Shown: piece by piece, positions 1 to 64,000 of the stretch
Numbering within the stretch: position 1 is the first letter of the stretch
How the letters are laid out: each line of letters opens with the position of its first letter
Origin: Archaeoglobus veneficus SNP6
GTDB lineage: Archaea > Halobacteriota > Archaeoglobi > Archaeoglobales > Archaeoglobaceae
Direction: 5' to 3'
NCBI RefSeq assembly: GCF_000194625.1
Contig: NC_015320.1
Coordinates: forward strand, 852,612-916,611
Length of the DNA stretch: 64,000 nucleotides
Made by a program: the position numbers and the translations under genes
The notes under the pieces: generated by a model
The model's database searches: none
Told to the model about the DNA's origin: nothing
The model's input: the letters and a program-made list of their open reading frames with translations, nothing else

Positions 1-302
1 TCCTCCTGCGGGAGCATGGTGTCGGCCATGAGGTATTCTCCGTCTGCAATCTCAATTCTTCCCTTTCTGACGAACTCTCTAATCTTTCTGAAAATTTCCG
101 GATACCTTCTTTCAACCTCTTCCAGGAGGTACACCTGTTCTATCAAAAACTTGTATTCTTTGGTATTTTCGAGCATCTCAATTACTTTCTTTAAAATCAG
201 GTCTATATTTATGTAGAAATAATCTTCCTTGGTAAACACCCATATAGCGTCATAATGTGTGTGGGGCACGAGATATATCACGTCTGCCTTCTCATTCGCC
301 AT
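1..302 (-). CDS. GH38-type alpha-mannosidase, N-terminal part only
   Basis: Minus-strand frame starting at ATG 302 and still open at the left edge (about 100 residues seen). The N-terminus reads VPHTHYDAIWVFTKEDYF, the HTHxD metal-binding opening of glycoside hydrolase family 38 (commonly HxHWD; here Tyr replaces Trp), followed by the predicted helix ILKKVIEMLEN. Family members hydrolyse alpha-mannosides in the cytoplasm with a divalent metal. The start lies 2 nt after the mpgP stop, so it is probably translated in the same operon as mpgS-mpgP. That context suggests mannosylglycerate (or its phosphorylated form) as substrate, as for the GH38 enzyme MngB of enterobacteria. This is inference; a role in glycan trimming is the alternative. 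The catalytic Asp region and C-terminus are outside the window. Confidence 0.8.
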   Translation of the reverse strand, partial: MANEKADVIYLVPHTHYDAIWVFTKEDYFYINIDLILKKVIEMLENTKEYKFLIEQVYLLEEVERRYPEIFRKIREFVRKGRIEIADGEYLMADTMLPQE

Positions 303-304
303 AA

Positions 305-1078
305 TCACTCACCCAAAACGAACTTTTTAACGACCTCAGCCCACCCCTTTGGGCCGATACCATTGGCCCTGTATATGTTCTCAATTTTTAAGTCGGCCCA
401 CTTTCCGTCGGGGTTTCTTACAATAGCCGGGATATCTACGGCTCTTAACATTGGTTCGTCGTTGTAGGAATTTCCAACGCCTATGGTCGTTACATTGCCG
501 TACTTTTCTCTGTAAAGGTTTGTAAGAATCCTGACAGCTTTTCCTTTGTCGGCACCTTTGCCAAAAACGTGTATGAATCTCCCACCTATAACGACGTTGA
601 ACTTCTTTTTCAGTTCCTCAAGCGCTTCCTCGCTCGCTTCAACAACAGTCTCACTGAATTCTCTCTGCTTCGCAAGCTTTGCTTCCTCTATGCTGAGCCC
701 TGTCACTTCCGCGACCTCTTCAACTGTCATGTGGTGGTAGCCCTTTATGGGGTACCTTTTTCTTACTTTCTCGATCTCCTTTGCGATCTCTTCGAACCTG
801 ACTCCCAGAATGATGACTTCATAACCATTGATGACTTCACCTTTTCGCTCTCCAAAATAGCCGGCCGGCATGTATACTGCAGAACCGTCCTCCACTATGA
901 AAGGATGGTATATTTCCATTTTTTTCCTGATTACTTCCTGTTCTGTTCTCGTTTTCGCAGAGCAGAATATTATGGGAACGTTTCTTTCCTTTAGGGTGTT
1001 CAGTACGGGTAGTGCATCGTCATAAGTGTAGTTTTCATCTAACAATGTACCATCCAGGTCTGTAAATATTACGTAGAT
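305..1078 (-). CDS. mpgP: mannosyl-3-phosphoglycerate phosphatase (HAD family)
   Basis: Removes phosphate from mannosyl-3-phosphoglycerate to give the thermoprotective solute mannosylglycerate. The HAD nucleophile motif FTDLDGT lies at the very N-terminus, with FCSAKTRTEQE (motif II region), KGADKGKAV (motif III Lys) and GVGNSYNDEPML (motif IV) following, all in order for a Cof-type HAD phosphatase of about 255 residues. No ATG, GTG or TTG precedes FTDLDGT in frame before a stop; the first available TTG (1045) would delete the nucleophile Asp. A good Shine-Dalgarno (GGAGAGGTG) ends about 5 nt before an ATC codon at 1078-1076, so I place a non-canonical start there. An indel at the 5' end is the alternative. 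It lies downstream of mpgS and 2 nt before the mannosidase gene. Confidence 0.85.
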   Translation of the reverse strand: MYVIFTDLDGTLLDENYTYDDALPVLNTLKERNVPIIFCSAKTRTEQEVIRKKMEIYHPFIVEDGSAVYMPAGYFGERKGEVINGYEVIILGVRFEEIAKEIEKVRKRYPIKGYHHMTVEEVAEVTGLSIEEAKLAKQREFSETVVEASEEALEELKKKFNVVIGGRFIHVFGKGADKGKAVRILTNLYREKYGNVTTIGVGNSYNDEPMLRAVDIPAIVRNPDGKWADLKIENIYRANGIGPKGWAEVVKKFVLGE

Positions 1079-1179
1079 TCTATCACCTCTCCGGCTTTTT
1101 CATCCGGGACTCAATTCTCCTCACCATAATTATCATCTAAAAAAAATAGTATATTAAAGTTGCGCTATCAACGTGATGA

Positions 1180-2349
1180 TTATTCATACTTTACCAGAGT
1201 CTCTGAGTACTCTTCCAGGATTTTCATAAATGAGTTTACGTCAATTTCCTTGATTGGTGGTATTGTAATATTCTTTCTGGGCTTTTCACCCTCTTTCAGG
1301 ACGTTGTTTGCTTTCAGCTCTTCAAGTATCTTGGATTTTAACTGCCTGTCTGATAGCCTGCTGTGGTAGATCGTTGATAAGGAGTCGTGGAGCATGTCTT
1401 TGACGTGCTTCTCCCCCTTCTCTTCGTGAATGTGGGGGTTGAGGGTTTCTATCTGGAATACTTCGATACCAGCACTTGTAGCTTCGCTATATCTGCCTTC
1501 ACCCTTCCAGAACTCTTCAAGTAAGTAGATATACTGGTATGGTTCTATAGAATAGCCCGTTGAGTAGCCCATTATCTCGGCAAGCCTCATGGTCATTGCA
1601 TGTTCGCCTGCATTTCCCGTCTTTATTATGTGGGTCTCGAACCCGGTCTGGGCGGCGAGAAGCAGGTTCAGATATCTGTTAGTTACCTCTGAAACTCTAC
1701 CCCACTTCCTGAAGTACAGCTTGCTCTTCACAATTTTTGGCTTGTGCCTCCAGTGCAATCTGACCATCGCGTATGGTGACTCTGACATACACAAACCGGC
1801 GGCAAAGTCCTTGATGTACTCGTTCACCGCACATGGAACGTAGTTATCTGCATCGACAAAACCAACGTACTCTTTCCCCATGTGTTTCGCGAGCAGCAAG
1901 CCAGCTATCATTCCCTCCGCCTTTCCATCCCTGACGAACCCGTTTTCATCGAGTATGCGGTCGTAGCCCACTTCTTTGAACGCAAGTCCAAGTCCGGGAT
2001 CTTTCTGGTGTATAACAGTAACGGGATGTTTGGTAAGGTTGTGGAAATGGGCTATCACGTCTCTCTCCATTTTGAATACGTCTCTTTTACCCCTCTGACT
2101 GTTTGAGACGACTATTATCGGGCAACTGCGTGGCACAGCCCTCAGAACACCGTCGAGTAGGTGTATTTTCTCGTTTTTTATGGGTATTATAACTGAGAGC
2201 TTGTTGAGAACCTCTTCTATCTCGTCTTTTGAAAAACTGCGCAGGAGTGGCGTGTCGATTTTTTCTGAGTCGAGCTTTAGAACCTTTTGAACATCGTATA
2301 TTTTTACTGATCCAAATATTTCAGCGTGTCTTGGTGCCTCGATAAGCAT
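1180..2349 (-). CDS. mpgS: mannosyl-3-phosphoglycerate synthase
   Basis: GT55-family glycosyltransferase joining GDP-mannose and 3-phosphoglycerate, the first step of mannosylglycerate synthesis. The 389-residue length fits the family. The nucleotide-binding GT-A start LSVIIPIKNEKIHLLDGVL, SNSQRGKRD, the Lys/Asp-rich QKDPGLG, and the metal-binding GFVDADNYVP (DxD) are all visible. The ATG at 2349 has a clear GGAGG 7 nt upstream and a TATA-like TTTAAATAT about 35 nt upstream, preceded by repeated TTTAAAG units. It heads the operon mpgS-mpgP-mannosidase. Two-gene synthesis (separate synthase and phosphatase) is the usual hyperthermophile route. Confidence 0.95.
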   Translation of the reverse strand: MLIEAPRHAEIFGSVKIYDVQKVLKLDSEKIDTPLLRSFSKDEIEEVLNKLSVIIPIKNEKIHLLDGVLRAVPRSCPIIVVSNSQRGKRDVFKMERDVIAHFHNLTKHPVTVIHQKDPGLGLAFKEVGYDRILDENGFVRDGKAEGMIAGLLLAKHMGKEYVGFVDADNYVPCAVNEYIKDFAAGLCMSESPYAMVRLHWRHKPKIVKSKLYFRKWGRVSEVTNRYLNLLLAAQTGFETHIIKTGNAGEHAMTMRLAEIMGYSTGYSIEPYQYIYLLEEFWKGEGRYSEATSAGIEVFQIETLNPHIHEEKGEKHVKDMLHDSLSTIYHSRLSDRQLKSKILEELKANNVLKEGEKPRKNITIPPIKEIDVNSFMKILEEYSETLVKYE

Positions 2350-2356
2350 CCTAAAA

Positions 2357-2392
2357 CCTCCTCGAATTCATTTGTTCTGGGCATATTTAAAG
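2357..2392 (-). promoter_or_regulatory. mpgS promoter and ribosome binding site
   Basis: On the minus strand a TATA-like TTTAAATAT (about 2383-2392) is followed by GGAGG at 2361-2357, 7 nt before the mpgS ATG. Two copies of TTTAAAG lie just upstream of the TATA element and could be part of the promoter or an operator. Position and sequence are read directly; function is inferred. Confidence 0.55.
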
Positions 2393-2598
2393 TTTAAAGT
2401 TTAAGTATTTTTAGTCTTTAAATTAATTGCAAGTTCAACTTTATTCCAGTTCCAATCTGGAGAGTTTTCTGGGGCCTCTTTAGAGTCGATTGCTGGTGCA
2501 CTTAAAGTCGCAGGCGAACATATTGCAACAGCTTCAATGCTCTCATCGGAAAAGTTTCTGTATAACCTGCAGCAGACCTGATTGCTGAATAATGGCTA

Positions 2599-3798
2599 TC
2601 AGCATGTGGGTTCTGCAATTACCGCACTGTCGCCGATTCTGAAAAGATAGACCCATCTGTCTCCCTCAAGCCCGTTTTCGAGCTTCTTCCTCACGCTCCA
2701 GTATTCAGAAGGGGGCAGCGAGAAGCGTAGCGTCACCTTTCCGGCTCCTGCTTTCCTGAGAGCCTTTCTTATGGGTTCCACACCAAAGCTGACGACGTCA
2801 ACGACCTTGTATCTCCTGAGAAAAGCAGATTTCACTTCTCCATCTGAAGTTAAAAGCGTTCTGCGTTTGTCTCCCTTTACAATTTCAGCCTGCAGCCCAA
2901 TTTTGCCAATCAGGTTGGCCACAAGTCCTGCCTTAACAACGGCCGGATCAACCTCGTATATGAAGGATCCGATGCGGGAAGCAACGTCAATCTCAACAGC
3001 CTCGTCCTCGCTCGTTACGCGCTCCTCCGACGGCAGCGAGATTGCAGAAACGTCACAATCTGCAAGTCCTCCCATGTACAGGGCAAGCCTGTTCAGTTTG
3101 AAGTTCAGCGACGTGTACTCCTTCTCTCCCTTCAGCCACCTGTCAACTCTCCCTGGCGGCATCTGGGGCGGAAGTTCAAAGGCGATTCTGTCGGTGGTAT
3201 GGCTATATTTTTCAACAATCCGGAGGGGGTTCGGTTCCAGACTGTCGATTGTCCTTATTTCCTCTCCTGGCGGCCTTGCAGGGTCTGAGAAAATGATGTC
3301 TGCATCCCTGACAAGTACGGGCACTTCTTCTCCGAGCGCGTCTCCGGCTATTATCTCGATGTTGTTAAGCTCCAGTGCCATGGCGTTGAGGGCTGCAATA
3401 ATTGCCCTCTTTGGATTTATCTCCACACCGTAAACCTTCTTGCAGTGTGTAGCAAAAAAGAGGAGTTGTCCGCCAACTCCACAGCTCACATCGGCAATAA
3501 CATCGCACTTCAATCGCTTCGCCCTGTATTCGGCGACGACCTTCGGCGTCGAATACCTGAGTCCCTCTTCATCGAAGAAGAGGTTATCTGCGAGTTCTCC
3601 AAACTTTTCTCTCGCCTTAATCCTGCACCTCGCAACCTCATAGACGTCATCAGGCGACAGGATTAATCCCTTTGCTTTTATGCTTCTTACAACTCTTTCT
3701 TTTGGAAGTCCTTTTCGGATTAAGGCGACAGCCTTCGATACGGCCTTTTCGACCTTCCTGAAATCGGTCTCCTCAATTTTTACTTGAACTGCTCTCAC
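2599..3798 (-). CDS. class I SAM-dependent methyltransferase with THUMP-like/PG_1098-type architecture
   Basis: A 399-residue protein. The first ~90 residues form a helical N-terminal domain (IRKGLPKERVVRSIKAKG), followed by a Rossmann methyltransferase fold: motif I ADVSCGVGGQLLFFA, acidic ligand VYGVEINPKRA, and a motif IV-like IIFSDPARPPGEE in place of the usual DPPY. The C-terminal third (from about residue 270) is an alpha/beta domain with LRFSLPPSEYW. This arrangement is that of conserved methyltransferases whose substrate is thought to be RNA; the target here is unknown. It is transcribed away from mpgS after a 250-nt gap and ends close to the aMBF1 gene, which reads in the same direction and lies upstream (gap 40 nt), so the two may be co-transcribed. 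Confidence 0.75.
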   Translation of the reverse strand: MRAVQVKIEETDFRKVEKAVSKAVALIRKGLPKERVVRSIKAKGLILSPDDVYEVARCRIKAREKFGELADNLFFDEEGLRYSTPKVVAEYRAKRLKCDVIADVSCGVGGQLLFFATHCKKVYGVEINPKRAIIAALNAMALELNNIEIIAGDALGEEVPVLVRDADIIFSDPARPPGEEIRTIDSLEPNPLRIVEKYSHTTDRIAFELPPQMPPGRVDRWLKGEKEYTSLNFKLNRLALYMGGLADCDVSAISLPSEERVTSEDEAVEIDVASRIGSFIYEVDPAVVKAGLVANLIGKIGLQAEIVKGDKRRTLLTSDGEVKSAFLRRYKVVDVVSFGVEPIRKALRKAGAGKVTLRFSLPPSEYWSVRKKLENGLEGDRWVYLFRIGDSAVIAEPTC

Positions 3799-3838
3799 TG
3801 TCCACTACCCGCCTGTGCAGCATCTATCATTTTTCTAC

Positions 3839-4309
3839 CTATCTTTTTTTCTTTTTTATAACGACAACATCTCCAAGCGTTGGCGTCAAGTTGGTCTTCT
3901 TGAGGTCGATTTTTATTTCAGGGATCTTCTCTCTAAGCGTTATGTTGAAAAGCTTCTCCAGCTTCTCCACAACTTCAGGTTCGGGTGTGATTTCGGCGTT
4001 CTCGATCTTCCTGACGAGGGATGCCTTTTCCTGTATCTTCTTTGCGAGCACTTCCTGGCTCCAGCCTCTCTTTTCTCTCTCCCTCTTTATAATCAGGTGG
4101 TAGTTTTCGATGAGTTCCTCTGTAAACTCTACTGGTCTGGATAGCTTCTGTTTTTTCTTCAAAACAAGCTTTTTAACACCCTGATCAATCTTTTCGGGCT
4201 TAACAGCGCCGTGCTCTTTGCACCTCGCACAGACTGTAACTTCACTGCCCTCAACTATTACTTTGAAACCTCTGCCTTTTATTTCCCTACCACAAATCTC
4301 GCACTCCAT
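3839..4309 (-). CDS. archaeal multiprotein bridging factor aMBF1
   Basis: A 156-residue protein with an N-terminal zinc ribbon (Cys3, Cys6, Cys27, Cys30) and a Cro/C1-type helix-turn-helix at about residues 75-130 (REKRGWSQEVLAKKI ... VRKIENAEITPEPEVVEKL), the two-domain plan of aMBF1. Eukaryotic MBF1 bridges TBP and activators; the archaeal protein is associated with ribosomes and translation. It ends in a basic tail (VVVIKKKKR). It is divergent from PAN, the 71-bp intergenic region holding both promoters, a conserved neighbourhood in archaea as far as I recall. Confidence 0.9.
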   Translation of the reverse strand: MECEICGREIKGRGFKVIVEGSEVTVCARCKEHGAVKPEKIDQGVKKLVLKKKQKLSRPVEFTEELIENYHLIIKREREKRGWSQEVLAKKIQEKASLVRKIENAEITPEPEVVEKLEKLFNITLREKIPEIKIDLKKTNLTPTLGDVVVIKKKKR

Positions 4310-4355
4310 TTCTCTTCACCATGCATCTATCAATAACTTCTTATACTCTGAGTTC

Positions 4356-4377
4356 GCTATAAATACTTGGAGGTTCT
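4356..4377 (+). promoter_or_regulatory. PAN promoter and ribosome binding site
   Basis: TATA-like CGCTATAAATAC around 4356-4365, followed by TTGGAGGT (4368-4375) about 6 nt before the GTG at 4381. The Shine-Dalgarno supports GTG 4381 over the in-frame ATG 4408. Confidence 0.6.
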
Positions 4378-4380
4378 GAA

Positions 4381-5610
4381 GTGGGGAGCGAAGACGCGAC
4401 AAAGGACATGAAGGATGTTGACATTTCCGAATACTTACTTGATAGGCTCAAGCAGCTTGAAGAAGAATACGTCAGACTTAAAGAACTTTATCGTCGCCTT
4501 GAAGATGAAAAAAGATTCGTTGAAAGTGAAAGAATTCGCTATGAAAGAGAAGTAAGAAGACTCAGGAGCGAGATTGAAAGGTTACGTTCACCTCCGCTAC
4601 TCGTTGGAGTAGTTTCCGACGTACTCTCAGATGGCCGGGTAGTCGTTAAAAGCTCTACCGGCCCGAAGTTCGTTGTTCACGCTTCGCAGCACATAAGCAA
4701 AGATGAGCTCAGGCCAGGTGCAAGAGTTGCAATGAATCAGCAGACCCTTGCCGTGGTAAGCATTCTCCCGCCACCAAAAGATCCGACAGTGTATGGCTTC
4801 GAAATCGAAGAAAGGCCAAACGTTACCTATCAGGACATCGGTGGCCTTGAAAAGCAGGTGGAGGAGATCAGAGAGGCAATCGAACTACCACTCCTCAAGC
4901 CAGATCTATTCGAGGAAGTTGGTATCGAACCGCCTAAGGGTGTACTGCTCTATGGCCCACCTGGAACAGGAAAAACACTGCTTGCAAAGGCTGTTGCCCA
5001 CCACACTCAGGCTACATTCATACGCATTGTTGGCAGTGAGTTTGTTCAGAAATACATAGGCGAGGGCGCGAGGCTCGTCAGGGAAGTCTTCCAGCTTGCC
5101 AAGGAAAAAGCCCCGTCGATAATATTCATCGACGAAGTTGATGCAATCGCAGCGAGGAGGACAAGCAGTGACACGAGCGGGGACAGGGAAGTTCAACGCA
5201 CACTAATGCAGTTGCTTGCAGAAATGGACGGCTTCGATCCGAGGGGAGACATTAAGATAATCGGAGCCACGAACCGCATAGACATCCTCGACCCGGCAAT
5301 CTTAAGGCCTGGAAGGTTCGACCGCATAATTGAGACTCCACTGCCTAACTACGAGGGCAGGATGCAGATATTCAGGATACACACGAGGAAGATGAAGCTC
5401 GCAGACAACGTAGATTTCGAAGAACTCTCGAGGATAACCGAAGGAGCAAGCGGAGCAGACATAAGGGCTATTGTTACTGAAGCGGGCATGATGGCAATAA
5501 GAGAAGAGAGAACGCGGGTTACGATGGACGACTTCGTTAAAGCAGTGGAAAAAGTCCTCAGGAAGGAACTCAAGCACCCGGTGGAACTCAAGGGCGTCAT
5601 GTTTGTTTAA
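4381..5610 (+). CDS. pan: proteasome-activating nucleotidase PAN
   Basis: Hexameric AAA+ unfoldase that feeds substrates to the 20S proteasome. The order is: coiled coil (about residues 15-72, [20 protein letters not shown]), OB domain ([17 protein letters not shown]), AAA core with Walker A GPPGTGKT (~190), pore loop [10 protein letters not shown], Walker [10 protein letters not shown] (~247), second region of homology [21 protein letters not shown], and a C-domain. The 409-residue length is normal. GTG start chosen for its Shine-Dalgarno. The C-terminus reads GVMFV: the proteasome-docking HbYX motif has Phe instead of Tyr at the penultimate position. The 20S alpha subunit gene psmA is in the same window at 52.2 kb. 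Confidence 0.97.
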
Positions 5611-5685
5611 CGTCCCCACTTCAGGCCTCCACCACCTTTTTATTAGACAAAAAGACTTTATAGAATGCCACCATTCTTAAACTAA

Positions 5686-6585
5686 ATGCAGTTTGCAGTA
5701 CTTCGAAATCTTGCGCTAAAAATTCTGGACTCTATCTGGCTCGTTAAGGACTTCAGACCATCTGTCGAGCTGGAAAAGAGGAAGAACACTCTTGAGTACT
5801 ATCTACCCAGAATAAGAGACGATGGAGAAAGAGCTGAAGTTCTGCTCGAACTCGGAAGGCTTGAGTGTCATCTCGGGAATACCGTGCAGGCTGCCGGTAG
5901 GTATCACGAGTGTCTGAGACTCTTCAGGAAAGTCAAGGACAGGCTCGGCATAGGCAGAACCCTCTATTGCATTGCCCTCCTCCATCTCGAACGAGGCAAC
6001 ATGGAGAAGGCAGAGGAAACGCTGAAAGAATGCCTGCAGTTTGCGGAGGAGTGCAGGAATCAGTGGCTTACCGCAAGCTGCTACTCGACCATGGCAAGGC
6101 TGTACTTCGAGAGGGGCGAGTACGACAAAGCCATTGAGATGTCACTCGAAGCGTTCGACCTCTTCAGCGAGACAGGAGATGCGGACGGGATGGGCAGAAC
6201 ACTACAAAATGCATGCATCTCCCTGATGAAGCAGGGAAATGTGGAGAAAACAGTGGAGTTGCTGAAAAACATAAGGGAAACATGGAGAGGGACAAACGAA
6301 GAGAACTTCATCCTCGCAACTCTTCAGCTTGCCGCAATACACATGTCCGCCGGGAATGTAGGCGAAGCAGAGAAACTCATGGAGGAAATTGGAGATGTGC
6401 AAACCGTGAGAATTTCAGCCCTGGCAAACCTGCTTAAGGCTTTGATATACTCGACGAAAGGAGAGAAAAACGAAGCTATGCGTCTGGCGGAGGAAGCAAA
6501 AAAGGAGCTGAAAAAAGCTGGAATGAAGCCAAATATTGCGACAGAAGTCCTCAACGCCATTAGGTATCTATCCTCAAATCCCTGA
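5686..6585 (+). CDS. TPR-repeat protein
   Basis: A 299-residue all-helical protein with at least five tetratricopeptide repeats spaced 34-40 residues apart, for example [59 protein letters not shown] and [20 protein letters not shown]. No enzymatic motif, signal peptide or membrane segment. TPR proteins are scaffolds; the partner is unknown. ATG 5686 directly follows an A/T-rich stretch (TTTATAGAATG) about 25 nt upstream, consistent with a leaderless message. The gene ends convergently with purM, the two coding regions overlapping by 26 nt. Confidence 0.8.
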
Positions 6586-7561
6586 CGTAAACACCCTCTC
6601 CTTCCTCAACACTACCAACGATTCTGCCCTCGACAATTCCGCTCTTCTCCAGTCTCCTGGCTTCATCTTCAGGCATTATCAGTGCGAAGCCCATGCCCAT
6701 GTTAAACGTACGGTACATCTCATCGTCGTCAACATTACCAAGTTCCTGAATGAATTTAAAGATCTGCTGAACTGGCAAAGGCTTTGAGATGACGTATTTA
6801 GCCTTTTTCAGCCTTTTAAGGTTCAGAACTCCGCCTCCGGTTATATGGGCCATGCCATGCACCTCGTAGTTCCTGAGTATGTCGAGCACCTCGATGTATA
6901 TCCTCGTTGGCGTGAGAAGTACCTCTCCTATGCTCTTACCGTTCTCGAACTCGTCTGAGTAACTCAAACCAGATTTTTCAACGACCTTCCTTGCGAGAGT
7001 CAGGCCATTGCTGTGTATCCCGCTGCTCGGAATGCCGAAAATTACGTCACCAGGTCTTACCTTTTCGCCAGTAATGATTCTGTCCTTTTCAACGAAGCCT
7101 ATTGCTGTCCCGGCGAGATCGAACCCCTTTATCATGTCGGGCAGCGTCGCTGTTTCTCCTCCTACGAGGGTGATGTTTGCAATCTCGCAACCCTTTTCGA
7201 GTCCCTTTGCAATTTCTGCCATTATCTTTTCATCTGGTCTTTCTGCAGCAATGTAATCCACCATTGCCACCGGCTCCGCTCCCACTGCAATGATGTCGTT
7301 GACATTCATTGCTACACAGTCTATACCTATGGTGTCAAACCTGCCTACAGCCTCCGCAACCATGATCTTGCTGCCCACACCATCTGTCGTTATCGCAATG
7401 CCAAACGTGCCGAAATCGACGATGCTTGCATAATGACCCATTAGAATTGGCTGCCCAAAGCCCTTACGGATGTGCTTGATTTTTTCAACAAGGGCCTTTA
7501 CGGCTTTTTCCTCCTGCTTTATGTCAACCCCGGATTTTGCATAGCTGAATTTTTCCGTCAT
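6560..7561 (-). CDS. purM: phosphoribosylformylglycinamidine cyclo-ligase (AIR synthetase)
   Basis: Fifth step of purine synthesis: ATP-dependent closure of FGAM to AIR in the cytoplasm. 333 residues, starting [14 protein letters not shown], the conserved opening of PurM (YxxAGVDI). Family signatures [54 protein letters not shown] and MAHITGGG are all present. ATG 7561 has AGGGGGA just upstream; a longer in-frame extension from TTG 7654 lacks conservation and is rejected. Divergent from btuC, convergent with the TPR gene. Confidence 0.96.
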
Positions 7562-7681
7562 CGCTTCCCCCTTAGCTCTTGCCATTAAAAAGCTGATGGT
7601 CTCAGAATCGAGTACAGCGAAAGAGATAAATCTTCTGGATATAACGTAAAGCAAATTTGACTATTGGGGGCCCGGTGTTTT

Positions 7682-8653
7682 ATGGCAGAGAGAACGGCAG
7701 CGGTTCTATGGCTTGTGCTGCTATTAGTAGTATCATTCATTATGAGTGTAAGCGTTGGATCGTCAAGCATCAACCTATCAGATGTGTTCGGACTTCTCGT
7801 GGGGGGTAAAACCAGCCCAATGGCGTACGAAATCATCGTTAACTTCAGGCTGCCCAGAACCGTTTTAGCCATACTCGTTGGTGTTGGACTTGCCACCGCT
7901 GGATGCGCGATGCAGGCTCTATTCAGAAATCCGCTTGCGGACCCATACATATTGGGCGTTTCGAGCGGTGCAAGCGTTGGGGCTGCGATAACCATACTGC
8001 TCGGTATTGCGTCAACGCGGAACATAATTATTGCAGCATTTCTTTTTGCCATTGCCGCTGTTTACATCGTTTACAGGCTTGGCAGGAATTCTGTTTACTC
8101 GCTGTTGCTTGCAGGCGTGGCGATGGCCTCCTTTCTTTCCGGTGTAACCTCGCTTCTCATCTATATAGCTGGAAAGGACATGCACCAGGTAGTGTTCTGG
8201 ATAATGGGTGGTTTCTGGACAGCAAACTGGCTGAAAGTGAAGGTAGCTATTTTTCCAATACTTTTCGGTACGGCCATCGTTGCCTACAACTCCTGGAATC
8301 TAAACGCAATTCTGCTCGGCGAGGAGCATGCTGCAAGCGTTGGAGTTGATGTTGAGAGACTCAGAAGGACTATTATAGCGTGTTCGGCACTCCTTACCTC
8401 TGCTGCCGTTGCCGTGAGTGGAGTCATTGGTTTTGTTGGTCTCATAATTCCGCATGCGATGAGGCTTGTTGTTGGAGAGGATCACAGAATTCTTCTGCCA
8501 TCGGCAATACTGTGCGCTGCATCTTTCATGCCTGCAGTCGATGTTATAGCAAGGACTATTACGTCAGGCGAAATCCCAGTCGGGATTATTACGGCGATGC
8601 TTGGCGCTCCATTTTTCATCTACCTGCTGAGGAGGGGCGGGTTTGATACTTAG
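7682..8653 (+). CDS. btuC: cobalamin/iron-type ABC transporter permease (BtuC/FecCD family)
   Basis: About 323 residues, 9-10 hydrophobic segments, with the family signatures NFRLPRTVLAILVGVGLATAG, MQALFRNPLADPYILGVSSGAS and GVIGFVGLIIPHAMRL (the EAA-like contact with the ATPase). FecCD permeases import vitamin B12, haem or ferric siderophores. The neighbouring cbiZ gene points to corrinoids here. The ATG at 7682 is preceded by a G-run; an upstream extension by six codons is possible. Its stop overlaps the start of the ATPase gene by 11 nt, showing tight coupling. Confidence 0.88.
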   Translation: MAERTAAVLWLVLLLVVSFIMSVSVGSSSINLSDVFGLLVGGKTSPMAYEIIVNFRLPRTVLAILVGVGLATAGCAMQALFRNPLADPYILGVSSGASVGAAITILLGIASTRNIIIAAFLFAIAAVYIVYRLGRNSVYSLLLAGVAMASFLSGVTSLLIYIAGKDMHQVVFWIMGGFWTANWLKVKVAIFPILFGTAIVAYNSWNLNAILLGEEHAASVGVDVERLRRTIIACSALLTSAAVAVSGVIGFVGLIIPHAMRLVVGEDHRILLPSAILCAASFMPAVDVIARTITSGEIPVGIITAMLGAPFFIYLLRRGGFDT

Positions 8654-9443
8654 AATTGAGAACATCAAAGTGGTTCTGAACAGCGTGGAAGTGCTGAGAG
8701 ACGTTGAATTTGAAGTTAGGGAAGGAGAACTGATCGCGTTGCTTGGCCCGAACGGAAGCGGAAAGTCTACGCTGCTCAGAACAATTTTCGGCCTCATAAA
8801 GCCTGCTTGCGGAGCGGTATATCTCAATGGGCGAAAGCTGCATGACATGCAGATCGCTGAAGTGGTAAAATCACTCGGCTATCTGCCACAAGAAAACTCG
8901 GAAACGAAGCTGAGAGTTATCGATGTTGTACTTTTGGGAAGAACTCCTTACATCGGGATAAAGCCATCTTGGGAAGATTTGGAGATTGCACGGGAGGCAC
9001 TATCTATGGTTGGAATGGGGGGCTTTGAAAACCGCCGCTTTTCTGAACTGAGCGGAGGAGAGAAGCAAAAAGTTATGCTCGCCAGGATATTCTGCCAGCA
9101 GGCGAAGCTGCTTCTGCTCGATGAGCCAACGTCTCATTTGGATATAAAAAGCCAGATTGAGGTAATGGGCATAGTGAAGAGAACTGTAAACAATGGAAAG
9201 GCTGCCATCGTAGCGATCCACGACATAAACCTCGCGGCATCCTTCTGCAACCGCATACTTATGGTTAAGAATGGAAAAATATTCTATGCTGGCAGGCCGA
9301 CGGAGATTATAAACGCTGAGAGTATTATGGACGTTTTTGGCATCGAAGTGGAAGTAATCCATCATAAAAACAGGATTTTCGTTGTGCCTCAGGAGGGAAT
9401 CGAGTCAGCGGGGTGGCGGGATGAGGTACTGGGTCGAGGATAA
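8643..9443 (+). CDS. btuD: cobalamin/iron-type ABC transporter ATP-binding protein
   Basis: 266-residue ABC ATPase: Walker A LLGPNGSGKST, Q-loop LGYLPQENSE, signature ELSGGEKQKV, Walker B LLLLDEPTSHLD, switch His in AIHDINLAA. The D-loop SHLDIKSQIEV and the C-terminal extension are those of FecE/BtuD enzymes that energise FecCD permeases. It starts at TTG 8643 inside the permease gene. The tail overlaps the cbiZ start by 23 nt, so all three are one transcript. Substrate (corrinoid) is inferred from cbiZ. Confidence 0.9.
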   Translation: MILRIENIKVVLNSVEVLRDVEFEVREGELIALLGPNGSGKSTLLRTIFGLIKPACGAVYLNGRKLHDMQIAEVVKSLGYLPQENSETKLRVIDVVLLGRTPYIGIKPSWEDLEIAREALSMVGMGGFENRRFSELSGGEKQKVMLARIFCQQAKLLLLDEPTSHLDIKSQIEVMGIVKRTVNNGKAAIVAIHDINLAASFCNRILMVKNGKIFYAGRPTEIINAESIMDVFGIEVEVIHHKNRIFVVPQEGIESAGWRDEVLGRG

Positions 9444-9984
9444 CACGCTCGTTATCGAAGGTCCATTCGAAGCTTTAAGCTCTGGGCTGCTTGGAGGGTG
9501 GAGGAGGGTCGAGCATGTATTCAACCACACTGTAAGCGAAGATTTCGATTACGCTAATCCTGTTGAGTATTTAAGAAGGACAGCAGAAAAGCTTGGTCTT
9601 CGAAATTATTTCGGATTGCTTACCTCTGTTCCGATGGATAAGCTCGCTATTGTAAGCGTTGATGACGTTACAGCCTTCGTAACGGCTGGCGTAATAAACC
9701 ACAACGAGAAAATCGCTAACGTGGGCACGATTAACATCGTAGTCGTAATTGAAGCTGGCGTATCCGAAGGCGGTATGGTGAATGCTGTTATTACGGCAAC
9801 CGAAGCAAAGAGCACGGCTTTGCTTGAAGAGGGACACAAATTCACCGGCACGAATACCGATGCTGTTGTTATTGCGAAGACAGGTGGCAGATACTACGAG
9901 TACGCAGGTCCGTCAAGTGAGCTCGGGAGGAAGATATGGAGGGCAGTGAAGGAGGGTGTAAAGGAGAGCTTGGGGAAGTGGTGA
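9421..9984 (+). CDS. cbiZ: adenosylcobinamide amidohydrolase CbiZ
   Basis: 187-residue protein of the CbiZ family, which removes the aminopropanol (or nucleotide loop) from imported cobinamide-type corrinoids to give adenosylcobyric acid for rebuilding cobamides. Recognised from the conserved blocks GLLGGWRRVEHVFNHTV, DKLAIVSVDDVTAFVTAGV, NVGTINIVVVI and NAVITATEAKSTALLEEG followed by ATGTNTDAVV-like FTGTNTDAVVIAKTGG. The ATG at 9421 lies inside the ATPase gene and has a G-rich stretch before it. CbiZ beside a B12-type transporter is a known archaeal salvage arrangement. Confidence 0.92.
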   Translation: MRYWVEDNTLVIEGPFEALSSGLLGGWRRVEHVFNHTVSEDFDYANPVEYLRRTAEKLGLRNYFGLLTSVPMDKLAIVSVDDVTAFVTAGVINHNEKIANVGTINIVVVIEAGVSEGGMVNAVITATEAKSTALLEEGHKFTGTNTDAVVIAKTGGRYYEYAGPSSELGRKIWRAVKEGVKESLGKW

Positions 9985-10006
9985 GTGGTTGGCTGGGTGG
10001 CGTTAG

Positions 10007-10115
10007 CTAATTTACGCGTACCTCCAGCAGGGTCACATGCAGAACGCTTGGGGCACATCAATTAGGCTGATAGAAGTCTTTTGTCGTGCCTTGATGTTTG
10101 CATTCTGCAATTACA
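10007..10115 (+). ncRNA. candidate H/ACA-like guide RNA with upstream TATA-like box
   Basis: Between cbiZ and btuF. A lower stem TGCAGAA (10038-10044) pairs with TTCTGCA (10103-10109); an upper stem of seven pairs joins 10055-10061 (ACATCAA) to 10091-10097 (TTGATGT). The trinucleotide ACA (10113-10115) lies exactly 3 nt after the lower stem and 15 nt after the top of the internal loop, as in H/ACA guide RNAs. A TATA-like CTAATTTAC at 10007-10015 is about 25 nt upstream of the hairpin. A nested GGCAC/GTGCC alternative pairing also exists. I see no convincing kink-turn and have not identified a target, so this is a candidate only; it could also be the 3' end structure of the btuC-cbiZ message. 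Confidence 0.33.
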
Positions 10116-10160
10116 TGCATAATAAAATTCTTTTGCAATTATATCAAACAAAATGGACAT

Positions 10161-10213
10161 CTTTAAATATCGCTCGATGTGGGCTACAAACCTGTCAGAT
10201 TTAGGGGTGGGGG
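10161..10213 (+). promoter_or_regulatory. btuF promoter and ribosome binding site
   Basis: TATA-like CTTTAAATAT at 10161-10170 and G-rich Shine-Dalgarno GGGGTGGGGG at 10204-10213 directly before ATG 10216. The expected RNA start is near 10195, so btuF seems to have its own promoter separate from btuC-btuD-cbiZ. No cobalamin riboswitch is recognisable in the short leader. Confidence 0.5.
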
Positions 10214-10215
10214 AA

Positions 10216-11244
10216 ATGAAAGATAGAGTAGTGCTGATTATTCTTCTATCGCTTCTCATTGCAGGTTGCAGCGCCTCTCAGCCCGAATCGACGAGTGTTA
10301 CACCTGCACAATCGCCAGCTTCATACGTTAACAATTCGGCAACAACTCCGCCAGAAGTCAATGATAGCAAAATAATACGCGTCGTGGATGATTTAGGATA
10401 CGAGGTTGTGATAACAAAAACTCCGCAGCGAATAGTCTCGCTTGCCCCAAGCAACACTGAGATACTCTTCGCGCTTGGCGTGGGGGACGAAGTGGTGGGT
10501 GTTACAGACTACTGCAACTATCCTCCAGAGGCGATGAACAGAACGAAGGTTGGCGGTTATTCCACCATTGACGTTGAAAAGGTCATCGCTCTGAATCCTG
10601 ATCTGGTTGTTGCTGCATATGGTAATGGTCTTGAGACGATAGAGGCTTTGAGAGGCCATGGCCTAACAGTTATTGCGCTCAATCCGAAAAACCTGAGCGA
10701 TGTCATGCGGAACATCGAACTACTTGGAGAGGTAACAGGATGCGAAGAAAACGCATCACAACTCGTTGAGATGATGAAAAACAGGATAGAGGAAGTTGAA
10801 AAAGCAGTTGCGAATACGAGCAGGCCGAAGGTGGCGCATATAATGTGGCACGACCCCATCTGGATAAGCGGGAATAACACGTTTATAGACGAGTTAATTC
10901 GCCTTGCGGGAGGAGAGAACGTATTCAGCGACATGGACGGCTGGAAGATCGTCAGCATCGAGGACATACTGGAGAGGAATCCCGACGTGATAATCGTGAA
11001 CAGCGGAACGGGAATGGGTGGTGGTGAGAACGCACTCTACGAATGGGCAGTCAGCGAGCTCAAGGATGTCAGCGCCGTGAAAAACGGAAGGGTGTACGTC
11101 ATCGATGCAGACATAATTTCGAGGCCATCCTACAGACTCGTATACGCACTGGAGGAAATTGCGGGTTTTCTGCATCCTGAGTGTTTCGGGGCTGAATCTG
11201 AATCAGCGTCGAAATTTGCATACAGCGCTGTAACACAGGGTTAG
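10216..11244 (+). CDS. btuF: cobalamin-type ABC transporter substrate-binding lipoprotein
   Basis: 342-residue extracellular binding protein anchored as a lipoprotein: signal sequence VVLIILLSLLIAGCSAS with lipobox Cys, then a Ser/Thr/Pro-rich linker of about 35 residues, then a two-lobed class III (TroA/BtuF-like) domain starting IIRVVDDLGYEVVI and PQRIVSLAPSNTEILFALG, the standard opening of the family, with DPIWISGNNTFIDELIRLAGG in the second lobe. It would hand the ligand to BtuC-BtuD encoded just upstream. ATG 10216 chosen over 10153 because it has a Shine-Dalgarno and begins the signal peptide. Confidence 0.9.
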   Translation: MKDRVVLIILLSLLIAGCSASQPESTSVTPAQSPASYVNNSATTPPEVNDSKIIRVVDDLGYEVVITKTPQRIVSLAPSNTEILFALGVGDEVVGVTDYCNYPPEAMNRTKVGGYSTIDVEKVIALNPDLVVAAYGNGLETIEALRGHGLTVIALNPKNLSDVMRNIELLGEVTGCEENASQLVEMMKNRIEEVEKAVANTSRPKVAHIMWHDPIWISGNNTFIDELIRLAGGENVFSDMDGWKIVSIEDILERNPDVIIVNSGTGMGGGENALYEWAVSELKDVSAVKNGRVYVIDADIISRPSYRLVYALEEIAGFLHPECFGAESESASKFAYSAVTQG

Positions 11245-11353
11245 CTTATTTTTTATTTTGGATTGACAGTTCAGGCTTCGAGAATGGCAGGACACCTGTT
11301 ATATAAGTTGGCAGATGGCACCGTCTCAGGCTGCCTCAACCTCAATGAGAAAA

Positions 11354-11363
11354 GCTTTATATG
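11354..11363 (+). promoter_or_regulatory. promoter of the liv/ligase cluster
   Basis: TATA-like GCTTTATATG at 11354-11363, 25-34 nt upstream of ATG 11388, which has no Shine-Dalgarno. This spacing predicts a leaderless message starting at or next to the livG initiation codon. Confidence 0.5.
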
Positions 11364-11387
11364 TTCCATCTTCCAGCAAAACCCCGG

Positions 11388-12149
11388 ATGAGCTTGCTTA
11401 AGGTTAGCAATGTCACTCTCAAGTTCGGAGGAGTAAAGGCAATAGATAACGCCTCCTTTGAGTTGAGAGAAGGCGAAATACTCGCTATGATAGGGCCGAA
11501 CGGAGCAGGAAAGACGAGTCTGCTCAACTGCATAAGTGGGTTTTACAAGCCTCAGGAGGGGCAGATATTCTTCAGAAATGAAGAAATAACGAGGAAGAAG
11601 CCCCATATAATTGCGAGAAAAGGTATTGCCCGAACATTCCAGAATGTTGAGCTCTATGGGGGTATGACCACTCTGGATGTTATAATGTCGGGCAGGCACA
11701 TTCACTATAAATGTAACCCAATATTTTCCGGCCTTTACTTCATAAAGGGGAGGGATGAGGAGATAAAACATAGGGAGAAGGTGGAGGAAATTATAGACTT
11801 CCTCGACCTACAGCAGTACAGGCGAAAAGTTGTTTCGACGCTCCCTTACGGAATACAGAAGCGAATCGAGCTCGGGAGGGCTTTAGCCCTTGAGCCTCAG
11901 CTTTTACTGCTTGACGAACCCATGGGAGGGCTGAGCTTCGAGGAGAAAGAAGATATGGCTGTTTACGTCCTCGAAATTAACGAGGATTTGGGCATCTCAA
12001 TTCTGCTCATCGAGCACGACATGGGTTTTGTGATGGATATCTCTGACAGAATAGTTGTTCTCGACAGGGGCAGGGTTATCGCAAGCGGTACACCTGACGA
12101 GGTTAAGGACGATCCAAGAGTCATTCAGGCCTACGTTGGTGAAGGATAA
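11388..12149 (+). CDS. livG: branched-chain-amino-acid-type ABC transporter ATPase LivG
   Basis: 253-residue ATPase of a HAAT-family importer. Walker A IGPNGAGKTS, Q-loop with the LivG-specific IARTFQNVELYGGMT, signature degenerate as LPYGIQKRIELGRALAL, Walker B LLLLDEPMGGLS, switch His in LIEHDMGFVMDISD, and the typical C-terminus ASGTPDEVKDDPRVIQAYVG. The ABC signature reads YGIQKR rather than LSGGQ, as in other LivG proteins associated with ligases. First gene of a seven-gene cluster with livH, livM, livJ-like, livF and two CoA ligases. Confidence 0.92.
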   Translation: MSLLKVSNVTLKFGGVKAIDNASFELREGEILAMIGPNGAGKTSLLNCISGFYKPQEGQIFFRNEEITRKKPHIIARKGIARTFQNVELYGGMTTLDVIMSGRHIHYKCNPIFSGLYFIKGRDEEIKHREKVEEIIDFLDLQQYRRKVVSTLPYGIQKRIELGRALALEPQLLLLDEPMGGLSFEEKEDMAVYVLEINEDLGISILLIEHDMGFVMDISDRIVVLDRGRVIASGTPDEVKDDPRVIQAYVGEG

Positions 12150-12150
12150 A

Positions 12151-14058
12151 ATGCGAGGTCTGGATATGGAGGATGACACATTTCCCAAGCTACTCGTAAG
12201 GAACGCCCGGCAGCACGGCGAGAAGGTAGCGATGCGAGAGAAGGACTTGGGAATATGGAAGACGTACACGTGGAAAGATTATCTCGGATCTGTGAAGTAT
12301 TTCTCTCTCGGCCTCGTATCTCTTGGCTTAGAGCAGGGGGACAAGGTGGCGATAATTGGAGACAACAGCCCGGAGTGGGTTATCGCGGAGCTTGCAACGC
12401 AATCTGCTCTCGCAATTCCTACGGGTTTGTATCAGGACAGCCTTGCAGAGGAGTTCAAGGCCTTGCTGAACTACATGGATGTCCGCATTGTTGTTGCGGA
12501 AGATCAGGAGCAGGTTGACAAGCTGCTTAGCATCAGGGAAGAAACAGCCGTTGAGAAAATCATCTACTGGGAGCCGAAGGGGATGTACCGCTACGACGAC
12601 CCCTGTCTGCTGAGGTTCGACGAAGTGATAGAGAGGGGAAAGGAGTACGCAAAGCGCTATCCGGATTTGTTTGAAGAGAATGTTGCATCAACTCAGGCGG
12701 ACGATACTGCATGTATTCTCACAACTTCTGGTACTACTGCCATGCCCAAAGGAGCGATGCTGAGTTATAAAAACATGATTTCCATGGCCGAGAACCTCTG
12801 CAAGGTCGATCCAATCGACGAGAACTTCGAACTCGTTTCGAGCCTGCCCCTTGCGTGGGCCGGAGAGCAGATGATGTCCATATCTGTTGCTCTCTGCAAG
12901 CGTGCTGTCGTTAACTTCCCGGAAAGTGCCGAAACTGTCAGGCAGGATTTGAGGGAGATAGGCCCTCACGTAATCTTCTCCCCGCCGAGAATATGGGAGA
13001 ACATCGTATCGGAGATTCTCGTAAAAATGGAGGATGCTAACCGCTTTAACAGAGCTATTTTCAACTGGGCGATGAAGGTCGGCTACAAATGGGCGGATGC
13101 AAAGTTTGAGAAGAGGAAGCCGTCTCCGCTCCTCAGGATTCAGAGGTTTATTGCCTACTGGCTCGTGTACCGCTCCATACTGGACAAAATCGGGCTCAAG
13201 AGGGTGAGGTATGCGTATACAGGAGGTGCGGCTCTCGGCCCGGATTACTTCCGCTTCTACCACGCAATAGGTGTGAACCTCAAGCAGATATACGGCCAGA
13301 CTGAGGTTGCTGGTATAGCCGTTCTGCATAGAGATGACGACATCAAGTTCGAGACCGTTGGCAAGCCAATACCTGGAACTGAGATTGCGATATCTGAGGA
13401 GGGTGAGATTCTCATAAAGAGCTCTGCAGTTTTCAAGGGGTACTACAAGATGCCAGAGAAGACCGATGAGGCACTTAAGGATGGCTGGTTGCATACCGGA
13501 GACATGGGGTATATCGACAAGGATGGTCACCTCGTCGTGGTTGACAGGCTGAGCGATGTGCTCAAGCTGAAAGATGGCACGAAGTTCTCTCCACAGTATA
13601 TAGAAAACAGGCTGAAGTTCAGCCCGTACATCAGAGAAGCGGTCGTTATAGGGAGGGACAGACCTTTCCTTGTTGCGATCCTCAACATAGATATGGAAAA
13701 CGTCGGAAAGTGGGCTGAAAGGAACATGATAGGGTATACGAGCTATATGGATCTATCCCAGAAGGATGAAGTACTCAAACTTCTGAAGGAGGTCGTGAAG
13801 GAAGTTAACAAAACCCTGCCGGAAAATGCGAGGATAAGGAGGTTTGTGTCCCTCTACAAGGAGCTTCATGCAGACGATGAAGAGTTAACGAGGACGAGAA
13901 AGGTCAGGAGAAAAGTCGTCGAGCAGAGGTATGCGGAACTCATCGAGGCGATGTACAGCAATACGAAGGCGTACGATGCGAGCATAGTTATAAGGTACGA
14001 GGACGGCAGGGAGAAGGTAATCAGAACTACCATGAAAATTGTTGATGTGGAGGAGTAA
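12151..14058 (+). CDS. AMP-forming acyl-CoA synthetase (long-chain type)
   Basis: 635-residue ANL-superfamily enzyme that activates a carboxylic acid with ATP and CoA. Motifs: P-loop ILTTSGTTAMPKGAM (~190), VSSLPLAWAGEQ, YTGGAALGPD, IYGQTEVAG (~380), GWLHTGDMGYIDKDGHLVVVDR and SDVLKLKDGTKFSP (hinge). The length and the large insertion before the hinge resemble long-chain fatty-acyl-CoA synthetases (FadD15/AAE15-like). It sits between livG and livH, so it probably activates the compound that the transporter brings in. Starts at 12151; ATG 12166 is a good alternative with its own GAGGT. Substrate cannot be read from the sequence. Confidence 0.88.
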   Translation: MRGLDMEDDTFPKLLVRNARQHGEKVAMREKDLGIWKTYTWKDYLGSVKYFSLGLVSLGLEQGDKVAIIGDNSPEWVIAELATQSALAIPTGLYQDSLAEEFKALLNYMDVRIVVAEDQEQVDKLLSIREETAVEKIIYWEPKGMYRYDDPCLLRFDEVIERGKEYAKRYPDLFEENVASTQADDTACILTTSGTTAMPKGAMLSYKNMISMAENLCKVDPIDENFELVSSLPLAWAGEQMMSISVALCKRAVVNFPESAETVRQDLREIGPHVIFSPPRIWENIVSEILVKMEDANRFNRAIFNWAMKVGYKWADAKFEKRKPSPLLRIQRFIAYWLVYRSILDKIGLKRVRYAYTGGAALGPDYFRFYHAIGVNLKQIYGQTEVAGIAVLHRDDDIKFETVGKPIPGTEIAISEEGEILIKSSAVFKGYYKMPEKTDEALKDGWLHTGDMGYIDKDGHLVVVDRLSDVLKLKDGTKFSPQYIENRLKFSPYIREAVVIGRDRPFLVAILNIDMENVGKWAERNMIGYTSYMDLSQKDEVLKLLKEVVKEVNKTLPENARIRRFVSLYKELHADDEELTRTRKVRRKVVEQRYAELIEAMYSNTKAYDASIVIRYEDGREKVIRTTMKIVDVEE

Positions 14059-14061
14059 GGA

Positions 14062-14940
14062 ATGATACTGCAATCTCTCATAAACGGAATAACGATGGGC
14101 GGCATTTACGCCCTGATCGCTCTCGGATTTGTGCTGATTTACAAGGCTTCAAAAGTTCTCAACTTCGCCCAGGGCGAACTTGTGATGGCGGGAGCCTTCA
14201 TCTGTCTCGCGTTATTCGATTCAGGCCTGCCACTCTGGGCATCCGTAATCATTGCAGTTATTCTCTCTGCTTTCGTCGGCTTCATAATAGAGAAAGCCGT
14301 ACTCAAGCCGCTCATTGGCGAGCCGATTCTTTCGGTTATAATGGTCACCCTTGGTCTTGCGTACATGATAAGAGGACTTGTGCTGGCAATCTGGGGCCCG
14401 GACATAAGAGCCTTCCCCCAAATCTTCCCTCCCGGCTCCTTTGAGGTCTTTGGAGTCATTATACCATATGTTTACCTTGGCGGTCTCGTGTTATCTCTCG
14501 TCGCCATTGCGGTGTTCATACTCTTCTTCACCCGCACAACAATCGGAATTGCAATGAGAGCAGTTGCAGACGATCAGAGTGCTGCCATGAGCCTTGGAAT
14601 TAGCGTGGAAAAGATATTCGCAATTTCGTGGGCAATATCGGCAATGGTCGCGGCTATAGGTGGGATACTCGTTGGAAATATCTACGGTGGTATCAATGTG
14701 AACTTTGCGTTCATAGGTCTCAAGGTCTTTGCTGTCGTGATACTTGGCGGACTGGACAGCATCCCCGGAGCTATAGTCGGGGGAATTATAATAGGAGTTG
14801 CTGAAGCTCTCGGTGGCACCTACCTCGAGCCGGTGGTTGGAGGGGGCTTCAAGGATGTGTTCCCGCTTCTGCTGATGCTGGTCATAATGGCCGTCAAGCC
14901 CTACGGGCTGTTTGGAACAGAAAGGATAGAGAGGGTCTGA
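14062..14940 (+). CDS. livH: branched-chain-amino-acid-type ABC transporter permease LivH
   Basis: 292 residues with about eight membrane segments. Opening ILQSLINGITMGGIYALIALG and the block ALGFVLIYKASKVLNFAQGE are diagnostic of LivH, as is FFTRTTIGIAMRAVADDQS (the EAA-like loop contacting the ATPase) and GGLDSIPGAIVGGIIIGV near the C-terminus. It begins 3 nt after the ligase stop, so translation is coupled. Transports, with LivM, a small organic acid or amino acid across the membrane. Confidence 0.94.
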   Translation: MILQSLINGITMGGIYALIALGFVLIYKASKVLNFAQGELVMAGAFICLALFDSGLPLWASVIIAVILSAFVGFIIEKAVLKPLIGEPILSVIMVTLGLAYMIRGLVLAIWGPDIRAFPQIFPPGSFEVFGVIIPYVYLGGLVLSLVAIAVFILFFTRTTIGIAMRAVADDQSAAMSLGISVEKIFAISWAISAMVAAIGGILVGNIYGGINVNFAFIGLKVFAVVILGGLDSIPGAIVGGIIIGVAEALGGTYLEPVVGGGFKDVFPLLLMLVIMAVKPYGLFGTERIERV

Positions 14941-14941
14941 A

Positions 14942-16009
14942 ATGCCGTGCGGTGTATTCAAAACGACCTATGCCGAAGACATGGCCTTCATAAAGTGGCC
15001 GATACACAGGGTAGCCTTGGCCTCTGCTCTCGTCTTTCTTGCGGTCTATCCATTTGTCTTCAGAAACGACATCTACATGCTCTACTGGGCAAACTATATA
15101 GCCATCTTTCTCATCGCAACTCTCGGAATTAACATCCTCACAGGATATGCAGGCCAGATATCTCTTGGCCACGGAGCCTTCATGGCTGTCGGAGCCTATA
15201 CGAGCACGATTACTGCTATAAAGCTCGGCCTTCCATTTCCGGTAACGATCTTTGTTGGAGCACTCACAGCAATGCTTTTCGGTCTGCTCTTTGGCGTTCC
15301 ATCTTTGAGACTTAAAGGATTCTACCTTGCTATCGCAACCCTTGCAGCTCAGTACCTCGTCGACTTCCTGCTCGTCAATCCAAAGCTTGCATGGCTTACT
15401 GGCGGATCAGCAGGCTTAGTGGTCCCTGAGGCGTCAATCCTCGGCTTTACAATAACGAAGGTTCCTGAATCTGACTTTTACTACTACTTCGTATCCGTGC
15501 CACTCGCGGTGTTTTTCTTCGTGTTCGCAGCGAACCTTACGAGGAGTGACGTCGGAAGGGCATGGGTTGCGATAAGGGACAACGACATCGCCGCGGAGAT
15601 TATGGGGATAAACGTCTTCAAGTACAAGCTGCTTGCGTTCGCAATAGCGAGCTTCTATGCTGGCGTCGCTGGAGCTCTCTGGGCGTACTACGTCGGTTAT
15701 TTGACTCCAGAACACTACACAATCGCACTGTCAATAGACTTCGTTGCCATGATACTCATAGGTGGGCTGGGCAGGCACTGGGGCAGCCTGATAGGAACAG
15801 TGTTTGTTCTTTCGCTGCCAGAACTCCTCAAGAGGGCGATAATACCGGCAATATCTGGTTTCATGCCTGTAACATTCACGGCGGAGTCTCTCAGACCGAT
15901 CATCTTCGGAGCGACGATTATTCTGTTCCTGATCGCAGAACCGCACGGTATAGTCGAGTTGCTTAGAAAAATAAAAGAATACCTCAGATTGTTCCCGTTC
16001 CCGTACTGA
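14942..16009 (+). CDS. livM: branched-chain-amino-acid-type ABC transporter permease LivM
   Basis: 355 residues, nine to ten hydrophobic segments. LivM signatures NILTGYAGQISLGHGAFMAVGA, FGVPSLRLKGFYLAIATLA, TRSDVGRAWVAIRDNDIAAEIMGIN and YVGYLTPEHYTIALSIDFVAMILIGGLG are present in order. Start ATG 14942 nearly abuts the livH stop; a further internal ATG (MAFIKWPIH, residue 14) would also give an intact protein. Forms the heterodimeric channel with LivH. Confidence 0.94.
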   Translation: MPCGVFKTTYAEDMAFIKWPIHRVALASALVFLAVYPFVFRNDIYMLYWANYIAIFLIATLGINILTGYAGQISLGHGAFMAVGAYTSTITAIKLGLPFPVTIFVGALTAMLFGLLFGVPSLRLKGFYLAIATLAAQYLVDFLLVNPKLAWLTGGSAGLVVPEASILGFTITKVPESDFYYYFVSVPLAVFFFVFAANLTRSDVGRAWVAIRDNDIAAEIMGINVFKYKLLAFAIASFYAGVAGALWAYYVGYLTPEHYTIALSIDFVAMILIGGLGRHWGSLIGTVFVLSLPELLKRAIIPAISGFMPVTFTAESLRPIIFGATIILFLIAEPHGIVELLRKIKEYLRLFPFPY

Positions 16010-16087
16010 GCGAATAAATAGCAAGACTTATAATATCATGATTAAAGTGGAGCGAAACGAATAATTGAAACAGAGGAGGAGAAATCG

Positions 16088-17347
16088 ATGAGGGGTGTAA
16101 CGAGAAGGGATTTCCTGAAGTATGTGGGTGTTGCTGGCTCGATGGCCCTTGGAATGTCATTCCTCGGGTGTGCGCAGCAGGAGACAAAGCCAACACCTGC
16201 TGAGGTTACTGAGACCGCTGAAAAGAAAGGGGAGGAAATAGTCATAGGAGCGCTCTTCGATCTCACAGGCCCGACGGGAGACGTTGGCAAGGACTATGCC
16301 CAGGCAGTGCAGGACTACATCAGGCTCGTCAACGAGAGGGGCGGTATTGACGGCTACACTCTCAAGCTTGAGTGGGTCGACTACGCGTACAAGGTTCCAG
16401 AAGCGCTCAGTGCTTACAAACGTTTCAAGTCCATGAACGTTCCCGGTATAATAGGATGGGGTACTGGCGATACCGATGCTTTAAAGCAGGACGTTGCGAG
16501 GGACAAGATAGTGTATATCTCTGCATCTTACTCTCCCAAGCTCACGAATCCTGCTGAAGCTCCGTATAACTTTGTGACCATTACGGACTACACGACCCAG
16601 CTCAGGGCTGTGCTGAAGTTCGCTAAAGAGAACTCAGACAAGGAGAAGCCAAAGGTTGTGTTCATCTATCCGAATGTGCCCTACGGAACCGACCCGATTC
16701 CGGGCGGTAAGGAATATGCTGCCGAACTGGGCTTCGAAATAGGAAACGATGAAATCGTCGATCTTAAAGCTACCTCGGCCATGGAGCAGCTCCAGCGCGT
16801 TAAAGAATTTGGAGCGGACTTTGCGTGGGTTGGTGGCACTATAAGCTCTACATCGGTCATCCTCAAGAACGCAATGGATCTTGGCCTGGAAACGACGTTC
16901 ATGGTCAACGTCTGGGGATGGGACAGGCGTATAACAGAGCTTGCTGGTGAGGCTGCTGAGGACCACTACTACAACTGGCCAGGTGTTCTCTGGGGTGAGG
17001 AGTCTGCTGAGGGCATGGCTGACATCATGTATGCGCACAACACCTGGCATCCCAACGATGGTGGACACACAATCCACTATGTTAAGGGCTGGCTGAACGC
17101 GATGATGCTTGTAAAGGGCATTCAGATGGTTGTTGACAAGGGTGAAGAGGTTACCGGAGAAAACATCAAGCACGAACTTGAAACGCTCCGCAACTACGAT
17201 CCGGAGGGCCTTGCACCGCCGATATCCTGGTTCCCGGACGATCACAGACCTTCGATGGTCAACAGAATTTACACAGTCGAAGGTGGAAAGATAAAGGAAC
17301 TCGGAATGGTAGAACTGGAAAGGAGGGCAGACTGGCTTGGCAAGTAA
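16088..17347 (+). CDS. HAAT-family substrate-binding protein, Tat-exported lipoprotein
   Basis: 419 residues. N-terminus MRGVTRRDFLKYVGVAG carries a twin-arginine motif (TRRDFLK) and a lipobox ending at Cys28 (MSFLGC), then a short linker and a periplasmic-binding type I fold beginning EEIVIGALFDLTGPTGDVGKDYAQ, with INERGGIDG-like VNERGGIDGYTLKLEW. This is the LivJ/BraC-like subunit of the importer. Export through Tat suggests folding in the cytoplasm before secretion. The ATG at 16088 has GAGGAGAAATCG upstream. The ligand could be an amino acid, but the flanking CoA ligases favour an aromatic or aliphatic acid. Confidence 0.92.
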   Translation: MRGVTRRDFLKYVGVAGSMALGMSFLGCAQQETKPTPAEVTETAEKKGEEIVIGALFDLTGPTGDVGKDYAQAVQDYIRLVNERGGIDGYTLKLEWVDYAYKVPEALSAYKRFKSMNVPGIIGWGTGDTDALKQDVARDKIVYISASYSPKLTNPAEAPYNFVTITDYTTQLRAVLKFAKENSDKEKPKVVFIYPNVPYGTDPIPGGKEYAAELGFEIGNDEIVDLKATSAMEQLQRVKEFGADFAWVGGTISSTSVILKNAMDLGLETTFMVNVWGWDRRITELAGEAAEDHYYNWPGVLWGEESAEGMADIMYAHNTWHPNDGGHTIHYVKGWLNAMMLVKGIQMVVDKGEEVTGENIKHELETLRNYDPEGLAPPISWFPDDHRPSMVNRIYTVEGGKIKELGMVELERRADWLGK

Positions 17348-18125
17348 GCTGCTCGAGCTGAACAACGTCGAAGTCGTTTACAACGACTTCATTCTTGTTT
17401 TAAAGGGAGTCTCCATAGAGATAGAGAAGGGCAGCATAGTTACGCTACTCGGCCCCAACGGAGCAGGCAAGACAACAACGCTGAAGTCAATCTCCGGTCT
17501 AATAAAGCCGGAGAGGGGAGAGGTCACGAGAGGCACGATAGTTTACGAAGGCAAACGGATCGAAAATAGGGATCCCGAGGAAAACGCGAGGGATGGAATA
17601 ATTCAGGTCATGGAGGGGCGGAGGATATTCGAGGAGCTAACAGTCGAGGAGAACCTGAGGGCTGGAAGCTACATAAGTGGAAATACGGACTTTGACATGG
17701 TGTACAACTACTTCCCCAACCTCAGGGAAAAGAGAAACCTCAGAGGTGGCTATCTGAGTGGTGGAGAGCAGCAGATGCTTGCCATTGGTAGAGCCTTACT
17801 TGCGAAGCCAAAGCTTCTACTCCTCGACGAACCGAGTCTCGGTTTAGCTCCAATTGTGGTTAAGGAGATTTTTGAGATAATAAAGAGGATAAACCGTGAG
17901 GAAAACGTCACCATACTCCTCGTTGAGCAGAATGCAAAGCTCGCATTAGAGATAGCGGACTACGGCTACATAATGGAGAACGGGAGAATCGTTATGGATG
18001 GCGAGGCGGAGAAGCTCAGACAGAACGAGGATGTGAGGGAGTTCTATATGGGGATGACCGACATGGGCAGGAAGAGCTACAGGGAGGCGAAGAGGTATAA
18101 GAGGAGAAAGAGGTGGCTCACATGA
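17337..18125 (+). CDS. livF: branched-chain-amino-acid-type ABC transporter ATPase LivF
   Basis: 262-residue partner ATPase of LivG: Walker A LLGPNGAGKTT, VTRGTIVYEG, the LivF-type EGRRIFEELTVEENLRAG, signature LSGGEQQMLAIGRAL, Walker B LLLLDEPSLGLAP, and VEQNAKLALEIADYGYIMENG. It starts at TTG 17337 overlapping the end of the binding-protein gene and overlaps the next ligase gene by 4 nt. A basic C-terminal tail (YREAKRYKRRKRWLT) extends beyond the family norm. Confidence 0.94.
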   Translation: MASKLLELNNVEVVYNDFILVLKGVSIEIEKGSIVTLLGPNGAGKTTTLKSISGLIKPERGEVTRGTIVYEGKRIENRDPEENARDGIIQVMEGRRIFEELTVEENLRAGSYISGNTDFDMVYNYFPNLREKRNLRGGYLSGGEQQMLAIGRALLAKPKLLLLDEPSLGLAPIVVKEIFEIIKRINREENVTILLVEQNAKLALEIADYGYIMENGRIVMDGEAEKLRQNEDVREFYMGMTDMGRKSYREAKRYKRRKRWLT

Positions 18126-19291
18126 ATCTGATTGAAACGCTCAGAGCCCAGATAAGGAGGAACTGCCATAATCCCTTCTATTTGAGAAAGTTGAAAGAAG
18201 CTGGCCTGAAACCAGACGACATAAAGACTCTTGAAGACTTTGAGCGCATACCCTTTATGACGAGGGCTGAGCTTTACGAAATCCTTTCGAATGACTATGG
18301 GAGCTTCATGCGGGACGACGTGGTAAGGATGAATCTCTCACCATCGCCCCTCGGGCTCATCCCTATTCTGAACACGAAGAGAGACATAGAGGCAATGAAC
18401 CGTGCGAACGCAAGAGCATTCGAGAGGGCTGGAGTAACGAAGGACGATGTTGTGATGATTACCTTTGGCTACCACATTTTCATCGCCGGGTTGATGTTTC
18501 ACGGAGGGTTTGAGGAGCTTGGGGCGAAAACAATTCCACTTGGCCCCGGTTCGACTGCACAGGCGATGGAGGTTGCAGAAAAGTTGAAACCAACGGTCCT
18601 CGTCGCAAATCCGAGCTTTGCTTTAAAGCTCGCGAAGGAAGGGCTTGAAGGAATAAGGGTTCTAATTGCCGCCGGAGAACCCTTCTCGTCTGTGAGGGGC
18701 TACAAAGAGAAAGTCAGAAGAGCTTTTGGCGACGACATAACTCTGGTGGACTACTACGGTATGGCGGAGTGCACACCCGTAGCATGTGAATGCAAGCACG
18801 AGACTGGCTTACATGTGACGACGGACTTCTGTTACGTTGAGGTTATTGATCCCGAAACAGGTGAGAGGGTTGGGGAAGGTGAGAGGGGCGAAATCGTCGT
18901 AACTCATCTGAACAAGGATGCAATGCCTCTCCAGAGATATAGAACAGGTGATTTGGGCATTCTCGAGTCTGTGGAATGTCTTTGCGGCATGAGCCTCACA
19001 ATGCCAACGGGAGTATTCGGCAGAACGGATGAAATGTACAAGGTAAAGGGCGTCAAGATATATCCATCCCAGATTCCCTTCGTTCTCAAGAGCTTCCCAG
19101 GGCTGACGGGCAAATTCAGACTCGAAATCGACAAAACCGACAAGGGCACGGACTGGCTGAAGGTAGTCGTTGAAGGGCAGGGCGATGCTGAGCAGATTAA
19201 GGCGAGGCTAAGGGAGGCTTTACTCGTAACGCCGGAAGTCGAAGTGGTGGAGAAGCTCGATAAGGAAGGTGTTGAAGACAGGAGATATTAG
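18122..19291 (+). CDS. phenylacetate-CoA ligase-like (PaaK family) enzyme
   Basis: 389-residue AMP-forming ligase of the PaaK branch: FERIPFMTRAEL near the N-terminus, VDYYGMAECTPVACEC (~212, in place of YGLSE), GERGEIVVTHLNKDAMPLQRYRTGDLG, and VFGRTDEMYKVKGVKIYPSQI. The segment that normally carries the SSGTTG P-loop reads LSPSPLGLIP, which is unusual and may alter nucleotide binding. Shorter than typical PaaK (about 430). Last gene of the cluster; ATG 18122 overlaps the livF stop. It may activate an aromatic acid in the cytoplasm; a loss of ligase activity cannot be excluded. Confidence 0.8.
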   Translation: MNLIETLRAQIRRNCHNPFYLRKLKEAGLKPDDIKTLEDFERIPFMTRAELYEILSNDYGSFMRDDVVRMNLSPSPLGLIPILNTKRDIEAMNRANARAFERAGVTKDDVVMITFGYHIFIAGLMFHGGFEELGAKTIPLGPGSTAQAMEVAEKLKPTVLVANPSFALKLAKEGLEGIRVLIAAGEPFSSVRGYKEKVRRAFGDDITLVDYYGMAECTPVACECKHETGLHVTTDFCYVEVIDPETGERVGEGERGEIVVTHLNKDAMPLQRYRTGDLGILESVECLCGMSLTMPTGVFGRTDEMYKVKGVKIYPSQIPFVLKSFPGLTGKFRLEIDKTDKGTDWLKVVVEGQGDAEQIKARLREALLVTPEVEVVEKLDKEGVEDRRY

Positions 19292-19341
19292 GAGCTATTA
19301 AATTCGATTTAGAGACATTATTTTACACTCTTTTCTGCAGC

Positions 19342-22300
19342 TCAGAAGAAGTCCATGATTTTAACCTGCTTCCTCGTATCGCTCTCGAACAGAGAGCGAA
19401 TTTCGAGGTCGATTAGCATGAGCCTCTGCTTCGTGTACTCGCTCACGTTGTAGGTCTCGCTCAGGTACTTCGAGATGTCGAGGTACTTCTTTATAGAACC
19501 GCCGTGAACAGAGAGTGTCAGCTTCCCTCCGCACTTGACACACTTGCCCTGCAGCGGAATCCGGCGGTACTTCTGGTTGCAGTTCACACACCTGAACTCC
19601 TGCCTCGAGAACGCCCTCAGGTTTCCTATTATGTCCGGGAGGAAGTGGCAGGATATAACCTTCTCCGCAACGTCGTGCTCATCAACGGCCATTATTTTCT
19701 CTGCGAGCCTCATCTGCGCCTTAACCTTGTCCTGCATCGACTTCAACGCTTTGTACGCACTCTCCTTCACCCCGGCGGCAATGTCTGCTGTATCGTGTGT
19801 AAAGGAAAGACCACAGTACTTCAGATCGCTCTCGAGCCTGTCTTCTACGCGCTCTATAATTCCCGTGAGCTCCTTGGGGCTCGCATACCTCAAAGTTGCT
19901 TGGTAGAATTCGAGTGGATAGGTTTCGACTATGTCCATGTTGTGTACCTCGCTGTCAACTTCCTTCGGATCAATGATGACCGTAAGTACGAGTGGAGCGT
20001 CCATTCTACCTCCTCTCTTGTCCGGCAGGTAGCTGCGGGAGAAATTCAGCAGGCCGTCAAGCAGAAGCATCACACAATCCTCGTCTCCATCACAGTCTAT
20101 GGTTATCAGGCCACCCTGTCCTGCAACGAACGTTTTATTACCGTCTATGACAAAATCGTAAACGTATTCTGTATCACTGTCTACCTGTTCGATCTCCTTT
20201 ATTTTCACGAGAACGGCGTCGCCAAACTCTTTCCGTCTTGAGGCACCACTTCTTTCGAGAATTGAAGCGAGTTTTTCTGTTTTGTCCGTTTTAATCAGAC
20301 CAAGGTCTATCAGCTCCTGGATGGTGTCTCTGCTGTAGATACGTACCTTGTACTCTATGTAGTTCTCGCTCCTATGCTGTCTGTTTTCGTAACTGATTCC
20401 CGCAAATATGCCTAAAGTAAGCATGAGCATAACGATGTCATTTACGAGATCTCTATTTACGGTGGTTATGGAAACTTCTTTGCCAACACTCCCATCGCCC
20501 TGAATTAGCCCCGAAATCACTCCGAGAGCGAACTCTTTGTTGTTGAATGCAAACCATGGTATTCTTTTCTCCCTAGCATTTCTACCCAATCCTAGCACGT
20601 CCACGAACAGTTTGTATATCGTTTTTCCACTTGCCGTTAACACGTAAACGTTTCCGTCTTTTCGTATTGATGGTCTATAACCGAATAAGTCTTTGAATAT
20701 CTTAGAGATCATCTCCGCAACTTCTTTGCTCGAACTTGCAACGGAGACCTGATTTAGCCTGTTGTTGCTCCGAGCAAATCCGTCGGATAAGTACATTCCA
20801 ACAAGAAATCCAAACTCTCTGGTCAGTTTTATTTTTGAAGGTACGGATATGAACTTCTTTCTGTGAGTTATCCTAAATTCTACTTCATTAATGTTCAGCC
20901 CGAGAATTTCTGACAGTCTGTGCAAAACGTTCATCGGTATGGAGTCCTTGTCCACAGCAGACCTTGAAATACCAAGCTGCTTGCAGAGTTCTTTAATTGT
21001 AATTCCCTTCTCCTTCGCTTTCTCCTTGACGACATCTCTCAGCCCGTGAGCCCGGTATTTTTCATGTACAAAATGCTCAACGACGTTGATTTCTTTCACT
21101 TCGCTGCTTACGGGCACTTTACAGGCTGTTAGCGTTACGTCTCCAGGCCTGAGTTTTTCGGCCTTCACTTCTATGAGTTCTCCAGTATTTTCATCCAAGA
21201 TCGGGAATTTATGGTCTGGTGTAACGATTATTTCTCTTCCATACTCTGTTCTTATTTTTAGAAGCTTCTTCGGGGACTTTATTCTTACAAAATCTCTCGG
21301 TATTTTCCATACGAGCTTTCCTTCGTCGTAGTGGAGAACTTCTATTTCACCAGGCTTGTATTTTTCGACGATTTCACCTATCTGCAGGATTTTGATACCC
21401 TCACTATCTCTTACTACAACTTTCTCTCTCGGATGCAGACAGTTCCTTCTTTTAGCAGCGTGGAAGTACGGATGTGCATAGCCAGCGAGAACGTCAGCGA
21501 ATCCTATGATCCTTCCCAGAACTCCGGCAGATGTGTGCGGGGCCAAGCCTATAACCAGGTGTCCTATGAGGTCTTCAGGCTTTTCAACCTTGTAGAACGG
21601 CTCCATCCCATAGAATTTAACGAGGAGATCGTCCACGAACTTCGCCACTCTAACGAGGTACTCGGCAGCGTTCTTCGCCAGAATTATGTCCTGTGGTTTC
21701 AGTTCCACTATCTGCTCTTCGCTCTTTAGCTCGTTCCCCTTCCAGTCAACGGAGTAGCCCAGCTCCTTCAGCTTTTCGACACTAACTCCGATTTCCCTTG
21801 GCCTGAAGTGGGTGATAGGAACATCTGTCATGTCATAACGAATCGTACCATCTTTAAACACCGCAATCCCGTGCTTCGCCCTTAGAATTCCCTTCTCCAG
21901 CCTTTCAGGCACTTTATTTTTCGAAGTGAGACCTATAACACCCTTTATTACAGAAAACGTGTCTCTCTCGTTTACGTTCCTCAGGGCATTTTCGTAGAGC
22001 TCTCTAATGTTCACGTTCCTCCTGCTGTAGCCGAGTGTTTCCTCCCCGCACTTCGGGCATGTCTCGCTGCCTGTCTTCATTCCGCACTTCGGGCAGCGGT
22101 AGTACTGCTCTGTCATGCCCCCGCATTCGCATCGAAGCCAGATGGTTTCCTTCCCACACTCTCTGCACTTCCTCGTGGCAACTTCAACGCTGATGGTTCC
22201 CTTGGCTGCGTTGTATGCGCTCGTGTAGTTTATTGCGTTCTTTATGTCTCTCGTTTTCCCGCCTGCGTGCCCTATTGGGAAGAGCACGTGGGGTGGAGGA

Positions 22301-24159
22301 CTCATCAATCTCTCCTTTGCCTTCTCCGGCCTTCCCATCCTCGCTCCAATCCTTGAAGGTGATCTCGCCCTGACGTCGAGATCAGATAATTTCCTGACGA
22401 GCTCAAGGGCATCCTTCGCTTCGGTTTCTTCCCTGCACTTCTTCAGCTCAGTGTTAAGGCCCAGGCAGCGCACGAAAACCTTCCATTTCTCAATTACCAC
22501 TCTGCCGTCTCTTACCTTGTGCTCGAGAAGGAGCTTTTCGAGAATTTCTTTGCCCTTTTTGTCCATTTCTACGACGAGGGTGCTCTTTCCGTACTTGCCC
22601 TCTATCTTCCCCGTCGAAATCCAGTCTCTCAGGTACAGGACTTCTTCAACGCTCAGATCGTGCCAGAGATACGTGTAGTCTGGATGGAGGGGGACGCCGT
22701 ACTCGTCGCAGAGCATTAAGGCAGTATCCTCATCGATTCGCCTGTAATCGCCTTTCGGAACTTTATCTTTAACCTCCTGTATCCACCACTCGTAAACGAA
22801 AGGTGAGGGCAGGAGAGGGTGATTGTTCTCGAGAAAATCTCCGTAATTTATGAGGATTTCACCCATGTCGAGTATTGCGTCGATGTCATCCTTTATCGCG
22901 AGGGCTTCCTGAATGGTGTCAACGCGTATGACGTCCCCGTTCTTCAGCCTTACAGTCGGCCCTTCAATGGACGTAACCGGCACGACGCTTCCAGCCTTTC
23001 CCGGCCTTTCCACCTTGAGCTGCGTCCCTACAGCTATGAAGTTGTCCGATATAACCATTGTTGCCGGATTTATTCCAACTGTCGCAAAGCCAGAGTTCCT
23101 CGCCCTTCCGTATCTCAGCCTGAAGCCACCCTTCCTTGACGGATGGCTGAAGACTGGCCTTCCAGCAACTATATCTGAGAGGTACTTGTCCTTCGGCTTT
23201 ATTGCCTCGTTTTCCTCTTTTCCGTCGCTACCAGAATCGCCGCCCTTGTTTATGAGTTTATCAAGCCACTCCCAGCCATCGATACCGAGGACATCAACGA
23301 GCTTCTTCAGCTTCGGAGCCTTCAGGGCGATACCCTCTGCAATTACGAGGGCCATACCGCCTCTCACTCTGTTCGTCTCAACTCTCGGCAGGTTTCTATA
23401 TCCTGAAACCTCTGCATCTTCTGTCGGCTCACCGTCGATGCATACGGGACAGTTTGAGACGATAAGCCTGATTTCCTCATCGCTCGGTAAATACTGAAGG
23501 TTAGCGACTTTCTTGTAGAGAGGGATCTCCTCTATGTATCGTAGAATTTCCTGCTCGGTTGGGATGTAGCGGTTTAGGCCGAGAATGCGGCGAACGTAAT
23601 CTCCAACGAGAACGGAGATGACCTGAGCTGTGCCGCCAGCACTCCTGATGGGGCCTGCATAGTATATCTTGAGGAATTCGCTACCGTCATCGTTTCTGTC
23701 GATCTTGACCTTAGCTATTCCCTCTATAGGCGCGGCAACAACACCTTCGGTAAGTATTGCAACGGCACTCCTTACAGCTTTATCTATGGCTTCAAGTCTG
23801 TCGAAACTTCCAAACTTTCCCTTAACAATTTCTTCAGCCACTATGAAGCAGATCTTCTCCCTACTAACTCCACTTTCCTCAAGCTCCATTATCCTTTCAG
23901 CAATTCCGTCTATGTGGAGCAGCCTTTCAACTCTCTCGGCCATGTTTCTTGCAATGGGGATCTCGACCTCTGTTGAGGGGTCGAGGCCTTTTTTCCTCGC
24001 CTCCCTCGCAATTGCGTATACTCTCTCAACCTCATTGAGAAGGAGCTCGTGATAGTGCCTGATTTCGTCTAAGAGTATCGAAAATCGCCTATCATCCTCA
24101 CTATCGCCACTTTCTTTCTCATCAAAAAGCGGGAAGAATCTGTCGAGGGTTAGCAGCAT
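19342..24159 (-). CDS. polC: DNA polymerase D large subunit DP2, with intein
   Basis: Catalytic subunit of the archaeal replicative polymerase PolD. The precursor has 1605 residues; removal of the 449-residue intein leaves 1156, the usual DP2 length. Visible blocks: N-terminal domain [35 protein letters not shown], catalytic region [21 protein letters not shown] (the intein splits it right before the catalytic aspartates), a zinc module with four CxxC pairs (CRECG...CECGG...CPKCG...CPKCG), a C-terminal zinc module (CVNCN...CVKCG) and a C-terminal PCNA-binding box [8 protein letters not shown]. ATG 24159 is preferred to TTG 24162. The small subunit DP1 is not in the window. Confidence 0.97.
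   Translation of the reverse strand: [1605 protein letters not shown]
20095..21441 (-). mobile_element. PolD/Pol-II intein with LAGLIDADG homing endonuclease
   Basis: 449-residue intein, residues 907-1355 of DP2. Block A begins at Cys1 ([10 protein letters not shown]); block B has [10 protein letters not shown] (TxxH); an extra helix-turn-helix-like segment ([19 protein letters not shown]) follows; the endonuclease has two LAGLIDADG helices, LVGMYLSDG and [10 protein letters not shown], both with their acidic residue; block F is [15 protein letters not shown] and block G GGLITID before extein Cys. The last intein residue is Asp and the penultimate Ile, instead of His-Asn. The endonuclease looks intact, so the element may still be able to home. 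Confidence 0.93.
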
Positions 24160-24310
24160 CAAACAGCACTCGCAAGCAAAGTTGATAACCTTTCTGTCTT
24201 CTACGAAGGTTATGTTGACGGCTTATTATTCTAAAGCCTTTTCACAGTCTTTCAGTAATTTCAGTATGAAACAGACGAAATTTTTATCCCCCTTCTGCAG
24301 CATTTCGGTG

Positions 24311-25075
24311 ATGAGGGTAACAGTTTGCGAGCTTCCAGACAGTTTGGTGGATGAGACGTGGGAAAATCTCGTTCGGCACGTTAGGAAGGAGCAGAGCGAG
24401 CTTGTGGTTTTACCAGAGATGCCAGCCTGTCCATGGTTTGCCTCAATGTCCCGCTTCGACGAAAGGGTCTGGCAGGAGGCGTTGCAGGCCCACGATGCAC
24501 TCATGACAAGGCTTGATGAACTGACTCCGGCAACGGTGATTTCAACGAGACCCGTCCAGGATGGAGCTTATCGCCTGAACCAGGCTTTCTTCTGGAATGA
24601 AGGCTATTGTGCCATCAGGACGAAATACTATCTTCCGGATGAGGAGGGTTTTTACGAAGCAAGCTGGTTCCACAGAGGAGAAAAGGATTTCACGGTCTTT
24701 CGTACAAGAGGAATCGCTATTGGCGTTCTCATATGTAGCGAACTGATGTTCAATGAGTGGGCGCGCCTGTACGGGAAGCAGGGTGCACACATAATTGCCG
24801 TTCCTCGCGCTACAGAAAGGAAAACTCTTGACCGCTGGCTGGTTGCACTCAGGATGGCAGCCATTGTTTCGGGAGCGTTCGTGCTTTCCTCCAATCGCGT
24901 GGGTAAAAGCGGAGATGCTGGAGGTGTCGAATTCGGTGGATGTGGGTGGATTATCTCCCCAGAAGGCGACGTACTAGCCTCTACATCGCGAAGTAAACCG
25001 TTCATCACGATGGATATCGATTTAAACGAGGCAGTATGTGCGAAACGGACATATCCGAGATACATTCCTGAGTAA
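24311..25075 (+). CDS. nitrilase-superfamily amidohydrolase
   Basis: 254-residue carbon-nitrogen hydrolase. The catalytic triad is present: Glu in VVLPEMPAC, Lys in TKYYLPDEEGFYE, Cys in VLICSELMFNEWAR. The segment NEGYCAIRTKYYLPDEEGF resembles amidase/beta-alanine-synthase-like branches. Cytoplasmic, no signal. ATG 24311 chosen since the alpha-beta start VTVCELP follows directly and a TATA-like AATTTTTATC lies about 30 nt upstream (leaderless). Divergent from polC. Substrate unknown. A second nitrilase homologue lies at 34.1-34.8 kb, with only general similarity. Confidence 0.85.
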   Translation: MRVTVCELPDSLVDETWENLVRHVRKEQSELVVLPEMPACPWFASMSRFDERVWQEALQAHDALMTRLDELTPATVISTRPVQDGAYRLNQAFFWNEGYCAIRTKYYLPDEEGFYEASWFHRGEKDFTVFRTRGIAIGVLICSELMFNEWARLYGKQGAHIIAVPRATERKTLDRWLVALRMAAIVSGAFVLSSNRVGKSGDAGGVEFGGCGWIISPEGDVLASTSRSKPFITMDIDLNEAVCAKRTYPRYIPE

Positions 25076-25146
25076 TCTGCAGTAGCTTTATCACGTTCTT
25101 TTGAGGGAAAAAGATATAAACAAAATAGCAAATGAGAGCAACGCAA

Positions 25147-25221
25147 GCTCCGGTGGTGTAGCCCGGCCAATCATACCGGCCTTTCGAGCCGGCGACCCGG
25201 GTTCAAATCCCGGCCGGAGCA
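25147..25221 (+). tRNA. tRNA-Glu (anticodon TTC)
   Basis: 75 nt, complete cloverleaf: acceptor GCTCCGG paired with CCGGAGC, discriminator A, anticodon stem CCGGC/GCCGG enclosing CTTTCGA (anticodon TTC), T-arm CCGGGTTCAAATCCCGG. No intron. The 3' CCA is not encoded. Confidence 0.97.
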
Positions 25222-25273
25222 TACTTTCTTTATTGTACGAGTCCCAGAATGCTCTGTAAGCGATGATGAAGTT

Positions 25274-25384
25274 TTATAGGAGCTTATTCACGACGACGTT
25301 GATATCTTGCCCAACTTTCTCCAGGTATTCTTTAATATCTCTGCGGATAATAATTCTCGTTCTTTCACAATGATTCCCACTCAT
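25274..25384 (-). CDS. 36-residue RHH-like micro-protein (tentative)
   Basis: Minus-strand frame MSGNHCERTRIIIRRDIKEY... ending NVVVNKLL, 36 residues. RTRIIIRRDIKEYLEKV has the strand-then-helix look of a ribbon-helix-helix or antitoxin N-terminus. Its ATG overlaps (ATGA) the stop of an upstream open frame containing VDKIPDVIYRIAAATVMNMM, which has no good start codon of its own. The pair may be a small toxin-antitoxin-like operon or its remnant. No homologue recognised; the size makes chance possible. Confidence 0.3.
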   Translation of the reverse strand: MSGNHCERTRIIIRRDIKEYLEKVGQDINVVVNKLL

Positions 25385-25534
25385 GCACAATGATGACTCA
25401 TCATGTTCATGACCGTTGCTGCGGCGATCCTATAAATCACATCTGGAATTTTGTCAACCTCCGCATCACGGCAGCAATGTACAACCAGACCATCTGTATG
25501 TGCAGAACGACAAAAATTTTAAGTGCTCCGGAAT

Positions 25535-25568
25535 TTAATTAAACTTAATTAAATATCATTAGGAGGTG
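25535..25568 (+). promoter_or_regulatory. putative RHH operator (tandem TTAATTAA) and Shine-Dalgarno
   Basis: Two TTAATTAAA copies start 10 nt apart (25535 and 25545), each containing the palindrome TTAATTAA, at the expected RNA start of the RHH operon and just before AGGAGGTG (25561-25568). Tandem palindromes one helical turn apart are the usual target of CopG-type regulators, so autoregulation is likely (inference). Confidence 0.45.
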
Positions 25569-25573
25569 TGGCG

Positions 25574-25801
25574 ATGTCAGAAGAGAGGAAGTACACAACT
25601 GTAAGTATACCCGTACAGCTCTACGAGAAGATAAAACAGCGCATCGAAGGCACGGGCTTCACGTCCGTTTCGGACTACGTTACATACGTGCTGCGGGAAG
25701 TCCTGGCGAGCCTCGAAGAAGAGGAGAAGGAAGAAGTTTTCACCAAAGAGGAAGAGGAGAAGGTCAAGGAGAGGCTCAGAGCTCTCGGCTACCTTGACTG
25801 A
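25574..25801 (+). CDS. ribbon-helix-helix (CopG-like) protein
   Basis: 75 residues. RHH fold: strand TTVSIPVQLYEKI, helix KQRIEGTGFTSVSDYVTYVLREVL. The C-terminal half is a Glu/Lys-rich helix (EEEEKEEVFTKEEEEKVKERLRALGYLD), seen in many archaeal RHH regulators. ATG 25574 has AGGAGGTG 6 nt upstream. It ends 1 nt before the DHH phosphoesterase start and is probably the regulator of the four-gene operon RHH-DHH-phosphodiesterase-APS kinase, although some such proteins are ubiquitous chromosomal architectural factors. Confidence 0.85.
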   Translation: MSEERKYTTVSIPVQLYEKIKQRIEGTGFTSVSDYVTYVLREVLASLEEEEKEEVFTKEEEEKVKERLRALGYLD

Positions 25802-25802
25802 A

Positions 25803-26762
25803 ATGAAGCTTATCGTTCACCACTGGGATGTAGATGGTCTCTGCAGTGCTGCAATAGCGGTAGCAACCTTCGATAAGTCCGAAACCGAGTGGGAAAACTG
25901 CACTCCACCAATCGGGCGCTTTGAACTCGATAGCAGAATCCTAGAGCTGATTGGCAAAGCCGATGAGGTTTACTTCCTCGATCTAAATATGGTTGATGCG
26001 GTGAAAGCTGTAGATAAGCCGGCAATTTTCATAGACCATCACAATCAGGAGAAAATCGATAAGCCAAGTGTAATCCACGTGAATCCAGTATTAGATGGAA
26101 TGCAAGTTCCCTCAGCCTCATGGGTTGTATCTGATTATTTTTCCCTCTGGAATCACCTTTCAGCCATAGGCGCTGTGGGAGACCTCGGAGCAAAGCTGTT
26201 CTCAACGGAGTTCGGCAGTAGTGCGGAAAAGCTCCTACTCAGACACGGGCTCACGAGAGAGGATGCCTTGAAGGCTGTAAACCTGATAGACTCCAGCTAT
26301 ATCCTAATGGATAGAAAGGCTGTCGAAGAAAGCGTGGAGTTTCTTGCATTTGCCGAACCAGCAGAGTTGCTTGAGAGGGAAGAGTGGATAAAAAATGTGG
26401 AAAAGATCGAGAGCGAGATAGAGAAGGCATTTTCAAATCTCGCAAGTAACAATGGAATTGCGTGGATCGAATTCTCATCGCAGTTCAACATCATATCCAA
26501 GGTTGCAAGAAAGGCGGTCTGGGAAGAAGGGTTCGAGGCAGTCATTGCTGTGAACAGAGACTTCGACGGCATGGCTCAGGTTTACGTCAGACTCAGAAAC
26601 CCATCTCCCAAAATCCTCAGGCTTATCTCGGAGCTTAAAGATAGAGGCATCAATGCAGGAGGAAAGGAAGAGGTTATGGGGGCCATATGCCCAAAAAGCA
26701 AGGTTGATGAAGTAATTGAAATACTGGAAGAGGTGCTTGAATGGAGAGCAAGGTTTTCGTGA
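25803..26762 (+). CDS. DHH-family phosphoesterase
   Basis: 319 residues. DHH motifs: I IVHHWDVDGLCSAA, II VYFLDLN, III IFIDHHNQ (DHH), IV AIGAVGDLGAK, then a DHHA1-type C-domain with GINAGGKEEVMGAI. These Mn-dependent enzymes hydrolyse phosphodiesters or pAp: the family holds NrnA nanoRNase/pAp phosphatase and RecJ-like nucleases. The gene lies in one operon with an APS kinase, whose product PAPS leaves pAp after sulfotransfer; pAp hydrolysis is therefore a plausible role (inference). ATG 25803 used; TTG 25794 would overlap the RHH stop. Confidence 0.88.
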   Translation: MKLIVHHWDVDGLCSAAIAVATFDKSETEWENCTPPIGRFELDSRILELIGKADEVYFLDLNMVDAVKAVDKPAIFIDHHNQEKIDKPSVIHVNPVLDGMQVPSASWVVSDYFSLWNHLSAIGAVGDLGAKLFSTEFGSSAEKLLLRHGLTREDALKAVNLIDSSYILMDRKAVEESVEFLAFAEPAELLEREEWIKNVEKIESEIEKAFSNLASNNGIAWIEFSSQFNIISKVARKAVWEEGFEAVIAVNRDFDGMAQVYVRLRNPSPKILRLISELKDRGINAGGKEEVMGAICPKSKVDEVIEILEEVLEWRARFS

Positions 26763-28126
26763 TTGGTCTCGACTCCGCTCCACCGGAGCTCCTGTTTGGG
26801 AAGTTTCTGGAAGACTTACCAAACATAAAGAGGATCGTTGAGAATTCGATTTTTGGGCCAATGAAGAGCTGCATTCCAGCCATAACTATTCCAGCTTGGA
26901 TAGTGATGGCTACAGGTAAAACTCCTGGCGAGCTGGGTTTATACGGTTTCAGGCACAGGAAAGGCAACGCCTACGACGAGATGTGGATTGCCCACAGCCT
27001 GATGGTCAAGGATAAGGCTGTCTGGGACTACATAGCTGAAATAGGAAAAAAGTCCGTTCTCGTGGGCATCCCTCCATCATACCCGCCAAAGCCCGTTAAC
27101 GGATGGCTGATTTCCTGCTTCATAACTCCAGACAGCAGTGTCAACTATACCTATCCAAAAGAGCTCAAGTCAGAGGTTGAGAAACTCGTTGGTGAGTACA
27201 TATTTGACGTCGTTTTCAGAAAAGAAGACAGAGATGAAGTTATTGAGAAAATATGGGAAATGACGCAAAAGAGGTTTGAGGTTATCAGATATCTCATTCA
27301 GGAAAAGGACTGGGACTACTTCCAGTTTGTGGAGATTGGCCTCGATCGCATACACCATGCGTTCTGGAAGTATTTTGACAAGGAGCATCACCTGCACGAG
27401 CCCAACAGCAAGTACAAAAACGTCATCAAAGACTACTACAGGCTCCTCGATAGAGAAATAGGCGAGACTCTTAAGCTGCTCGACGAGAACACGGCGATAG
27501 CCATCGTTTCAGATCACGGAATAAAGAGGATGAAGGGCTGCTTTGCCGTCAATCAATGGCTAATTGAAGAGGGGCTGCTTAGAATAAGAAATCCCGAGGT
27601 TCTTGAGAAGCCCGGAGTGAGGTTTGAACAGCTCGATGTTGACTGGAGCAGAACCACTGCTTGGGCCTGGGGAGGCTACTACGCAAGAATCTTCCTCAAC
27701 ATTAAGGGTAGGGAGCCCAACGGTGTAGTAAGACTGTCGGAATACGAAAGAGTTAGGGATGAAGTAGCGGAAATGATAAAGTCCATCAGAGGTCCCAACG
27801 GCGAGAAATGGGACACCAGGGTTTTCTACCCCGAGGAGATCTACCCGGTAGCGAAGGGAGACAAGCCGGACATGATGGTCTACTTCGACGATCTGTACTG
27901 GCGTTCAGCCGGCACCCTCGGCTACGACTCGTCTTACCTTTTGGAGAACGATACCGGGCCGGACGATGCAGTGCATTCAGAGTATGGAGTCTTTGCTTTG
28001 CACTTGCCCGATATGGAGGAAGCGAGACACATTGAATGTGAGATATACGATTTCGCCCCGACAATGTTAAAACTGTTCGGTGTGAAGGCTGAGAAAGTCG
28101 GGCTGGGAGGGAGAAGCTTGGTATGA
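26741..28126 (+). CDS. type I phosphodiesterase/nucleotide pyrophosphatase (alkaline phosphatase superfamily)
   Basis: 461 residues. Metal and nucleophile residues of the superfamily: Asp in VFVIGLDSAPPELL, Thr nucleophile in CIPAITIPAWIVMATG, EIGLDRIHHAFWKYF, SDHGIKRMKG (Asp-His) and a C-terminal His in DDAVHSEYGVFAL. No signal peptide or membrane segment, so it acts in the cytoplasm. Such enzymes split nucleotide pyrophosphates, phosphodiesters or sulfate esters. ATG 26741 lies 22 nt inside the DHH gene, and the stop overlaps the APS kinase start (ATGA), so the genes are translationally coupled. Confidence 0.87.
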   Translation: MESKVFVIGLDSAPPELLFGKFLEDLPNIKRIVENSIFGPMKSCIPAITIPAWIVMATGKTPGELGLYGFRHRKGNAYDEMWIAHSLMVKDKAVWDYIAEIGKKSVLVGIPPSYPPKPVNGWLISCFITPDSSVNYTYPKELKSEVEKLVGEYIFDVVFRKEDRDEVIEKIWEMTQKRFEVIRYLIQEKDWDYFQFVEIGLDRIHHAFWKYFDKEHHLHEPNSKYKNVIKDYYRLLDREIGETLKLLDENTAIAIVSDHGIKRMKGCFAVNQWLIEEGLLRIRNPEVLEKPGVRFEQLDVDWSRTTAWAWGGYYARIFLNIKGREPNGVVRLSEYERVRDEVAEMIKSIRGPNGEKWDTRVFYPEEIYPVAKGDKPDMMVYFDDLYWRSAGTLGYDSSYLLENDTGPDDAVHSEYGVFALHLPDMEEARHIECEIYDFAPTMLKLFGVKAEKVGLGGRSLV

Positions 28127-28641
28127 GCTTCGTCATCTGGCTCACCGGGCCGAGCGGGGCGGGAAAGACAACACTTGCAAACGCCCTCTATGAAAAGCTA
28201 TCTGAAATGGGGCTGAACGTTGAGGTGCTTGACGGAGACGGCATAAGGAGTCAGCTCTATCCCGATTTGGGCTTCAGCAGAGAAGAGAGGGAAATGCACA
28301 ACCGCGTGGTTGTACAGATGGCAAAGTTGCTCGCAAAAAACGGTGTTATAACTATTGTTTCCGTAATTTCTCCTTTCAGGGAGTCGAGGGAGTACGCGAG
28401 GCAGGAAATAGAGAATTTTATGGAGGTTTATCTAAAGTGCCCCCTCGAAGTCAGAGTTCAGAGGGACCCCAAGGGTCTCTATTCAAAAGCCTTGAAAGGG
28501 GAGCTTAAGGGGTTGACTGGCTACGACGGCGCTTACGAAGAGCCGGAGAATCCGGAACTCGTTCTCGAGACTCACAGGATGTCTGTTGAGGAGGAAGTCG
28601 ATGCGATTCTGAAGAAGGCAAAGGAGCTTGGGTTTATGTAG
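28123..28641 (+). CDS. cysC: adenylylsulfate (APS) kinase
   Basis: 172 residues. Phosphorylates APS to PAPS. Walker A GPSGAGKT (residues 9-16), VLDGDGIRSQL, LGFSREEREMHNRVV, ISPFRESREYARQEI and DPKGLYSKALKGELKGLTGYDG are all canonical for CysC; the length is slightly short but complete. Archaeoglobales reduce sulfate through APS directly, so PAPS made here would serve sulfation or assimilation. No sulfotransferase or ATP sulfurylase gene is in the window. Last gene of the operon starting at 25574. Confidence 0.93.
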   Translation: MSFVIWLTGPSGAGKTTLANALYEKLSEMGLNVEVLDGDGIRSQLYPDLGFSREEREMHNRVVVQMAKLLAKNGVITIVSVISPFRESREYARQEIENFMEVYLKCPLEVRVQRDPKGLYSKALKGELKGLTGYDGAYEEPENPELVLETHRMSVEEEVDAILKKAKELGFM

Positions 28642-28744
28642 TAATTTCGATGTATTCACTCTTTTTCTGTTTATCTGGCTATAGCCTACCAGAATTGCAG
28701 AAAACGGTTCTGTTTACGGGCCTTGCATTTAACTCCAGAATATA

Positions 28745-28846
28745 TGCGGGGGGCGGGATTTGAACCCGCGGACCCCTTCGGGACAGGGTTTCTTACCCCG
28801 GTGGGGTCTTAAGCCCTGCGCCTTTTCCTGGCTCGGCAACCCCCGC
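28745..28846 (-). tRNA. tRNA-Leu (anticodon TAA) with 18-nt intron
   Basis: Class II tRNA of 102 nt on the minus strand: acceptor GCGGGGG/CCCCCGC, D-arm GCC...GGC, long variable arm TCCCGAAGGGGTCC, T-arm GCGGGTTCAAATCCCGC, discriminator A. The anticodon stem CAGGG is separated from CCCTG by 18 extra bases after position 37 (28807-28790, with CCCC/GGGG inside). Removing them restores a seven-base loop CTTAAGA with anticodon TAA, so an archaeal intron at the canonical 37/38 site is called. Confidence 0.9.
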
Positions 28847-29097
28847 TTGGGATTTTCAATGTAGTAGGGACTTTAAGGCGGTGTCGAAACGCATAGCGGA
28901 TGCAACGCATCCGTTACCGATGTTGGAAGTGAGACATTACATAACTACCCGGCTGGTTTATTAAAATTTTGATGCTGCTGATATTTGATTTTCGGCTCTT
29001 AAACGTGTTTCTTCCAGACTATAAGCTCTAATCTGAGAGAGATAGATCCACCAAAAATTAATGACTAACAATAATTCATAGAAAATTAAAAAGAAAG
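28847..29097. other. 251-nt non-coding region with a strong hairpin
   Basis: No gene recognised. A hairpin at 28894-28916 has a ten-pair stem (CGGATGC paired with GCATCCG plus three further pairs, one G-U) and loop AAC. The rest is A/T-rich and may hold the tRNA-Leu promoter and the helicase 3' end. The hairpin could be a terminator-like structure or the remnant of a small element. Confidence 0.4.
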
Positions 29098-30267
29098 CTA
29101 AAATCTTCTTCTCCCACCTTTGTGAGGCCTATACGTGGTCACATACTTGAACGGAACTTCCTGAAACGTCTCTTCCAGCCTCTCGATTGTGAGTCCGTAT
29201 TTTACCATTATCCTTCTGAACGATCCGTGATCTTTCCGCCCGAGTATCGTTACAGCCTTTCCGTTTTTGCCAGCTCTTGCAGTTCTCCCTATCCTGTGGA
29301 TGTAGTCCTCTGCTTTGCTCGGAACGTCGTAGTTAAACACGTGCGTGACGCCTTTGACGTCCAGCCCCCTCGAGGCAACGTCTGTAGCAACAAGAACTCT
29401 GATTTCGCCTTTTCTGAATCGTTCCATCATCCTGTCCCTTTTACTCTGCGTAAGGCCTCCGTGGAGGACGCTTGCTTTGAACCCGTGCATGAACAGGTTC
29501 TTGGCAACGATATCCGAAGTCTTTCGCATGTTTGTGAACACCAGCGCTTTCTTGGGATTTTCCTTCCTCAAAAGGTGGACTAGCATCGAAAACTTCTCGC
29601 TGTCATCTACGTCGTAGTAGTACTGGTTCAAGAGCTTAGGGTCAACAAGCTCCTTCGTCCTGATAGTCTTAGGATTTTTCATGTATCTTGAAGCAAGAGC
29701 TCTAACTTCAGGAGGTATCGTGGCGGAGAACAGCAGACTCTGTCTCGTTTTCGGTGTACACCTCATTATCGCCTTAACGTCATCTATGAAGCCCATGTCA
29801 AGCATTCTGTCCGCTTCATCTATGACAAAGTATTCTACCCTCGAGAAATCAACAGTCTTCCTTCTTACGTGGTCGAGAAGTCTTCCCGGTGTTCCAACAA
29901 CCACATCAGCTCTTCTCAAATCCCTTATCTGTGGCTCTATGGGAACTCCACCATGAATATTGGCTATTCTCAAACCCTTATGTCTGGAAAACCTCCTGAA
30001 TTCGTTTTCTATCTGGTTCGCAAGTTCCCTTGTAGGTGTAAGGACAAGAGCCTGAATACCCTTTCCAGTCTCTGCAGCCTCTATTATTGGAATTGCAAAC
30101 GCAAGCGTTTTGCCAGAGCCCGTTTCGGATTGCGCTACCACATCAAAGCCTTTTTCCACCAGTGGTATGGCTTTCGTCTGTATTTCCGTCGGTTCTTCAA
30201 TGCCGTGCATTTCGAGAAGACCCAACATGCCTTCACTCAGGTTCATTTCACTAAATTTCAAATCCAA
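29098..30267 (-). CDS. DEAD-box RNA helicase
   Basis: 389 residues covering the two RecA domains with little extension: Q motif EPTEIQTKAIPL, I AQSETGSGKT, Ia TPTRELANQ, GG, Ib GTPGRLLDHV, II DEADRML, III FSATI, IV ALVFTNMR, V ATDVASRGLD, VI HRIGRTARAG. ATP-dependent unwinding or remodelling of RNA in the cytoplasm, likely rRNA maturation or decay; many archaea have one such cold-response helicase. The start is uncertain: TTG at 30267 or the second TTG at 30261 (giving MKFSEMNLS, better placed behind GGAGTG). A basic tail KGGRRRF ends the protein. Confidence 0.93.
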   Translation of the reverse strand: MDLKFSEMNLSEGMLGLLEMHGIEEPTEIQTKAIPLVEKGFDVVAQSETGSGKTLAFAIPIIEAAETGKGIQALVLTPTRELANQIENEFRRFSRHKGLRIANIHGGVPIEPQIRDLRRADVVVGTPGRLLDHVRRKTVDFSRVEYFVIDEADRMLDMGFIDDVKAIMRCTPKTRQSLLFSATIPPEVRALASRYMKNPKTIRTKELVDPKLLNQYYYDVDDSEKFSMLVHLLRKENPKKALVFTNMRKTSDIVAKNLFMHGFKASVLHGGLTQSKRDRMMERFRKGEIRVLVATDVASRGLDVKGVTHVFNYDVPSKAEDYIHRIGRTARAGKNGKAVTILGRKDHGSFRRIMVKYGLTIERLEETFQEVPFKYVTTYRPHKGGRRRF

Positions 30268-30425
30268 ACACTCCTTTTACTGAAATCGGAAAAGAGCAAT
30301 ACTGATCATTCAGAACAGCGGCACTTTTCCCACTTCTTTTTGTCTGCTGTCACAACGGGGTATATAAATGTATCTGAGTATTCTGTAAACGACGAAAAGT
30401 TACCGTTAAACTCCAAACTGTCCAA

Positions 30426-30695
30426 TCAAAACGCTTCAACTATTTGGTCTGGAGGGTTTTCAAGTTCGCGCAGTTCGGCTTTTGCCTCAAGCCCTCTAAA
30501 GAGCTTGTTTTTTACATCGACTATAACCTTACAGTATTGTGGGCAAACACCATACTTGGCTATGTTGTAACTCGTACAGAAATCTCTATTGGTGCAATCG
30601 GTGACGTCAACGACTTTGCTTTTCATATTTACTATTACGACTGCCTGAGTTCTTGGCAGAATGACCATGAAGTACTTCTCGCCGTTATCGGCCAT
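30426..30695 (-). CDS. small four-cysteine hypothetical protein
   Basis: 89 residues, family not recognised. Begins with strands YFMVILPRTQAVVIVNMKSKVVDV, then four cysteines (Cys34, Cys40, Cys51, Cys55) in CTNRDFC and CPQYC, which could bind zinc or an Fe-S cluster, then a short C-terminal helix. ATG 30695 has GGAGGA about 9 nt upstream, a good Shine-Dalgarno. It reads towards the helicase gene 158 nt away and divergently from the SepCysS gene 155 nt away. No signal peptide. Confidence 0.7.
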   Translation of the reverse strand: MADNGEKYFMVILPRTQAVVIVNMKSKVVDVTDCTNRDFCTSYNIAKYGVCPQYCKVIVDVKNKLFRGLEAKAELRELENPPDQIVEAF

Positions 30696-30763
30696 TGGGT
30701 GTTATCCTCCGCCTATGGGTTTAAACTTTTTTGAATCTTTATGATAATAATGTGGAGCTATGA

Positions 30764-32817
<2,054 letters not shown>

Positions 32818-32899
32818 GTCATTCACTGTAGCTGTTATTCCAAGCAAAGGATCAAATATCAGCGTAGTTGCACGTCAGAATTGAATTAGAGGGTGGGAA

Positions 32900-33020
32900 G
32901 CCGACAGCTTCCGCGCTTCCCGTGCCCTCTCGGAACACAGTACAACGCGGAACGAAGCGGGGCTTAACTTCCGGGTTCGGAATGAGTCCGGGTGTTTCCC
33001 CCGCTTCTATGGCCGTCGGC
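32900..33020 (-). rRNA. 5S ribosomal RNA, stand-alone
   Basis: 121 nt on the minus strand. Helix I pairs the 5' GCCGACGGC with 3' GCTGTCGGC; the conserved loop region CCGGACTCATTCCGAACCCG and GGAAGTTAAGCCC are present. No 16S or 23S rRNA flanks it, as is usual for Archaeoglobus-type genomes in which 5S is unlinked. Ends are good to about 1-2 nt. Confidence 0.95.
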
Positions 33021-33106
33021 AAAATACGCTTCGCTATGCTGTATTTAAAGATTTTGCTCGGCGATTTTTACGCAGTCAAAAATAAATACTCACGTAATAT
33101 AGGGCA

Positions 33107-33946
33107 ATGGGGATGTCTCTGCGTGAAATGCTAAAGGGCAAGGTCAGCGACGAGGAGCTCGCAAAAGTGAGGAGGAGCTTCGAGATAATTGGTGATATCG
33201 TCATCACAGACATACCAGACGAAATACTCCACCTCAAGGATTTAATCGTAGATGCAATTCTCAAAAAGCACAAGCACGTCAAAACGATTCTGAGAAAGGT
33301 TGGTGAGGTCGAGGGACCCTACAGGGTCGCGAAGTATGAGGTAATATACGGTGGAGAGACGGAAACCATAGCAAAGGAGCACGGATGCAGATTCCTGCTT
33401 GACCCCACCAAGGTTTACTACTCCATAAAGCTTTCGGGTGAAAGAGAGCGCATAGCAAAGCTTGTAAAGCCGGGAGAAAGGGTCCTGGTTATGTTTGCAG
33501 GCGTTGGGCCGTTTGCAATCGTCATAGCGAAGCTTGCGAAGCCGTCTGAAGTTGTTGGTGTAGAGCTTAACCCTGCTGCAGTTGAGTACTTCAGACGAAA
33601 TGTCGAGCTGAACAAGGTTGAGAACGTTAAGGTTTATGGAGGAGATGTACGCGAAATCGTTCCGAAGCTCGAAGGAGGGTTCGACAGAGTTCTCATGCCG
33701 TCTCCTCAGATCGCCGAAAGCTTCGTTGACGTTGCAGCGATGAAGGTCAAAGAAGGAGGCTACGTTCACTACTACACCTTCGCGGGCGTGGAAGAGGAGG
33801 AGGAACTGCCAAGGAAAGTTGAGGAGCTTTTTAAGGCTCACGGTGTTGAGTGTAAGGCCGAATTTATGCGGAAGTGCGGGAACTTCGCACCCTATGTCAA
33901 TAGGTACGTGGTGGATTTGAAGGTCTTGCGTAAGCAGCCTCGGTAA
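33107..33946 (+). CDS. Trm5/TYW2-family class I tRNA methyltransferase
   Basis: 279 residues. N-terminal domain SFEIIGDIVITDIPDEI and HVKTILRKVGEVEGPYRV is the characteristic Trm5 opening; the Rossmann domain has motif I VLVMFAGVGPFAIVIAK, acid loop VVGVELNPAAVEYFRRN, VKVYGGDVREIV and motif IV VLMPSPQIAESF. Trm5 makes m1G37 and the related TYW2/Taw2 transfers the aminocarboxypropyl group in wyosine synthesis. MPSPQ replaces the NLPxxA loop of Trm5, so assignment between the two activities is open. taw1, an earlier wyosine enzyme, is at 60.1 kb. ATG 33107 or 33113; TATA-like AAAATAAATAC about 25 nt upstream. Confidence 0.85.
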   Translation: MGMSLREMLKGKVSDEELAKVRRSFEIIGDIVITDIPDEILHLKDLIVDAILKKHKHVKTILRKVGEVEGPYRVAKYEVIYGGETETIAKEHGCRFLLDPTKVYYSIKLSGERERIAKLVKPGERVLVMFAGVGPFAIVIAKLAKPSEVVGVELNPAAVEYFRRNVELNKVENVKVYGGDVREIVPKLEGGFDRVLMPSPQIAESFVDVAAMKVKEGGYVHYYTFAGVEEEEELPRKVEELFKAHGVECKAEFMRKCGNFAPYVNRYVVDLKVLRKQPR

Positions 33947-33970
33947 AAGATCTGAAGTAAAAATTAAACA

Positions 33971-34043
33971 CGGACCCGCCGGGATTTGAACCCGGGTCAG
34001 GGGGTCCGAAGCCCCCGAGGATGTCCACCTACCCCACGGGCCC
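33971..34043 (-). tRNA. tRNA-Arg (anticodon TCG)
   Basis: 73 nt on the minus strand: acceptor GGGCCCG with CGGGTCC (one G-U), anticodon stem GGGGG/CCCCC around CTTCGGA (anticodon TCG), T-arm CCGGGTTCAAATCCCGG, discriminator G. No intron. Confidence 0.96.
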
Positions 34044-34068
34044 TTAAGCGAACTTGACCTTTGAGGAT

Positions 34069-34839
34069 TTAATGTTTTGTAGGCATGCACAGCTCAGCAT
34101 ACGCTGCGACGTTTCTGTCCTGCAGGGAATAGTTCACCCTCCGATACATTCTGATCAGGGAGACATCGATCTCTGCCCAAACGATTTCTTCAGCCTCTTC
34201 GTCTGTATATGACGCAACAATACCCTCGAACGTGGAAATTAAACTCCTGCCGATAGTTTCTACGCCCGTAAACGTCCTTCCAACTCCTCCAGCTTTGATT
34301 ACAGCATATGCGTTGTCAAATGAGCGGGTAAAGTAAAGGCAACTCCGCAACTGCTGAGCTGGCAACTCTGACTTTCTGAAGGACACGACGGGATTCAGAA
34401 CTATGTCCACGCCTTTAAGGCCAGCGACTCTGCATATTTCCGGATACAGTATATCTGCGCATATCAGGGCGGCTATTCTGACCCCTCTTACGTTAAACAC
34501 TCTCAGCTCTTCTCCACGGCTTATGCCCATATTTCTTTCCACTTTTGTTGGATGAATTTTCTCCTGCTTGCCCACGAATTCACCATGGTCGAAGATGAAA
34601 AGAGTGTTGTAGATTCGGCCATCTCTTTTTTCGAGAGCGTTTCCGGCAACGATACACGAATATTCCGAACTCCAGCACCTGATCGCTTCTACAGTCTCTC
34701 TGGATTCCTTTATCAAATCTTTGCCGGTAAGAGAAAAGTATTCAGGAAGAAGAAACAAATCGATTCCATCTGTGCTGGCAATCAGCCTCTCGGCACTCTC
34801 AAGCTCGCCAACTCTGCACTGAACGGCTGCAACTTTCAT
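34069..34839 (-). CDS. carbon-nitrogen hydrolase (nitrilase superfamily)
   Basis: 256 residues. Starts MKVAAVQCRVGELESAERL, the usual first strand, and has the triad Glu (FLLPEYFSL), Lys (GKQEKIHPTKVE) and Cys (ALICADILYPEICR). Cytoplasmic amidase-like enzyme; the substrate cannot be inferred. It lies 5 nt downstream of the thioredoxin gene, so the two are probably co-transcribed. Confidence 0.86.
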   Translation of the reverse strand: MKVAAVQCRVGELESAERLIASTDGIDLFLLPEYFSLTGKDLIKESRETVEAIRCWSSEYSCIVAGNALEKRDGRIYNTLFIFDHGEFVGKQEKIHPTKVERNMGISRGEELRVFNVRGVRIAALICADILYPEICRVAGLKGVDIVLNPVVSFRKSELPAQQLRSCLYFTRSFDNAYAVIKAGGVGRTFTGVETIGRSLISTFEGIVASYTDEEAEEIVWAEIDVSLIRMYRRVNYSLQDRNVAAYAELCMPTKH

Positions 34840-34844
34840 GGCGT

Positions 34845-35249
34845 TCAGACTAACAGATTCCTTTCAATCCATCTCTTGAGTTCACTTTTTGGCAGAGCTC
34901 CAACAATAGAATCAACGGGCTTTCCCCTTTTGAAATAGATCAGCGTTGGAATTGCAGAAATTCCGAATCTTGAGGCAAGGACTTCGTTTTCGTCGGTGTT
35001 CACCTTGGCAAACAGAACTTTACCCGCGTACTCTTTTGCGAGTTCCTCAATCACCGGGGCGAGCATTCTGCAAGGGCCACACCACTCAGCCCAGAAGTCC
35101 ACCACAACGTTTTCGTTGTTCGAAATGACCTCGTCGAAGTTAAACAGGTTTACCTCAACGGGCTTTGCCACGGTCTCTCCTCCTTTCTTAGACATTTTTG
35201 ACATAAGTTCCTTCAGCTTTTTGTTTCTTATTCTTTCAAGTTCGTCCAT
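34845..35249 (-). CDS. thioredoxin
   Basis: 134 residues; classic thioredoxin fold with active site VVDFWAEWCGPCRMLAPVI (Cys57, Cys60), cis-Pro loop SAIPTLIYFKRGK and closing helix LKRWIERNLL. An N-terminal helical extension of about 30 residues (ELERIRNKKLKELMSKMSK) is charged and not a signal peptide; similar extensions occur in methanogen and Archaeoglobus thioredoxins. Cytoplasmic disulfide reductase. Followed by a nitrilase gene. Confidence 0.93.
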   Translation of the reverse strand: MDELERIRNKKLKELMSKMSKKGGETVAKPVEVNLFNFDEVISNNENVVVDFWAEWCGPCRMLAPVIEELAKEYAGKVLFAKVNTDENEVLASRFGISAIPTLIYFKRGKPVDSIVGALPKSELKRWIERNLLV

Positions 35250-35304
35250 ACGTGAGTCACTATAATACGCCCGTTTAAAACCTTTCGCTGACCACCCACT
35301 CAGG

Positions 35305-35715
35305 TTAGTCCATAGATGCTACGACCCTCCTCGCAATTAACTTTTCGAGCTTGGCAGCCCCATCAACGAGCACGTATCCATCGGTTTCGACACTGTGGAC
35401 AATAGAGTTACCGATTCTGACATCTCCTGAAGCTTTGATTGAGTTGCCCACGCAGCCATCGAGGACTATCACGTCTCCCGAGGCGATAATGCTATTAAAA
35501 CGCGTGTACGCTCCAATCACGGCCTTCCTGCACCTGATCGTGCCGTTTACCGTGCAGCCCTTACCGAGGTAGACCTCGTTACCCTCAATATCGCCCCAGA
35601 AGTTTGAGTACATCCCGGCAACTATCTTGCCATCAAATCTTACGTGCTTATCGACTATGGACTCTCTCTTAACTATGAGAATTTTTCTATCCAGATTCAC
35701 GAGAAGCTTTTTCAT
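35305..35715 (-). CDS. beta-helix (bactofilin/polymer-forming-like) protein
   Basis: 136 residues. Repeated short strands of about 20 residues with glycine turns (GMYSNFWGDIEGNEVYLGKG, CTVNGTIRCRKAVIGAYTRF, NSIIASGDVIVLDGCVGNSI, KASGDVRIGNSI) indicate a right-handed beta-helix like that of bactofilins. No membrane segment or export signal. It is downstream of the PUA gene on the same strand (gap 19 nt). Function unknown; a scaffold or oligomer is inferred from fold only. Confidence 0.65.
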   Translation of the reverse strand: MKKLLVNLDRKILIVKRESIVDKHVRFDGKIVAGMYSNFWGDIEGNEVYLGKGCTVNGTIRCRKAVIGAYTRFNSIIASGDVIVLDGCVGNSIKASGDVRIGNSIVHSVETDGYVLVDGAAKLEKLIARRVVASMD

Positions 35716-35734
35716 TATTCTTCACCCTTGAAAT

Positions 35735-36244
35735 TTATTCCATACTCTTCAAAACGCCCTGTCTCACGCTGACCGCAACACCTCTCTTCATTTCGAGCAT
35801 CTCCTTGGCTGCGAGGATGGCCTTTCCAGTGGCGAGGAGTTCATCTTTCTCGTTTACTACTATCACTTCATCGTTGGGCCTTATTTTTTCATCAACGTCC
35901 ACGACGTGCTTTGCGAAAACACTCTTGCCCTTGGCAATGAATTCGGATACATCGTTTCTAACGCATACTCTCAGCTTTGGATACGGGAAGGTTTTATGAA
36001 GTCTCCTCGCCCCTTCAATGCTTATGGTTAGAAGTCCCGAATCAGGTTTAACCGTTGCGATTCTTACACCATCGACGACCTGCCTCACTCTTCCAGTCGA
36101 AGAAAGAATGAAGCTGCAAGTTTCCGGAAAGAGCGCTTTTCCCGCCCCCCTTCCAAACTGATAGTCTGCTATGACCCTCACGAGCCTGAGCGCATTCGTA
36201 AAAGCTCCAACGCTTGACACGTCTTCGTTATCTCTACCGCCCAT
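35735..36244 (-). CDS. PUA-domain protein
   Basis: 169 residues. The C-terminal ~80 residues (RLHKTFPYPKLRVCVRNDVSEFIAKGKSVFAKHVVDVDEKIRPNDEVIVVNEKDELLATGKAILAAKEML) in outline form a PUA RNA-binding domain: a strand, the AKGKSVFAKHV helix-turn, PNDEVIVVN and a final LATGKAILAA. The N-terminal part resembles the pre-PUA domain of archaeal tRNA-guanine transglycosylase relatives. It likely binds tRNA or rRNA. Its start overlaps the 3' end of the cis-prenyltransferase-like gene by 11 nt. Confidence 0.78.
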   Translation of the reverse strand: MGGRDNEDVSSVGAFTNALRLVRVIADYQFGRGAGKALFPETCSFILSSTGRVRQVVDGVRIATVKPDSGLLTISIEGARRLHKTFPYPKLRVCVRNDVSEFIAKGKSVFAKHVVDVDEKIRPNDEVIVVNEKDELLATGKAILAAKEMLEMKRGVAVSVRQGVLKSME

Positions 36245-36821
36245 ACCTGCGTTCCCTCCTCTGGTAGTCTCTCAGGCAGCGGAGGAAGTCAATATATCTA
36301 AAGCTTTTCCAGTCCATGTCAAGGAAGTGCATTTCGCTGTATATGCTCTGCCATATGAGAAAGTCTGGAATTAATGCTCCGGCCCTGACAATGAGATCTG
36401 GTGGAGATTTGATTCTTAAAAACGCTTCAATGAGTTCTTCGTCTACCTCCTCTGGTTCGAGCTCTCCTTTCTCAACAAGTTCTGCGAGCTTCCTGACTGC
36501 CTCGACGATCTCGGCTCTCCCACCAAGGCCTGCGATTACATTCAGCCTGACGTTTCCCCGTTGCCTGTCAAGCACACCTTTGCTGTGAATGAGTCTACAA
36601 CCAAATTCCTCCGCAAGCCTTTCGAGTTCGGGTGTGAAATCGTGAACGCATATTGTTATCTCTTCAATCCCAAACTTCTCACACCACTTCACAAATTCGG
36701 TAAAGCTATCGGCATTTTCAATTAAATCATCCACAACGAGCATTATATGGCGTGGTTTCTTGCCCGCAGCCACTATCTTTTCAAGTCGCCTTGTGTAGAC
36801 GCTCCTGATGAGATCGAGCAT
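36234..36821 (-). CDS. degenerate cis-prenyltransferase homologue (UppS/NgBR-like)
   Basis: 195 residues. The overall UppS pattern is recognisable (KKPRHIMLVVDD, GGRAEIVEAVRKL, DLIVRAGALIPDFLIWQSIYSEMHFLD, YQRRERRYGR) but the catalytic DGNRRWA following PRHI is replaced by VDDLIENAD, and the protein is about 40-50 residues shorter than UppS. The C-terminal RYGR keeps an RxG-like motif. This is the pattern of the non-catalytic subunit (NgBR/Nus1) of heteromeric cis-prenyltransferases, described also from Archaeoglobus. The partner is not in the window. Divergent from the DUF92 gene, 38 bp apart. Confidence 0.72.
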   Translation of the reverse strand: MLDLIRSVYTRRLEKIVAAGKKPRHIMLVVDDLIENADSFTEFVKWCEKFGIEEITICVHDFTPELERLAEEFGCRLIHSKGVLDRQRGNVRLNVIAGLGGRAEIVEAVRKLAELVEKGELEPEEVDEELIEAFLRIKSPPDLIVRAGALIPDFLIWQSIYSEMHFLDMDWKSFRYIDFLRCLRDYQRRERRYGR

Positions 36822-36859
36822 CGGTAAAATTTTTAACTTGCCCTACTTAACCCTTGCCG

Positions 36860-38056
36860 ATGTTCCTGCTCATACTTCTGTCCCTACTGATACCTATTCT
36901 TCCAGAAAGAGTTGTAGTCGGACTTGCCCTCGCTGTGTTGCTCGCTTACGCCATTGTTAGAGATATAAAACCTGGAATCAGTAGGGTTGATGAAACAACG
37001 TCTTACTTCAACTCTATCCTCCTCTCGACTCTGATGCTCTCAACGACGCTTCTCGGCGTGCCGAAGAATGTCGTGGGAGCAGCGATGATCCTTGCAGAGC
37101 TTCACGGTTTGAGGGAGAAAATATTTAGAGGAGCAATAAAAGACATAGCCTTATTTACGGCGTGCGGTCTCGTGTACTTTCTCTATTTCCACTACGTGAC
37201 AAAAACGCCCTTCAACATGGACTACCTCTTCTTCCTGTCCCTCACGGGCAGCCTTGCCGCATCTCTTGTTGAAAGTGTTGAGACCGACAGCGATAAAAGA
37301 ACAACACTCTTGCTTGCGTCCGCCACGACTTATTTGATCTTTAACATATACGCGCTCCAGACGACTTTACCCGATCTCGCAAAAGCGTTTGCGATATCAT
37401 TTGCCCTGAGTCTCGCCGCGACGAGGGCAGGGGTTGCAGACGAGAGCGGACTGCTGAGTGCAACGCTGATTGGGACTCTTGTGATAGTCTTTACGGACAT
37501 AAGATACTTCCTCGTTCTCCTTACGTTCTACATGCTTGGCAGCGCTTCAACCAAGTATCGATACACTCTAAAGCTTCAAAGGGGGATTGCAGAACCTGCG
37601 GGAGGGGCGAGGGGATATGCGAACGTTTTTTCAAACAGCCTCGCGCCTCTCTTCTTTGCAATAAATTACGGCTTTTACGGATTCGATGCTTTCAGCATCG
37701 CCTTTGTCGCTTCAGTTGCAACCGCTCTTGGCGATACGATGGCGAGCGAGGTGGGGAAGACGGCCGAGAGAGTTTACCTGATAACCAACTTCAGAAGGGT
37801 TCAGCCCGGTGTCAGCGGAGGTGTTTCGGTTAAGGGAGAAATGGCCGCCTTCGCCGGGTGCGCGATCGTTTCTGCAATCGCCCTTGCTTCAGGAATCGTT
37901 GGGCTGAAAGGTGCGACAATCGCCCTCTTTGCTGGCTTCGTGGGTGTTCACGTTGATAGCATACTGGGTGCGACTCTCGAAGAAAAAGGATTGCTCACTA
38001 ACGCTGGCGTTAACTTTTTTGCGACGCTTTCGGCAGGCCTGCTGTGTCTGCTGTAA
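36860..38056 (+). CDS. DUF92/VTE6-like integral membrane protein
   Basis: 398 residues with about ten to eleven hydrophobic segments. The C-terminal half carries the DUF92 (TMEM19/VTE6) signatures: RAGVADESGLLSATLIGTLV, YMLGSASTKYR, RGYANVFSNSLAPLFFA, VASVATALGDTMASEVGKT and VQPGVSGGVSVKGEMAAFAG. Plant VTE6 is a phytyl-phosphate kinase and acts on isoprenoid phosphates; together with the divergent cis-prenyltransferase subunit this suggests a role in polyprenyl-phosphate metabolism (inference). TTG 36854 is an alternative start. Confidence 0.82.
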   Translation: MFLLILLSLLIPILPERVVVGLALAVLLAYAIVRDIKPGISRVDETTSYFNSILLSTLMLSTTLLGVPKNVVGAAMILAELHGLREKIFRGAIKDIALFTACGLVYFLYFHYVTKTPFNMDYLFFLSLTGSLAASLVESVETDSDKRTTLLLASATTYLIFNIYALQTTLPDLAKAFAISFALSLAATRAGVADESGLLSATLIGTLVIVFTDIRYFLVLLTFYMLGSASTKYRYTLKLQRGIAEPAGGARGYANVFSNSLAPLFFAINYGFYGFDAFSIAFVASVATALGDTMASEVGKTAERVYLITNFRRVQPGVSGGVSVKGEMAAFAGCAIVSAIALASGIVGLKGATIALFAGFVGVHVDSILGATLEEKGLLTNAGVNFFATLSAGLLCLL

Positions 38057-38083
38057 GAGAGGATTAATAAAAAATTGAAAATA

Positions 38084-38863
38084 CTACCGGAAGTACCTCA
38101 AATCCTCGTCGCTCTTCCACTGCTGCATTGCAGCCTCCTGCAACTCCTTTATCTGGGCTATGAGCTTCTCCATTTCCTTTGCCCTCTCGTTGAGTGCTTC
38201 GATGCTCACATCGAGGTTCAGCATCTGCATGAGCACATCAAGCACGGCCTTGGCACTCTTCGGATCCACCATGTAACCCGACGTAACACCCATCAAGCAC
38301 GCAGCTTCTATTCCCTCGAGCATGGAAACGCCAAGAAGCAGGCCGGAAGCTCCAATTATGCCCCCACCTGGCTCACCTTCCTCGAATCTGACTCCGTAAC
38401 TCTTCAGTTCCTCGACAAGCTTCGGGCTATTAGCAGCTCCGAGGACGTAGGGTTCCTCGACGAGCTTTCCTACTCCGTATCCGCCGAGGGTGTATATTCT
38501 CTTCGCCCCAAAGCGCTTCGCAACGTCTATGTAGGCGTTTACAAGCTCGAAATGGCCTTCGTTGCTTATGCTCTGGAAATCTCCGACGAGGATGAGTAAA
38601 TCCGGCGAATCGCCGCTGGACTTGTACGCATATACTTCGTTCTTCGGCATGCTCACAGTTCCGTCCTCCATTACCATGACCTGCGGAGGAAAGTGGTGCG
38701 AGTATATCTCGACAGCGAGTTCTGTATCTAGTTCCTTTACGAGGTGGTCTGCAACGAGCTTACCAACGTGGCCTATGCCCGGCAGACCCTCTATGAACAC
38801 TGGGTTTTCGAGACCCAATTCCTCGACGCTCTTGACAAAGCGAACGTCAACCCTTTGAAGCAT
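38084..38863 (-). CDS. PAC2-family proteasome assembly chaperone homologue
   Basis: 259 residues. PAC2 fold: VFIEGLPGIGHVGKLVADHLV, LLILVGDFQSISNEGHFEL, IYTLGGYGVGKLVEEP, GGGIIGASGLLLGVSMLEGI and a C-terminal helical region (IEALNERAKEMEKLIAQIKE). Archaeal members (PbaB) bind the 20S proteasome alpha ring through a C-terminal HbYX-like tail; here the end is DLRYFR, with Phe in the Tyr position. Its start overlaps the end of nop10 by 17 nt; aIF2-alpha/Nop10/PAC2 is a conserved archaeal operon. Confidence 0.9.
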   Translation of the reverse strand: MLQRVDVRFVKSVEELGLENPVFIEGLPGIGHVGKLVADHLVKELDTELAVEIYSHHFPPQVMVMEDGTVSMPKNEVYAYKSSGDSPDLLILVGDFQSISNEGHFELVNAYIDVAKRFGAKRIYTLGGYGVGKLVEEPYVLGAANSPKLVEELKSYGVRFEEGEPGGGIIGASGLLLGVSMLEGIEAACLMGVTSGYMVDPKSAKAVLDVLMQMLNLDVSIEALNERAKEMEKLIAQIKELQEAAMQQWKSDEDLRYFR

Positions 38864-39047
38864 TTGACCACCTCCTTATATTGAAGAAACCAAGCTCTTT
38901 CCTGAGCATCCTGCGATACCTGCCGTAGGGATCCTCAGGCGAGAAGCGGGGTGGGATGGGCATATACGTTTTTCCGCCGCATTTGGGACAGACCTCTTTG
39001 AGTGTATATGTTCCACAGCTTCCACACTTGCGCATCTTTACCTTCAT
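38847..39047 (-). CDS. nop10: H/ACA ribonucleoprotein protein Nop10
   Basis: 66 residues. Zinc ribbon Cys8, Cys11, Cys20, Cys23 (KCGSCGTYTLKEVCPKCGGKT), then PIPPRFSPEDPYGRYRRMLRKE, the conserved surface that contacts Cbf5. Component of the pseudouridylation particle guided by H/ACA sRNAs. The C-terminal FFNIRRWSNASKG is longer than usual and exists because the frame runs into the PAC2 gene. Its start overlaps the aIF2-alpha stop by 4 nt. Confidence 0.95.
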   Translation of the reverse strand: MKVKMRKCGSCGTYTLKEVCPKCGGKTYMPIPPRFSPEDPYGRYRRMLRKELGFFNIRRWSNASKG

Positions 39048-39862
39048 ACTGCTTCCCTCACGAAGTTGCCCTCTCCGCCCAGCTTCTTAATCGTCCTTAA
39101 AACACTCGAGGTCACGTTCTTCAATACCTTCTCAGCCGTCTTGTAGTCTTCGGCCTCGATTATTACCCTGTAGCGGGGAGCTCCGACATACTCAATTTTC
39201 ATGTTAACACCGTTTGCAAATTTGTAGGCCTCGGTGAGGGCCTTCTTTATTCTCTCAATTCCGTCTGGAGCGTTGCTCTTGAGTTCGAAGTAGCCACGAA
39301 CTTTTACCTTGGGTGGTTTTATGTTTTCGTGGGCTATCTCTGCCATGGCCTTGGCAAACTCCTCTCCGACGATTGGTGAGAGCACCTCATAGCCTTCGAA
39401 GGCAATCTCCTCAAAAGCGCCGTAAATTGTGTCATACTCTTCTATCAGCTTCTTTCCTATCTTGGCAAGCTCGTCTCTCTGCAGGCCAATTTTCTCACCA
39501 ACTATTTCCAGCCACTTAAAGGCCTTGAGTTCGTTCTTCCACTGCTGTATCTTCTCTCTCTTCTGTCTTTCGTTGACATCCTTAATAGAGAGGTCTATGT
39601 GCCCCCTCTTTGGATTTACATCGAGAACCTTGCAAACGACCTTCTGCCCCTTCTTCACGTAGTCCCTTATGTCTTTAATCCAGCCTGGCGCAACCTCACT
39701 AATATGCACGAGTCCCTCTCTACCCTCGTACTCATCGAGAGAGACAAAAGCGCCAAAGTCGAGAACTCTTGTGACAGTTCCTATTACAATTTCGCCTTTT
39801 GCCGGATAACCGCTTCTCCTGATAATCAGCCGGTCTTCAGCTTTTTTACCTTTCTCGGTCAT
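39044..39862 (-). CDS. eif2a: translation initiation factor aIF2 alpha subunit
   Basis: 272 residues. N-terminal S1 domain (GEIVIGTVTRVLDFGAFVSLDEYEGREGLVHISE outline, with VHISEVAPGWI), helical middle domain (KAFKWLEIVGEKIGLQRDEL) and the alpha/beta C-domain (KVRGYFELKSNAPDG, YRVIIEAEDYKTAEKVL). Binds the gamma subunit and tRNAi during initiation. First gene of the operon with nop10 and the PAC2 gene. Confidence 0.96.
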   Translation of the reverse strand: MTEKGKKAEDRLIIRRSGYPAKGEIVIGTVTRVLDFGAFVSLDEYEGREGLVHISEVAPGWIKDIRDYVKKGQKVVCKVLDVNPKRGHIDLSIKDVNERQKREKIQQWKNELKAFKWLEIVGEKIGLQRDELAKIGKKLIEEYDTIYGAFEEIAFEGYEVLSPIVGEEFAKAMAEIAHENIKPPKVKVRGYFELKSNAPDGIERIKKALTEAYKFANGVNMKIEYVGAPRYRVIIEAEDYKTAEKVLKNVTSSVLRTIKKLGGEGNFVREAV

Positions 39863-39898
39863 CCAAGTTCCTTTGGAGAGAGGTAATTTAAAGGTTGC

Positions 39899-40162
39899 CT
39901 AAGGTCGCTTCCGCTTCAAAACTCTAAGCTCGTTTACGAACATTCTCCAGTTCAGGACAAAGTGAAGAACAGCAATTGCAATTATTGCAAGGCCAACATA
40001 CTCGTGGTATTCTCTCCATGTGCCCTTCTCGAGTCCGAAGATTACAATATGTCCGCTCTGCGGCCCTTTAGGAGACAGGAAGAGCAGTATACCACTTATT
40101 GCCTGAAAGATGCCGGTGGCGATCAGACTGAGAGTGACGATAACTTTACTTTTCGCACCCAT
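39899..40162 (-). CDS. DUF4405-like small membrane protein
   Basis: 87 residues with two membrane helices: VIVTLSLIATGIFQAISGIL and VGLAIIAIAVLHFVLNW. A His in each helix region (GHIVIFG, YHEYVG, LHFVLNW) and the loop EKGTWREYHEYVG resemble DUF4405 proteins, a haem-b-like family related to cytochrome b561. Cofactor binding is inferred. It lies 36 nt downstream of the aIF2-alpha start on the same strand and may have its own promoter. Confidence 0.7.
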   Translation of the reverse strand: MGAKSKVIVTLSLIATGIFQAISGILLFLSPKGPQSGHIVIFGLEKGTWREYHEYVGLAIIAIAVLHFVLNWRMFVNELRVLKRKRP

Positions 40163-40282
40163 GGTGCTACATACTTTGGAGGAGATATATAAAATTTAAT
40201 GGAGTAAATGGCGAGAAGTAGCGGTATAGATTAGAATATAAGGGTAGTTAAAGTTAAATACCCGCTGGCCAGAGGATATACC

Positions 40283-40462
40283 ATGGCGAAGGGCCAGAAA
40301 ACCAAGACTCCGCCTCTAATGTCCTCGGCGGGTATAATGAGGTACTTTGAGGAAGAAAAGACCCAAGTAAAAATAAGCCCGAAGAGCATTCTCGCCTTTG
40401 GTTTCGTCATCGGAGCACTGATAATCGTCTTAAATGCATACTATGGACTCTGGCCGGGTTAA
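40283..40462 (+). CDS. secG: preprotein translocase subunit Sec61-beta (SecG-like)
   Basis: 59 residues, too short for standard gene-length cutoffs. MAKGQKTKTPPLMSSAGIMR then YFEEEKTQVKISPKSILAFG and one C-terminal membrane helix (FGFVIGALIIVLNAYYG). The PLMSSAGIMRYFEEE block is the archaeal Sec61-beta signature. It stabilises SecY-SecE at the membrane. TATA-like GTTAAATA lies about 25-30 nt upstream, with AGAGGA before ATG 40283. The engB gene begins inside its 3' end. Confidence 0.96.
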   Translation: MAKGQKTKTPPLMSSAGIMRYFEEEKTQVKISPKSILAFGFVIGALIIVLNAYYGLWPG

Positions 40463-41036
40463 GCACGAGATAATCTTCGTTGGCCGCTCCAACGTTGGAA
40501 AATCCACTCTTTTTTCTGCTCTCTTCGGGAAAAAGGTTAGAAAAGGTAAGAAGCCTGGTACCACTATCAAGCCCAACTTTTTGCAGTATCGCGACCTGCT
40601 CATCACGGATTTGCCGGGCTACGGCTACATACGGGGGGTAAATAGAGACTTCAATGAGAGGGTTAAGGATTTCATAGTCCACTATATAGAGAACAACGCT
40701 AATAGGATTATAGTCTCGGTTCACGTAATAGATGCGAAGGCCTTTCCAGAAGTGGTCGAACGATGGGAGAGCAGGGGCGAGATTCCGGTTGACATAGAGA
40801 TGTACGAGTTTCTCGATGAGGTGAGCAATGTAATCGTTGCTGCAAACAAAATCGACAAAGTAGAGAATGTTGATGAAACCCTCGACATCATAGCCGAAAA
40901 GCTCGGCATGCTCTCTCGCGACATGATATTTCCAGTGTGTGCCAAAAAAGGGGAAGTAAAACCTCTCAAGGAGGAGCTCAAAAAAAGGCTTGTGAGAGCT
41001 GGCAGGAGCGATTTGCTCGGGGTTTTCAGGCGTTAA
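40434..41036 (+). CDS. engB: EngB/YihA-type GTP-binding protein
   Basis: 200 residues; TRAFAC GTPase with G1 GRSNVGKST, G2 PGTTIKPNF, G3 DLPGYGYIRG and G4 ANKIDKVEN. Bacterial EngB works in large-subunit assembly; the archaeal homologue is presumed to act in ribosome biogenesis. ATG 40434 overlaps secG by 29 nt; ATG 40443 is as good a start. Co-transcribed with secG. Confidence 0.92.
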   Translation: MHTMDSGRVKHEIIFVGRSNVGKSTLFSALFGKKVRKGKKPGTTIKPNFLQYRDLLITDLPGYGYIRGVNRDFNERVKDFIVHYIENNANRIIVSVHVIDAKAFPEVVERWESRGEIPVDIEMYEFLDEVSNVIVAANKIDKVENVDETLDIIAEKLGMLSRDMIFPVCAKKGEVKPLKEELKKRLVRAGRSDLLGVFRR

Positions 41037-41074
41037 ACGTTTAGTCTTCTCAGCCAAAAAATTTTATAAAAATT

Positions 41075-42268
41075 TCAGAAGGTGTTCAGTTCTCCGTTGA
41101 TGACCATCTCCGTTATCTTCGTTATGTCGGACAGCCACTCCTCGGCAACTTCTCTGATTCCGGGTTCCATTTTCTCGACTTCATATCCTTTCTCCGGTAT
41201 TATCTGGATGCTGAGAGCCTTAGGCTCGTTTATTGGCTTTCCTATCTGGGACAAAATTCTGACGTAGATTTCCTTGATTCCCTCCACTTTCTCGACACAA
41301 TCGCTCGCTATTGCGTTGGCAAGCAGGTTGTAAATCTTGCCCACGTGATTTATCGGGTTCTTTCCGCTTGTGGCCTCCATGCTCATAGGTCTTCCCGGAG
41401 TGATCAGCCCGTTGCACCTGTTGCCCCTTCCAACGCTGCCGTCGTCACCATTCTCTGCTGATGTACCCGTGACGGTGAGGTAGTAGCAGCCCCTTTCGTA
41501 GTCATCAGCGGTGTTAACGTTGACTATAACTTCTCTCTCCGTGTACTCGCCTGCTATGTCCTTAACCCACTCGGTAAGTTCCTGCTTTATCGCATCGTAC
41601 TCCTCTATGTCGTTGAGGTATCTGTCAATAAAGGCACACGCGATGGTAAGGGTAATCCGATCTTTCTCCCTGAGCCCCATTACCTTAACATCTTCACCAA
41701 CTGCAGGATTTTTCCGCCTGAACTCGTTGTATATACGCTGTTCGACATTGTAAACGAGGCGTTCGGTTTCGCTGAGGGGGGCATAGCCTATACCGAAGGA
41801 TGTATCGTTTGCGTGCGGAACTTTTCCGCGTTTAAATACATCCTTGAGGTCAGTACTGCCCTCACCAAGCCTGACATCGAAGACAATGTCCGTTTCAACG
41901 TCCAGACAATGCATGTGCTCCCTGATGTAGTCCTTCGCAGCTTTAAGGGCGATCTTGTCCGTTGGGATGTAAACGCCCTCAAAGAACTTCGTCGCCCTGC
42001 CGACGAGAAGGACGTAGATGGGCTCTATCACCTCTCCTCCGCCAAATTGTGGGTTTGATCTACCGGCAACAATCTGAGTTTCATCGGTGTTGTGATGCAG
42101 AATAGTACCAAGGCGCTTCATGTATTCTTTGCTCAAAGCCCTGCTCATCGCCTCTGCCATCCCGTCCGCAAGGCTGTCAGGGTGACCAATGCCCTTTCTC
42201 TCGACTATCTCAATCTGCTGCTGTTCAATAGGAGTGTGAACGATTTCCTCGACATAAATGTTCTTCAT
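41075..42268 (-). CDS. mat: archaeal-type S-adenosylmethionine synthetase
   Basis: 397 residues of the archaeal MAT family, distinct from bacterial MetK. Conserved blocks [62 protein letters not shown] and [21 protein letters not shown] are present. Makes SAM from methionine and ATP. ATG 42268 chosen because GGTGAG lies 4-5 nt upstream; the annotated-looking GTG 42277 is part of that Shine-Dalgarno. A TATA-like AATATTTATA sits about 35 nt upstream. Confidence 0.97.
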
Positions 42269-42421
42269 TGGACTCACCGATGCAGGAGGATTATGAAGAG
42301 ATATAAATATTATCCCCTAAACACGTGAGGTCTTTTATAGGCGGTGATACAAAATCCTGGAGAATTGTTTTGCTTCTTTTGAAGCTAAAAAATAATTCTG
42401 TTAAGAGTTAGCTCTTAAGAC

Positions 42422-42862
42422 CTACTGTACCTCTGCTTTCCTCATGTTCCAGAGTCCAGTGACTATGCTGTATGCGAACTTTGCAGCGAAGTAGAATATC
42501 GCAACGGCAAATACAGTTGTTATGGGGGGAAGAGAAGAGCCCCCAAACACATACTTCGCAAAAAGCATGTATGGAGAGAGGATTATAAAGAAGACAGACG
42601 AGTTTATGGCTATTTTCCGGAAGAATATTCTCGAGTATATTTCGTTCATCTCCGCCTGCAGTCCGTCGTACGCTTCTTTGTCGTTCATTATGATCGCGAG
42701 CGTTACGGCATCGTAGTACTCAGCAAGCTGTCTTTCCTCCTGCTCAAGTTCCTCCATATGCCTTTTGAAAACTATGGGCACAATCTTTTCCGCAGCTTTC
42801 TCGGAAATAACAACTGCAACAAGGGAAGAAGTCACAAGCAGGAACGATGCAGCGTCGAGCAT
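42422..42862 (-). CDS. DUF106/EMC3-like (Oxa1 superfamily) membrane protein
   Basis: 146 residues. Topology: N-terminal membrane helix (FLLVTSSLVAVVISEKAAE), a long cytoplasmic helical hairpin (EELEQEERQLAEYYDAVTLA ... LQAEMNEIYSRIFFRKI), then two membrane helices (SVFFIILSPYMLFAKYVF and ITTVFAVAIFYFAAKFAYSI). The LQxEMNEIYxRxFFRK pattern resembles DUF106, an archaeal relative of YidC/Oxa1 and EMC3. The longer open frame upstream is the shadow of the TauE gene; ATG 42862 is the first sensible start. Last gene of the DUF169-TauE cluster. Confidence 0.6.
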   Translation of the reverse strand: MLDAASFLLVTSSLVAVVISEKAAEKIVPIVFKRHMEELEQEERQLAEYYDAVTLAIIMNDKEAYDGLQAEMNEIYSRIFFRKIAINSSVFFIILSPYMLFAKYVFGGSSLPPITTVFAVAIFYFAAKFAYSIVTGLWNMRKAEVQ

Positions 42863-42915
42863 TTCCTTGACACCTGACAAAACTAAAAAATTGAAAATAA
42901 AAATTCTTCGCTGCC

Positions 42916-43941
42916 TTAAGGCGGCAGCTTGATTCCAAAGAATCCGCTCAGGAAGTACCTCGTTCCAACGTATGTTGCGAGGACACCGAAGAGTCCGTAC
43001 ATGAAGTCCATTGGCAGGTACTTCTGCGTCCTTGGCCCTATGTAGGAGCCTATGAAGATACCGGCCCAACCGATCAGTATTGGAACCAGTGGGAACTCAA
43101 CGCCCCTCGCAAGCCATCCAAGGATGGTCGAAGTCTGAGTGAAGAACACTGCAAGTGTCGAAGCTCCAGGTACGATGTACATTGGCAGTCCAAGGCTCGT
43201 CAGGAACGGAACGAAGAGGAAACCACCGCCAATGCCTAAAACTGCTGACATGAATCCTATCAGGAAACCAACGATGAACGGTATGTAGTTCCCAATCTTG
43301 AACTGCTCTCCGAAGAACTCGAACTCGGTGTATGTGCCGACCTTCAGGTTCTTTATGCCCTCGAGCTCGTGGAGTCTTCCAGCCTCTTTAAGTTCCTTGA
43401 CCTTCTGGGCGAATCTCTTGGCAGCTTCTCTTCCCTTTGCCTTTGAAGCCTTAGCTCTCGGTGTGAGCTGGTAGAACATGTACGCGGCTATCAGGTACGT
43501 ACCAAGCCCGAACACACCTTTGTAGACGGAAATGCCCAGCTTTCCACCAGTCAGCCAGACACCAGCCTGTGCTCCCAGTACTGCACCAATTCCAAGGAAG
43601 AGTCCTGCAGGCCAGACGAGTCTCTTCTGAGTGTACCAGTTTATCGTACTCGAAACTGCGTTGAACCACGTAAGCCCCGAGTTGCCCAGCCTGATGCTGT
43701 CTGTCAGGTACTTGCCCGCATCAGTGTACGAACCGATGTTAACTTTCACGCCTTTGAGCTGCTTTGCCCACTGGCCGAGTCCGAAGATGGATATGTGTCC
43801 CAGGCCTGCCATTATACCTCCAAAGGCTCCGACAGTCGAGAAAATCCATCCAACCCAAACACACCACAGAAAATAACCGAGGGCATTTATTGTTATTTTA
43901 TGCCCTGCGATTTCTACCCATGTTACGTCAAACACTCGCAC
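42916..43941 (-). CDS. TauE/SafE-family sulfite/organoanion exporter
   Basis: 341 residues, eight or more membrane helices in two repeats. Family signatures: VGAFGGIMAGLGHISIFGLG in repeat one and FIVGFLIGFMSAVLGIGGGFLFVPFL in repeat two, plus VPGASTLAVFFTQTSTILG. A charged soluble loop of about 60 residues (KAKGREAAKRFAQKVKELKE) separates the halves. The family exports sulfite, sulfonates or related anions. Start GTG 43941, or GTG 43935, which is better spaced from GGAGGTG. Follows DUF169. Confidence 0.9.
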   Translation of the reverse strand: MRVFDVTWVEIAGHKITINALGYFLWCVWVGWIFSTVGAFGGIMAGLGHISIFGLGQWAKQLKGVKVNIGSYTDAGKYLTDSIRLGNSGLTWFNAVSSTINWYTQKRLVWPAGLFLGIGAVLGAQAGVWLTGGKLGISVYKGVFGLGTYLIAAYMFYQLTPRAKASKAKGREAAKRFAQKVKELKEAGRLHELEGIKNLKVGTYTEFEFFGEQFKIGNYIPFIVGFLIGFMSAVLGIGGGFLFVPFLTSLGLPMYIVPGASTLAVFFTQTSTILGWLARGVEFPLVPILIGWAGIFIGSYIGPRTQKYLPMDFMYGLFGVLATYVGTRYFLSGFFGIKLPP

Positions 43942-43967
43942 TCACCTCCGGTGTTATTTAAAAACAT

Positions 43968-44873
43968 CTACTCCTCATCCTGGATCTTCTCGGGCTCAAC
44001 GAACGTAAGCAATGGGCAAAGCTTGCACACGTCGTAGCCCGGATACGTCTTGCCGGTGCGCGGGAAGCTTGGCCCACCCCACTCTTTGGTCCTCTCGAGG
44101 AGCCTCCTGACAACAGCCTCGATCTGGTCTCCAGGAATGTAGACGTTAATTTCTCCCTGCTCAGTCTTTCCTGACGTTTTGCTGCCGCTGCACATGGGCA
44201 CAATGTTTATCCTGCGGTTGTTGTACGTCCATACTGCCCCTCCGCAGACAGCAGAGTTCATCATGAAGTTCGGCTGAATCGGGTGGATGTCGAACGCTGA
44301 TGCGTAGTCGTTGTAGATGTGGTATGTCTGCAGAACATCGCAGATTATGTGTACTACATCTGGTTCAAAAGTCGCTTTGTGGAGCGGAGCGGTTGCAAAA
44401 GCCAGCAACCCTTCTGGCAGCCTTGGCTTTGTCTTAACAAACCTCTCAGCCTGACTGTGGTCTTTCGTGTACTTCAGGTGGCTCTTAATTTCCCTCTCGT
44501 CGAAGTCCTTCCATCCAAAGATGTAGCGGGCGTTGCTGCACCCCATTCTCTCCTTTGTTCCCAGCAGAACCTCTCCATCCTGTCTCGAAGCAGCGCTGAA
44601 GTGGCAGAATGTAAGAGGTTTCGAGGCAATTCTGTATTTGGCTTTCTCCTTGAACTCTCTCAGCTCCTCTTCGAGGAAGAAGAACTTAACAGCCACCGGG
44701 TAGTACTTCAGTCGGAGTAAGTTTCTGAGTACAAAGACAATGTCTGCATAGCTCAGTTTCTCCTTCCCAAGCATGTACTCTGCAAACTTCACGTCGTCAA
44801 GCAAAAGCTCGCTGTCCATTGCAACCCCTGCGCCACCTTCTCCAACGGCTCCCGCGCTCTGACATTCAGGCAT
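43968..44873 (-). CDS. DUF169-family protein
   Basis: 301 residues. DUF169 core: KYYPVAVKFFFLEEEL, SKPLTFCHFSAASRQDGEVL, GTKERMGCSNARYIFGWKDF, LLAFATAPLHKATFEPDVV and VCGGAVWTYNNRRINIVPMC; the conserved cysteines could bind a metal or cofactor. Function of the family is unknown. The N-terminal ~22 residues are low-complexity (AGAVGEGGAGVAMD); ATG 44804 is an alternative. ATG 44873 has GAGGTGAG 6-7 nt upstream. First gene of the DUF169-TauE-DUF106 transcript, downstream of the LysR gene on the same strand. Confidence 0.82.
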   Translation of the reverse strand: MPECQSAGAVGEGGAGVAMDSELLLDDVKFAEYMLGKEKLSYADIVFVLRNLLRLKYYPVAVKFFFLEEELREFKEKAKYRIASKPLTFCHFSAASRQDGEVLLGTKERMGCSNARYIFGWKDFDEREIKSHLKYTKDHSQAERFVKTKPRLPEGLLAFATAPLHKATFEPDVVHIICDVLQTYHIYNDYASAFDIHPIQPNFMMNSAVCGGAVWTYNNRRINIVPMCSGSKTSGKTEQGEINVYIPGDQIEAVVRRLLERTKEWGGPSFPRTGKTYPGYDVCKLCPLLTFVEPEKIQDEE

Positions 44874-45303
44874 TTTTCGACTCACCTCAAAATCTTGGCA
44901 ACAGGCGGTTGTATTTAAAAATTTCTAAATATTTCGAAATTGGTTTCTAAATTTTATTAATTACGACTGCGTCGATACAGTATTACAAATCTATTAGAAT
45001 TTATTAACAATAAACATGACAAATTGAACGTAATGCCAGTAGTTGTACACATTACTAATGCTATTTTCAAAGCTTTTTCAAGTACTGCACCTATGAATGC
45101 AGAGTTTAAACTCATATCACATTTTTAGCTCATTTCTGGGCCCGAACAGGAGAAGTACAGAATTAATAGATTTTCTGAATAACTTATAATGGAAATACGA
45201 ATAATAAGTGCGTTTGATAACAATATCTATTATTTTCATAGGTTCTGGAATAAAGAAATTAATTTCGAAAATATTGAAATTTAAAGAGAACCGAAATAGA
45301 CTT
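44874..45303. other. 430-nt A/T-rich regulatory region between the LysR and DUF169 genes
   Basis: No gene seen in either strand. It contains the DUF169 promoter on the minus strand (TATA-like TTTTTAAATA near 44911-44920) with the palindrome ATTTCGAAAT (44931-44940) just upstream of it, and a second TTTCGAAA near the LysR stop (45263-45270). The region is markedly A/T-richer than its surroundings. Confidence 0.6.
44931..44940. promoter_or_regulatory. palindrome ATTTCGAAAT, candidate LysR operator at DUF169 promoter
   Basis: Perfect 10-bp palindrome about 10 bp upstream of the TATA-like element of the DUF169-TauE operon. The same core TTTCGAAA occurs upstream of the LysR gene (46281-46288) at a similar distance from its TATA element, and at 45263-45270. 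Binding by the neighbouring LysR protein is inferred. Confidence 0.45.
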
Positions 45304-46236
45304 CTATAAAATAGGCTCGCACCTCTGCTTGAAGTCGGCGAACAATCTTCTACCGTTTTCTATGACAAAGTGGGCGTACTCCATCATTTTTTCACTTTCC
45401 ATGAGTATTCTGGTGGTTACAAAGTATACGCTCCTCTCACTTTTGAAGCCCTTGATGTCTCTTACTTTGACCAGCCCGACCTCGCAAGCCCTCCAGGATG
45501 CTATCATTGACGTAATTGCTATACCCAGCCCGTTGGAAACGCTGTGGAGCTGGGAGAAGAAGTCATTAACGACGTATCCTACCTTTATATCATCGAGATT
45601 GACACCGCTGCTGACAAGAGCCTTCTTCAAACTGCTGGTTATGCCGTAATCCTCTGTCAGGAAGATGAGGGGGTATTCGAGAACCTCATCGAGCGTAACT
45701 TCGGACTTGCTGGCCAGCGGATGGTCTGGGGGAACTATCAGGACGAGTCTGTCTGTTCCGAGTTCCGTAATAAAGAACCTGTCATCTTCGTCTTCGGGAA
45801 GGTCACCAACGATGGTAAAGTCCACTTCACTCTCTCTCAGTTTCTTGATGCATTCGTGGGCTCCTCTCAGGAGTATGTTGACGTCGAGTTCAGGATACTT
45901 CGTTTTTAGAAGTGTTTGAATGTGTGGGACTATGTATATACCCACCATGCCTGAAGCAAGTGTGAGCTTTTCTCCCTTAAGGTTTGAGATGAGCTTTCTT
46001 GTTTCCTCTACACTCTCTATAATTGACTTCATGTTTTTTATTGCGAGTTTGCCCTCCTCTGTGAGAGTTACACCACTAACACCTCTTCTTAGAAGCTTTG
46101 CACCATAAAAACTCTCAAGAGAGTTAATTTGAAAGCTAACAGAGCTGATAGACATCCCAAGTTCCTTTGCGGCCTTTTTTAGGCTGCCTTTTTCTACGAC
46201 CTGCAGGAACGTGCGCATGAAGTCTATCCTGACCAT
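45304..46236 (-). CDS. LysR-type transcriptional regulator
   Basis: 310 residues. N-terminal winged HTH (FMRTFLQVVEKGSLKKAAKELGMSISSVSFQINSLE outline, with LKKAAKELGMSISSVSFQIN) and a periplasmic-binding-like sensor domain (LTLASGMVGIYIVPHIQTLL onward, HPLASKSEVTLDEVLEYPLI). LysR regulators are less common in archaea. It precedes the DUF169-TauE-DUF106 genes on the same strand and shares a palindrome with their promoter, so it probably controls them in response to a sulfur or organic anion (inference). ATG 46236 (MVRIDFM) preferred to 46254. Confidence 0.93.
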   Translation of the reverse strand: MVRIDFMRTFLQVVEKGSLKKAAKELGMSISSVSFQINSLESFYGAKLLRRGVSGVTLTEEGKLAIKNMKSIIESVEETRKLISNLKGEKLTLASGMVGIYIVPHIQTLLKTKYPELDVNILLRGAHECIKKLRESEVDFTIVGDLPEDEDDRFFITELGTDRLVLIVPPDHPLASKSEVTLDEVLEYPLIFLTEDYGITSSLKKALVSSGVNLDDIKVGYVVNDFFSQLHSVSNGLGIAITSMIASWRACEVGLVKVRDIKGFKSERSVYFVTTRILMESEKMMEYAHFVIENGRRLFADFKQRCEPIL

Positions 46237-46280
46237 GTGGGATCGCAATGGCAAAGAGTTTTTAAATTTTTCGATACTGA

Positions 46281-46288
46281 TTTCGAAA
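46281..46288. promoter_or_regulatory. palindrome TTTCGAAA upstream of the LysR gene
   Basis: TTTCGAAA about 15-20 bp upstream of the TATA-like AAATTTAAAAA (46258-46268, minus strand) of the LysR gene. Same core as at the DUF169 promoter. Suggests autoregulation. Confidence 0.4.
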
Positions 46289-46344
46289 AAATTGACGAAA
46301 GAGAATGTATGATTATTTGAGAGATGATGAAAGTATTGAGAAAA

Positions 46345-47052
46345 TTAGATAAAAAGTTTTGCCTTTATTTCTTTAAAATCGGCGTACGCAGCAACTATAT
46401 CCTTGCCCTCGACGAAAGGTATGCCGTTCTCCTCAGCGTAAGCCATCGCTTTATCCTTTTTGAGTGCTCTACCCGTGGTTTCGTCGAGCATCTCGCATAT
46501 CGCAACAGCCGGGGCTATGCCGGCCATCTCCGCAAGAGCAACACTTAGCTCCGTCTGTCCTACTCTCTCGTACGTCAGAGTCTCTGCTGCTCTCAGCAGT
46601 GCAACGTGACCAGGGCTGCGAAACTCGCTGCCGAAGTCGAACTCCTTCCCGAGCATGACGTCATCGACAACTTCGCCAACCCTCCTTATCGTGAGGGCTC
46701 TATCTATGTCGGTTATACCGGTAAACGTATCACGGTGGTTAACCCAGAGTGAGAAGGATGAACGAGAGTCGTACTTTATATCGAAGGACGCTATTGAGGA
46801 AATTTCAGGTATATGCTGGCTCGCAACTCTGAGTACGTCGTGCATAAACGGTAGTCTGAGCTTATCTGCTGCAACAGGGTGTATTGCAACGCATATTAGC
46901 CCTCCACCATCCTTTCTCATCATAGCCACATCTCTCGGTGTTACGTTGATAGCAGGAATGGCGATGTCAGTTTCGCCTTCCCTGTCGTCAAAGTCGTAAA
47001 TCAGAACAGGTTCGCCCCTTCTAAACGCCTTCAGAGCTTCTTCCACGCTCAT
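46345..47052 (-). CDS. ribB: 3,4-dihydroxy-2-butanone 4-phosphate synthase
   Basis: 235 residues. Converts ribulose 5-phosphate to DHBP, the four-carbon unit of riboflavin. Signatures YDFDDREGETDIAIPA (metal and substrate loop), MRKDGGGLICVAI, NHRDTFTGITDIDRALTI (with the HDTFTGI-like metal site), FRSPGHVALLRA and GQTELSVALAEMAG. Slightly longer than E. coli RibB. Starts 4 nt inside the end of the regulator-kinase gene, so both are one transcript and likely under the same operator. Confidence 0.95.
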   Translation of the reverse strand: MSVEEALKAFRRGEPVLIYDFDDREGETDIAIPAINVTPRDVAMMRKDGGGLICVAIHPVAADKLRLPFMHDVLRVASQHIPEISSIASFDIKYDSRSSFSLWVNHRDTFTGITDIDRALTIRRVGEVVDDVMLGKEFDFGSEFRSPGHVALLRAAETLTYERVGQTELSVALAEMAGIAPAVAICEMLDETTGRALKKDKAMAYAEENGIPFVEGKDIVAAYADFKEIKAKLFI

Positions 47053-47696
47053 AATATCACCTCTATCTCAACGGTATCTCCATCTTCAAGCCCCAGATGT
47101 TCCCTCAGCTTTACCGGGGCTATGACCTCCAGCACATCTGCCGGGTAGTGGGTTCTTTGTGGGATGACAATTGCCCCTTCCATCCCGTCAATTCTGCACT
47201 TAAACGCCTTCACATCCCCAAAAGTCCTGTCTTCAGTAGAGAAACCTTCTATTGTTATGCCCTCTTCCTGATCCAGTCTCTTCCTGAAGAACATCTGCTC
47301 TTTCGGGATTTTCAGGTTAAGAGTGCCGGGATACGGGTCAAAACCAAGCTTTTCTATGAACTGTTTTCTATAGCCCTCAAGGGAAACGTAGTACGCCCCC
47401 TCACCAACGCCACCGAAAACCCTGCCTTTCAATATAATCGCATCCTCTCCCTCAAAAATTCGCTTATAGTCAAGATACTCCTTGTACAGCAGATCTTTCC
47501 CCTTCTCCGTGATCACAATGTACTGTCCGTCCTTGTAGAGCATTCTCTCTATCAGGCCTTCGTCCTCCAGTTCCTTCAGCTTTCTTGCAGCGGTCTGCAG
47601 ACTCTGGTTTATCTTCTCCGCCAGCTCCTTCGAGCTTATTTTGAGAACCTTACGAGTTGCGTTCATCAGAGCAAGTTGCTTGAGTATTCCCAGCAT
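47049..47696 (-). CDS. ribK: HTH regulator fused to CTP-dependent riboflavin kinase (RbkR/RibK)
   Basis: 215 residues. N-terminal winged HTH (residues 1-85: KISSKELAEKINQSLQTAARKLKELEDEGLIER) followed by the archaeal riboflavin kinase domain (GRVFGGVGEGAYYVSLEGY, PYPGTLNLKIP, RTHYPADVLEVIAPVKLRE), which makes FMN with CTP. This fusion is the RbkR type of bifunctional regulator known to repress riboflavin genes in archaea. A perfect inverted repeat at its promoter (47728-47745) is the likely operator. Confidence 0.95.
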   Translation of the reverse strand: MLGILKQLALMNATRKVLKISSKELAEKINQSLQTAARKLKELEDEGLIERMLYKDGQYIVITEKGKDLLYKEYLDYKRIFEGEDAIILKGRVFGGVGEGAYYVSLEGYRKQFIEKLGFDPYPGTLNLKIPKEQMFFRKRLDQEEGITIEGFSTEDRTFGDVKAFKCRIDGMEGAIVIPQRTHYPADVLEVIAPVKLREHLGLEDGDTVEIEVIL

Positions 47697-47727
47697 GCTA
47701 CTACCCTTCTTTTCCTTCTCTCAATAC

Positions 47728-47745
47728 CTTCTCAAGATTGAGAAG
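47728..47745. promoter_or_regulatory. inverted repeat, candidate RbkR operator
   Basis: CTTCTCAA-GA-TTGAGAAG: perfect 8-bp arms with a 2-bp spacer. It lies between the minus-strand TATA-like GTTTATATC (about 47755-47764) and the ribK start, at the expected RNA start, an ideal place for repression. A partial extra copy CTTCTCTCAAT lies at 47715-47725. Confidence 0.65.
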
Positions 47746-47883
47746 CATCTCATAGATATAAACGTTTTGGAATTTGGCGCGGACTCTCAACTGTAGTAAG
47801 CTTAGGTTTAGAATAATCTGCGGGGATATGAGATAAGAACAATAGGCAGGCATTCCTGAAGGGGTTAAACAGACGTACAGGAA

Positions 47884-48024
47884 TCAGTTCATAATAGCTA
47901 CTGCTTTCGCGGGCAGGTGGATTGTGTGTCCGCACTTCACACACGCATAGTAACCGAAGTGTCCATCTTCAGTCACTCTCCTGTAATACGTGCATCCACA
48001 GTTGGGGCAGTGCATCCGAAGCAT
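47884..48024 (-). CDS. 46-residue zinc-ribbon protein
   Basis: Short gene below usual cutoffs. MLRMHCPNCGCTYYRRVTED then GHFGYYACVKCGHTIHLPAK: Cys6, Cys9, Cys11, Cys28 and Cys31 form a zinc ribbon with two knuckles. On the minus strand a TATA-like TTTATAAAC lies near 48046-48054, about 25 nt upstream of ATG 48024, so a leaderless message is predicted. Function unknown; small zinc ribbons of this kind are often RNA-polymerase or ribosome-associated. It lies between ribK and tRNA-Trp. Confidence 0.75.
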   Translation of the reverse strand: MLRMHCPNCGCTYYRRVTEDGHFGYYACVKCGHTIHLPAKAVAIMN

Positions 48025-48133
48025 AGTTCATGATAAATCATTATGTTTATAAATCTTTCGCACGGCATGGCGGCACCACAGCATCGCAAGTGTTATATTA
48101 TCAAGGGGTTTACAACTCCACGGCGAGCAGCGA

Positions 48134-48270
48134 GGGGTCGTGGCGTAGCCAGGCAGCGCGGCGGGCTCCAGCGGTGATGATGACAAACGGGTCTGCTGAT
48201 GCGTGATGACCCGTTGGAGCGCTGACCCGAAGAGACCCGCAGGTCGTGGGTTCAAATCCCACCGGCCCCA
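48134..48270 (+). tRNA. tRNA-Trp (anticodon CCA) with 63-nt intron
   Basis: Exons 48134-48171 and 48235-48270. Acceptor GGGGTCG with CGGCCCC (one G-U), anticodon stem GCGGG/CCCGC, loop CTCCAGA with anticodon CCA at 48168-48170, T-arm GTGGGTTCAAATCCCAC, discriminator A. The intron (48172-48234) is at the canonical 37/38 position and contains a box C/D guide RNA. Confidence 0.95.
48172..48234 (+). ncRNA. box C/D guide RNA inside the tRNA-Trp intron
   Basis: Boxes: C GTGATGA (about 48174-48180), D' CTGA (48196-48199), C' GTGATGA (48203-48209), D CTGA (48222-48225). The bases before D' (CGGGTCTG) are complementary to CAGACCCG of the spliced anticodon arm and place C39 opposite the fifth base; the bases before D (TTGGAGC) pair with GCTCCA and place C34 there. 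The known euryarchaeal tRNA-Trp intron guides 2'-O-methylation of positions 34 and 39, so the function is well supported. Confidence 0.93.
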
Positions 48271-48476
48271 CTTCGTTCATCTGATTATATGTCTGATTTT
48301 TTGTGTGCTGTCACACAGACAACTAAGTCGAGTCATACTATTTGCTATGATTGCCACTTAGTTATTTGACCGATAGTCAAAAACTACAAATGATGATGAA
48401 ATGATTGTAATAATGTTGAATAAATCATCATACAGAAAAACAAAACTTTTTATACTCTATTCTCTGAATATATAGC

Positions 48477-49895
48477 ATGCAAGATAGGGCGATATCGCCT
48501 GTAGTTGGAATGGTCATGATTCTTGCCATAGTTGCTGGATTCATGAGCATTGTTCAGACTCAGCAGCTTCCTCAGTGGAATAAACAGAAGGAGGCTGAGC
48601 ACTACAAACTGCTCGTATCTGAATTTTCGAGAATCCCGTACATACTTTCAACCGGTTCAACTGCATCAATTTCACTTGATGCCGGGTTGAATTATCCAGA
48701 TGTACCTTTACTCGTTAATCCTCCTGATGCTCTTTCTACTCTACAGTTTGAAGAGAGAAATATTACAGTAAAATGTAAGATTATTCTGCCTGATAATACC
48801 GAAAAAAATTTTGAGAGGAAATATAATAGTACCGCAATCAGACTGATACCGCACTACTTCTACTCACCCGAAAGAGAACTCGTGCTGGAGCATGGAGTGG
48901 TTTTTGAGAAGTGGGCCAACAGCAACAAACCCATTCCAGTTACAGATCAAATAACGTTTACCAAATCGAGAATAAACATTCCAATAATCGACGCAAGTGA
49001 CGGTTCAGTTACGGCAGCCAAGTTCAGTCTGAAGCTCTCTCCTGCAAGCTACGGTGGAGAGGTCATAGCCAAGGACATCAACGTTACTTTTGAGACCGAG
49101 TTTGTTGACTGGTGGTACGAATGTCTCAAGAAGATTTTCGGCGAGGGTAATGTGACGAATGGGACGAATTATGTTACAGTGATAATCCCGGAGGCTATTA
49201 TTGATGTTTCCAGCTATGTTGTCGGTGATGTTATTGACGATTTCAATGGCAGCAGCGAAGTGCAGAGAAAGCTCGAGATGTTAATACCTTTCCAGAATGA
49301 ATTGGTCGTTTCTTCCGGAGATGTTGAGAGAATAGATGTTCAGGCAGTGGATAACTATGGAAACCCCATTTCGGGGCTTGTGATAAACGCCAGTGTTAAC
49401 CCATCCGGACTTGGAGATGTTACGCAGAGTGCAACCACGAATTCAAGGGGAATAGCTTCGTTCTACTTTACTGCTGGTGGAGCAGGTGACGGGACGATTG
49501 AGTTCAATACAGTTTATAGAGGAGTGTCAAAGAGTGTTACAGTTAACGTTACTGTAGTCGGAAATGTGGCCATTGGAATTATCGGAATAGAGGATAATAC
49601 AGGTGGTAAGCACGGCCACTGCCACTCGTCTTCAACGGCTAATAGCGTTACTTTCAAGCACTTTGGTGGGAGCAACCTAACAGCAAGCGACGTAACTGTA
49701 ATTCTGTACGTCAATGGAGACAAAGCAAATGAAACACAGCTATCGAACTGCCTGAGCGATAGTAGGTTCGAGGTTGGGGATGAAGCAGTAGTGAAGTCGA
49801 ATAAAGATTTAACCTCTGGATCGATAGTTACTGTTGTGTTAAAGGATAAAGGAGGTAGAATAATTGGTAAATCTGCGGCAACTTTCGTACCATGA
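48477..49895 (+). CDS. archaeal pilin-like surface protein with Ig-like domain
   Basis: 472 residues. N-terminus MQDRAISPVVGMVMILAIVAG is an archaeal type IV pilin-like start: short charged leader, then AISPVVG and a hydrophobic helix, the target of the prepilin peptidase family. The body is beta-rich with several Asn-x-Ser/Thr sequons. An Ig-like repeat around residues 280-360 (VQAVDNYGNPISGLVINASV, GIASFYFTAGGAGDGTIEF, VSKSVTVNVTVVG) is of the adhesin/Big type, followed by a C-terminal beta-domain. Probably a cell-surface pilin or anchored adhesin. TATA-like CTTTTTATACT about 28 nt upstream suggests a leaderless message. Confidence 0.78.
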   Translation: MQDRAISPVVGMVMILAIVAGFMSIVQTQQLPQWNKQKEAEHYKLLVSEFSRIPYILSTGSTASISLDAGLNYPDVPLLVNPPDALSTLQFEERNITVKCKIILPDNTEKNFERKYNSTAIRLIPHYFYSPERELVLEHGVVFEKWANSNKPIPVTDQITFTKSRINIPIIDASDGSVTAAKFSLKLSPASYGGEVIAKDINVTFETEFVDWWYECLKKIFGEGNVTNGTNYVTVIIPEAIIDVSSYVVGDVIDDFNGSSEVQRKLEMLIPFQNELVVSSGDVERIDVQAVDNYGNPISGLVINASVNPSGLGDVTQSATTNSRGIASFYFTAGGAGDGTIEFNTVYRGVSKSVTVNVTVVGNVAIGIIGIEDNTGGKHGHCHSSSTANSVTFKHFGGSNLTASDVTVILYVNGDKANETQLSNCLSDSRFEVGDEAVVKSNKDLTSGSIVTVVLKDKGGRIIGKSAATFVP

Positions 49896-50112
49896 TCTTC
49901 TATATTTTTATTTTAAAATTAACTCATTAATCAGACAACTCTAAAATACGGGATGTTTTCTTCAAAATCTAATATTGCATTGCCCCGTCTCACCCTCTTG
50001 TCCCATCAGCTACCACATACATTGTTAATGACAATAATCCAGTACAAAATCAGCGATATGTTTATTAACCCCCTCGAAACAGCGGGGACATCAGGCTTAT
50101 TGAGGTGAAGCC

Positions 50113-50688
50113 ATGAAATCCGCTTACGCGTACATTAGAGAAGCGTGGAAAAGACCGTGGGAAGGTTACGTTGGCGAGTTGATGTGGGAGCGCCTTCAGC
50201 AATGGAGGAGAGAGCCAGCCGTCGTCAGAATTGAGAGGCCGACAAGGCTGGACAGGGCGAGAGCTCTCGGATACAAGGCCAAGAAGGGCATAATCGTTGT
50301 CAGAGTCAGAATCAGAAGAGGTGGAAGAAGGGCAACGAGGCCCAAGAGGGGTAGAAAGACAAAGAACATGATGGTTCGCAGGTTGACACCAAAGAAGAGC
50401 CTCCAGTGGATTGCCGAGGAGAGGGCAGCGAGGAAGTACCCGAACATGGAAGTTCTGAACTCCTACTGGGTTGGAGAGGACGGCAGATACAAGTGGTTTG
50501 AAGTCATCCTTGTTGACCGCAGCCATCCTGCGATAGCTTCGGACAAGCAGCTTGCTTGGATAACCACAAAGAAGGGTAGAGTATTCCGCGGTCTCACGTC
50601 AGCCGGTAGGAAGTCAAGAGGACTCAGAAGGAAGGGCAGAGGTGCTGAGAAGGTCAGGCCCAGCCTGAGGGCTAACTTCAGGAAATAA
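50113..50688 (+). CDS. rpl15e: ribosomal protein eL15 (L15e)
   Basis: 191 residues, 50S subunit. [18 protein letters not shown] is the conserved start, with [39 protein letters not shown] and [33 protein letters not shown] precedes ATG 50113 and a TATA-like GTTTATTAA lies further upstream. First gene of the long ribosome / RNase P / proteasome / exosome cluster, though 106 nt separate it from the next gene. Confidence 0.97.
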
Positions 50689-50794
50689 CCTCCTTTTCTT
50701 TTCCATTAAGTTTTGATGGGCTGTTCTGTAACCAGGTAACTCCAATAATGCAAACTGACAGCAACTTTGATATAATCCCCGTCTAACTCCGAGC

Positions 50795-51238
50795 ATGCAA
50801 AAGCCAAAGATAGAGCGAATCATCGTAACGGCAGTGGTTTACACCACTGAAGACATGGAAAAAGTTGGTGAGGCAATTTCAACCCTTTTTCCCTTTGAGT
50901 TTGAGATAGTCGTTAGCGAGGCTAAGGGCCACTACGGTAATCCCATGAAGTTCCTCGAAGTGGAAATAGCGAAGAAAAGAGAGATAAAGGAGTTCTGGAA
51001 CTATTTAATGGAGCTCATAGGAGAGCAGCGCGAGTACCTGCTCAACACCATCGACGAGAAGCTTGACGAGCAGAACGTTCTGCACATCCGGATAGACAAG
51101 CAGAAAGCGTATCTCGGCGAGATTGAGCTTGGCGGGAGAGATTCAATTGTCGTAAAGGCCAAAATAGTCACCTATCCCGCGAGGAGAGATAAGGCGCTGG
51201 AAGCTGCAAAAGAGCTGATAGAACATGGAATTTGCTGA
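50795..51238 (+). CDS. RNA-binding domain protein (UPF0201/DUF54 family)
   Basis: 147 residues. Alpha/beta fold beginning IERIIVTAVVYTTEDMEKVGEAISTLFPFEFEI, middle FWNYLMELIGEQREYLLNTI and C-terminal strand DSIVVKAKIVTYPARRDKALEAAKEL. Members sit next to rnp3/rnp2 and exosome genes in archaea and are thought to bind RNA; the exact role is unknown. Its end overlaps the rnp3 start by 14 nt. Confidence 0.88.
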   Translation: MQKPKIERIIVTAVVYTTEDMEKVGEAISTLFPFEFEIVVSEAKGHYGNPMKFLEVEIAKKREIKEFWNYLMELIGEQREYLLNTIDEKLDEQNVLHIRIDKQKAYLGEIELGGRDSIVVKAKIVTYPARRDKALEAAKELIEHGIC

Positions 51239-51875
51239 CTTTGTCAGGTTTACTCCCTCAGTCGGGAAAGAATGGGGCTACGATGCCTACGTGGTCTTCG
51301 AGGAGGAGAGGGGCGAGGACGAGGAGAAGAGGGTACCGAAAACTCTCGCAAGTCAAACCGGTGTGAAACTCATTCAAGGAGTGACAATTAGAGCGGAAAA
51401 CATTCCGGAGCTTCAGTCAAAGCTGAGAAAGGTTAAGCGAGATGAAGGCGTTGTGGTAGGAGTGCTCAGCAGCGAGGTGAAAGTTAATAGAGAGGCAGTC
51501 ATGCGCAGGAAAGTTGATATACTTCTCGATTCGCCAGAGAGACGACTCGACTATGCAACAGTAATGCTTGCAGCCGAAAAAGACGTTATTATAGAGGTCA
51601 GTCTGTCCAAATTCCTCTCTACAAAGGGAATTCGCAGGATGAGGCTTTTTGAGGAAACCGCTCAGCTTCTTCAGGTCATCAGAAAATTTGATGCTCCATT
51701 TGCGCTTACCACAGCTGCATCCACATTCTATGGACTCAGGCAGCGAAAACAGGTAGAGGATTTCTTCGCATTTATTGGTGCTGATGTCGAACGGGCGAGA
51801 TATTACATTTCAAGGTTGCTCAGAAGACTTACGGATGAAAGGTACATAATGGATGGTCTTGAGATAGAAGACTGA
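51225..51875 (+). CDS. rnp3: RNase P protein component 3 (Rpp30)
   Basis: 216 residues; TIM-barrel-like PHP-related RNase P subunit. FVRFTPSVGKEWGYDAYVVF, SQTGVKLIQGVTIRAENIPEL, VVVGVLSSEVKVNREAVMRR, VDILLDSPERRLDYATVMLA, VIIEVSLSKFLST and FDAPFALTTAASTFYGLR match Rpp30. Functions in tRNA 5' maturation with Rpp/Pop5 and RNase P RNA. The D-loop DFVRFT lacks the metal residues of true PHP phosphatases, as usual. Confidence 0.94.
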   Translation: MEFADFVRFTPSVGKEWGYDAYVVFEEERGEDEEKRVPKTLASQTGVKLIQGVTIRAENIPELQSKLRKVKRDEGVVVGVLSSEVKVNREAVMRRKVDILLDSPERRLDYATVMLAAEKDVIIEVSLSKFLSTKGIRRMRLFEETAQLLQVIRKFDAPFALTTAASTFYGLRQRKQVEDFFAFIGADVERARYYISRLLRRLTDERYIMDGLEIED

Positions 51876-51885
51876 ATCCGGGCTG

Positions 51886-52251
51886 ATGGGCATGAAAGGT
51901 CTGCCACCATCTCTGAGGAAGAGAAAAAGATATATTGCTTTCCGGGTTTTAGCCACTGAACCGGTAGATAGTAGGAGTCTGATTCAGGAGATATGGCAAA
52001 CTGCCCTCACGCTGTACGGGGAATACTTCGCAGCGGGATTGGGCATATGGCTTGAGCAATTCGATGGCAGTAAAGGCATACTTCGCTGCAGTCGCGACGC
52101 ACTGGAGAAGGTTAAAGTAGTGCTTACGCTGATAAGTAACGTAGCCGGTGTGGAAGTTGTGATAGTGACCCTTGGCGTTAGCGGGACGATAAAAGGATGT
52201 AAGAAGTATTTGGAGGTGTTGGAGAATGCATCTACCACAGATGGGATATGA
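51886..52251 (+). CDS. rnp2: RNase P protein component 2 (Pop5)
   Basis: 121 residues. LRKRKRYIAFRVLATEPVDS, LIQEIWQTALTLYGEYFAAG, KGILRCSRDALEKVKVVLTL and VVIVTLGVSGTIKGCKKYLE are Pop5 signatures. Partner of Rpp30 in the catalytic subcomplex. ATG 51886 or 51892 are both possible. Its end overlaps psmA by 26 nt. Confidence 0.94.
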   Translation: MGMKGLPPSLRKRKRYIAFRVLATEPVDSRSLIQEIWQTALTLYGEYFAAGLGIWLEQFDGSKGILRCSRDALEKVKVVLTLISNVAGVEVVIVTLGVSGTIKGCKKYLEVLENASTTDGI

Positions 52252-52969
52252 TAGAGCCATCACGGTATTCAGCCCTGATGGCAGGCTGTTTCAGGTGGAA
52301 TATGCGAGGGAAGCGGTTAAAAGAGGAGCAACGGCCATAGGTATTAAAACAAAGGAAGGCGTGCTTTTGCTTGCGGATAGAAGAGTGGCCAGCAAACTAC
52401 TCGAGATAACAACTATAGAGAAGATATACAAGATTGATGAACACATCTGTGCTGCAACTTCTGGCCTGGTAGCGGATGCGCGTGTCCTCATTGACAGAGC
52501 ACGCATCGAGGCCCAGATAAACAAGCTCACGTACGACGAGCCGATAAGTGTTAAGGAGCTCGCAAGAAGGATCTGCGACTTCAAACAGCAGTACACTCAG
52601 TACGGTGGCGTTCGACCCTTCGGTGTATCGCTGTTGATTGCTGGCGTAGATGAAACGCCGAAACTCTACGAAACAGATCCGAGCGGAGCTCTGCTCGAAT
52701 ACAAGGCCACGTCAATTGGTGCGGGAAGAAACATCGTTGTGGAGTATCTCGAAAAAGAATACAAGGAAGACATGGCGCTGGAGGATGCGATAATCCTCGC
52801 AATGGTTGCCATGGGCAAGGCAATAGAGAGCGAATTAACACCAGAAGGGGTCGAGATGGGCATTGTAGGGCTTGACAGAAAGTTCAAGCAGTACAGCATT
52901 GAGGAACTGAAGCCCTACGTGGAGAAGGCGAACGAGATAATAAGCAGCGAACTCGGGAAGCAGTCTTAG
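52226..52969 (+). CDS. psmA: 20S proteasome alpha subunit
   Basis: 247 residues. MHLPQMGYDRAITVFSPDGR and LFQVEYAREAVKRGATAIGI are the conserved N-terminal gating region and proteasome alpha signature; ICDFKQQYTQYGGVRPFGVS and GAGRNIVVEYLEKEYKEDMA follow. No N-terminal catalytic Thr, as expected for alpha. Docks PAN, whose gene is at 4.4 kb, through lysine pockets between subunits. Beta subunit not in the window. Confidence 0.97.
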   Translation: MHLPQMGYDRAITVFSPDGRLFQVEYAREAVKRGATAIGIKTKEGVLLLADRRVASKLLEITTIEKIYKIDEHICAATSGLVADARVLIDRARIEAQINKLTYDEPISVKELARRICDFKQQYTQYGGVRPFGVSLLIAGVDETPKLYETDPSGALLEYKATSIGAGRNIVVEYLEKEYKEDMALEDAIILAMVAMGKAIESELTPEGVEMGIVGLDRKFKQYSIEELKPYVEKANEIISSELGKQS

Positions 52970-53004
52970 GTTTTAAATGCTTAAAGTTGTAGTCGTGATC
53001 CTCC

Positions 53005-53712
53005 ATGGTATCCCTCGATAAGGCAGTGGTTGCCAGACTCAAGAAGCAGGGAGAAGTATTCGAAGTTCTTGTTGATCCCTACCTCGCCAGAGACCTGAAG
53101 GAAGGTAAGGAAGTAGACTTCGAGAAACTTCTTGCGGCAGAAGAGGTTTTCAGAGATGCGAGAAAGGGAGACAGGGTGAGCAGCGAAGAACTCCAGAAGG
53201 TCTTTGGTACTACAGACATAAATGAGATCGTCAGGACAATAATTGAGGAAGGAGAGGTTCAGATAACTGCAGAGCAGCGCAAGGAGATGCAGGAGCTGAA
53301 ACGGAAGCAGATAATCGAGTTCATAAGAAGGAACACCGTCGATCCGAGAACTGGCACACCTCACCCGCCTGCGAGGATAGAGAGGGCCATGGAGGAAGCT
53401 AAAGTTCATGTGGATATCTTCAAGCCGGTGGAAGCGCAGGTCAAGGACGTGGTGAAGAGTATAAAGCGCATACTTCCCCTTCGCTTCGAAGAGATTGAGA
53501 TAGCAATTAAGGTTCCGGCCGAATACACCGGCAAGGCGATTTCTGCCCTCTACTCCTTCGGTGGCGTTACGCAGGAGGAGTGGCAGAAAGACGGAAGCTG
53601 GATTTGTGTTATGCGCATTCCTGCCGGTATGCAGGGAGATCTGATGGACCTGCTTGCCAAAACGACTAAGGGTGAAGCTCTTACAAAAATACTCAGGAGG
53701 ATACAAGGATGA
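53005..53712 (+). CDS. sdo1: SBDS-family ribosome maturation protein
   Basis: 235 residues, three-domain SBDS plan: FYSH domain ([40 protein letters not shown]), helical domain ([43 protein letters not shown] outline) and ferredoxin-like C-domain ([20 protein letters not shown]). Helps release aIF6 from the 50S subunit. Ends 4 nt inside rrp4. Confidence 0.96.
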
Positions 53713-54404
53713 CGAGAAAGATTGTTATGCCTGGAGACCTCGTCTCGACAAATCCGAGAGCGGCAGGTTATGGAACGTACGTTGAGAACGGCAAGGTGTA
53801 TGCCAAAATTCTCGGATTGCTCGATAAAAGCGACACGGGCGTGAGGATAATTCCCCTCAAGGGGAGGTATATCCCCTCAACTGGGGATATCGTAATAGGT
53901 ATTGTAAGGGAAGTAACGGCAAACGGGTGGGTAGTTGACATATACTCACCCTATCAGGCCTTTCTGCCCCTTTTAGAGTATCCGGAAACGAGAAACAGAA
54001 AAGTTAACGAGATCCTCGATATAGGGGATGCAGTGATTGCAAAGGTCTTGAACATCGATCCCAAGATGAAGGTTACGCTGACGATGAAGGACAAGGTCTG
54101 CAGACCTGTAAGGGTTGGCAGAATAGTCGCCATAAATCCGGCGAGGGTTCCGAGAGTTATAGGGAAAAAGGGAAGCATGATAAGACTTCTCAAGTCGGAG
54201 CTTGGAGTCCAGATTATCGTCGGGCAGAATGGCCTGATCTGGTTGAATGGTGATAGGAGAAAGGTTTCGATTGCTGAAGAGGCAATCTACATAATTGAGG
54301 CCGAGGCCCATACCGAAGGTCTTACGGACAGGATAACTGAGTTTATAAAAGCAAAGAAGGGTGAATTAGAAAATGAGCGAAGAAATACCCAGGCTAATAG
54401 TTGA
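53709..54404 (+). CDS. rrp4: exosome subunit Rrp4
   Basis: 231 residues; RNA-binding cap of the archaeal exosome. N-terminal domain [21 protein letters not shown]1 domain ([21 protein letters not shown] region, with [10 protein letters not shown]), and a KH domain ([20 protein letters not shown], GxxG as GKKG). Delivers RNA to the Rrp41-Rrp42 ring. Overlaps rrp41 by 32 nt. Confidence 0.96.
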
Positions 54405-55113
54405 TGGGAAGAGGCTTGATGGAAGAGATTTTGATGAACTCCGCCCTATAAAGATTGAGGCTGGTGTACTCAGAAGGGCGGATGGCTCCTGTTACATCGA
54501 GATGGGTAAGAACAAGATAGTTGCTGCAGTTTACGGACCAAGAGAAGTGCACCCGAGACACCTGCAGGATCCAAGCAGGGCAATTATACGCTATCGCTAT
54601 AACATGGCTCCATTCAGTGTTGAAGAGCGAAAGAAGCCGGGGCCAGACAGGAGAAGCATAGAGATTTCAAAGGTAAGCAGGGAAGCTCTCGAGCCAGTGA
54701 TACTGAAGGAGCTGTTTCCCCGCTCTGGCATAGACATATTCGTCGAAGTTTTGCAGGCTGATGCTGGCACGCGTACTGCATGCCTCAACGCAGCAAGTGT
54801 GGCGCTGATTGATGCGGGTGTTGCAATGCGAGGGATGATAACGGCTGTAGCTGTAGCAAAGGTCGAGGGCGAGATCGTGCTTGACCCCATGAAGGAGGAG
54901 GACAACTATGGCGAAGCGGACGTCCCATTTGCGTTCCTCATAAGGAACGGCAAGATTGAGTCAATTGCTCTGCTCCAGATGGATGGCAAAATGAGTGCTG
55001 AAGAAATGAAAAAGGCTCTCGAACTTGCGAAGAAAGGGGCTATGCAGATTTACAACATACAGAGAGAAGCAATAATGCGGAAGTACAGCAGAGAAGAGGA
55101 AGAGGTGGAGTAA
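54373..55113 (+). CDS. rrp41: exosome catalytic subunit Rrp41
   Basis: 246 residues; RNase PH fold, phosphorolytic active subunit. [60 protein letters not shown] and [20 protein letters not shown] (with the catalytic region ADAGT and later [14 protein letters not shown]) are conserved. Degrades RNA 3' to 5' with phosphate as a hexamer with Rrp42. Confidence 0.97.
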
Positions 55114-55893
55114 ATGGGAGAAGACATTCTGATGGATATAAAACGTGACTACGTCCTTTCGAGGCTCAGGGACGGGGAAAGAATTGATGGCAGGAAGTTT
55201 GACGAGTTCAGGCACATAGAGATAGAGACCAATATAATCGCCAAGGCGGAAGGTTCAGCCCTCGTAAAACTTGGCAACACGCAGGTTGTTGTCGGGGTGA
55301 AGATGCAGCCCGGTGAGCCGTTTCCCGACGCTCCGGACAAAGGCATTATAATCACAAATGCCGAACTCGTCCCCCTTGCATCTCCCACGTTTGAACCCGG
55401 TCCACCTGACGAGAACTCCATCGAGCTTGCGAGAGTCGTTGATAGAGGCATCAGGGAGAGCGAAGCTGTGGATTTAACGAAGCTCTGTATTGAAGAGGGT
55501 GAGAAGGTCTGGCTGATATTTATAGACATTCACGCCCTCGACGATGACGGAAACCTGATGGATGCTTCTTCGCTCGCAGCCATCGCTGCCCTTCTTACGA
55601 CGACCGTTCCAGCAGAGCGTTTTGACGTTGGAGAGGACTTCCCTCTGCCTGTGAGAGATCTGCCAATCAGCGTTACGTCCCTCATTGTCAACAACCGCAT
55701 CCTTGTGGATCCGAGCAGAGACGAGGTAAGTGTTGGTGAGTACTTCATGACCATTACAACGGATCAGGCCGACAACATCGTCGCAATGCAGAAGAGCGGG
55801 AGTTACCTGCTCAGTGAGGAAAAGTTTTATGAACTCATAGACATCAGCATCGAGAAGGCGAGGGAGATCCGAGAGCTCCTCAAGGATGTCTGA
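55114..55893 (+). CDS. rrp42: exosome subunit Rrp42
   Basis: 259 residues; RNase PH fold without catalytic activity, pairs with Rrp41. MGEDILMDIKRDYVLSRLRD, GERIDGRKFDEFRHIEIETN, VKLGNTQVVVGVKMQPGEPF, and HALDDDGNLMDASSLAAIAA are family blocks. Begins directly after the rrp41 stop. Confidence 0.96.
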   Translation: MGEDILMDIKRDYVLSRLRDGERIDGRKFDEFRHIEIETNIIAKAEGSALVKLGNTQVVVGVKMQPGEPFPDAPDKGIIITNAELVPLASPTFEPGPPDENSIELARVVDRGIRESEAVDLTKLCIEEGEKVWLIFIDIHALDDDGNLMDASSLAAIAALLTTTVPAERFDVGEDFPLPVRDLPISVTSLIVNNRILVDPSRDEVSVGEYFMTITTDQADNIVAMQKSGSYLLSEEKFYELIDISIEKAREIRELLKDV

Positions 55894-55990
55894 AACGCCT
55901 TGGGGTTAAAAGGGGTTTGAGGTTTAGGATTGGGGAAAGACGGGATGAGGAGAGGAAGAGAGAAGACTGTCAAAGTAAAGAGGTGAAAAA

Positions 55991-56254
55991 ATGGCGACAA
56001 AGAAGGTAAGGATGGCGGGTAGATTTGGGCCCCGCTACGGACTCAGAGTAAGGAGAACGCTCATCAAGATTGAGGAAGCGCAGAGAAGAAAGTATGTCTG
56101 CAAGAAGTGTGGAAAGAAGGCTGTTAAGAGAGTTGGTACTGGAATCTGGGAGTGCAGGAGCTGTGGCTACAAGTTTGCGGGCGGGACATACATCCCAGTG
56201 ACACCTGCGATGAAGATGGTTGATAGAATTGCCGATAAGGTGATGGAGAGATGA
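55991..56254 (+). CDS. rpl37ae: ribosomal protein eL43 (L37Ae)
   Basis: 87 residues. MATKKVRMAGRFGPRYGLRV is the conserved start; zinc ribbon CKKCGKKAVKRVGTGIWECRSC-type with Cys at YVCKKCG and WECRSCG. 50S subunit. It follows rrp42 by 97 nt; that gap contains purine-rich sequence and AGAGGTG before the ATG, but no gene I can support. Overlaps rpoP by 4 nt. Confidence 0.97.
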   Translation: MATKKVRMAGRFGPRYGLRVRRTLIKIEEAQRRKYVCKKCGKKAVKRVGTGIWECRSCGYKFAGGTYIPVTPAMKMVDRIADKVMER

Positions 56255-56391
56255 GCTATATCTGCCTCATCTGTGGGGCAGAAGTTGATGTTGACCTCGA
56301 GAGGAACCTTATTCAGTGCACCAAGTGCGGAAACCGCATACTGATGAAGCCCAGACCGCCTGCATTGAAGAAAAGGGTTCCTGCCATTTGA
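56251..56391 (+). CDS. rpoP: RNA polymerase subunit P (Rpo12)
   Basis: 46 residues, below usual length cutoffs. MSYICLICGAEVDVDLERNL then IQCTKCGNRILMKPRPPALK with Cys5, Cys8, Cys23 and Cys26 forming the zinc ribbon of the eukaryotic Rpb12/archaeal P subunit; basic C-terminal tail KKRVPAI. Shares ATGA with the eL43 stop. Last gene of the superoperon. Confidence 0.96.
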   Translation: MSYICLICGAEVDVDLERNLIQCTKCGNRILMKPRPPALKKRVPAI

Positions 56392-56440
56392 TTTTTGTAC
56401 TATTTTGGCCATCTTTTGATTTAAATTACATAATTTGTTA

Positions 56441-57280
56441 TTATAGCTGTGCAAGCAATCCAGCTAGGTACCCCATTGACTCCAAATCCCTGAAAAATGG
56501 ATCACCGAGCACAACTTGATCGCAGACCTTCAGGAGCTTCCGAGTCTTTTCCGCGACTTCTTCCGGGCTCCCACTCAGAGTAAACCTCTCGATGAGTAAT
56601 TGTTCGTGCTTCCGTATTGTTTCAAAGTCTTCAAGTCCGTAAACACTCTTTCCTTCCTGCCTTGCCCTTATCAGCGCTTCAAAATCAGTTCTCGAGATAT
56701 CTTCCCACACGTCTAACAGCCTAAATTCCCTCAGAAACGTCTCGTTGCTCCCCATAACGATTGCTGCGGCTATGAGCAAATCCTCGTAAAACTCGCTCGG
56801 CAGAACGAGCGATGGGCCGAAGGCCGCAGTATGTATACTGCGATCTGCAAATCCTGTAAGCCAATGAACGTATTCCGGGTGAATGTAGTTCAGGAGAAGC
56901 CCATCAGCCAGACGAGACGCGATTTCAGCAAGCTTCGGCCCGGAGCAGCCGACGTAAACTTCTTCTGCAACTTCTTTTACCCTTTCGAGGCACGAAATGA
57001 GGTGAGAAAGATCTCGGCTCCTCCCCGGGATGATGCCGACAATGTACTCTTCTGCTATTTTGACTATTTCGTCGCACCCTCTTCTGAATGGTGAGAGGAG
57101 GATGCATACATCAAGGGATGTCTCAGATGCGATGGTCTTCGCAACCTCAGCAGGATCTCTGAAGAGTTCGAGTTCTCCGATCCATACTCTCTCTATTCCC
57201 GCCTCTTCCGCTATTCTCGCTCTCTTAATGAGTTCCCTGTCTGGTAAATCACCGTTTATGTTTATAGATACTTTCTTCAT
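56441..57280 (-). CDS. LLM-class (F420- or flavin-dependent) oxidoreductase
   Basis: 279 residues; luciferase-like TIM barrel. MKKVSININGDLPDRELIKRA, ARIAEEAGIERVWIGELELF (first strands and helix), LDVCILLSPFRRGCDEIVKI, EVYVGCSGPKLAEIASRLAD and a C-terminal LSGSPEEVAEKTRKLLK are typical of the methylenetetrahydromethanopterin reductase (Mer)-like family, but it is shorter than Mer (about 330). Cofactor probably F420; substrate unknown. The longer open frame upstream is a shadow of the RHH-Cys gene; ATG 57280 overlaps that gene's stop region. Confidence 0.82.
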   Translation of the reverse strand: MKKVSININGDLPDRELIKRARIAEEAGIERVWIGELELFRDPAEVAKTIASETSLDVCILLSPFRRGCDEIVKIAEEYIVGIIPGRSRDLSHLISCLERVKEVAEEVYVGCSGPKLAEIASRLADGLLLNYIHPEYVHWLTGFADRSIHTAAFGPSLVLPSEFYEDLLIAAAIVMGSNETFLREFRLLDVWEDISRTDFEALIRARQEGKSVYGLEDFETIRKHEQLLIERFTLSGSPEEVAEKTRKLLKVCDQVVLGDPFFRDLESMGYLAGLLAQL

Positions 57281-57281
57281 T

Positions 57282-57794
57282 CTACCAGTTGTCGAGGAGT
57301 CTTTTGACCTCCTGCTTCGAAATCTTCTTCTCCTTTTCTTCCATTTCCTCGAGGGGTAGCTTTGGCCTGTAGCCAAGCCTGTCGCCGTATAACTCAACAA
57401 CGAGCTTTGCGGCGAGCCTTGCGATGTCGTAAGTTCTGTCCACGAGGTCTCTCTCAATTTCTCTCGCCTTTTTCGCCCTCCTATCAACAAAATAGGGGCA
57501 GAAAAGGCACTTGTACGGTACAATTGGCTCCGGTTCTCTCTCTTCGAGTATGTCGCTGAAAACCTCTCTTGCGCAGTGTCTGCCGTCGCTGTACTTGCAG
57601 TACTTGACTCTCTCAGCAGCGCACTGGCTTGCTATTCTGATGAACTCGTTTACGTTTCCGGTGTCTTTCTTCCTCTTGAGGAAATACCAGTCGAGAAGAG
57701 ATAGTATAAAATCTGAAGGGGAAACTTTGGCCTTCTCACACTTCTCCATGAGGGCTTTTTCTATGTCCGGGGGAAGATCAATTGTTATTCTCAT
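57282..57794 (-). CDS. ribbon-helix-helix protein with cysteine cluster
   Basis: 170 residues. N-terminus is a CopG/Arc-type RHH domain (MRITIDLPPDIEKALMEKCE ... SPSDFILSLLDWYF). The remainder carries Cys58, Cys66, Cys74, Cys96 and Cys99 (SQCAAERVKYCKYSDGRHC and PYKCLFCPYF), a possible Fe-S or zinc site, then charged helices. The RHH domain should bind DNA as a dimer. It is 15 nt downstream of the actin-like gene, the ParM-ParR order, and 1 nt upstream of the LLM gene. I do not recognise the full-length family. Confidence 0.75.
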   Translation of the reverse strand: MRITIDLPPDIEKALMEKCEKAKVSPSDFILSLLDWYFLKRKKDTGNVNEFIRIASQCAAERVKYCKYSDGRHCAREVFSDILEEREPEPIVPYKCLFCPYFVDRRAKKAREIERDLVDRTYDIARLAAKLVVELYGDRLGYRPKLPLEEMEEKEKKISKQEVKRLLDNW

Positions 57795-57809
57795 TGGCTA
57801 ACAATTGGT

Positions 57810-58814
57810 TTACTCCTTTTTCACTTTTCCCTTTTTCTTGCCTTCTGCTTTACTCTCCTCTGCAGCCTCTTCTGCCTTGGCTTCCTCACCTTTTTCCTCG
57901 AGGAGTATCTTGGCGAGGGTGTAGTAACCCTTTGCGTTGCTCGTTATCGGATCGTCCGGCCTGATTACTTCGGCAACATCCTCGAAGCTCTTTGAGAACT
58001 CCTCATAAGCTCCTGGTAGGAGCGAGCCTCCACCGGTGAGTACAAGCTTGTCAACGATTGCCGTTGAAAGCCCCTCGAGAATAAGCTTTGTTCTGCTTGA
58101 TATTCTCTCAACCCACGACTTCATGAGTTTCTCGTATTCGTCCTTGACATCGTTGTGGGAGATTGTTATACGCTTTCCGCCCCTTATCCTGCCGACCTCG
58201 TAGTCAGGCGTTGTGAGAAGCTTGGTTAGCTCCTCGGGGGTTACACTTATCCCTGCTTTGTTTCTGATAATAACTTCAATGTTATCGTAGAGCCAGTCAA
58301 CGCCGACGAGCATCGTGTCGCCCCTCAGGTATTCCATGTGTCCCAGAACAACGATGTCTGTGGTGCCAAACCCTATGTCAACGCAAACGCCGGTGTCGAT
58401 GCCCATGTACGCAAGCGTGCCAACAGGCTCGGGGAAGATGAGAACGTCGGTCTTCAACTGCTCCTTTATGTCCTTCGCAAGCTCCTCTCTCTCCTTTTTG
58501 GAGGATTTTACAGGTAGACCCGTCGCAACCACATCCGGTTTTACGTCGAGAACTTTCAGTGCGTGCTTCGCAAGCTCCATGTACGACTGGTGCATGAGCC
58601 TGCCCTCGTGGAGCGGGCGCATTGCCTCAACGTTTTCGAGGCTCTGAATAATCGCAAGAGCTTCCTCACCGACATAGACTTCTTTCTCCTCACCTTTCAG
58701 GCTCCAGTCCTTCTCCTCTCCGTATGCGACGATACTCGGGAAAATCGTAACGTTTTTGCCGTCTTTGGTTGCTTTCGTGTAGTTTGTTCCGATGTCGAGA
58801 CCTACGGGAATCAT
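57810..58814 (-). CDS. actin-like ATPase (ParM/Ta0583-like)
   Basis: 334 residues. Actin-fold motifs: phosphate 1 VGLDIGTNYTKATKDG, phosphate 2 GVCVDIGFGTTDIVVLG, adenosine VDKLVLTGGGSLLPGAYEEF, connect FPEPVGTLAYMG. Shorter than MreB and closest in plan to ParM-type and archaeal Ta0583 actin-like proteins. A charged tail rich in Lys/Glu/Ala (EEAKAEEAAEESKAEGKKKG) follows the fold. ATG 58814 begins MIPVGLDIG; the upstream open frame is rejected. TATA-like TTTAATATTTAG is about 30 nt upstream. Likely polymerises with ATP; cellular role unknown. Confidence 0.85.
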   Translation of the reverse strand: MIPVGLDIGTNYTKATKDGKNVTIFPSIVAYGEEKDWSLKGEEKEVYVGEEALAIIQSLENVEAMRPLHEGRLMHQSYMELAKHALKVLDVKPDVVATGLPVKSSKKEREELAKDIKEQLKTDVLIFPEPVGTLAYMGIDTGVCVDIGFGTTDIVVLGHMEYLRGDTMLVGVDWLYDNIEVIIRNKAGISVTPEELTKLLTTPDYEVGRIRGGKRITISHNDVKDEYEKLMKSWVERISSRTKLILEGLSTAIVDKLVLTGGGSLLPGAYEEFSKSFEDVAEVIRPDDPITSNAKGYYTLAKILLEEKGEEAKAEEAAEESKAEGKKKGKVKKE

Positions 58815-58855
58815 GCGTTTCGCTTTGCTGCTAAATATTAAACGTTTTCCGGTGT

Positions 58856-59464
58856 TCAGGGTGCGGTATGTATAAACTCGACCAGACCGGCGTAGATGAA
58901 GTAAATGCCAAAAAACAGAAGGATGGATACCGAAAACGCTGTGAGAACCTTCTGCGCTTTCGCGCCCCAGATAGCTGCAGCTTTGTTTGACGAGATAGAT
59001 ATGATGCCCAACCACAGAAAGTCGCAGAGTTCGTGAGCGACTATGAAGAGAGCGAGACCAACAATTCCAAATGTCGTTGCCTTCAGGATCAGCGCGAGAC
59101 CGATTGTAAGCCACCACATTATGAAGTAGGGATTGAGGGCGCTCATTGCAATGCCGGTAAACAGAGCTTTCCCGGGCTTTACGTCATTACCACCACTCTT
59201 CAGCTCCAGATACGCGAGGTAGAGCATAACAACTCCGCCAGCAATTCCGACGTACGTCTTCAGGCTTGGTGGGGCGGAAAGGCCGAAGAGGAAAAGGAGC
59301 AGAATTATGGGAACCTCAACGATGGCATGCCCGGCTGAAATTACAAAGCCCGCAAGAGGATTCTTCCTGCCTTCAGCGAGCGTTGCTGCGAATAGCGGGC
59401 CTGGGGCCATAACCCCGCTGAGAGATATGAAAACGACGGTAGCGAGGAAGATTGCGAGCTCCAT
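58856..59464 (-). CDS. LysE-family exporter
   Basis: 202 residues, six membrane helices. LysE/RhtB signature ATVVFISLSGVMAPGPLFAA near the N-terminus, then GRKNPLAGFVISAGHAIVEV, YVGIAGGVVMLYLAYLELK and ALNPYFIMWWLTIGLALI. Exports amino acids or related small molecules. Between translin and the actin-like gene; gaps of 16 and 41 nt. Confidence 0.9.
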   Translation of the reverse strand: MELAIFLATVVFISLSGVMAPGPLFAATLAEGRKNPLAGFVISAGHAIVEVPIILLLFLFGLSAPPSLKTYVGIAGGVVMLYLAYLELKSGGNDVKPGKALFTGIAMSALNPYFIMWWLTIGLALILKATTFGIVGLALFIVAHELCDFLWLGIISISSNKAAAIWGAKAQKVLTAFSVSILLFFGIYFIYAGLVEFIHTAP

Positions 59465-59480
59465 GCTATTACCCTGCTGA

Positions 59481-60083
59481 TCACTCCCATTTCTTCAGAC
59501 CCTGTCCAATCTCCTCGATGAGCCTTGCAGCGAGCCAATCAGACTTCGTGCGCTCTATGAGCTGTCTCGCAACGTCAACCTTGTGTCTCAGGCCGGGAAC
59601 AAGCTTTTCTGGGAAGCTGAAGGTTATGAGGGAGCTGTATATCTCTTCCATCGTATTTATGCACTTTTCTGCTTCACTGACCTCTCCCTTTCGCATCAGA
59701 TCTAAGCTGTACCTTCTCAGCTCTCCAACAAGGTCTGCAAGGCCTGTAAGTATTGGGGGTGTCTCTATCCCCATATCCTTAAACTCCGGGATTTCCTTTC
59801 CTGACACAAGATTTGCGAAAGCAACAGCTTCAACGAACTCCTGCATCGCATCGTGAGTTATCGCGTAGTAAATTTCCGGATATTTCTTGAATTCTTTTAC
59901 CTTTTCGAGGATGTCTCTGGCAGCTCTCAGTCTTTCTTCTGCCTCATTAAATCTTCCAGAGTGTACGGCAGCGATAGCCTTCGTCGAGTTAATTCTGATC
60001 TCCCTCGTGAGCTTTATCAGCTCTTCTCTTGCCACCTCAAGCTCTTCGAGCTCTTTTCTCACTTCTTCGAGAAACTCCAGCAT
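59481..60083 (-). CDS. translin-family protein
   Basis: 200 residues, all helical. Translin/TRAX pattern: ELIKLTREIRINSTKAIAAV, EERLRAARDILEKVKEFKKY, THDAMQEFVEAVAFANLVSG, GLADLVGELRRYSLDLMRKG and GLRHKVDVARQLIERTKSDW. Eukaryotic translin/TRAX (C3PO) cleaves RNA; archaeal translins form octamers with RNase activity. The acidic residues (for example in QEFVEAVAF and LADLVGEL) that coordinate metal are present. 1 nt downstream of taw1. Confidence 0.9.
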   Translation of the reverse strand: MLEFLEEVRKELEELEVAREELIKLTREIRINSTKAIAAVHSGRFNEAEERLRAARDILEKVKEFKKYPEIYYAITHDAMQEFVEAVAFANLVSGKEIPEFKDMGIETPPILTGLADLVGELRRYSLDLMRKGEVSEAEKCINTMEEIYSSLITFSFPEKLVPGLRHKVDVARQLIERTKSDWLAARLIEEIGQGLKKWE

Positions 60084-60084
60084 A

Positions 60085-60990
60085 TTATTCCCTCTCCAGC
60101 AAGACGACCCTGCTTATTTCAGACTCATTCTTTACCTCGTAACCTGTAAGCCTGGCGAGTTCCTCGGCAAAGGCTTTCACGTCGGCATGCTCGGGCATCG
60201 CATCCCTCGGCAGCCTGAGTCTTGAGTAACCGAGATGCATGTAGGCCTTTGCTTCTATGAAGTCGGGGCTTGCCTTTTCTATGAGCGGTGCGAACTTCTC
60301 CGCATTCATGTTGTAACCTTTGATGAGGGTGAGCCTGATAACTCTCCTGCCATCCTTTTCAGCCATAACCTTAAGAGATTCCATTACTCTGTCCCAGAAA
60401 CTTCTGGGTGGTCTATTCAGCGCGAGGTGGCTTTCCTCGCTGTAGGCAGTCAGACTGATGTAGAGCTGATACGGCTCGATTCTTTCCACCATCTCTGGAT
60501 TCGTTCCGTTCGTTACGACGAAGGTGGTCATTCCTCTCGCCTTGTACTCATCAACGAGTTCATCGAGGTAGGGATACCATGTAGGCTCCCCAATCAGACT
60601 TATTGCAACCTGATTTGGTTCGTATGCTTCTTTCAGCTTCCTCTCGTTCACACCCTTCATTCCACCAAATCCACTCAGCAGGCGGCGCTGGGCCTTTATG
60701 CTCTCTTCTGCGATGAAATCTGCTGAATCCCATCCTTTAATTCCAGGAAGGAGTTCAAGGGGGCGCCAGCAGTAAATGCAGTTCTGGTTGCAGAACAAAG
60801 CTGGAGTCATCTGCAGACAGCGGTGGCTACTAATGCCGTAGAACTTCTGCTTGTAGCATACCCCCATATTCCTCAGGGACTTTTTGAGCCACAGGCAGAG
60901 CTTTACGGCGGAATGTCTACCTACGATCTGATAGCCCTTAAGGTCCTTCAGGAGTTTCTGAGGTATTGCTGGTCTTTTTGTTTCGTCCAT
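60085..60990 (-). CDS. taw1: tRNA 4-demethylwyosine synthase Taw1
   Basis: 301 residues; radical-SAM enzyme that builds the tricyclic imG-14 base from m1G37 of tRNA-Phe with pyruvate. Radical SAM cysteines FCNQNCIYCW (CX3CX2C); additional cysteines for a second cluster in VCYKQKFYGISSHRCLQMTP. Other conserved blocks: EPNQVAISLIGEPTWYP, TFVVTNGTNPE and LTLIKGYNMNAEKFAPLI. ATG 60990 has AAGGTT upstream; TTG 60996 rejected. Works after Trm5; a Trm5/TYW2-type gene is at 33.1 kb. Confidence 0.96.
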   Translation of the reverse strand: MDETKRPAIPQKLLKDLKGYQIVGRHSAVKLCLWLKKSLRNMGVCYKQKFYGISSHRCLQMTPALFCNQNCIYCWRPLELLPGIKGWDSADFIAEESIKAQRRLLSGFGGMKGVNERKLKEAYEPNQVAISLIGEPTWYPYLDELVDEYKARGMTTFVVTNGTNPEMVERIEPYQLYISLTAYSEESHLALNRPPRSFWDRVMESLKVMAEKDGRRVIRLTLIKGYNMNAEKFAPLIEKASPDFIEAKAYMHLGYSRLRLPRDAMPEHADVKAFAEELARLTGYEVKNESEISRVVLLERE

Positions 60991-61141
60991 CTTCAACCTT
61001 TTTGCGGGGGTTGAATATAAATGCTACTCCTTTTGACCTAATTATATTATTTTGAAAATCAAAATTTTAAGGTTACAAGTTAGCAACAAAAATGTTTATA
61101 TTTCTCCTGCTGGAAATATAACAATCTGGAGGATTGAAATA

Positions 61142-61707
61142 ATGGAAACACCAAAAATCTTTTGAAAGCCTACATCGGCGAAAGCATAACAATGAGCAGG
61201 TACGCAATCTATTCTGAGATAGCAAAGAATGAGAAGTACATGTATGTTGCAAAGTACTTTGCGGAAGTTGCAGAAAACGAAAAGAAGCACGCAGAGATTT
61301 TTGCGAATTTCTTAAAAAAGTTCAAGGTTGAGCCGGTCGAAGTTGAAGTAAAAGCCCCCATTCTATTCGGCAACACCTCTGAAAACCTGAGCTACGCTGT
61401 CGAGGGAGAACACTTTGAGAGTGCTGAACTGTATCCCGGGATTGCAGAGATTGCCGAAAAGGATGGGCTGAAGGAAGTTGCTGAAAAACTCAGGGCCCTT
61501 GCGGAAGTGGAAAGTTTCCATGAAAGAAAGTTCAGGAGACTGCTTGAAGAGATAGAAAAGGGGACGATGTTCAAGAGAGACAGCGAAATTAAATGGATGT
61601 GTCTTGTATGCGGTTATGTTCACAAAGGCACAGAACCACCAAAGGTCTGCCCAAACTGCGGGGCTGAGTACTATAATTTTGTTGCCAGGGATTTGCTGGT
61701 CTTTTGA
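61142..61707 (+). CDS. rubrerythrin 1, frame broken near the start
   Basis: Four-helix di-iron domain with C-terminal rubredoxin (CLVCGYVHKGTEPPKVCPNC). The start METPK follows GGAGG (61127-61132), but after AAAAATC the frame stops (TGA); in the -1 register it continues as LLKAYIGESITMSRYAIYSE, matching the neighbour paralogue LVKAFIGESVARNRYTFYAK. One extra base in the A5 run (61153-61157) would give a 188-residue protein of normal length. An independent start at TTG 61162 is possible. Rubrerythrins detoxify hydrogen peroxide in anaerobes. Confidence 0.85.
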
Positions 61708-61730
61708 AGTAAAAGGAGAGGTGATGTTTT

Positions 61731-62303
61731 GTGAAAACCCTTGAAAATCTTGTTAAGGCGTTTATAGGAGAGAGTGTTGCGAGGAACAGATACACATTCT
61801 ACGCAAAGGTTGCGAAGGAGGAGGGTTATGTTTTCGTCTCCCGAGTATTTCTCGAAACTGCAGAGAATGAAAAAGAACACGCTGAGGTACTGCTCGAGTT
61901 CATTCAGAAGTTGAGGGGAAATTCAAGGAGTCTGGAGGCTAATGCGGACATTCCAATAGTTTTGAACAGCACGGTAGAAAATTTGAAAATTTCAATTGAG
62001 GGTGAGCACTACGAAAACACTGAAATGTACCCGGAATTTGCAAAAGTTGCTGAAGAGGAGGAACTTTACGAAATTGCTGGAAGACTGAGGTCTATCGCTC
62101 AGGCTGAGAAACACCATGAGGAAAGGTTCAAGAGATTACTCGGAGAAATTGAAAACGGGACAATGTTCAGGAAAGACGAAGAGGTTGAGTGGATATGCCT
62201 TGAGTGTGGCTACATACACAGAGGCACGGAACCACCCAAGAAGTGCCCATCGTGTGGCCACCCACAGAGTTACTACGTCGCGAGAGAACTGTTAGCTCTC
62301 TGA
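61731..62303 (+). CDS. rubrerythrin 2
   Basis: 190 residues; paralogue of the preceding gene. Di-iron ligands in GESVARNRYTFYAKVAKEEG, AENEKEHAEVL and EGEHYENTEMY...AEKHHEERF; rubredoxin domain CLECGYIHRGTEPPKKCPSC. Start GTG 61731 with GGAGAGGTGAT 7-8 nt before it. Probably co-transcribed with rubrerythrin 1. Reduces peroxide in the cytoplasm with electrons from NAD(P)H via rubredoxin-like partners. Confidence 0.95.
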   Translation: MKTLENLVKAFIGESVARNRYTFYAKVAKEEGYVFVSRVFLETAENEKEHAEVLLEFIQKLRGNSRSLEANADIPIVLNSTVENLKISIEGEHYENTEMYPEFAKVAEEEELYEIAGRLRSIAQAEKHHEERFKRLLGEIENGTMFRKDEEVEWICLECGYIHRGTEPPKKCPSCGHPQSYYVARELLAL

Positions 62304-62438
62304 GTCAACTATTTTTGGGCTAAATTATTGGGAATAATAAGATTATAGCATTCATCATTATGAACCAAAAAACAGAAAGGTATAATTACGTACAGTTATT
62401 ACAATTTCGTAATTAGATTAATAATAGAGGCGTAAAAA

Positions 62439-63384
62439 ATGAACGGGCAGAAAGCATTGCTGCTCGTAATCACATTTACAGCATTGGGGGTACTTGTTTT
62501 ACGCAAACAGTCTCCATGTTCGCTGGACAGCATTATTGGTACGACTTGAGCGGAAATACAGTGATGTACCATGTGAAAAATGTCATGCTGATATAGTTGA
62601 CGAAATGGAGGCTTTAGCTGGCCCACATATGGGTGAAAGTGGGTATACTGATACTGCAAAAAGGTTTGAGTGTGAGTACTGCCACAGAACCTTTCCTATT
62701 AATTATTACACCAAAGATTGGCTCCCACGCCACATCAATCAGAGTATAAGGGCAACTTACTATTACACTTACGGGAGCGTGAAAGGTACAACTGTTGAAC
62801 TAGGAAAAGAGGCACATGCAGCTTCTACGGTTCCATGCTTGTACTGCCATAGTGGCGGTGCTACGGGAGGATATGCTCACGCTGCTGGGGAAAGAAACTG
62901 CTTTAGCTGCCACCCCGAGGAGGGGCATGCACACGATAAGCCAGAACACTTCAACGTTGAGGATTGCTGGAACTGCCATGTTGGTCCCCACCCCTCTTTG
63001 GATTATGCTGTATACTGGGTTCCACCAGCTGGCGGTTTTGGCTGGACGGAAGTTAGCGGCGATACAGGAAGTTTAGCGGCTCACAAAGCCTTCATAGACG
63101 AGGCCATCAGAGATAATACGCTCACTCACGCTAACGAAGCCTGTATTGCATGCCATACTGCAATAGCCGTAAAGATAAACTGGACCCATGCGAGAAGTAT
63201 AGAGTTCGTAATAGGGCTTGGTTATCCAGTTGTGACTGAGAACGGCCCACACAACTGGACAGTTACGAACTGGGATTACAACGGAACCGCAAAGGCAACA
63301 GTTTGGGGCAACACCTCTGGCTATGGAACAACAAACTATAGCAGTATAAAATGGCCCGGCGAAGTTGATAATATCTACAGCTGA
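62439..63384 (+). CDS. hexaheme c-type cytochrome, N-terminus frame-disrupted
   Basis: Six CxxCH sites (CEKCH, CEYCH, CLYCH, CFSCH, CWNCH, CIACH) in about 270 residues, no membrane anchor after the signal. The signal peptide MNGQKALLLVITFTALG is in one frame (ATG 62439), TCFTQTVSMFAGQHYWYDLS in a second, and the haem-binding part in a third. Two single missing bases, one in the G5 run (62486-62490) and one near 62553-62566, would join them into 315 residues (946 nt is 2 short of a multiple of 3). Extracellular electron transfer, for example to iron oxides, is the likely role. Either a pseudogene or a sequence error. Confidence 0.8.
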
Positions 63385-63511
63385 ATTATCTTGCTAATAT
63401 TATTTTGAATTTTTTAGTTAATTAATTTTAGTCGTCATCGATACTCCATCACAACAGTTTCACACCTTTGACAATCACAACATTTTTGTTACTCCTGTCA
63501 AACGCCTACCA

Positions 63512-64000
63512 ATGGATCGAAGGGCGGTGGCTGTAATTCTGCTGATATGTATCGCAACTAGATTCTTTGCCCTCGATACTCGTCCGATGGATCACGATGA
63601 GAGTGTTCACGCGTGGATTGCCTACAGGCTTCTAACAGACCATATTTACACTTACGATCCAGCCTTTCATGGCCCCTTCCTTTACTACGCCTCAGCTTTT
63701 CTGTTCTCTATTTTTGGCGACTCTGAATTTGTTGGAAGACTGACTCCTGTAATCTTCAGCCTGATAGGTGTTGCATTTGCCTGCCTCTACTGGCGATGGC
63801 TTGGAAAAAATGTTTACATCTTCGTGTTTCTCCTCCTTTTCTCTCCGGCTATTCTGTACTACTCCCGTTACATGAGAAACGACATAATTCTCGTTGGATC
63901 ATTCATCGCTGCAGTTTACTTCTACTTCAGGTATTCGGAGACTTTGAAGGAGCGATTCGCATATCTCTCAACGGCATTCCTTGCAGTAATGGTGTGCTCC
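63512..64000 (+). CDS. Agl23/TIGR03663-like membrane protein, N-terminal part
   Basis: 163 codons seen, open at the right edge. MDRRAVAVILLICIATRFFA begins with a membrane helix; then PMDHDESVHAWIAYRLLTDH and YTYDPAFHGPFLYYASAFLF, the DHDExxH and DPxxHGPxxYY motifs of GT39-like membrane glycosyltransferase relatives (TIGR03663), then LFSPAILYYSRYMRNDIILV. Archaeal members are linked to glycan lipid flipping and N-glycosylation. The catalytic Asp-Glu pair (DHDE) is present. Only the beginning can be assessed. Confidence 0.8.
   Translation, partial: MDRRAVAVILLICIATRFFALDTRPMDHDESVHAWIAYRLLTDHIYTYDPAFHGPFLYYASAFLFSIFGDSEFVGRLTPVIFSLIGVAFACLYWRWLGKNVYIFVFLLLFSPAILYYSRYMRNDIILVGSFIAAVYFYFRYSETLKERFAYLSTAFLAVMVCS

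Follow-up and report, generated by a model that had tools for sequence, protein, structure and literature searches.

Across the Archaeoglobaceae, a gene for an actin-like ATPase is usually followed by a small ribbon-helix-helix (RHH) gene, the product of which ends in a conserved tryptophan motif. The two genes occur together, and the motif is damaged in both genomes where a complete RHH gene persists without a detectable actin gene. We read the products as an interacting actin-adaptor pair that works like ParM-ParR, with a probability of roughly 0.45, and do not present them as proven members of that family. The claim that we trust most is that the actin and RHH proteins bind each other. This appears probable from their sequences, because the tryptophan tail matches the binding mode of arcadin-2 and ParR uses the same groove in ParM.

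Organization of the locus

The window, the whole 64,000-nucleotide stretch that was analyzed, spans positions 852612 to 916611 of a single 1,901,943-base contig. The first-pass annotation of this DNA had placed an actin-like ATPase gene 15 nt ahead of an RHH gene, with 41 nt before the actin gene. Both open reading frames and both distances were recovered as described, the 41 nt lying between the stop codon of LysE and the actin start. In window coordinates, the locus contains the following:

58832 to 58849, minus strand: probable BRE/TATA promoter element of the actin gene (GGAAAACGTTTAATATTT)
57810 to 58814, minus strand: actin-fold ATPase, 334 aa (Pfam, AF2/Foldseek)
57282 to 57794, minus strand: RHH partner protein, 170 aa (in 41 of 57 genomes of the order, confined to Archaeoglobaceae)
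56441 to 57280, minus strand: luciferase-like flavoprotein gene, 3' of the RHH gene (Pfam PF00296, 41.6 bits)

The BRE/TATA reading is based on the position of GGAAAACGTTTAATATTT, which sits at a spacing common to the relatives, and the element is probably the promoter of the actin gene.

The ATPase belongs to a third family of archaeal actins in the Archaeoglobaceae

The actin fold, as originally proposed for the ATPase, is solid. The protein exceeds the Pfam cut-offs of MreB_Mbl (60.8 bits), ALP_N (58.6 bits), and MreB-like_C (28.7 bits). Its AF2 model, with a pLDDT of 85.7, retrieves MreB, MamK, and actin in Foldseek at E-values of about 1e-18. The recognizable elements of the protein are:

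58773 to 58805, minus strand: phosphate-1 motif VGLDIGTNYTK, residues 4 to 14 (actin sequence alignment)
58347 to 58382, minus strand: phosphate-2 motif VDIGFGTTDIVV, residues 145 to 156 (actin sequence alignment)
58011 to 58040, minus strand: adenosine motif LTGGGSLLPG, residues 259 to 268 (actin sequence alignment)
57813 to 57902, minus strand: hypervariable charged C-terminal tail, about residues 305 to 334 (sequence, low pLDDT)

Invariant among 28 actin orthologues are G5, D7, G9, T10, N11, T13, and K14 of phosphate-1; D146, I147, G148, G150, T151, T152, D153, and V156 of phosphate-2; and G261, G262, G263, L266, and P267 of the adenosine motif. The tail, hypervariable across relatives, starts with an acidic stretch and ends rich in Lys/Arg, the last 14 residues carrying a net charge of +2 to +6 in 29 of the 30 orthologues computed. 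It could contact DNA or membrane.

Relatives with 59 to 88% identity are present in 40 of the 57 genomes of the order. A profile search of 393 genomes of the phylum at an E-value of ≤1e-10 gave no match outside the Archaeoglobaceae, and no relative of this actin was found in viral contigs. Plasmids yielded remote ParM and MreB proteins only, the best ParM sharing 24.7% identity. Two described archaeal actins were ruled out as orthologues. For salactin, the scores fall below the cut-offs of both the Pfam model (18.4 versus 27.1 bits) and the NCBIfam model (21.3 versus 400), and true salactin is a separate gene in the same clade, scoring over 300 bits in 5 of 18 genomes tested. The volactin Pfam model is missing among the matches of the window actin up to an E-value of 1 and reaches E-values up to 2.3e-6 in only 5 of 28 orthologues. 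The volactin orthologue of the host genome is another gene (449 bits, PF25216; L119:1144-2121, near 1432420 to 1433253 of G000:C1). The clade has its own salactin, and the window genome its own volactin, apart from this protein. The window actin therefore represents a third family of archaeal actins, restricted to the Archaeoglobaceae, and brings the distinct actin families of this clade to as many as three.

With regard to MreB, the Pfam score of 60.8 exceeds its cut-off of 27, whereas the NCBIfam MreB score is 57 against a cut-off of 293; no mreC or mreD was noticed by inspection among the neighbors of the actin gene. In trees with three or one ParM, the actin lies apart from MreB and salactin (99/98), on the side of ParM. 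Because the ParM rows form long branches nested within the actin family (p-AU of 0.32 for keeping the family as one clade), membership of ParM is not claimed.

The partner combines an RHH-like N-terminus with a cysteine module

Among 84,980 species genomes, orthologues of the RHH protein are confined to the Archaeoglobaceae. A distant match in G181 (E-value, 2e-4) is an unrelated RHH protein that has neither the cysteine module nor the tryptophan tail. An alignment of 27 orthologues displays one layout throughout, consisting of an RHH-like N-terminus, four cysteines, a helical segment, a linker that differs greatly in length, and a terminal Trp. In the window protein, three regions stand out:

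57663 to 57794, minus strand: N-terminal ribbon-helix-helix region, residues 1 to 44 (RITIDLP strand pattern, AF2 helices)
57498 to 57599, minus strand: four-cysteine module C66-x7-C74-x21-C96-x2-C99, candidate Zn or Fe-S site (alignment)
57285 to 57308, minus strand: C-terminal helix/tail VKRLLDNW, residues 163 to 170, candidate actin-binding peptide (conservation)

Pfam gives no match for the window protein; RHH_1 and RHH_5 are each matched weakly by 3 of the 27 orthologues (best E-value, about 0.01). The AF2 monomer model has helices at residues 9 to 22 and 26 to 44 behind a strand-like N-terminus, with a pLDDT of 66; low confidence is expected when an obligate dimer is modeled as a monomer. 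CopG is the best fold match (rmsd of 1.4 over 37 columns), and the 11 fold matches, every one with a non-significant E-value, include CdbA, VapB, and AtaR. Nothing significant came from searching PDB sequences with the RHH profile. The helix pattern and the presence of CopG, CdbA, VapB, and AtaR among the weak fold matches make a good case that the N-terminus adopts an RHH fold, on weaker scores than those of the actin. Of the RHH dimer anticipated in the first-pass annotation, an RHH-like monomer region is predicted, at low confidence and with weak matches. Conservation is clear in this region (R/K2, P8, D10, P26, F29, and WYF at 36 to 38). However, one strand position on the side that should contact DNA is acidic (D6/E6), and DNA binding is therefore not assured.

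C66, C74, C96, and C99 are invariant in 27 of 27 orthologues, as is C19, which is replaced by Ala in three paired g13 genomes. Five cysteines had initially been listed, with a possible role in redox or metal response. All five are present, but C58 is not conserved and C19 had been missed. The idea is therefore narrowed to C66, C74, C96, and C99, a pattern at least as compatible with a metal site of structural role as with a redox switch. Weak Radical_SAM matches in nine orthologues (best, 0.005) were attributed to chance similarity at the CLFC motif.

The actin and RHH genes occur together

Co-conservation, named at the outset as a check on the proposed partnership, was confirmed. Among the 57 genomes of the order, 38 hold both genes, 14 neither, and 5 a single one (Fisher's P = 9e-9, phylogeny ignored). 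Two of these five are actin-only, both MAGs (68% and 89% complete), and three are RHH-only, one of them with the gene at a contig edge. As the 38 genomes with both genes span at least 10 genera, the pairing goes far beyond chance. The luciferase-like gene served as a control and was not associated with either gene (P = 0.5 and P = 0.34). It adjoins the RHH gene in most loci compared, including genomes from which the actin gene has moved away, but the co-occurrence test rules it out as a third component. The gene is also kept in five g11 genomes that lack the pair, and it lies 3' of the RHH gene in most genera.

The pair is adjacent in 10 genera, with flanking genes that vary from genus to genus. 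Its junction is a 4-nt ATGA overlap in g2, g4, g6, g7, and g8 and extends up to 97 nt in g3. In g12 and in G009 and G011, the genes lie apart and both are retained. Overall, the pair has split at least twice, in g3 (L107, L108, L169, and L170) and in g12 (L105, L106, L114, L115, L171, and L172). Two g3 genomes, G010 and G013, have junctions of 65 and 97 nt with a TATA-like element inside, as if the RHH gene had gained its own promoter before separation.

A C-terminal tryptophan tail is damaged in two RHH-bearing genomes without a detectable actin

AF2 predicts a helix at residues 160 to 169 of the RHH protein. The last residue is Trp in all 37 genomes that contain the actin and in which the reading frame is complete, and the motif [VIL]x[KR][LI][LIV]x(1-2)W-end is found in 37 of 37 paired genomes despite the very variable length of the linker. 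A complete RHH gene without a detectable actin gene occurs in two genomes only, G048 and G032. In G048, the terminal Trp is changed to Leu (KIEKLLDL, compared with KIEKLLDW in its actin-bearing genus mates), and in G032, the conserved hydrophobic residue before the Trp is changed from Leu to Ala (VKKALDW). This damage goes in the direction that an actin-binding tail predicts, in small numbers: two genomes, of which one is a 96% complete MAG.

Precedent for such a tail exists. Arcadin-2 binds crenactin solely by its C-terminal helix, which places a tryptophan in the groove; in ParM, the same groove is the one occupied by ParR (PMC5173319). The partnership suggested in the first-pass annotation is thus well supported by co-conservation, by adjacency through reshuffling, and by damage to the Trp motif in both genomes that keep the RHH gene without a detectable actin.

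The salactin operon of Archaeoglobales

The salactin gene of Archaeoglobales is followed by a coiled-coil gene, the product of which ends in an invariant SPR[IL]L, and then by a MinD/ParA-type ATPase gene. Of 15 loci (L163:3336-5713, L164:1709-4152, L165:3553-6201, L166:3686-6207, L167:2166-4642, L184, and L189 to L197), 13 contain all three. Locus L190, which is cut by the contig end and starts after salactin, has the coiled-coil and ATPase genes, and L194, from another family of the phylum outside the order, has salactin and the coiled-coil gene only. In haloarchaea, salactin synteny is described as poor in the salactin paper (PMC10746226). Judged by sequence, salactin and the RHH-paired actin of this clade each appear to have a partner whose body varies and whose C-terminal tail is invariant.

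A model for the pair and its alternatives

A ParR-like link from DNA to filament is the best single model. The actin would polymerize with ATP, while the RHH protein would dimerize through its N-terminal ribbon and bind DNA. The four-cysteine module would hold a metal and give the RHH body its fold, and a flexible linker would present the C-terminal amphipathic helix that ends in Trp. Docking of this helix into the hydrophobic groove of the actin would allow DNA-bound RHH protein to cap, nucleate, or tether filaments, by which the archaeal chromosome, or an episome, would be connected to an actin filament.

The step from DNA to filament is weaker than the binding step, given that the search for parC-like repeats was negative and that the locus shows no linkage to the origin. 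Iterons had previously been reported absent before the actin gene, which was borne out here, with none in or near the pair. Moreover, neither iterons nor parC-like arrays were found within about 2 kb of the operon in five genomes, nor parC-like repeats upstream of split or orphan RHH genes. A 9-nt inverted repeat around the RHH start (CAATTGTTA/TAACAATTG, 57770 to 57816) was taken as chance, since it is absent from the junctions of the two nearest relatives. Linkage to the origin likewise received no support: in eight complete genomes, the locus is not near cdc6/orc1, the pair lying about 121 to 579 kb from the main cdc6 match.

We regard two rival explanations as serious. In the first, rather unlikely in our assessment, the RHH protein controls transcription of the actin operon, as the haloarchaeal CdrS/CdrL proteins do for ftsZ2, and makes no contact with the filament. 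Archaeal precedent comes from CdrS and CdrL: CdrS, an RHH protein, is cotranscribed with ftsZ2, and CdrL, which joins an RHH domain to a C-terminal double zinc ribbon, has the cdrS-ftsZ2 promoter region as its sole binding site (PMC7439475). The partner described here shares the RHH plus Cys-rich layout of CdrL, and a probable promoter lies directly upstream of the actin gene. However, in the 160 nt ahead of the actin gene, no conserved palindrome that could be an operator was seen beyond the BRE/TATA element, as judged by eye rather than by a quantitative motif search, and no repeats precede the split RHH genes. A regulator also leaves the invariant Trp tail, and its damage in RHH-only genomes, unexplained.

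In the second, which we consider unlikely, the RHH protein depolymerizes actin or sequesters its monomers in the manner of arcadin-2, using the RHH fold for dimerization or autoregulation and forming no link between DNA and filament. The C-terminal Trp helix matches the arcadin-2 binding mode, Cb-cParR depolymerizes mature filaments (PMC12270681), and centromere-like repeats were looked for around the operon and the split RHH genes and not found. Nevertheless, a depolymerizer needs no such conserved RHH N-terminus, and this conservation better suits a dimer that binds DNA. Finally, it is highly improbable that the two are merely old neighbors in a housekeeping operon with no functional linkage: the luciferase-like gene often trails the RHH gene too, but it lacks the co-occurrence seen for actin and RHH (9e-9), and the pair stays together through rearrangements, with both genes kept after separation.

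Relation to known systems

Among bacteria, Desulfitobacterium and Clostridium carry ParM-ParR pairs on the chromosome (PMC12270681). The preferred reading, a ParM-ParR-like actin-adaptor pair, shares with ParMRC and cParMR an actin-like ATPase gene followed by a small RHH-fold gene and an adaptor whose C-terminal region is the probable filament contact. It differs in being archaeal and chromosomal throughout, in an actin that matches MreB_Mbl and ALP_N best and is only remotely similar to plasmid ParM, and in the extra four-Cys module of the RHH partner and the lack of detected parC-like repeats. The original ParM-ParR-type label therefore holds as an analogy (gene order, RHH adaptor, and C-terminal tail) and not as membership.

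Crenactin and arcadin-2 of Pyrobaculum likewise combine an archaeal actin with a neighboring gene whose product ends in a conserved Trp helix. Arcadin-2, however, is a depolymerizer for which the accessible text describes no RHH domain (PMC5173319), and crenactin is not close in sequence to the Archaeoglobaceae actin. Salactin and volactin, the haloarchaeal actins, are also archaeal actin homologues, but the Archaeoglobaceae have true, separate orthologues of both, and the actin described here groups apart. Salactin has been linked to DNA partition, in which it is proposed to act, and the available part of that paper reports no DNA adaptor (PMC10746226). CdrS and CdrL resemble the partner as RHH proteins encoded with a cytoskeletal gene, and CdrL also has a zinc-type C-terminal domain. 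In their case, the cytoskeletal partner is a tubulin homologue, CdrL is a promoter-binding regulator, and the accessible text describes no C-terminal Trp tail (PMC7439475). In AlpC-AlpA of prophage CGP3, an actin-like protein and a cotranscribed DNA-binding adaptor join DNA to filaments (PMC4446434). The AlpA gene, however, lies upstream, and its promoter holds about 24 alpS repeats to which AlpA binds; no such repeats were found here.

Bacterial chromosomal ParM-ParR pairs and archaeal actins with groove-binding partners (crenactin) are thus already known. In the literature outside subscription journals and preprints, we found no description of the present combination, in which an unnamed family of archaeal actins is joined by an RHH partner that bears a Cys module.

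If the model is true, this would be, to our knowledge, the first chromosomal actin-adaptor DNA segregation pair known in Archaea. That the Archaeoglobaceae segregate or position their chromosome by a mitosis-like actin system, in which this third archaeal actin family is tied to DNA by a metal-containing RHH adaptor whose Trp tail grips the filament, is less likely than not. Chromosome movement and the roles of actins in euryarchaea are largely open, and the pair would offer a defined candidate for a connection from actin to DNA, with the short invariant tail and its terminal Trp as the peptide and the residue to test first.
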